Shown here in pieces: positions 1 to 22,803 of a stretch of 22,803 nucleotides of DNA. Where the stretch lies: the IMG/VR virus record IMGVR_UViG_3300032893_000280, positions 1 to 22,803 of that record; one strand, 5' to 3'. The DNA comes from a virus. The notes under the pieces are model-generated. The model worked only from the letters and a program-made list of their open reading frames with translations. It did no database searches and was not told where the DNA came from. Positions within the stretch are counted from its first letter, which is position 1. Every line of letters begins with the position of its first letter. The translations under genes and the position numbers were made by a program.

Positions 1-618
1 AGGATTCTGCAGAAGCGAAAAGAGACGCTGGCGCGGCGGCTCGTCGACCCCAACCTCGCTGTCGGCGCCGCCCGTGAGGCCGTCCGTTCCCCCGAGCGAG
101 CCTACGGTCGCGTTGGTCGCGGTCGCGAAGGGGGCGCTGACCCACGTCAAGACGTCGCCATTCGCGTGATTCGTCGCCTTGCCGGCGTCGAGGCTGCGGA
201 CCGGCACCAGCGCACCGTTGCCGTAGCTCCCCCCGACCGTGACCTCGTACCGAAGCCCCGTGCTGTCGAGAAGTTGCTGGCCGGTCGCCACCAAGGTACT
301 CGTGACGCTGACCGTAATCGTGATGACGCCCGTACTGCCGATCGCGGGCCGGCGCGAGAGCCCGAAGAGGTTGAGCCAACGGTCAAGAGAATCGCCCGTC
401 GCGGTGTCGGGCATGAGCTGGTCGGCCGTGATGGTGCCGTTCGCCTGCACGACCGCGAGCTCGTTAGCGAACGCGGTGGCCTGGAGCCAGTAGTCGCTCC
501 CAGGCCCCACGTTCGGTTTCGGAATCCCGATCGCGATGAGACCGTTCTTGATCGTACGAAGAATATCGTCCCGGATCTGGACGTTGGTCTTGGTCGCGTA
601 GGTGTTAAGGGCGGTCAT
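1..618 (-). CDS. Baseplate J-like protein (Mu gp47-like), N-terminal part
   Basis: The first 206 residues are present; the rest lies beyond the left edge. The start is the ATG at 618, which overlaps the TGA of the preceding gp46-like gene as ATGA. The translation begins MTALNTYATKTNVQIRDDIL and later has the GGTDGLTGGADSEVG stretch followed by DEPPRQRLFSLLQNP. That pattern, a Gly-rich turn then an acidic residue and R-x-R-L, is typical of the baseplate J family (Mu gp47, P2 gpJ, T4 gp6 relatives). These proteins form the wedge ring of the contractile-tail baseplate. Following gp45- and gp46-like genes is the Mu order, which supports the call. The frame has no stop up to base 1. Confidence 0.88.
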   Translation of the reverse strand, partial: MTALNTYATKTNVQIRDDILRTIKNGLIAIGIPKPNVGPGSDYWLQATAFANELAVVQANGTITADQLMPDTATGDSLDRWLNLFGLSRRPAIGSTGVITITVSVTSTLVATGQQLLDSTGLRYEVTVGGSYGNGALVPVRSLDAGKATNHANGDVLTWVSAPFATATNATVGSLGGTDGLTGGADSEVGVDEPPRQRLFSLLQNP

Positions 619-1094
619 GGTCCTACGAGGAGGGGGCTCTGCTGCCCCGTCGTGAGGTCGATCCACTGCAGCACCGCGATACCGGCATCGGGGCTACTCG
701 AGGGCTGTAGGACCGTGACGGAGACGATCTGCACGAGCTTGTCCTTTACGAGGTCCGCCAGCGCGTCCGTGATGGCGGCCGTGACCTGCTGACCGTAGTC
801 GCTCCCCTTCTCTTGGATGAGCGACAGCTTGCTCCCGAGCCCAGCTTGAGCCGACGAGTTGAAGATCGTCGTGAGCGCGAGCTGCACGAGCTGCTGAACC
901 GTCGGACACCCGACAACGCGTCCATCGGTCGTGAAGCTGTAGGACTTTGTCGTGGGGTTGAGGGCGCGTCCCGTTTGCGGAAGCCCGTTGGCGGGCAACG
1001 GCAAAAGCGCGTTGTTTGGCACCGCCGCACTGTCCGGCACACCGTAACCCGCCGACGACGATCCCGCGGGACACCCTCCTGCTCCGATGGGCAT
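615..1094 (-). CDS. Baseplate wedge protein, gp46 / GPW-gp25-like
   Basis: Codes for 159 aa. I chose the ATG at 1094 because it lies 4 bases past the stop of the preceding small gene and the product then begins MPIGAGGCPAG. The first third is Gly/Pro/Ala-rich. The conserved-looking part starts near SYSFTTDGRVVG, followed by TVQQLVQLALTTIF, a GSDYGQQVTAAITDAL helix and a closing VQIVSVTVLQPSS...AVLQWIDLTTG beta part. This matches the general plan of Mu gp46 and GPW/gp25 wedge proteins: a leading D.DG strand, a multi-residue helix and a late V.V.V strand. It sits between the spike and the baseplate J gene, as in Mu. The family assignment is by pattern and position only. Confidence 0.75.
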   Translation of the reverse strand: MPIGAGGCPAGSSSAGYGVPDSAAVPNNALLPLPANGLPQTGRALNPTTKSYSFTTDGRVVGCPTVQQLVQLALTTIFNSSAQAGLGSKLSLIQEKGSDYGQQVTAAITDALADLVKDKLVQIVSVTVLQPSSSPDAGIAVLQWIDLTTGQQSPLLVGP

Positions 1095-1098
1095 CGGG

Positions 1099-1248
1099 TC
1101 AATCCAAAGGGCAAAAGGGCGGTGGGATGGGGGTCGTGGGCATTTGGGGAACCGTGATGCCGAGGAACTGCAGGATGGTCTCGATGATGGCGAGGGGATC
1201 CAGCGTCGGGACCGGGATGCTGAGCGACGGAGGATTGCAGAGTGACAT
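1099..1248 (-). CDS. Small proline-rich baseplate-region protein (49 aa)
   Basis: A 49-residue product starting MSLCNPPSLSIPVPTLDPL and ending PPPFCPLD. It begins 7 bases after the spike stop and ends 4 bases before the gp46-like start, so it fits the operon without disturbing its neighbours. It is rich in Pro, Ile and Leu, has one Cys near each end (residues 4 and 46) and a central hydrophobic helix-like stretch (LAIIETILQFLGI). I do not recognise the family. Its position directly after the spike suggests a small baseplate or spike-associated part, but that is inference. The same frame remains open upstream inside the spike gene, but the first sensible start is the ATG at 1248. Confidence 0.6.
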   Translation of the reverse strand: MSLCNPPSLSIPVPTLDPLAIIETILQFLGITVPQMPTTPIPPPFCPLD

Positions 1249-1255
1249 CGGAACC

Positions 1256-1954
1256 TCACACGCTGATGAAGACGTTGGTCGACGGCAGCCCCGCGAGCGC
1301 CGTGGGGCCATAGAGGGCCGGCGTCGCGGGTGCCGCGGGCTTGGGTCCGATGGTCGTCAGGACGTCGCCCACCAGGGCCGCGACACTCCCGTGCACACTC
1401 GCGGTCTGGCCAATGAGCTTCGCGTCCCCCGTGGCCGTCAGCATGAGGGCCGCTTGCCCGGCCGTGATCGTGATGCCCTGCGCGTTGATCGTGATGCCCC
1501 CCCAAGGGGTCGAGAGTGTATAGCCCGAGGGTCCTATCGTTTCGCTGATGGTCGTACCGCCCGACGTGTTGTCGCTCGTCGTGAGGTGCGTCACGCTCCC
1601 GTCGGCCTTGTAGAGCGTGCGGGCCTGACCGAGGTTGGCCCCGACGCACGTCTCGCCCGACTTGAGGTTGCCGTAGACCGAGGAACGCCGCAGGTCTCGC
1701 GTCGCGATGATCATGTCGCGATTCGAGTGCTTGATCGTGATGGCCTGACACGACGCTCCACCCTGTGTGGGGGGCGCGGGGAGGGACCAGAGTCCCGGCG
1801 GTCCCCAGAGCTCCGCCTGGTCGCTGTCGGGCACCTGCTTGGTCGAATCGCCGAGCTGACAGAGAATTGTTTTCGTCGCGGCGTCGATAGCGGCGAACAG
1901 GACGTCCTTCCCGACGTCGAACAAGTAGCTGAAGGTGTCTTGTGCGGTTCTCAA
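1256..1954 (-). CDS. Baseplate spike / assembly protein, Mu gp45-like
   Basis: Codes for 232 aa if it starts at the TTG at 1954, which overlaps the TGA of the hub gene as TTGA. The next ATG is about 90 residues in and would cut into the conserved-looking region, so TTG with translational coupling is the best choice, although no good Shine-Dalgarno is visible. The N-terminal part (AELWGPPGLWSLPAPPTQGG) resembles the start of Mu gp45-type spikes. Then come RSSVYGNLKSGETCVG and alternating short polar and hydrophobic strands (GGITINAQGITITAG, LMLTATGDAKLIG), typical of the OB-fold plus triple-stranded beta-helix that forms the membrane-piercing central spike. Its place after the hub gene is the Mu order. 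Confidence 0.78.
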   Translation of the reverse strand: MRTAQDTFSYLFDVGKDVLFAAIDAATKTILCQLGDSTKQVPDSDQAELWGPPGLWSLPAPPTQGGASCQAITIKHSNRDMIIATRDLRRSSVYGNLKSGETCVGANLGQARTLYKADGSVTHLTTSDNTSGGTTISETIGPSGYTLSTPWGGITINAQGITITAGQAALMLTATGDAKLIGQTASVHGSVAALVGDVLTTIGPKPAAPATPALYGPTALAGLPSTNVFISV

Positions 1955-3210
1955 TGGGTGGGTCCGAAGATGAGGGATCCGGGGCGAATGAGTTCGAGCT
2001 TCGTCTTGGTACCTTGACGGGCCGCCTTGGAGAAGCGTCGCCCCAGTACCCAGAGGGCGCCCTGGAGGTTGCTCGGCTCGTCGTCGACATCGATAATGGT
2101 GTCCACCGCGACCGGCTGGTTGTTCAGCACGTGGCCCTGGATGGTGTAGTGGCACGCGAGCGAGCGCCGGAGACACATCGAGAGCTGCCGATAGGTGTAG
2201 GACTCTAGCTCGGCCTGATTGTGACTCTCGGGGTCGTAGAGGTAGAGGGGGCGGGCGCCCGGCTCTGTGTAGCTCGGGAAGGCGACGGTCGCGGCCGGGA
2301 GTTGAAGAAACTTAATCTCGGGGTAGGCGTCGACGATCTCGGACCTCGCCTCATTGTCGATGTCGACCGCGGGATTGAAGATCCCGGCTTTCAGGGTCGA
2401 CTTCGCGTACTCGCCCCCGCCTCCGAACCCCGTCGTGATGATGACGGACGGCTGACCCTTGGCCGAAACCCGGACGTCGGTCGACTCGACGTTGTTGTGG
2501 ATCCCGCCGTCACTCGCGGTCTGGCGGAGCTGGTACCGGATGTCCTGGTCGAAGTCGGGCTGCCCCACGACGACCGTCTGACCGTCGGCCGCGGGCCAGA
2601 TCCAAAGCCCCGCGCGCTGTGTCACTCGACTCGCGAACGCAAACGCGCCCTCGTTGGGGTACGGCTTCAGCTCGTGCGCGATCACGTTCTTGAGCGGCTT
2701 GCCCGTCTTGGACGTGCGAGTTCCGTAAATCGCGCCCGTGATGGCGTTGCGGTTCGCCGAGTTGTCATCCGCCAACGCCGTAATGCCGAAGGGCCCAAAC
2801 ACCTCCTGCACGACCTGCTCGATCGTCATCGTGGGTTTGAAGCGCGACTTGGGGTCCACATGGCAGTCGACCGCGGGCGAGAGCCAGTCGCGCCCCTCGA
2901 TCGTCATGACGAAGCCGGACGACCGGTCGCCCCGTACCGCGATATCGTCCACGTACCCGACGGTCTGCCGCTGGCCGTTGATCCAAACTTCGACCCGCGT
3001 CCTAGGCGTGATCGCGATCCGCTCGATGTCGCTGATCTCGTCGACGTCGATCGAGAAACTCCACCCGTCCGAAGGCGTGAGGAAGTCCTGATTGTACTCG
3101 TACGCGATGAACTTCTGGAACTCGAGCGGCACCCCCCCTTGGAGAAAGACGTTCGGGAACTTGATCGCAACGCTGCCCAGCTCGGGCGGGTTGTTGTCGA
3201 AGAGCGCCAT
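1951..3210 (-). CDS. Baseplate hub protein, Mu gpP-like
   Basis: Codes for 419 aa from the ATG at 3210 (MALFDNNPPELG). The frame is open further upstream, but only through the intergenic hairpin and antisense-like sequence without another good start. Residues around RVEVWINGQRQTVGYVDDI, followed by VMTIEGRDWLSPAVDC, match the first domain of gpP/gp44-type hubs: a 'v.v.idG....GyvD' strand pair, then 'v.v.GRd...DlvDc'. Hubs of this family form the trimer joining tube, spike and tape-measure end. A perfect 11-bp hairpin sits directly before the ATG and there is no normal Shine-Dalgarno, so expression may depend on coupling to the upstream gene. The TGA overlaps the start of the spike gene. Confidence 0.8.
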   Translation of the reverse strand: MALFDNNPPELGSVAIKFPNVFLQGGVPLEFQKFIAYEYNQDFLTPSDGWSFSIDVDEISDIERIAITPRTRVEVWINGQRQTVGYVDDIAVRGDRSSGFVMTIEGRDWLSPAVDCHVDPKSRFKPTMTIEQVVQEVFGPFGITALADDNSANRNAITGAIYGTRTSKTGKPLKNVIAHELKPYPNEGAFAFASRVTQRAGLWIWPAADGQTVVVGQPDFDQDIRYQLRQTASDGGIHNNVESTDVRVSAKGQPSVIITTGFGGGGEYAKSTLKAGIFNPAVDIDNEARSEIVDAYPEIKFLQLPAATVAFPSYTEPGARPLYLYDPESHNQAELESYTYRQLSMCLRRSLACHYTIQGHVLNNQPVAVDTIIDVDDEPSNLQGALWVLGRRFSKAARQGTKTKLELIRPGSLIFGPTH

Positions 3211-3240
3211 GGGGAATGGATGACCGGGTATCCATTCCCC
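3211..3240 (-). repeat. Perfect 11-bp inverted repeat (hairpin) at a stop/start junction
   Basis: Read on the minus strand, the arms are GGGGAATGGAT and ATCCATTCCCC with the 8-base loop ACCCGGTC. The first stem base is the last base of the TAG of the gpN-like gene, and the ATG of the hub gene follows the second arm directly. No T-run follows, so it is not an intrinsic terminator. A related hairpin lies just after the tube gene (7328-7351). Confidence 0.8.
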
Positions 3241-4265
3241 TAAGTCGTGGGGGTGTAGAACCGCACGATGCTGTTGGCCGGCACGACGGGGGTCTGCACG
3301 TACGCGGGGTTCAGCGTCATGATGTCGACGATGTTGGCGTTGAGCTGCCCGGAGATTTGCGCCAGCGTGCAGTCCTTGGGCGACCGGTAGAACGAGACGG
3401 GCCGCGCCTTCGCGATCTGCGTGGCCTTGAGGTCGTAGCACGCGCTCTTGCCCAACTCGGCGCTCTGGAACATCGGCCAGTTGAGAGGGCTCGCGTTCTC
3501 GGCCCTGTTGAGCGAGTCCTCGAGCTGCTGCGCCTGGTAGATGAAGTTGTCGATGCGGCCCGCAAACTCCTTGGAAAGAAGGGTGGGGATGTCCGTCACA
3601 GCCCGAATCGACATCATGAGGTCCGAGAAGCTGAAGGGCGGCACATAGGGCTGCGGCACGATCGCGGGATCGAGGTTCAGGATGTCGCTGTCGAGATCTC
3701 CCGCGGCCTGCTGGGCATTCGCGAGTGGCGATGGCGACGCGAGGTCAAACCCCAGCTCGTCGATGCTGTCGTCGGTCTCGAGCCACACGACGTTGCAGTC
3801 CACGCCGCCCCGACGCGTCGCGCTCCACGTCGTCGAAAACGATTCGACCTTGCACTTGAACTCCCCCAACTCCGGCTGGATGAATAGCCCCGTCGTGCGG
3901 TCAGCACACGCGGCAAAGAACTGCCGCCACACCAGCGGATAGAGGGGCTGGACCCAGCTCTCCTGCAGACCGCGCGACAGCCCGTTGATGAACGGAATGC
4001 GGGCACGGAACTGCAGGGGCGCACGCCCCGTGCCCTCGATGTGGGCACCGTCACGGTCCGAAAACTTGTGGATCGCGAGGTCTTGTCGAAGCTCGATCGA
4101 CGTCTCCTCGTACGGGACCTCAATGGCGCGCCACGACATCGGGAGAAGGTTCGAAAACAGCTGGTCGGTCGACGCCGCGACGTTGTTTTGACCCGCGGTC
4201 GCGGCCGCCTGGCTGGCCGCGATGCCGGCCGCGGTTCCCGATGCTGCAAGAGGATTGAGCGGCAC
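3240..4265 (-). CDS. Mu gpN-like DNA circularisation / baseplate protein with LysM-like C-terminus
   Basis: Codes for 341 aa from a GTG at 4265, preceded by a strong GGGGAGGT Shine-Dalgarno with about 5 bases of spacing. Residues 1-35 are Ala/Gly-rich. Residues about 40-165 (LPMSWRAIEVPYEET, then a GLFIQPELGEFKCKVES beta stretch) resemble the 'DNA circularisation N-terminal' domain of Mu gpN, which is really a tail/baseplate component. The last 50 residues (292-341: FYRSPKDCTLAQISGQLNAN, DIMTLNPAY, IVRFYTPTT) look like a LysM or gpX-like peptidoglycan-binding module. It lies between tape measure and hub, as gpN does in Mu. The N-domain call is fairly secure; the LysM-like call is moderate. 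Confidence 0.78.
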   Translation of the reverse strand: MPLNPLAASGTAAGIAASQAAATAGQNNVAASTDQLFSNLLPMSWRAIEVPYEETSIELRQDLAIHKFSDRDGAHIEGTGRAPLQFRARIPFINGLSRGLQESWVQPLYPLVWRQFFAACADRTTGLFIQPELGEFKCKVESFSTTWSATRRGGVDCNVVWLETDDSIDELGFDLASPSPLANAQQAAGDLDSDILNLDPAIVPQPYVPPFSFSDLMMSIRAVTDIPTLLSKEFAGRIDNFIYQAQQLEDSLNRAENASPLNWPMFQSAELGKSACYDLKATQIAKARPVSFYRSPKDCTLAQISGQLNANIVDIMTLNPAYVQTPVVPANSIVRFYTPTT

Positions 4266-4268
4266 GCG

Positions 4269-6380
4269 TTACCTCCCCGGTGACCCGATGGGGACGTGGC
4301 GCGCGGGGTCGACCGACGCCACGCCGGCCGTATCGTGCAGAGCCTTCGCGGTATCGGCCAGCGCTTCCCGAAGATCTTTCAGCGTTCGGATCGTACCGTC
4401 GACCTCCGCCTTGTGACGCCCCTGGTCCAGCCCGAGCCCTTGCGCGATGGCACCAAAGCTCACCATGCTGCCGAGTCCGCGGTGGACGTCAAAGACCTTG
4501 CCAGCGTCTTGCTCGTCCTTCAGCTTCGCCTCTTGCGTTGCGATGTCCTTTTGGATCTTCGCGACGTCCGCGGGCGTGACCTTGCCCGTGCGGATGTTGC
4601 CCCGCACGTTACTGATGTCGTTGGTGGCGCCGAGTTCACCCGCGAGTTTCCCCCGTTGTTCCCCCACGTCCTTGTTGGCCAGCCAGTCGATGATCGCCAT
4701 GCCGGTGATCGTGATCGCGGCCGCGGCCGCGATGATGCCACCCCCCTGGCCGATACGGTTCGTCAACGCCTGGCCGACGAGCTGACCCAACCCCGCGGTC
4801 GCGAGCTCCTTCGTGATGCTGAGCGTGACAGCGGTCCCGATGCCGCGCCACGGGTTTTGAATCAGCCACTCCGCGACGTCCAAGATGCCGTTCATGAACT
4901 TCTCCACGGCCTCCTTGTTGTTCTCGAGCGTGCCGGCCAAGCGATCCAGGATGGGCTCGACGCGCTGACTCACGACCTCACTCACTTGATTGAGCGCTTT
5001 TTGAAACCGCTCCGCGGGCGTCGACATGAGCTGTTGCATCTGGGCATCGAGATCCCCGCCCGTCATCGTGGCGCCCGTGACGCTCGCCATCTTGGCCTGG
5101 ATGGCCGCGATGCCGGCCTCCCCTCCACCCGCCGCCGTGTAGGCGGGCTGCAATGACCGGAAGAGGGCGGTGCCCCGAAGACCGAAAATCTTCTCGATCT
5201 TCGTGATGTCGCCCCCGGTGCCGCGAAACACCGAAGCGATCATCTGCTCGGGCGACTCCATGCGCCCATACTGGTCGTACTTGACCCCCATCTGTTCCAA
5301 CCCCACCGTATCCTTGGTGGACTTGCGATGCGCCCCCGCCTCGGCCGAGAGGTTTTTGATGAAGGTCCCGGCCTCCTCGACGGTGCCTTCCGGCGCCGCG
5401 AGCTGCCCGAGTGCCAAAAGCTTGCGCTGATTGTCGGCCGCGTTGCCCTGGTAGGACGAGCGAGTCGACGACAGAATTCCGATCTGCCTCGCGACGTCGA
5501 CCATCGACATCGAGCCCGCTTTGCCTTGAGCGTAGACGTCGAGCAACATCTGCTGCATGTCGCCCGACTTGAGATCCTGATTTTGACTTTGGAGCGTGCC
5601 GGCCGCGCTCGCGATCTCGTTGATGTCGGTGCCCGTGACCTTGGAGAGCTTGGCGAAGAAACCCGCGTTCGCCATCACGCCCTGAAAGTCGCCGCCGCGT
5701 GCCTTGCGGCTGTACTCCAGCATGCCCGCCACGACATCGCCCTTCGCCATCCCGGTATCCTGCGAGACACCGCTCGCGAGCGACAGGATGCTGCCCACGT
5801 TGGCGCCCGGAGGCGGGGCACCGCCGGTCGTGACGGCGTTGACGAGGAGCGCGGCCGTCTTTTGGGCCGAGAGTTCCTTGCTCGCGATGTCGGCCAGCGC
5901 GAACCCGCCCCCGATCGCGAGCGCACCGCCCGCGAGGCTCGCCATGCTGCCCAGCGAGTGGCCTACGCCCCTCGTGACGGCGTGCCCGATGCCACGACTG
6001 ATGCGGGCACGTTGACGCTCGATCTCCTCAGCGGCGCGACGTGCTTCCCGGATCTCGGCGTTGGCCGATTGCTCGGCGTAGCGACCCGCCATCTCGGCCG
6101 AGCGCCGACGCACCTGCTCCTTCCACTGTTCGAGTCGCTCCGTTTCTTTCGCGACCCCATCGCCGATCCTCTTCTCGGCAACCGCAGTCTTGTCGATCAG
6201 CTTCTCGCGCTCCGTCGCCTCTTCCTTCGCGACCAGAACGCGCCGCTTCGAGGCCCGCGTCGCTTCCTTGACGGCCCACTCCTCGGCCTTGAGCATCCGC
6301 GCCTCGATGGTCGCGAACGCGCGCTCGACGTCCGCCACCCCCGCGGTGGCAAATCGAATCAAAACGGGGTCAATCGCCAT
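4269..6380 (-). CDS. Tail tape measure protein
   Basis: Codes for 703 aa, starting at the ATG at 6380. Residues about 20-135 are highly charged and Ala/Glu/Arg-rich, as expected of a long coiled coil. Hydrophobic Gly/Ala segments follow at about 146-167 and again at 546-567 (GGGIIAAAAAITITGMAIID), both typical of tape measures that insert in the host membrane. The middle (SGVSQDTGMAKGDVVAGMLEYSRK, and the later VFRGTGGDITKIEKIFGLRGTALF) has the repeating helical character of phage tail tape-measure domains. It is the longest tail gene and follows the assembly chaperone. The start has only a weak GAG Shine-Dalgarno, and an intrinsic terminator lies about 30 bases upstream, so its output is probably held below that of the tube and sheath. 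Confidence 0.9.
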   Translation of the reverse strand: MAIDPVLIRFATAGVADVERAFATIEARMLKAEEWAVKEATRASKRRVLVAKEEATEREKLIDKTAVAEKRIGDGVAKETERLEQWKEQVRRRSAEMAGRYAEQSANAEIREARRAAEEIERQRARISRGIGHAVTRGVGHSLGSMASLAGGALAIGGGFALADIASKELSAQKTAALLVNAVTTGGAPPPGANVGSILSLASGVSQDTGMAKGDVVAGMLEYSRKARGGDFQGVMANAGFFAKLSKVTGTDINEIASAAGTLQSQNQDLKSGDMQQMLLDVYAQGKAGSMSMVDVARQIGILSSTRSSYQGNAADNQRKLLALGQLAAPEGTVEEAGTFIKNLSAEAGAHRKSTKDTVGLEQMGVKYDQYGRMESPEQMIASVFRGTGGDITKIEKIFGLRGTALFRSLQPAYTAAGGGEAGIAAIQAKMASVTGATMTGGDLDAQMQQLMSTPAERFQKALNQVSEVVSQRVEPILDRLAGTLENNKEAVEKFMNGILDVAEWLIQNPWRGIGTAVTLSITKELATAGLGQLVGQALTNRIGQGGGIIAAAAAITITGMAIIDWLANKDVGEQRGKLAGELGATNDISNVRGNIRTGKVTPADVAKIQKDIATQEAKLKDEQDAGKVFDVHRGLGSMVSFGAIAQGLGLDQGRHKAEVDGTIRTLKDLREALADTAKALHDTAGVASVDPARHVPIGSPGR

Positions 6381-6410
6381 CTTGATCTCACGGCATCACT
6401 TTTAGGGAGG

Positions 6411-6453
6411 AAAAAACGAAAAGCCCACCCGGAGGACATTCTCAGGTGGGCTT
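6411..6453 (-). terminator. Intrinsic (rho-independent) terminator upstream of the tape-measure gene
   Basis: On the minus strand the stem is AAGCCCACC / GGTGGGCTT (9 bp, no mismatch) with a 15-base loop, followed at once by TTCGTTTTTT. This is the form of an intrinsic terminator for minus-strand transcription. It lies about 48 bases past the end of the frameshifted chaperone frame and 30 bases before the tape-measure ATG. No clear promoter is seen between it and that ATG, so it more likely works as a partial terminator (attenuator) than as the end of the operon. Confidence 0.8.
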
Positions 6454-6500
6454 CGTGACGTCTGGGAGTTCGGGGGGATAACTTTCGTTCGGCGGGCGGT

Positions 6501-6719
6501 CTACCGGCGGATGGGCGGGGGGTTTTGGGCTAAGATGGCTCGGGCCTGGTCGGCCGTGATGCCTCGGGCGGACTGCTGTCGTTCGGGCTCTCGGGGGAGA
6601 TTTCGGTGGAGGACCCGCTTGGCGGCGGCCCAGCAGAGCCACTGCCCGTCCGTAACGCTCGAAGGCGTGACGCCGAATGCAAGAGCAGCAGATTCTTCGC
6701 GTCCGACGACAGCGCAGCT
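6501..6719 (-). CDS. -1 frame extension of the tail assembly chaperone
   Basis: This is the 72-codon tail, plus TAG, reached by a -1 shift at 6719-6725. It begins SCAVVGREESAALAFGVTPS and ends DQARAILAQNPPPIRR. Third-position G/C preference is strong in the zero frame up to about 6690 and then moves to this frame, supporting real coding here. The fused product would be about 243 aa (171 from the zero frame plus 72). The AFGVTPSSVTDGQWLCWAA part resembles the C-terminal section of G-T type chaperones, which binds the tape measure. A true frame-disrupting mutation or assembly error is the alternative, but a canonical slippery heptamer exactly in phase makes programmed shifting more likely. Confidence 0.65.
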   Translation of the reverse strand, partial: SCAVVGREESAALAFGVTPSSVTDGQWLCWAAAKRVLHRNLPREPERQQSARGITADQARAILAQNPPPIRR

Positions 6720-7231
6720 AAAGGGACTTGGCTCGCCCCCTCGGCCAAGCGCTCGAGCCACTGTTCCATCTCGTCGTTCGTCATCATCGAAATGATGGGA
6801 CCGCTCTCGGCCTGGAAGTCGCAGTAGGCCTGGAACAGTACCGCGAACTCGTCGCTCGTGACGAACTTGCGCGCCAACTCGGCGTTGGGGAACGCCGGAG
6901 GATTGCCCGGCATCCCGGGCGCGCGGCACGCCCTGACGATAACCTCGACCACGAGCGCGTTGCGGTAGATGTCCTGATAGCCGAGGTTCGCATCCCCCGA
7001 CTTCTGCGCATCCTTCAGGACGGACTTCGCGTAGGTGTCCGCGGCCGCGCGCGCGCTCATGAGCTCCGCTTCGGTCAGGACCTGGACGCTGACGCGGGCC
7101 TCGAGCCAGTCGCCCGTCACGGGGTGGCGACGCGGATAGCCGATCTCCTTGGTGGGGCGCGGCAGCGTCGTGAGCTGCCCCCAGAGGTCCGAAGGATCAA
7201 TGCGGGCCGGGGGGCTGTTGGTCTGCTGCAT
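6530..7231 (-). CDS. Tail assembly chaperone (short form)
   Basis: Codes for 233 aa in the zero frame. The ATG at 7231 has an AGGGAG Shine-Dalgarno 4-5 bases away. Residues about 45-165 are helical (SVQVLTEAELMSARAAADTY ... SDEFAVLFQAYCDFQ ... NDEMEQWLERLAEG), like the helical G-type domain of phage tail assembly chaperones that hold the tape measure while the tube polymerises. After about residue 200 the zero-frame product becomes Pro/Ser/Glu-rich and third-position bias is lost, while the -1 frame becomes well biased. The gene sits between the tube and tape-measure genes, the standard place for this chaperone. The family call rests on position and pattern, since these proteins are poorly conserved in sequence. 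Confidence 0.78.
   Translation of the reverse strand: MQQTNSPPARIDPSDLWGQLTTLPRPTKEIGYPRRHPVTGDWLEARVSVQVLTEAELMSARAAADTYAKSVLKDAQKSGDANLGYQDIYRNALVVEVIVRACRAPGMPGNPPAFPNAELARKFVTSDEFAVLFQAYCDFQAESGPIISMMTNDEMEQWLERLAEGASQVPLAALSSDAKNLLLLHSASRLRALRTGSGSAGPPPSGSSTEISPESPNDSSPPEASRPTRPEPS
6719..6725 (-). other. Slippery heptamer C CCT TTA for -1 ribosomal frameshifting
   Basis: On the minus strand the sequence is CCCTTTA, read in the zero frame as GTC CCT TTA (Val-Pro-Leu, residues 169-171). It fits X XXY YYZ exactly with X=C, Y=T, Z=A and is in the right phase. A -1 slip re-pairs as CCC TTT and enters the frame that stays open to 6501. Frameshifting in the chaperone gene between tube and tape measure is widely conserved in tailed phages. 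Confidence 0.65.
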
Positions 7232-7327
7232 GTCGCTCCCTTCCCAGGTCGCCCCGGGAACGCGTTTTGAGGGGTGGAGAGACCTTGGGCGCCCTGGAGG
7301 GCGGAAAGGCGTTCCTGCGTCATCCTA

Positions 7328-7351
7328 GAGCGGATGACCCGCTATCCGTTC
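7328..7351 (-). repeat. Hairpin after the tube gene, related to the one at 3211-3240
   Basis: On the minus strand the arms are GAACGGAT and ATCCGCTC (7 of 8 pairs) with the 8-base loop AGCGGGTC. It begins one base after the TAG of the tube gene. The core GGATA-C/G-C-C/G-GGTCATCC is shared with the hairpin at 3211-3240, 14 of 16 bases being identical, and both begin at a TAG stop. No T-run follows. Confidence 0.6.
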
Positions 7352-7352
7352 G

Positions 7353-7733
7353 CTACTGACTCCAGAGCGTCATGGGGCCGCGGGCCCGGAAGCTGTAGGT
7401 CGCCTCCTGATTGACGCCGTGCTTGAGCGAGTCGCTGATGATGAAACACTCTCCCCTGTACTGCAGGCCCCCGGGCCCGATCTCGTAGAGGTGCGTCGGG
7501 ATGAGGGCCGCCATCTTCTTGCCGGCGTCGAACTCGAACCCTGGAGCCGGCACCGCGTTTTCGACCGAGAACTCCGTCATGGCGGCGCCCGGCGACTCTC
7601 CCGCGTACCCCTTCGCCACGGTGTTGACCGCCTGGCTGTTGGTCGCACGGTCGATCGACCCACTCTTTTGCTCGGCCAGCAGCGCACCGTCCACGGTCCA
7701 GTAGATGAGCGAGTACAGTTGAAGATTCGCCAT
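7353..7733 (-). CDS. Contractile-tail tube protein
   Basis: Codes for 126 aa. The ATG at 7733 has a near-perfect AGGAGGAA Shine-Dalgarno about 6 bases away, the strongest in the tail section, as expected for a high-copy structural protein. The product begins MANLQLYSLIYWTVDGALLA and contains FEFDAGKKMAALIPTHLYEI followed by RGECFIISDSLKHGVNQEAT, a beta-rich pattern with a late F.I...S...G...YSF strand pair. This fits the myovirus tube fold (Mu gpM-like role). It follows the sheath gene by 42 bases and precedes the chaperone, the conserved sheath-tube-chaperone order. The tube is polymerised inside the sheath and ejects through the host envelope. Confidence 0.8.
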   Translation of the reverse strand: MANLQLYSLIYWTVDGALLAEQKSGSIDRATNSQAVNTVAKGYAGESPGAAMTEFSVENAVPAPGFEFDAGKKMAALIPTHLYEIGPGGLQYRGECFIISDSLKHGVNQEATYSFRARGPMTLWSQ

Positions 7734-7775
7734 TTCGAGTTCCTCCTACGGCTTCGAGACAGGGGGGCGCAGCTC

Positions 7776-9317
7776 TCAGCCAGTCTGGAGAGCGAGCAGA
7801 GCGAATTGGTCCGCGATGTCGACGGGCGTGAGCTGGAAGAGGGCCGAGAGCCGGTTGGGCGGCGAAACCTCTTTTTGCACGATCGCGGTCGCGAGGATGT
7901 TGGCCGTGTTCTGAAACTGGCCCGCGTTCCCGTAGAGCGACACGAGGCCCTTGAGCGCCCCTCCCCAGAGCGAGGGCATGACGGCGATACTGGGAGGGGG
8001 AGGCTGGCCCTGCGCAACGTCGGGCAGCAAGTCCTTGCCGCCGAACTGGAGCTGCGTGAGCGCGACGGCATCGTCGCCCCAGTAGTCGCACACGCTGACC
8101 TTGTGGGGGTCGCGAACCCGGAAGTCCGGCACCGACCCGTTGAGGCAGTGGGTCGTGACGCGCTTCACGAGGTAACTCGCGCCGCTGGTCGAGATCGCGA
8201 TCGGCGTCACGCCGTTGTTCAGCATCGAGACGATCTGCGCCGTCGTGGGCGAACCCCCGATGCCGTTGCGACCCGGCAAGACTTGCCAGAGCGTCGCATC
8301 GGCCGCGCTCGCGGGAAAGTTGCTGAAGTTCTTGCGCGCGACTCCCACGGCCGCCCCGGACTCCAGCAACGAGTACAGCGCCGCGTTGTTGGCCGCGATC
8401 TCGAGCGGCTGCATGTCGCACGCCGCGCCCGCGATGACCTCGAGCCGCGCGGCGTTCTGGCCGGTCGCGAGCGTGATGACGTTCGCGACCGTGTCCATCG
8501 AACCCGCGAAGCCGCGCTGTCGAATTCCGACCGTGGGTTGCGCGTCGCTGTTGATCTGCGTCACGAGCCGGCCGAGGTTGGTCGCGTCGGAGTCGCAGGA
8601 GACGATCGTGTAGTAGCGCGTGTTCTTGATGGTCGCGAGCGCGTTGGTGTTGTTGTCCGCCGTCGTGCCACCGCTGAGAAACGAGTTGGTCGTGAGCGTC
8701 GTGGTGGTGCCGATCGTGCCAGTCGCGGGCGTGATGAGGGCCTGCATCCGAATCCAGTTGCCCTCGGGACCCGCGTTGCGGGCCGTGTACGTCACGACGC
8801 CCGCCACCGCGGCGGCCGTCACGGGCCAACGCGTCTGGCTGTTGACTGACAGCACGATGTTGGCCGCGATGACGCTCGCGGTGTCGCCGAGCGAGATCTG
8901 GGTGTCGACGAAGTCCTGACCGCACCACACGCGGCAGTTGCCGTTGCTCGTCGCCGTCGTGGCGATCGTTTGGGTCGTGCTCGCGTTCGCACCCCCACTC
9001 TCCGCCACGCAGATGTAGTTGAGCTGCGTCGTGGGGTTGATCGCGGTGAATCGCAGGTACGCGCGATGGATCTGACTCCCGGTGCCGAACAGGCTGATGA
9101 CGTCGGCCTCGGTCTGGACGGGCGTCGACGACGTGGGGCCGTACACGACGGTCTCGATCGTCGCGGACCCGGCGGTCGTCTTGTTGCCTATGATAAGGGC
9201 CGTGCGGGGGCTCGAGCTTCCCGCCACCGGCCCCTGCGCGAAGTCGAGCTCGAAGTAGACGCCGGGGATCGGGTAGCTGGCCGAAAGCCCAACGAGGATG
9301 ATGCTCGCGAGACTCAT
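7776..9317 (-). CDS. Tail sheath protein, Mu gpL-like
   Basis: Codes for 513 aa. A GTG at 9323 overlaps the preceding TGA, but GGAGAA lies directly against that GTG and 6 bases before the ATG at 9317, so the ATG (MSLASIILVGLSASYPIPGV) is the likely start. The IPGVYFELDF stretch near residue 17, then ALIIGNKTTAGSA, a V.S...A...FG.GS strand and helix (residues 71-90) and a late C-terminal helical part match Mu-type sheaths; Mu gpL is about 495 aa. A Thr/Asn-rich stretch lies at residues 199-225, probably in a surface-exposed middle domain. The sheath contracts to drive the tube through the envelope. This gene is the main evidence that the virion is a myovirus. Confidence 0.88.
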   Translation of the reverse strand: MSLASIILVGLSASYPIPGVYFELDFAQGPVAGSSSPRTALIIGNKTTAGSATIETVVYGPTSSTPVQTEADVISLFGTGSQIHRAYLRFTAINPTTQLNYICVAESGGANASTTQTIATTATSNGNCRVWCGQDFVDTQISLGDTASVIAANIVLSVNSQTRWPVTAAAVAGVVTYTARNAGPEGNWIRMQALITPATGTIGTTTTLTTNSFLSGGTTADNNTNALATIKNTRYYTIVSCDSDATNLGRLVTQINSDAQPTVGIRQRGFAGSMDTVANVITLATGQNAARLEVIAGAACDMQPLEIAANNAALYSLLESGAAVGVARKNFSNFPASAADATLWQVLPGRNGIGGSPTTAQIVSMLNNGVTPIAISTSGASYLVKRVTTHCLNGSVPDFRVRDPHKVSVCDYWGDDAVALTQLQFGGKDLLPDVAQGQPPPPSIAVMPSLWGGALKGLVSLYGNAGQFQNTANILATAIVQKEVSPPNRLSALFQLTPVDIADQFALLALQTG

Positions 9318-9319
9318 CG

Positions 9320-9805
9320 TCACTTCTCCGGGGCCGCGAGGGGCCCTGCCTTAGCGGCACTGGGGGTGGTGTCGGTCTTCTTGGGTCCCGGGACTTCTGG
9401 GGGTGGCGTCTGGCCGTGGCGCTTCACAAGATCCGCGACCGCGGCCTTGAATTCCGCCTTCGCCTTGTCACCGTGCTCGTCGCCGAACGTGGGGTCGAAC
9501 TTCACGTTGGCCCGCTGCGCGGTCTCGAGGTCGGCAGGCCAAAGGTCCCCGTCCCGAAGGTGACGCACGTACTCGCCGTAGTAGGGGTCATCGACGCTGA
9601 TCTCGACCGCAGCCTCGACGCCGAGCTTCTTGAGGTAGACCGCGTGTCGCCGCGGCTGCCGGGTCGCAGGGTCCGTAAAGGGCTTGCCCAGCGTGCTGTC
9701 GAGCGTCCAACCGTGGAACCGGTTCATGCCGCTCCCCATCAGGGCCCCGTAATCCTGCACACGCGCCGTGCCGCGAGGCAACACGCGAATCTTGTCGTCA
9801 GGCAT
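9320..9805 (-). CDS. Hypothetical protein before the sheath (possible DUF2635-like)
   Basis: Codes for 161 aa from the ATG at 9805, with a GGAG Shine-Dalgarno 7 bases away. The N-terminus (MPDDKIRVLPRGTARVQDYG) and the middle (AVYLKKLGVEAAVEISVDDP, then YVRHLRDGDLWPADLET) have the 'V.P....V.D ... R.L.dGDl' pattern of the short DUF2635 (Mu gp38-like) proteins often encoded just before the sheath. This protein is longer, with a Lys/Pro/Ala-rich tail (PKKTDTTPSAAKAGPLAAPEK region) that looks disordered. Its last codons overlap the GTG upstream of the sheath start. A role in sheath or neck assembly is inferred only from position. Confidence 0.55.
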   Translation of the reverse strand: MPDDKIRVLPRGTARVQDYGALMGSGMNRFHGWTLDSTLGKPFTDPATRQPRRHAVYLKKLGVEAAVEISVDDPYYGEYVRHLRDGDLWPADLETAQRANVKFDPTFGDEHGDKAKAEFKAAVADLVKRHGQTPPPEVPGPKKTDTTPSAAKAGPLAAPEK

Positions 9806-9820
9806 CTCGAGACTCCATCT

Positions 9821-10822
9821 TCAGGTGTACGTGAACGCGTTGAGAAGCGTGACGGTCTGGCCGTCTTCGTTGACTACCGTGACCGAGAGCGTACCGCTGC
9901 CGCTGACGGCCGGCGTCACGCACGTAAGACTCGTGGCGCTGTTCCACACGACACTCGTCGCGGGCGTGACGCCGAACAGCACCGCGGGGACCGGAAGATA
10001 AAGCGTGCCCGTGATCGTGACCGACGTCCCGCCCGCGATGGGACCCGTCGCAACACTTAGAGAGGTGATCGTGGGGGCCTGCTGGGTCGAGACACTCACG
10101 AGGTTCGGTACCGTCGTGAGGTCGGGCGCCACGAGGTCCATCTGGATGTCGCCGCCCGCGAACTTCTCGCCCGGAAGGTACATGTCGCGTTCACGTACGA
10201 ACCCCTCCATGAGGAGGAACGGGAACTTCAAGCCCTTGCTGTCTTGGGTCGCGTCCCAAGTGCCGTAGTGGCCGCGCGTGAACCCAATCTCGTCGAGGCC
10301 CGCGAGCGTGAGGGTCCAGGGTTGCTCGCCCGTCGTGCCGCCCGGGGGCGTGTAGCCGGGGTCGTAGCCTTGAGTGGTCTTGCGTCGCAGCGTCATCTCG
10401 ACGCTGCGGAGAATTGGGAGTAGCTGCTCGCTCTGGCCCGCCGTAAGGGGCGGCAAAACGTACACGCAGTCGAAGCTGCACGTGTCCTCTTCCCAGCTCG
10501 CGGTCTTACGCGTGTAGGTCGAGGTCTTGCGGTAGACCGCGAGGAGCGGAAACTGAAACTGATTGGTCGTGAGCTCGAGCGCTGGAGGCCACGGGTAGAC
10601 TTGCGCGACCGCAGTCTCGATCGGGTTCTGGGTCGTGAAGGCCGCGCGCGCGGCCTCGAGGAGCCGAGGCCCCACGTAGGTCTCGATGAGAAATTTGTAG
10701 AAGTCGATGATGTAGAAGAAAACGGGGTCCGCGTCCCGGAGCAGTGTGTTGGGGCTCCCGGTCGCGAGCGGCAGCACCGCGGCGTCGATCTCGAAGTCGC
10801 TGTAGGGGAGCGGCTGGACCAC
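9821..10822 (-). CDS. Probable tail terminator protein with C-terminal IPT/TIG domain
   Basis: Codes for 333 aa from a GTG at 10822, 3 bases after the stop of the gp10-like gene. The first ~240 residues include PLLAVYRKTSTYTRKTASWE, an ILRSVEMTLRR helix and a beta-rich end (GLKFPFLLMEGFVRERDMYL); the position after gp10 and before the sheath fits the tail terminator (gpU / Mu gp37 role). Residues 249-333 (PTITSLSVATGPIAGGTSVT ... VLFGVTPATSVVWNSATSLT ... LSVTVVNEDGQTVTL) are a clear IPT/TIG Ig-like domain. Such domains are common as surface-displayed add-ons in phage tail and capsid proteins and may bind carbohydrate or the cell surface. The terminator role is inference; the IPT/TIG domain is well supported. 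Confidence 0.7.
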   Translation of the reverse strand: MVQPLPYSDFEIDAAVLPLATGSPNTLLRDADPVFFYIIDFYKFLIETYVGPRLLEAARAAFTTQNPIETAVAQVYPWPPALELTTNQFQFPLLAVYRKTSTYTRKTASWEEDTCSFDCVYVLPPLTAGQSEQLLPILRSVEMTLRRKTTQGYDPGYTPPGGTTGEQPWTLTLAGLDEIGFTRGHYGTWDATQDSKGLKFPFLLMEGFVRERDMYLPGEKFAGGDIQMDLVAPDLTTVPNLVSVSTQQAPTITSLSVATGPIAGGTSVTITGTLYLPVPAVLFGVTPATSVVWNSATSLTCVTPAVSGSGTLSVTVVNEDGQTVTLLNAFTYT

Positions 10823-10825
10823 GCG

Positions 10826-11281
10826 TCACCGCGCCTTCTCGATCGCGTACCCGACGTATTCTTGCGCGGCAAACGCGGCCGCGACTTCACCGACGTGTCG
10901 CGCCTCGTGCATGAAGGGACGCGCCGAAGTCCCCGGGTGCTGTACCGAGCGGCGGAAGAACTCCTGGCCGTTGACGAAGAAGTGGAGCGCCTTGGCGCGT
11001 CTCGCCACGATGGCGTGCGCACGAGTCCCGTTCTCGAGAAACGCCGCCGCCCCCCGCGCGATCACGAAGCCCCGCAGACCTCGTTCGCCACGCGTCACTT
11101 CGGCGTGAATGGAGCCGCGAGTTTTGCCGGTCCGATCCCTGAAAAGGGTTGTGCGGAGCGCGCTCTCCTCCGCGGCCCGAACCGCGGCCCGCATCGTGAG
11201 GTCGATCGCCTGGTGGAGTCCACCCTCCAGCGCTTCGAGCCCCGAACGCGTGCGAGCCGTTTCGAACTTCGCGGAAAACAT
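10826..11281 (-). CDS. HK97 gp10-like neck / tail completion protein
   Basis: Codes for 151 aa from the ATG at 11281, whose first base overlaps the TGA of the zinc-ribbon gene (TGATG). The signature is clear: TGKTRGSIHAEV, then AAAFLENGTRAHAIVARRAK (residues 78-97), FFVNGQEFF and HPGTSARPFMHEA (115-127). This is the HK97 gp10 family pattern of 'E.GT..H.I..R..k.L.f......... HPGt...PFm..a'. Members act in the neck or tail-tube completion at the head-tail interface. The frame is open further upstream but only antisense-like sequence is added, so the overlap start is preferred. Confidence 0.85.
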   Translation of the reverse strand: MFSAKFETARTRSGLEALEGGLHQAIDLTMRAAVRAAEESALRTTLFRDRTGKTRGSIHAEVTRGERGLRGFVIARGAAAFLENGTRAHAIVARRAKALHFFVNGQEFFRRSVQHPGTSARPFMHEARHVGEVAAAFAAQEYVGYAIEKAR

Positions 11282-11613
11282 CAGCGCGAGATGCTCTGGA
11301 GGTTGTGCAGGATGTTGGCCCCGTACGCACGGTCGACTCGGTGCACCACCGCGGCCTTGCTGCCGGCGTGAATCGTCTCGAACACGAGGAGAACAAATCG
11401 GGGATCGGTCTCGTCGGGCGTCACGGTGACGCGCGGCATCGCGACGCCGTATGCCACGCGGGTTCGGCATTCGTCGCAGCGGAAGATGCTCTCGCGCGGA
11501 GGAGGTCCGGGAGGCCACGGGGCTTCGTGGCCACACGCCGGACACGTAAAAGTTTCGGCGGGGTTCCTCAAAGGCTCGGCCCCCATCGCGGCCGCTTGTC
11601 TTTCGAGCGTCAT
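11281..11613 (-). CDS. Small zinc-ribbon protein in the connector module
   Basis: Codes for 110 aa, with an ATG at 11613 overlapping the preceding TGA as ATGA. Two Cys pairs, CPAC (24-27) and CDEC (46-49), are 18 residues apart and form a typical zinc-ribbon knuckle pair. The rest (PRVTVTPDETDPRFVLLVFE, then VHRVDRAYGANILHNLQSIS) is a short alpha/beta part. No known phage connector family is recognised. Zinc ribbons in phages may bind nucleic acid or proteins or hold a small structural protein together. Tight overlaps on both sides show it is expressed with the neck genes. A second ATG at residue 10 is a possible alternative start. Confidence 0.7.
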   Translation of the reverse strand: MTLERQAAAMGAEPLRNPAETFTCPACGHEAPWPPGPPPRESIFRCDECRTRVAYGVAMPRVTVTPDETDPRFVLLVFETIHAGSKAAVVHRVDRAYGANILHNLQSISR

Positions 11614-12107
11614 GGTGTGTCACCGTTGGCCCTCAAGATGACGTTGAGGTGGAGGGCCGTGAACTCTTCTCCAACCTTTTGCGCCCAGCCCCCCGGCCCC
11701 ACGGGCCACCCCGGCCCCACGACGTTCCAGAAGACCTCGACGGGCTTTTGCGAGACCGGCACCGCGGGGTCCGCAGTCGCGTCGTCGAAGCCCCCCGCGG
11801 GAAACCCGATGCCGGCCGGGTAGGGGGGCGTAATGGGTCCGACCTTGATGTCGCGGTCCGCGTAGACCCCACCCGACGCGATGATGTCACGCCTCGAAAG
11901 CTGTACGACGTGGACCGGCGTCCGACCGCCCCCCGGCAGCGCGTTGGTGAGCTGCGTCGTGACGTCACTCGAAGTCCCGACGCCCGGCCGCGGTCCATCC
12001 CACGTCCGGACCAGCACCGTCACGGTGTAGACCCGGAGGCCCAGCAGCCCCCCGACGCCCCGCACAATATCGATGGGACCCAGGATGACGTCGCGGTACG
12101 TCGCCAT
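11610..12107 (-). CDS. Hypothetical connector-region protein (possible head-closure / stopper)
   Basis: Codes for 165 aa from the ATG at 12107, 5 bases after the fiber stop. It begins MATYRDVILGPIDIVRGVGG and is beta-rich (YTVTVLVRTWDGPRPGVG, HVVQLSRRDIIASGGVYADR, ending EFTALHLNVILRANG). I do not recognise the family. Lying before the gp10-like neck gene, where many phages encode the stopper or adaptor, it may be a head-closure protein; this is inference from gene order only. It contains GPGGWAQ, a heptapeptide also found in the 76-aa protein and the fiber, in a similar Gly/Pro-rich setting. Confidence 0.6.
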   Translation of the reverse strand: MATYRDVILGPIDIVRGVGGLLGLRVYTVTVLVRTWDGPRPGVGTSSDVTTQLTNALPGGGRTPVHVVQLSRRDIIASGGVYADRDIKVGPITPPYPAGIGFPAGGFDDATADPAVPVSQKPVEVFWNVVGPGWPVGPGGWAQKVGEEFTALHLNVILRANGDTP

Positions 12108-12112
12108 TGCGC

Positions 12113-14431
12113 TCAGAAGCCACTCGTCGCGAGCGCCGCCGCCAGAACGGCGTACATGCGCTCGTATCCGATCTTGCTCGGGTGCACCCCGTCCGCGACG
12201 AAATATGGCGTCGTGATGGTCGTGCCGTGACTGCCCATCATCGCGTCGGCGCCCACGTCGGCCAGGATGACGACGGCCTTCGTGGCGCCAGATGTACTGC
12301 CCCAGGACGCGTAGTTGGCCCTCACGCCTGCGTTCGCCGGCAGCCGCACCGCTTCGTTGCTGGGCCCGAGGTATGGCGTCGTGATGACCACCACTCCGTG
12401 CGTGAGCCCGTCGCCGAGCGCGACGAGCCCCGTCACGGCGTTACCGACGGCTGTCTGCCAGTCGGCGATCATCTGAAGCGCGGTCCGACTCTGCTCGAGG
12501 TCGTTCGTGCCGCCCTGGATGATGACGAGGTTTTTGACGCCTGGCGTGAGCGCCGGAACGACGCTGCTCGTGACCGACGCGCCGATCTGCGCGAGCGTGG
12601 TGCCTCCGACCCCGAAGTTGAGCGGATAGCCGTACGTTGGCGATCCGTACTTAGGGCCACCGTAGACCATGAGACGACCGTCGAGGCGGTAGCGGTACAC
12701 GCTGTTGACCCCTGCACCTGCCGTGATCGAGTCGCCCGCCTCCAGCACCTTGACTGTCTGCGGTCCGGACGTTGTCGGCGATGACGGCCATTTCGCTTGG
12801 CAGTCCGCCAACCCCTGCGCCAGTAGTGCGCCACTCAGCACGGAGGAATACAGGTACCATCGCGCAATGGCGCCGATGCCGATCGCGGACAGCGCGTGCG
12901 AGGCGCCGAGCATCCCAGAGACCGTGGCGGTGCCAGTGCCGGGGCTCACTGCGTTCGTCGTCAGCGCAAGAGCCTGACCGTCGCGCGTGATCGTGGGCGG
13001 GTCGGTACCGTTGCTCGTCACGATCCACGTGTGACACCCGTCATCGGATGCCCATAGCTGGTGATTGCACCCGTACTTCTGGGTGAGGTAGTTGTCGCGG
13101 ATCAAGCGCTGCGCCGCCGTGAGCGTCTTGGTGATGCAGACCGCGTAAATCTGTCCGTACCACGGCTCGCCGCCGCCAACGGCCGAACCGACGGACACGT
13201 TGGTCAGCGCGGTCGCGACGCCTGTGCCGCTCGCAATAAGGACGCCTCCGTCCACCTGCGCCGTGGCGTTTTGCGCGACCGGCGCGGCGAACGCGAACAT
13301 GTGCGGGATGCCGCCTCCGTCCGCCACGTTCAACGCATTGGTGTTGTTGAAACCGGCGAAGATCTGGAAGTTCGACGACGCGAAGGAGAGGATCGCGTTG
13401 CTGTTGCCGCCGTTCGTATCGAAGGCGGTCATCAGCGTATTGCTGTTTGCCTGCGTGCAGACGATCGCGACCTCGTATCCGAGCGGCACGGAGAACGTCC
13501 CCGCGATCGTCTGGCCGCTCGTGGCCGTGCAATTCAGGTACGGCTTGCCATTCGCGAGGCCTCCGCTCGACACGAACGGGATACGGTTGCCCGCTGTCGC
13601 CTGCGATAGGCCATTGCCGTTGCCGCTCTGGTCCGCCCACGCGCTGATGTTGTTCGAGCCGTCGACCGTGACGCCGCTGTCCGTCTCCAGAAGCGTGTAG
13701 AACACGCTCGCGCCAAGTGCCGTCACCAGGCTACTCGGCGACAGATAAGCATTCGCCGTCTCCTCGGAGCTACCCGTCCGGTTGATCGCGAGCGACGGCC
13801 CAGTGGTCGTCGTCATGAGCATACCGGGGTTGCTCGCGACACCAGCCCCGAGTTCGAACAGCGTACCGGTGTCGCCTCGGCCGACCACGAACAGCGTGAA
13901 GGGCAATCCCCATGGGAGCGACGGGAGCGACAGTGCGGTCGTCGCCGCGTCGTTGAAGACGAGGTTGTCACCGTCGTTGCCGAACACGAAGGCGGGCTGT
14001 CCTGCCAGGTTCAGTTCGTCGTGCAGGCACGTCGTCGAGAAACTGGGCGGGGATGGCTGCGTGGCCGAGCCGCCGCCGCTACCAAGGTTCGCAGCGGCCG
14101 TGCAGAGTTGTCCCTCGTTGGTGCCCTGGGCCCCGTAGACGTACTTCGTGATGCTGGCAATGACGAGCGCGTCATACGCCTGCGTGGCCCCCGCCGGCAT
14201 GCCTCCACTCGAAGACGCGACGACTTGCGCCCAACCGCCGGGGCCGGCGGACTTGAGGATCGTGCCCCCGTTGCTACCGAGTAGCGACTGGCGACTGTAG
14301 AAGCTCGCGGTCTCGGCCACGTAGGCCAACGTGCCATCACCGTACGACGAGACGTCGAGTTGCTGGAGCTGCGACTTGGTCGGTACCCCGATGACCTCCA
14401 ACGTCTGTTCGGCCCCGTAGAGGACCGTCAC
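12113..14431 (-). CDS. Fiber-like protein: repeat module, LamG-like region and C-terminal SGNH/GDSL esterase
   Basis: Codes for 772 aa. A GTG at 14431 overlaps the preceding TGA as GTGA; starting there aligns the N-terminus with the 76-aa paralogue, so I prefer it to the GTG at 14461. Residues about 1-75 share the DVSSY.DGTLAYV / RQSLL..NGGTIL / GPGGWAQ module. Residues about 245-455 (AWADQSGNGNGLSQAT ... IYAVCITKTLTAAQRLIRDN ... YLTQKYG) have the look of a concanavalin/LamG-like jelly roll. The C-terminal ~200 residues carry SGNH blocks: GDSI (Ser568), NFGVGG, GGTND (Asn643) and DGVH (Asp747, His750). SGNH enzymes remove acetyl or other esters, so the product probably binds and deacylates a surface glycan. 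The fiber role is inferred from architecture. Confidence 0.85.
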   Translation of the reverse strand: MTVLYGAEQTLEVIGVPTKSQLQQLDVSSYGDGTLAYVAETASFYSRQSLLGSNGGTILKSAGPGGWAQVVASSSGGMPAGATQAYDALVIASITKYVYGAQGTNEGQLCTAAANLGSGGGSATQPSPPSFSTTCLHDELNLAGQPAFVFGNDGDNLVFNDAATTALSLPSLPWGLPFTLFVVGRGDTGTLFELGAGVASNPGMLMTTTTGPSLAINRTGSSEETANAYLSPSSLVTALGASVFYTLLETDSGVTVDGSNNISAWADQSGNGNGLSQATAGNRIPFVSSGGLANGKPYLNCTATSGQTIAGTFSVPLGYEVAIVCTQANSNTLMTAFDTNGGNSNAILSFASSNFQIFAGFNNTNALNVADGGGIPHMFAFAAPVAQNATAQVDGGVLIASGTGVATALTNVSVGSAVGGGEPWYGQIYAVCITKTLTAAQRLIRDNYLTQKYGCNHQLWASDDGCHTWIVTSNGTDPPTITRDGQALALTTNAVSPGTGTATVSGMLGASHALSAIGIGAIARWYLYSSVLSGALLAQGLADCQAKWPSSPTTSGPQTVKVLEAGDSITAGAGVNSVYRYRLDGRLMVYGGPKYGSPTYGYPLNFGVGGTTLAQIGASVTSSVVPALTPGVKNLVIIQGGTNDLEQSRTALQMIADWQTAVGNAVTGLVALGDGLTHGVVVITTPYLGPSNEAVRLPANAGVRANYASWGSTSGATKAVVILADVGADAMMGSHGTTITTPYFVADGVHPSKIGYERMYAVLAAALATSGF

Positions 14432-14658
14432 GACGTCGTGACCGTGAAGGTTTGAGCCCACCCCCCTGGCCCATTGGCGGCCGACAGGATCGTGCCCCCA
14501 TTGGGCTGCAGGAGGGACTGGCGGCAGTAGTAGCTCTGAGAAGCCGAAACGTACGCCAACGTGCCGTCCGGGTAGCTCGAGACGTCAACCTGCTGCAGCA
14601 CCGCGGTGGTCGGGACCCGGATGAGGCGTAGCGTCGTCTCGGCTGCGAAGATCGTCAT
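14428..14658 (-). CDS. 76-aa stand-alone copy of the fiber N-terminal module
   Basis: Codes for 76 aa from the ATG at 14658, overlapping the methyltransferase TGA as ATGA. By hand alignment, about 32 of 46 positions from DVSSYPDGTLAYV through RQSLLQPNGGTIL to GPGGWAQ match residues about 26-70 of the following fiber-like protein, a clear paralogue. Its stop overlaps the fiber start (GTGA). It could be an independent small subunit or a remnant of a tandem duplication. Both copies keep the frame and the motif, which favours function. The module resembles short repeated pieces seen in phage tail fibers, but I cannot name a family. Confidence 0.75.
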   Translation of the reverse strand: MTIFAAETTLRLIRVPTTAVLQQVDVSSYPDGTLAYVSASQSYYCRQSLLQPNGGTILSAANGPGGWAQTFTVTTS

Positions 14659-15350
14659 GCTGGCCTCGCGACGATGTACCGGCGCGACACGTCCCACGGC
14701 ACGACCTCGACCCCATACCCCAGTTCGCCCAGCAGCGCGTGGATGCGGCGCGAGCTGTCGACGCTCTTGGGGTAGTCGCAGATCTGCGTCACGCCCGGCA
14801 GGTCGACGTCCTCGTGGTCCTCGATGATGAGCGTGGGGCGGCATCGTTCGAGCATGCGGCGCCCCCCCAGCAGCACTCCCAGCTCCGCACCCTCGACGTC
14901 GATCTTGACCATGTGAGCGTGGGTCACCTGGTCATCGAGCGTCGAAACCCTCCACGTCACCGTGGGGTAGTGACGCGTAAAGACCTCCCCCGACAACTCC
15001 GCGGGGTACGGGGTCCGATCCCAGAGCACGAGCTTGTGGATGGCGCAGCGCGACGTCCATTCGTTCGCCACGACGTTGGCCCTTAGGACCGCGTGCGCAA
15101 CGTCCGACGGCTCGAACGCATGTACGCGGCACCCCATCGTGAGGGCCGCGAGCGCGTAGGCCCCGAAGTGCGCCCCGACGTCCACGAACACGTCGCCGGG
15201 CCGAAGCCCCGCCAGCAGATGCCGCACGGGCTCGTCCTGGTCGAAGCACGCGTTGTCGTGTTCTTCGAACCCCACGCTCGCGGGATCGACGACGAGGAAC
15301 TCGCGCTTGAGAAACGTCTTGATCTCGACCCGCTTCACGTCCGCACCCAT
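14655..15350 (-). CDS. FkbM-type SAM-dependent methyltransferase (second)
   Basis: Codes for 231 aa from the ATG at 15350, which has a weak GGGG about 7 bases upstream and overlaps the previous gene by 16 bases; a GTG at 15338 giving a GTGA overlap is an equally possible start. Motif I is VDVGAHFG (56-63), with acidic E80 in HAFEPS for the SAM ribose, and the FkbM hallmark KIDVEGAE lies at 149-156, followed by TLIIEDHED (173-181). FkbM-family enzymes O-methylate sugars or sugar-like hydroxyls. It shares the family but not close sequence with the methyltransferase upstream, so this is not a recent tandem duplication. Likely substrate: the glycan made by the neighbouring glycosyltransferase (inference). 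Confidence 0.86.
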   Translation of the reverse strand: MGADVKRVEIKTFLKREFLVVDPASVGFEEHDNACFDQDEPVRHLLAGLRPGDVFVDVGAHFGAYALAALTMGCRVHAFEPSDVAHAVLRANVVANEWTSRCAIHKLVLWDRTPYPAELSGEVFTRHYPTVTWRVSTLDDQVTHAHMVKIDVEGAELGVLLGGRRMLERCRPTLIIEDHEDVDLPGVTQICDYPKSVDSSRRIHALLGELGYGVEVVPWDVSRRYIVARPA

Positions 15351-15976
15351 ATCGCGACCCCGTATTCGTGGTCGACCTCCGAGAGGCACCGGAATCCACG
15401 CGCCGTCGCGATCTTGCGCTGCGCGACGCGGTGGTCGCGCGAGTGGAACTCGACCAACAGCGCCTTGAGGTCGTCCCAGTGGCGGAAGTGGTTCATGACC
15501 TCGATCTCGGTCCCTTCGCTGTCGCACTTCAGAACGTCGCAGCGCGGGAGATCTCGAGGGTGCACCGTCGGGACCGCTCGACCCTCGGTGACGGACAACT
15601 GGTGCGTCTTCGCGCTCCCCCAATCCCACGGGAGTCCAAAGTAGGCCCGCTCCTGCTCCGTCACGGCCGCAGGGAAGCGATGGACGCGGAGCCGCGGGTG
15701 CGCGTTGGCGAACGTCAACTCGAGCGCGGCTTCGTTGGGGTCGTAGCAATGGACCGTCGTGAGCGAGGGCCAGCGGTGCGCTGCCCACGCGACGAAGCTC
15801 CCGCAGTGTGACCCGACGTCGACCGCGACCTCGACGCGCTCCGGTAGCGAGGCGTGGTCGTACTCACCGGCGAACACTTGTCGGCAGATCCATTCCGCAT
15901 GGTCACGCGTATTCCGGGGTTCCGCCGGGATCGCGAAAGGGCGACCGCCAGGTCCGTCGATGAGCTCGATCTTCAC
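15335..15976 (-). CDS. FkbM-type SAM-dependent methyltransferase (first)
   Basis: Codes for 213 aa from a GTG at 15976 that shares one base with the TAG of the preceding gene (TAGTG); a GGAGG lies about 11 bases upstream. The SAM-binding motif I is VDVGSHCG (52-59), with D79 in HCYDPNE as the acidic ribose contact. The FkbM hallmark appears as KCDSEGTE (150-157), then a LLVEFHSRDH strand. The protein is complete at the usual family length. The substrate is probably a sugar hydroxyl, since FkbM enzymes are common in glycan clusters and the large glycosyltransferase is two genes upstream. Two FkbM genes in a row suggest methylation at two positions or residues. Confidence 0.86.
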   Translation of the reverse strand: MKIELIDGPGGRPFAIPAEPRNTRDHAEWICRQVFAGEYDHASLPERVEVAVDVGSHCGSFVAWAAHRWPSLTTVHCYDPNEAALELTFANAHPRLRVHRFPAAVTEQERAYFGLPWDWGSAKTHQLSVTEGRAVPTVHPRDLPRCDVLKCDSEGTEIEVMNHFRHWDDLKALLVEFHSRDHRVAQRKIATARGFRCLSEVDHEYGVAIWVRT

Positions 15977-16491
15977 TAGGGACCGAGCCTCCAGTGCTGC
16001 AAATTGTCATAGGCGAACGGGTCGTCGTCGAGAATCACTGGAGCCGCAGAAAAGACATCGGCCCGGACCCCCTTCATGCCGAGCATCCTGGCAAGCGCGT
16101 GGCAAAGGCGACGACCTTCTTTGCGCAGCAACACGATGCCGCGGAACACGTCCAGCACCGCCTCCTTGTTGTCCGAACTCTGGACAAACGTAATGGGCCA
16201 CATGACCTGGATCTGAGCCTCCAACGTCAAAAGCCCCTGCTGGGCCGGCATCGCGAACGTGGTGGACTGCGTCGTAGGGCCGGGCGTCACGGGATTGCCG
16301 GCTTGCGCCGCGCTTCCGTACACGATTCCCTTGATGTAGTTTTCGACGTTGCTGTCGGGACGCGCCCCCCCATCCGCCTCCGACTGGGTCGCCGTGATGG
16401 CGTTCTCGAGTCGCGGCTCGGCCTGGAGAAAGATCGCCCCGTAGCCGACGAAGTGTCGCAGGTAGGTTCGGTCTTGCTCGCTGTACGCCAT
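15976..16491 (-). CDS. Hypothetical virion-region protein (171 aa)
   Basis: Codes for 171 aa from the ATG at 16491, 2 bases after the stop of the glycosyltransferase. It begins MAYSEQDRTYLRHFVGYGAI and continues with a helical FLQAEPRLENAITATQSEAD part, a Thr/Pro/Gly-rich middle (NPVTPGPTTQSTT) and a C-terminal helical LRKEGRRLCHALARMLG. I cannot name the family. The helical opening and its location between capsid and neck genes fit a head-tail adaptor or similar connector, isolated here from its partners by the glycan genes. The frame is open further upstream inside the glycosyltransferase, but that is same-strand shadow. Its place within the cassette could also mean a role linked to glycosylation. 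Confidence 0.6.
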   Translation of the reverse strand: MAYSEQDRTYLRHFVGYGAIFLQAEPRLENAITATQSEADGGARPDSNVENYIKGIVYGSAAQAGNPVTPGPTTQSTTFAMPAQQGLLTLEAQIQVMWPITFVQSSDNKEAVLDVFRGIVLLRKEGRRLCHALARMLGMKGVRADVFSAAPVILDDDPFAYDNLQHWRLGP

Positions 16492-16493
16492 CG

Positions 16494-19400
16494 CTACTCC
16501 GCACAGGCGCGCTGAAGATATCGAGGACCCGCGTACAGGCTCGCGTCCCGAATGATGCCCTCGAGCGCGACCGCGGCCCGGTCGAACGTGTACTGAGCCG
16601 CGAGCTGAGGCCCGAGCTCCCGAAGGTCCGATGTCTCGGCAACCGCAAGCGTACACGCGACCGTCTCGGCGAACACGTCGAGATGTTGACTCGCGGGCGA
16701 CGGGCACATCGCGACGTGACCCCGGTAGATGGACTCCAGCGCGTCCGCTGGCGCCAGCACGACCGGGATACCGAGCCGGCAACACTCCATAGTCGAGACG
16801 CTGAAGGTCTCGCACGGCGCCGTGGGCTCGCACGGGAACGCGAACACCGACGCCTCCGCGAGCTCTCGCCAGAGCTCCGCCCTCGGGAGCTTGCCGAGCA
16901 ACACCACGCCCCCCGCGGCCTCGGCGCGCGCGTAGCTGGCGCGAAGCTCGCGCGTACGGTCACCCAGCCGCCCCTTGGGCTCTTCGGAATCCAGAATGGC
17001 GCGCAGCGGCCCCACGACGTGCAGGTGGGCCTCCGGCATCATGCGTCGGATCTCGGGATAGGCGTTCAGCAGGTTGTGGAGTCCGCGGTCCGCCGACGTG
17101 TGGTAGAGGATGCGGCCGCAGACGGGCCGGCGCTCGATCGGCAGCTCCCCGACGGCGTTGGGGAGGACGGCCCAGCGGCCCGTGGGATCGAACTGCTCCC
17201 GCAGAATGTCGACCGCGTGCTGACTCGGCGCCACGTTGACGTCCGCCGAGTCGAAGTGCATGTAGGGCTGGTACGTGTGGTGGCTCGCGACCCTTAGGGT
17301 TCGGCGACCGTCGAAGTGTACGAGCGGCGAGGTGTCGTAATACGCGAGCACCACGTCGGGCGCCGGTGCAGACAAGAGGTGGTCGAGCCGCACATAGTCG
17401 ACACCCTCGCGATGCACCAGCGGATGCCGGAAGGTCGAGTACGCCCGAACGTTCCAACGCCCCGTGGCCCCCATTGCCCGCACGAGTCCCAGGAAGCCGA
17501 CGCGCGAACCCCGGCCCTGCGCTTCAGCGCCTGGGTCCCCCGTCGCGTCCATCAGGACATCGCCGCTCGCCTGCGGTGCGAGGATCATGTGGATCGTGGG
17601 GAGGTTGGGTCGCACCGCGTACACGCCCTCCGTGATGGGCGTCACCTTCGCCATCGCGACGTCGCGGAACGCCCACTCGCCCCACTGGACCGCCACGGGG
17701 TCCCAACCGAAAGTGTCGCGCGCGTACTCCCGAACGGGTTCTCGCCAAGTGTCGCACTTGTCCGAGAGCGTGAGGGCCGTGACGGCCGCGTCGACGAACT
17801 GGATCCGGTACTCTTCGGTGTCGACCGCCCCGACCGGCATCGCGCAATAGCGGGCCGTTTCGGGCAGCGCCCCGTAGGGCGAGCAGACGCCGTGCAGACC
17901 CGCGGCCTGCGCCTCCATGGCGGTGATGCAACTTGTTTCAGTGAAGGGCTTCCCCCCTGCCCAACTGGGATAGAGCCACGCGCCCGCGGCCAACATCTCG
18001 CGCGCGAGCGTCGCCTGATCGACGCGGTCGTGGTGCACGACGCCTGGCGTCGCCGCCATCTTGGTCTCGAACTCGTCACGCGCCAACTTGGGAAAGCCCG
18101 CGAACCCGTAGAAGACGTGCAGCTCGGCGTCGGGCACTCGGGCCAGAATCGCGGGCCACATATCGAGTAGCTCCGTGAGGCCGCGGTCCGGGCTCGAGCT
18201 GTAGATCGCGCGATGCGGGTGACGCGTGACCTCGACGTCGAAGCGTTCAAACTCGATGCCGTTGCGGGTCTGTACCACACGGTCCGCCACGCCCGGGAAG
18301 GCTTTGCGGAGGTGATCGGCGTGCCATGCGCTCAACGCCAACACGCGGTCCGCGAGGTCTATGTTCCACGGCGTCGCTCCCGCCGGCAGAACGTCGTGCA
18401 CCCAGAGCCACTTGACCTTCGCGCGGTGATTCTCCAGTAGCTCGGCGCTGCGCCACGCGACCAACAGGTCGCACCCCTCGACTTCGTCGACGTTCCCCAT
18501 CGCGCGGTACTCGACGCCCTCGTAAAGGCCCGGTCGGTCGCACCGGCAATACACCCTCACGCGGCAGTCGAGGATCGCAAGCCGCTTCGCGACCTGGATG
18601 ACGGCCGTCTCGCTGCCGCCAATGCCGCGCCGCGCCGCACTGTCGGGGTCCCATGCTTCCCCGAACGCCCCGCACACGATCGCGACGTCGAGCTTGCCCG
18701 CGTGGAGGTCGGTGGTGCGCAGCTCCAGTTCACGCAGCCTGAGCTGCGCCGCGGGGTCGTCGGCACGCACCACGTGCTTGAAAAGATCGTACGCGGCCTT
18801 GACGTCACCGAGCCGTTCGAGCACGTCCTGCAGGATCGCGGGGACGTTGAACGTCGCGTCGCTCGGATTCTGCGGCGCGGAAGACCGTGGGCGCGTGAGC
18901 GCGAGCCCCTTTTCGGCGAAGTGTCGGACACGCGCCAGGTGGCGAAGCTCCGCCGCGGCGTCACCCCGATGCTTGACCTTGTTCGCCACCCCGTACGCCA
19001 ACTTCGCGAGCGCGAAGTAGCCATCGGGCCAGTCGGGCCTGTACTGCACGGCCTTTTGGCCCCAGAGCGCGGCGTCTTGCTCGCGCCCCGGCCAAAACGA
19101 CAACACATCCACCATGTGGAGGCACGCCAGCATGCGCTCGTCGTCGAGGTCGCTCGCGTGGACGAACCGCACCATCCACGCGAGCGCGAGGTTGTGGTCG
19201 CCCGACTTCGCAAACTCCATCCCGAGGTCGAACATCGTCTTGGGGTCGACGTGGTCGACCCCGACCTCGCGCACGTGGTCCAGGAGAATCCGGAGGTTGC
19301 GGCGCGACCGAGGCTTCGTCTTGTCGCAGTGGTGACGCCACACGATGGGGTACGGGGGCTCGAGCGTCTGCCACTCGTTCGCGAGCCGGCACGTGAGGCC

Positions 19401-19868
19401 CTCGTGTACCCGGTAGACCCAGTGGAACTGGTTCGCGGGGTACACGACACGCTCGCGCTGTTGCCAGCTGATCGAGCGCTCTTCGGCGTCCTGGTCGTAG
19501 TCGTAGCCGAAGAGCGCGCGCCACGGCTGACCCTTGGAGCGCGCGTGGCACCACGCGATGGCGTCCCGCAGTTGGTCGGGATTCTCGACCGTGTCGTCGG
19601 CATCGAGCCACACGACGGTCTCGTGGCTCGCGAGCGCGAAGCTTTTGGCGCGCGCCCGCGAGAAGTCCGCGATGTCGCCGTCGGGGAAGTTGCAGTCCGT
19701 GAAGAACTCGAACTTGTCCGCCAGCCGGGCCGCGACCTCCGCCGTGCCGTCATGACTCCCCGTGTCCACGATGCAGACCTCGTCGACGTGGGGACGGATC
19801 GAGAGAACGGCCCGTTCGAGTCCGGGCTCGTTCTTCACGATCAGGCAGGCGGAGATGCGGTCAGCCAT
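16494..19868 (-). CDS. Three-domain glycosyltransferase: GT2, TPR-like, GT4, GT4
   Basis: Codes for 1124 aa from the ATG at 19868 (MADRISACLIVKNEPGLERA), 8 bases after the preceding stop; the upstream GTG at 19922 would add a non-conserved extension. Domain 1 (about 1-190) is a GT2 GT-A fold with SACLIVKNE, VDTGSHDGT and the DXD in WLDADD (89-91). Residues about 205-390 are helical and TPR-like. Domain 2 (about 392-740) is GT-B/GT4-like with GGSETAV (417-423), SSSPDRGL and E644-x7-E652. Domain 3 (about 770-1110) is another GT-B with TSADRGL (924-930) and E1020-x7-E1028. All three appear catalytically intact, so one chain may add two or three sugars in turn. Cytoplasmic; no signal or membrane segment is seen. 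Targets are probably virion proteins or a host glycan. Confidence 0.9.
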   Translation of the reverse strand: MADRISACLIVKNEPGLERAVLSIRPHVDEVCIVDTGSHDGTAEVAARLADKFEFFTDCNFPDGDIADFSRARAKSFALASHETVVWLDADDTVENPDQLRDAIAWCHARSKGQPWRALFGYDYDQDAEERSISWQQRERVVYPANQFHWVYRVHEGLTCRLANEWQTLEPPYPIVWRHHCDKTKPRSRRNLRILLDHVREVGVDHVDPKTMFDLGMEFAKSGDHNLALAWMVRFVHASDLDDERMLACLHMVDVLSFWPGREQDAALWGQKAVQYRPDWPDGYFALAKLAYGVANKVKHRGDAAAELRHLARVRHFAEKGLALTRPRSSAPQNPSDATFNVPAILQDVLERLGDVKAAYDLFKHVVRADDPAAQLRLRELELRTTDLHAGKLDVAIVCGAFGEAWDPDSAARRGIGGSETAVIQVAKRLAILDCRVRVYCRCDRPGLYEGVEYRAMGNVDEVEGCDLLVAWRSAELLENHRAKVKWLWVHDVLPAGATPWNIDLADRVLALSAWHADHLRKAFPGVADRVVQTRNGIEFERFDVEVTRHPHRAIYSSSPDRGLTELLDMWPAILARVPDAELHVFYGFAGFPKLARDEFETKMAATPGVVHHDRVDQATLAREMLAAGAWLYPSWAGGKPFTETSCITAMEAQAAGLHGVCSPYGALPETARYCAMPVGAVDTEEYRIQFVDAAVTALTLSDKCDTWREPVREYARDTFGWDPVAVQWGEWAFRDVAMAKVTPITEGVYAVRPNLPTIHMILAPQASGDVLMDATGDPGAEAQGRGSRVGFLGLVRAMGATGRWNVRAYSTFRHPLVHREGVDYVRLDHLLSAPAPDVVLAYYDTSPLVHFDGRRTLRVASHHTYQPYMHFDSADVNVAPSQHAVDILREQFDPTGRWAVLPNAVGELPIERRPVCGRILYHTSADRGLHNLLNAYPEIRRMMPEAHLHVVGPLRAILDSEEPKGRLGDRTRELRASYARAEAAGGVVLLGKLPRAELWRELAEASVFAFPCEPTAPCETFSVSTMECCRLGIPVVLAPADALESIYRGHVAMCPSPASQHLDVFAETVACTLAVAETSDLRELGPQLAAQYTFDRAAVALEGIIRDASLYAGPRYLQRACAE

Positions 19869-19876
19869 GCGCGGGC

Positions 19877-20146
19877 TCAGAAGAGAATCGACTGCGGGAC
19901 GGGGGACGGCAGCACGCGGCACGTGCTGGGCGTGTAGAGCGGGGTCCAGGGCGGCGCCCCACCCTTTTGCACGAGCCGCACCGGGCGATTGAACACCTGG
20001 GCGAACTGCTGCGCGACCACCTGGGCATCGAGCAGCGTCGCGGCGGTGAATTCGGGCGAAATCTGGTTGCCGCTCCCGCCACCCCCCGCGCCGCCCGAAG
20101 AGTTCGTGTAGTCGTCGATGAGGTAGTAGACCGATGCCGTTGCCAT
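19877..20146 (-). CDS. Small hypothetical protein (89 aa) with Gly-rich linker
   Basis: Codes for 89 aa from the ATG at 20146, one base after the stop of the preceding gene. It begins MATASVYYLIDDYTNSSGGA, has a Gly-rich linker (GGAGGGGSGNQ), then a helical EFTAATLLDAQVVAQQFAQV part and a beta end (RPVRLVQKGGAPPWTPLYTP). No family is recognised. Its position two genes after the major capsid protein and the linker-plus-small-domain build would suit a head-associated protein, but this is inference. Tight spacing to the 237-aa gene and to the glycosyltransferase gene makes it a normal operon member. Confidence 0.6.
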   Translation of the reverse strand: MATASVYYLIDDYTNSSGGAGGGGSGNQISPEFTAATLLDAQVVAQQFAQVFNRPVRLVQKGGAPPWTPLYTPSTCRVLPSPVPQSILF

Positions 20147-20147
20147 T

Positions 20148-20861
20148 TCACTTGCCTTTCGTTCTTGCCGCCTGTTCGACGGACTGGAGTTTGTTTTCCG
20201 CTTCGAGCCGCGCCTTGGTCTCGCGCGCGGCCGCCTCTTCGGCGCGGGCCTTGGCCTCGAGCGCCTCGCGTGCCGTGGCCTGCGCTTGCTCGAGGAGCTT
20301 GCGCGCGCCCTGCACCTCCATCTCGGCCGAAAGCTTCTCGACGTTCGCCTTCGCCATCGCGGCCATGGCTTGCTCGGCCTGCGCCTTCGCCATGTCGAGG
20401 TTGGCCGCCAAGCCGGGGACCTTGTGCCACCGTTTGCAAATCAACTGCGGCGCCAACCCCGCCGACACGACGCGGGGATGGTCGAGGTCACGGCACGCAT
20501 CCTTTTTGTTCGTGCACGCGGGATGCAGGCAGTGCGTGCGCTGGATCGCGAGGTCGAAGTCGCTCGAGATCTGCTTGGTCTGGCCAGCCTTGATTACGAA
20601 GATGCGGTTGCCGCTCTTCATTTCAAGTCGGCGTGCCGGCGTGGCCTCGAGATAGGCCTTGCGCCAAGCCGCATTCTTCGGATCGGTCCCGATGTGGACC
20701 TCGAGCACGACGTCCTGCGACGTCGGGTTGTACCACTCGGTGTAGAGCTGGTCGTCCTCGACGTAGAGGGGGGCACCGGGGGTGTCGACCGGAATGAACT
20801 GGCCGTCGTACTTGGCCGGCTTCGCACTCGGGATGAAGTCGTCTTGGGTGGGCTGTGACAT
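20148..20861 (-). CDS. Head-region protein: beta domain, Cys cluster and coiled-coil tail
   Basis: Codes for 237 aa from the ATG at 20861, with GAAGG about 9 bases upstream. Residues about 20-105 are beta-rich (GAPLYVEDDQLYTEWYNPTS, DVVLEVHIGTD, RIFVIKAGQTKQISSDFDLA). A Cys/His cluster follows, HC-LHPAC-TNKKDAC-R with another Cys at LICKRW, perhaps binding zinc. The last ~90 residues (AQAEQAMAAMAKANVEKLSA ... ARAEEAAARETKARLEAENK) form an Ala/Glu/Lys coiled coil. Encoded directly after the major capsid protein, it may decorate or stabilise the head. I recognise no known family. The coiled coil could make it an oligomer. Confidence 0.65.
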   Translation of the reverse strand: MSQPTQDDFIPSAKPAKYDGQFIPVDTPGAPLYVEDDQLYTEWYNPTSQDVVLEVHIGTDPKNAAWRKAYLEATPARRLEMKSGNRIFVIKAGQTKQISSDFDLAIQRTHCLHPACTNKKDACRDLDHPRVVSAGLAPQLICKRWHKVPGLAANLDMAKAQAEQAMAAMAKANVEKLSAEMEVQGARKLLEQAQATAREALEAKARAEEAAARETKARLEAENKLQSVEQAARTKGK

Positions 20862-20891
20862 GTAGAAAAACCTTCGTGATGGGAGAGGGCC

Positions 20892-20919
20892 CGAGGGGAA
20901 GGCGAATCCTCCCCCCTCG
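20892..20919 (-). other. Strong GC-rich hairpin just after the major capsid gene
   Basis: On the minus strand CGAGGGGGGAGG pairs with CCTTCCCCTCG around the loop ATTCG, about 11 pairs with one bulged G and one G-U pair. It begins 3 bases past the capsid TGA. A TTTTT run occurs about 23 bases later, too far away for a classical intrinsic terminator. It may protect the capsid mRNA end or partly stop transcription. Confidence 0.5.
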
Positions 20920-20922
20920 CGA

Positions 20923-22026
20923 TCAGCTCTCGCTGATGTCCTGGATGACCGCCATCGCGTTTCGACGAACGATGGCCGACGCCACCGTCAACCTCGCGCT
21001 GATCTTGTGGCTGTCGCCCGTCTTCGCGATCTCGACGAACCGCACGGGCAGCGGCACCGTCATCCTGGTCGCGGGCTCGTCGCCCGAGCTGCCCGTCAAC
21101 CCGAGCGACTCGAAGAACTCGATCTCGTTGCGGGTCGGCATGTGGGGTAGGTACTGGAGCTTGATGAATTCCGTGTTGAGGAACGCCATCTTGCCCGTCG
21201 GGGCCAACGGGTTGCGCTGCACGCGCTTGCCCTTCCACTGCAGGTTGTCCATCTGTCCGATGGCGTCCATCGCGACCCCGAGCCCGTATTCGTTGCGGTC
21301 GTTGATACGCACGAGCGGGAAGTTGCCCGCGTTGCCTGTGCCGGCCGTGAAGAACTGCTCGTACTTCGCCGCGACGCCCGCCGACGTCAGGATCATGTTC
21401 CACGGCAACGAAGCCGCGATGAAGATCGCGTTGTCGGCCTGGTTCATGAGGTTGGGCGTGAGCGACCGCAAAACACCGCCGTTGGCCAGCAGCGTCGAAG
21501 CCCATTCGCTGTAGGTCGCGGGGTTGAGACCACCGTAGACACCGCTCGCCGACAGCGCACCGCCGAAGATCCCGATGAGCGTCGGGTTGCCGTTGGAGTC
21601 GACACCCGTGCCCGTCAGGAGATCCTGCTCGACCGCCTTCGCGAGAATCGAGTTGGCCGACACGACACGCGACCCGAAGAGATCGCGCAGCTTCTCGGGG
21701 GTCCCGATGGAGCCGCGTGCCGCGTCGATCTCCTGCTCGGAGATCTGGAAGCTCGTGCGGTAGGTCGCCCACGAGAAGACCGCTGGCTCGTTGATGTCGG
21801 AGTTGTACTCGGACGCCTGGACGTCGCTCCCCTCCGCCACGGTACCGCCCGTCGCGTTCGTAAACTCGACGTCGAACGCGGCGTTCTTGCCGTGGCCCGG
21901 CTTGATGTTGCCCGCCTCCGCGATCCACTTGAGGAGGAACGTCGTGCGGTTCCATTGCCGCGTGAGGTCCTCGTCCATCGTCTGCGACAAGGCATTGAAA
22001 ATCGTCGCGATGCTTTCACCAGCCAT
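20923..22026 (-). CDS. Major capsid protein
   Basis: Codes for 367 aa. The ATG at 22026 has an AAGGAAG Shine-Dalgarno about 5 bases away. It starts MAGESIATIFNALSQTMDED and includes TTFLLKWIAEAGNIKPGHGK, TYRTSFQISEQEIDAARGSI and a late RMTVPLPVRFVEIAKTGDSH. The N-terminal helix, the A-domain-like middle (TPNLMNQADNAIFIAASLPW) and the length fit HK97-fold capsid proteins. It follows a scaffold-like gene and has the strongest start signal in the head section, as a high-copy protein should. It is the main shell subunit and a candidate target for the downstream glycosyltransferase. The call rests on gene order and general pattern, since capsid families share little sequence. Confidence 0.85.
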   Translation of the reverse strand: MAGESIATIFNALSQTMDEDLTRQWNRTTFLLKWIAEAGNIKPGHGKNAAFDVEFTNATGGTVAEGSDVQASEYNSDINEPAVFSWATYRTSFQISEQEIDAARGSIGTPEKLRDLFGSRVVSANSILAKAVEQDLLTGTGVDSNGNPTLIGIFGGALSASGVYGGLNPATYSEWASTLLANGGVLRSLTPNLMNQADNAIFIAASLPWNMILTSAGVAAKYEQFFTAGTGNAGNFPLVRINDRNEYGLGVAMDAIGQMDNLQWKGKRVQRNPLAPTGKMAFLNTEFIKLQYLPHMPTRNEIEFFESLGLTGSSGDEPATRMTVPLPVRFVEIAKTGDSHKISARLTVASAIVRRNAMAVIQDISES

Positions 22027-22047
22027 GGTGTCTTCCTTTGTTCATGG

Positions 22048-22065
22048 GCTGGCGAAATTGCCAGC
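22048..22065. repeat. Short inverted repeat between scaffold and capsid genes
   Basis: GCTGGC and GCCAGC flank a 6-base loop; the pairing is perfect. It lies in the 48-base gap before the capsid Shine-Dalgarno. No T-run follows, so it is not an intrinsic terminator. It could be a processing or stability hairpin in the late mRNA; this is a guess. Confidence 0.4.
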
Positions 22066-22074
22066 GTCCGTCCG

Positions 22075-22770
22075 TTACGTGCCGCGCTCGGCCCAGTCGG
22101 CCAACGCGGCTTTGATCCGGTCGTTGCGCTCTTGCGGCGTGACCGGGCCATTCTTGACTTGGGGTTGACCCGTCTTGGGTCGCGACCCGCTGCCCTGCGT
22201 GCCGCTCGGCGGAATGAAGAGCTTCGCCTCCTCCGACTTCGCCCAGCCCGAGAGCCCCGTGCGGTGGTCCACCTCGGTGCCCGTCGACTCCGTGAACACG
22301 ATGTCGTCCGTGTCGTCGGCCGCGTACCGGATGCGTCCCTCTTGCTGCAGGAGCGCGTACGCGGCCTTGAAGCGCGTGCCCGTGATGCCGGCGCTCTCGA
22401 GCACTTCCTCGGCCGCCTTGCGGAGCGTGATGTCGCGGTTCTTTGCCCGTTCGGCCGCCGCACGACGGTCCGACTCTTCGGCCCGGGCCTGCATTTCGGC
22501 GAACTGACGCTTGAGAGTCGCGAACTCGACGTCTTCCTTACGGTCTCGCTTGCTCCCCTTGCCGTCGTCCGTCGCGGGCGTGAAGGCCGCGAGCTTCTCG
22601 TCCAACATCTTGGCGAAGTCGCTCTTGATCGCTTCGCGGTCCTCGGCCCGCTTCTTGTCCGCCTGGACATCGCGGGCCCGGATGCTGCTGTTTACGATGC
22701 TGCTGACGAGCTGGCGCAGGCTGTTGGTCTGCTCCTCGGTGAAGGGAGACGTGGGGGTGTCGTCGGCCAT
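22075..22770 (-). CDS. Scaffold-like capsid assembly protein
   Basis: Codes for 231 aa. The ATG at 22770 has a perfect GGAGGA Shine-Dalgarno about 5 bases away. The product is highly charged: an N-terminal helix with DVQADKKRAEDREAIKSDFA, a coiled-coil middle (VEFATLKRQFAEMQARAEES, DRRAAAERAKNRDITLRKAA), then a more folded part (AGITGTRFKAAYALLQQEGR) and a Pro/Gly-rich linker before a short basic helix (NDRIKAALADWAERG). This composition, and the place immediately before the capsid gene, are typical of phage scaffolding proteins, which shape the procapsid and then leave. No serine protease motif is seen, so it is not a fused protease-scaffold. The portal is expected beyond the right edge. Confidence 0.75.
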   Translation of the reverse strand: MADDTPTSPFTEEQTNSLRQLVSSIVNSSIRARDVQADKKRAEDREAIKSDFAKMLDEKLAAFTPATDDGKGSKRDRKEDVEFATLKRQFAEMQARAEESDRRAAAERAKNRDITLRKAAEEVLESAGITGTRFKAAYALLQQEGRIRYAADDTDDIVFTESTGTEVDHRTGLSGWAKSEEAKLFIPPSGTQGSGSRPKTGQPQVKNGPVTPQERNDRIKAALADWAERGT

Positions 22771-22803
22771 GATGGTCCTCCGTGGGGTTCGCGGTCGCCT
22801 TTC

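Follow-up and report, generated by a model that had tools for sequence, protein, structure and literature searches.

We propose that the phage represented by a 22,803-nucleotide stretch of viral DNA (IMG/VR record IMGVR_UViG_3300032893_000280, hereafter the window) glycosylates, and probably O-methylates, one of its own virion proteins, most likely the capsid protein, during late expression, and that its fibre de-esterifies host glycan. We put the probability of this reading at about 0.6. Its observed basis is the set of genes present, the integrity of their motifs, the domain architecture, the insertion sites, and the recurrent capsid adjacency of the glycosyltransferase (GT) family concerned.

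Two Insertions into a Conserved Head Operon

A preliminary description of this DNA had placed a glycan-related cassette in a single minus-strand run, and the positions and strand of its genes were borne out. Upstream on the same strand lies the gene of the major capsid protein (MCP, 367 aa, 20,923–22,026), the candidate substrate, which matched phrog_9953 (4e-18), was 50–82% identical to the MCPs of the relatives and had a remote match to SU10_MCP (0.0019; hhalign P 8.9e-4). A scan of genome contigs with the MCP found no host or prophage of the clade. Two conserved head-operon genes follow, g3 (20,148–20,861) and g4 (89 aa, 19,877–20,146); both recur in the relatives and in the sister phage L034, g3 having been located by tblastn. 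Three g3-like copies were seen in L034. Further downstream are the core genes g6 (171 aa, 15,976–16,491; 56–64% identity in relatives) and g11 (165 aa, 11,610–12,107; 29–54%), then the Neck1 or gp10-like tail completion gene already recognized in the preliminary description (10,826–11,281; phrog_5, 4.1e-10; 40–58% in relatives). Judged by position alone, g6 is probably a head completion gene. Its fold prediction failed (pLDDT 38.7), and neither g6 nor g11 matched the PDB or the SU10-adaptor profiles. A PPR match of g6 covered only 28 residues and was discarded.

As g6 and g11 are also present in relatives that lack the cassette, the sequence comparison indicates that a conserved head operon received two separate insertions. 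The first consists of the GT, between g4 and g6. The second, between g6 and g11, contains two FkbM methyltransferases, a 76-aa protein and an SGNH fibre. Gene order in the relatives rules out the whole minus-strand run as one insertion, and the idea of one uninterrupted cassette had to be given up, with g6 parting the GT from the FkbM genes and g11 parting the fibre from the neck gene. The tight junctions were read in the sequence as described: TAGTG between g6 and FkbM A, ATGA between FkbM B and the 76-aa ORF, and GTGA between the latter and the fibre. The two FkbM genes overlap by 16 nt.

The arrangement GT-g6-FkbM is common to the window and a single sister phage, L034, and the five other relatives carry no cassette genes at these sites. 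Two of the five, G003 and G006, possess homologous GTs 12–16 kb upstream, accompanied by methyltransferases and away from the MCP. A set that travels as one found no support: the window has its GT and FkbM B in common with one sister phage, L034, and no relative of the fibre was detected in the viral collection. The location also proved less unusual than first thought, because the MCP-to-adaptor slot of SU10-like phages repeatedly harbours fibre-like genes: large fibre- or LamG-like proteins are encoded there time and again, alongside GTs, methyltransferases and epimerases.

The Three-Domain Glycosyltransferase

The GT (1124 aa, 16,494–19,868) contains the three enzymatic domains announced in the preliminary description, detected as PF00535 (8.9e-11), PF13439/PF13692 and PF13692. 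In the AlphaFold2 model (pLDDT 84.9), a GT-A domain (residues 1–180) is followed by a TPR solenoid (187–388) and two GT-B domains (393–739 and 758–1107). The motifs include a DXD (WLDADD) and two E-x7-E. Among 38 relatives of the GT, W87, D89, D91 and D92 are nearly invariant and E644 is invariant. The N-terminus resembles GmaR by sequence (1.3e-10), and Foldseek retrieved the peptide glycosyltransferases SunS and ThuS (7msp: TM 0.67 by target, rmsd 3.3) as well as the TPR-GT-B protein glycosyltransferases SPY and OGT. The GT thus has the two features of the GT2-TPR type (GmaR/SunS): a GT-A domain with a DXD motif, here with the SunS fold, and a helical repeat behind it, seen in the model and as TPR Pfam matches in the G003 and G006 homologs. 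By N-terminal sequence and predicted fold it looks like a protein glycosyltransferase.

The best Foldseek E-value was obtained with 8qoy, a capsule-synthesis multienzyme, and this match of the model is compatible with polysaccharide synthesis too. On that view, the enzymes might alter LPS, capsule or exopolysaccharide on the surface of the infected host, serving superinfection exclusion or release, and the SGNH fibre might edit the same polymer. FkbM, GT4 and epimerase genes are indeed frequent in host polysaccharide loci, pelagimyophage GTs beside fibre genes were interpreted in this way (PMC7029224), and the FkbM loci used below as a control had GTs and epimerases as neighbours and were not near head genes. 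Such a role is nevertheless unlikely in our opinion, considering the late head-operon site, the recurrent capsid adjacency and the GmaR/SunS-type N-terminus. Moreover, the GT showed no membrane segment, and the window ORFs scanned included neither a GtrA-like nor a lipid-carrier gene. The search for a gtrABC-type membrane flippase or membrane GT gave no hydrophobic segment above KD 1.62 in the cassette proteins and no Pfam match among the ORFs scanned, the record being a fragment.

Glycosylation of DNA by phage GTs is well known (as cited in PMC12619734), and the GT could in principle act on modified bases of the phage genome. We regard this as highly improbable: the relatives of its N-terminus are protein and peptide GTs, and no thymidylate-synthase-like hydroxymethylase was detected in 20 records, most of them fragments and one a complete 42.6-kb genome, in a scan that did detect its positive control. 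Tet/JBP gave no match in the same number of records, in a scan where the Tet/JBP control itself gave no signal.

The Methyltransferases and the SGNH Fibre

Both expected FkbM methyltransferases were found above the TIGR01444 cut-off with a SAM-binding motif, one clearly and one marginally. FkbM B (231 aa, 14,655–15,350) scored 66.5 bits (3.4e-18) and is 44% identical to the gene at the same position in L034, with D53, D57, G59, K149, D151 and E153 invariant. FkbM A (213 aa, 15,335–15,976; SAM motif VDVGSHCG) reached 39.0 bits for a cut-off of 37.7, and its Pfam PF05050 match fell below the cut-off of that family; a homolog in G003 is 38% identical. Some FkbM proteins methylate non-sugar substrates.

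The fibre-like protein (782 aa, 12,113–14,431) combines an N-terminal domain that the 76-aa ORF also encodes, a virion-structural or LamG-like middle part (phrog_10356 virion structural protein, 9.9e-10, matched over residues 254–467) and a C-terminal SGNH/GDSL hydrolase (PF13472, 6.4e-13, 50 bits for a cut-off of 32.9; PF00657, 8.6e-8). A tail fibre match was also recorded (phrog_5240, 2.1e-5). Blocks I, II, III and V, with the Ser, Gly, Asn and Asp-His residues, are present as GDSIT, GVGG, GGTND and DGVH, so that the proposed fusion of an esterase to a fibre-like protein holds. The phage records and viral contigs contained no close relatives of the fibre, its N-terminal domain used as a query gave none, and a comparison with all genes called in this analysis produced no match.

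The 76-aa protein (14,428–14,658) is a tandem copy of the fibre N-terminal domain, with 61% identity to fibre residues 1–85, and the two coding segments form a direct repeat 230 bp apart. It is possibly an anchor or a decoration protein. This ORF was absent from the gene list of the preliminary description.

The Glycosyltransferase Family beside Capsid Genes

Relatives of the window GT were surveyed in IMG/VR (GT-1 loci), keeping loci with at least four upstream genes (n = 68). An MCP gene lay within four genes upstream, on the same strand, in 55 of the 68 loci (51 of 63 after removal of near-copies), counts by gene number being approximate because a simple home-made caller set the gene boundaries. 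Searched with the same MCP profiles, at most one of 53 control FkbM loci had an MCP. This control was biased, because the profiles came from the GT loci, and a PHROG scan of the upstream neighbours was added; with all PHROG head families shown, about five of the 53 control loci were positive. The MCPs at GT-1 loci belonged to phrog_1328, phrog_4523 and phrog_1357, and to phrog_9953 in the window and L034. On the tree, the MCP label needs nine changes, eight of them forced by starred branches. Capsid adjacency in the survey came mostly from one SU10-like group. Other GT-1 members are located directly downstream of collagen-like fibre genes, and bacterial GT2-TPR relatives adjoin collagen-like genes, the arrangement of sgtA-bclA3 in Clostridioides difficile, whose SgtA transfers O-GlcNAc onto a collagen-like protein in vitro (PMC7157674).

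It may be argued that head-operon boundaries are permissive insertion sites receiving mosaic cargo, in which case position would be uninformative on the substrate. An HNH endonuclease gene occupies the g4/g6 boundary in the relative G005, another HNH gene is found between sheath and tube in G006, and the homologous GTs of G003 and G006 sit elsewhere. Against this, the capsid adjacency of the GT recurs over MCP families, far above the FkbM control, and the catalytic motifs are all intact; we give mosaic cargo little credence. The excess over the control, together with the likeness of the N-terminus to GmaR and the SunS/ThuS fold, supports that part of the preliminary description in which the phage modifies its own particle.

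These genomic arrangements suggest that in many phages the particle receives a sugar coat from the phage's own enzymes. More tentatively, and at somewhat less than even odds, a widespread capsid-glycosylation module may exist in uncultivated phages, made of a GmaR/SunS-like initiator and extender domains, often with a nucleotide-sugar epimerase, further GTs, methyltransferases and a capsid-linked fibre. Several capsid lineages, unrelated to one another, would have received it between the MCP gene and the head-tail adaptor in repeated events, and glycan-coated heads would be common among environmental phages.

Comparison with Known Systems and Proposed Mechanism

To our knowledge, phage virion glycosylation has been shown in a few mycobacteriophages only. 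Capsid and tail-tube proteins are described as glycosylated in Che8, Corndog and Myrna (Freeman et al. 2023, as cited in PMC12363180, PMC11600133 and PMC11256854), and in cluster O the GT genes are described downstream of an O-methyltransferase (PMC12363180, PMC11600133). The resemblance lies in phage-encoded GTs, in cluster O adjoining an O-methyltransferase, that act on virion proteins. The window genes, in contrast, lie inside the head operon by the MCP, the GT-A-TPR-GT-B-GT-B architecture differs, and the glycan is a prediction from the genes. No mycobacteriophage homolog of the window GT was among the eight matches of a tblastn search (E 1e-5) in 50,697 phage records.

GmaR is the O-GlcNAc transferase of flagellin, and substrate binding has been ascribed to its TPR domain (PMC9638930). 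The Listeria GmaR (by sequence), SunS and ThuS (by fold) and SgtA (by description) share with the window GT a GT-A domain followed by a helical-repeat domain. The window GT differs in having two extra GT-B domains and no antirepressor domain match, and it presumably acts on a virion protein. Similarly, SU10-like podoviral contigs and MW202524 (ctKR88, Manatee Spring) place a GT-1 gene two to four genes past the MCP, with further GTs, methyltransferases, an epimerase and a fibre-like gene ahead of the adaptor; they have an unrelated tail type and a distant MCP, and their GT-1, about 30% identical, lacks the second GT-B. With tail-spike and fibre SGNH/GDSL esterases the window fibre has in common the catalytic blocks within a fibre-like protein, but its gene lies among head genes and not after the baseplate, and its N-terminal domain is also made as a separate protein.

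In the mechanism that we propose for own-particle glycosylation, we infer the sugar, the substrate protein, the order of reactions and the target of the fibre. Placed at two head-operon boundaries, the GT and FkbM genes would be expressed together with the capsid. A nucleotide sugar would supply the first sugar, which the GT-A/TPR half of the GT would attach to a side chain (Ser/Thr or another) of a virion protein, the likeliest acceptor being the capsid protein encoded three genes upstream. The two GT-B domains would extend the glycan, and FkbM A, FkbM B or both would O-methylate it. The SGNH esterase of the fibre would probably strip acyl esters off host glycan at adsorption, and not off the glycan of the phage itself. 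Some findings weigh against this reading. With the GTs of G003 and G006 lying so far from the MCP, adjacency is not a requirement, and the glycan would not be needed for assembly, since this site is without a GT in five relatives.

Implications

Virion glycosylation is already known from mycobacteriophages, and the window would represent a capsid-side GT2-TPR version of it, with a chemistry that we infer. Should capsids be the substrate of the capsid-adjacent GT2-TPR family, this family would provide a sequence marker predicting glycosylated virions in metagenomes, and glycosylation would become testable in any phage carrying such a gene. The GT itself is a possible glycosylation tool. If true, own-particle glycosylation would matter for adsorption and particle stability, for escape from capsid-recognising defences and for immune recognition.

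Gene Order of the Head Operon

The window spans an IMG/VR record from end to end, and this 22,803 bp record is a fragment of a phage genome. On its minus strand, the head part consists, in the order of transcription, of a partial scaffold-like gene, the gene of the major capsid protein (MCP, 20923–22026), g3, g4, the large glycosyltransferase (GT) gene (16494–19868), g6 (15976–16491), the predicted methyltransferase genes FkbM A and FkbM B, a 76-aa ORF and the SGNH fibre gene (12113–14431). On the same strand follow g11, the gp10-like Neck1, a TIG-domain gene, sheath-like and tube-like genes, and the baseplate genes. The conserved TIG-domain gene directly after Neck1 (9821–10822, minus strand) carries the IPT/TIG domain at its C-terminal end (PF01833, 1.3e-12), a domain also present in the relative L016. 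The complete set of catalytic motifs of the cassette enzymes could be read in the translations. The two FkbM assignments of the preliminary description were borne out, FkbM A by a narrow margin, as were the tight junctions, the cassette genes overlapping or lying a few bases apart.

The same description placed a single cassette between the capsid and neck genes, and this view had to be abandoned. Six MCP-found relatives were compared (G004, a fragment, comprised the scaffold and MCP alone at the resolution used, and G007 was remote). They shared, with small differences, the core order scaffold-MCP-g3-g4-g6-g11-neck-TIG-g14-sheath-tube, and between MCP and neck, GT, FkbM and fibre genes were absent from all five that were informative (G001, G002, G003, G005 and G006). 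Judged from this order, the window carries two insertions, the first between g4 and g6 and the second between g6 and g11. In G005, an HNH-endonuclease-like ORF (L016:11906–12646) fills the first slot, the place of the GT in the window. A second such ORF (L017:16982–17680) was seen at a tail-gene boundary of another relative. The closer sister phage L034 (MCP identity 66%) has a full-length GT in the first slot (50% over 1120 aa against the window GT) and a homolog of FkbM B (44%) in the second, after which the contig ends.

The Glycosyltransferase and Its Counterparts

The sole match of the GT in a PDB sequence search was GmaR (1.3e-10). Both GmaR (PMC9638930) and SgtA (PMC7157674) transfer GlcNAc onto proteins. 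The AlphaFold2 model, built with 38 sequences (mean pLDDT 84.9, pTM 0.70), predicted a GT-A domain followed by a solenoid of helices and a pair of GT-B domains. With Foldseek, the first half matched SunS and ThuS, the solenoid and GT-B part matched SPY and OGT, and the best E-value was that of a capsule multienzyme. No membrane segments were found in the GT.

G003 and G006 each possess two GTs, GT-A-TPR-GT-B and GT-B-GT-B, upstream of the terminase and 12–16 kb from the MCP gene, and both genomes have a methyltransferase there as well; G006 additionally has an NAD-dependent epimerase. The window GT is the counterpart of the GT-A-TPR-GT-B enzyme plus one half of the GT-B-GT-B enzyme. No GT match was present in the equivalent upstream stretch of L034, from its G006_29 homolog to the terminase. 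The simplest reading is that relocation and fusion, in either direction, link these GTs to that of the window. A histidine-phosphatase-like ORF with an RHS/RHA motif close to its N-terminus is kept in this clade between portal and scaffold (G006 9385–9909, G003 30404–30901, L034:4580–5116). A perfect palindrome, GACGGAACCCGGGTTCCGTC, was dispersed in G003 (L010–L012, approximately 17 copies) and G005 (L016, approximately seven copies), with the variant ACCGGAACCCGGGTTCCGGT in G001 (L013, approximately seven copies). The copies were both intergenic and intragenic, one site being the GT gene of G003, and the palindrome was absent from the window.

Capsid Adjacency in the GT-1 Family

A scan of IMG/VR with an alignment of this GT family (GT-1) gave 391 relatives, of which the best 80 were used. 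Four or more genes were present upstream of the GT in 68 loci, and in 55 of these the MCP gene lay at most four genes away on the same strand, most commonly at a distance of two genes; after removal of near-copies, it was at most four genes upstream in 51 of 63. The majority of the MCP-adjacent loci were SU10-like, with a phrog_1328 MCP and an SU10 adaptor downstream. Other MCP families were seen in two locus pairs (phrog_4523 and phrog_1357), and the window and L034 formed a further group. Thirty GT-1 loci reach from the MCP to the adaptor or next virion gene. The MCP-to-adaptor slot contained genes for GT2s, for methyltransferases and epimerases, and for large proteins that resemble fibres or LamG, the same kinds of genes as in the complete genome MW202524. 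In FkbM control loci, an MCP of the kinds found at GT loci was within four genes in at most 1 of 53, and when the genes of 150–700 aa upstream of them on the same strand were compared with PHROG, there were five head-protein matches in the 25 listed of 60 families.

A second group of GT-1 genes lies directly downstream of collagen-like fibre genes. The FastTree tree, which is unrooted and so reads alike for gain and loss of adjacency, placed the window and L034 beside G003 and G006, inside a clade of mainly fibre-adjacent GTs. This position makes it unlikely that the window and L034 GTs owe their capsid adjacency to common descent with the SU10-like group.

Several other arrangements were observed around these loci. 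A LAGLIDADG-like ORF (cluster c24) interrupts or adjoins the MCP gene in L045, L082, L100 and L110, and a GroEL-like gene (453–461 aa) separates the MCP gene from the head gene that follows it in the SU10-like loci L101, L105, L106 and L109. On the large contigs L036, L055, L056, L059 and L098, genes for collagen-like proteins of 1109–1823 aa are directly upstream of the GT-1 gene, and epimerase and radical-SAM/B12 genes are downstream. Short GT2-TPR genes (approximately 350 aa) adjoin collagen-like genes in Clostridia and relatives (L131, L133, L137, L142, L147, L149 and L152), in the layout of C. difficile sgtA-bclA3; their products are probably protein O-GlcNAc transferases for the collagen-like neighbours.

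Proposed Role

Phage virion glycosylation is already known: it is described in mycobacteriophages (PMC12363180, PMC11600133), where phage-encoded GTs with an O-methyltransferase gene beside them carry it out. Those GTs had no detectable homology to the window GT (tblastn, 50,697 phage records). A description of the capsid-adjacent GT2-TPR family was not found in the literature searched, of which coverage was partial. The late co-expression with the capsid, the cytosolic GT, its N-terminus, which resembles those of protein GTs, and the recurrence of the gene neighbourhood all point to a virion protein as the glycosylated substrate. We propose that the GT, expressed late together with the capsid, would glycosylate a virion protein, and that the FkbM enzymes would cap the glycan or decorate it. 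The fibre differs in kind from these enzymes. The free 76-aa protein is a duplicate of its N-terminal domain (61% identity), a pattern that would be expected if both proteins share a module for attachment or decoration. The SGNH domain of the fibre would most likely act on an acylated host glycan.
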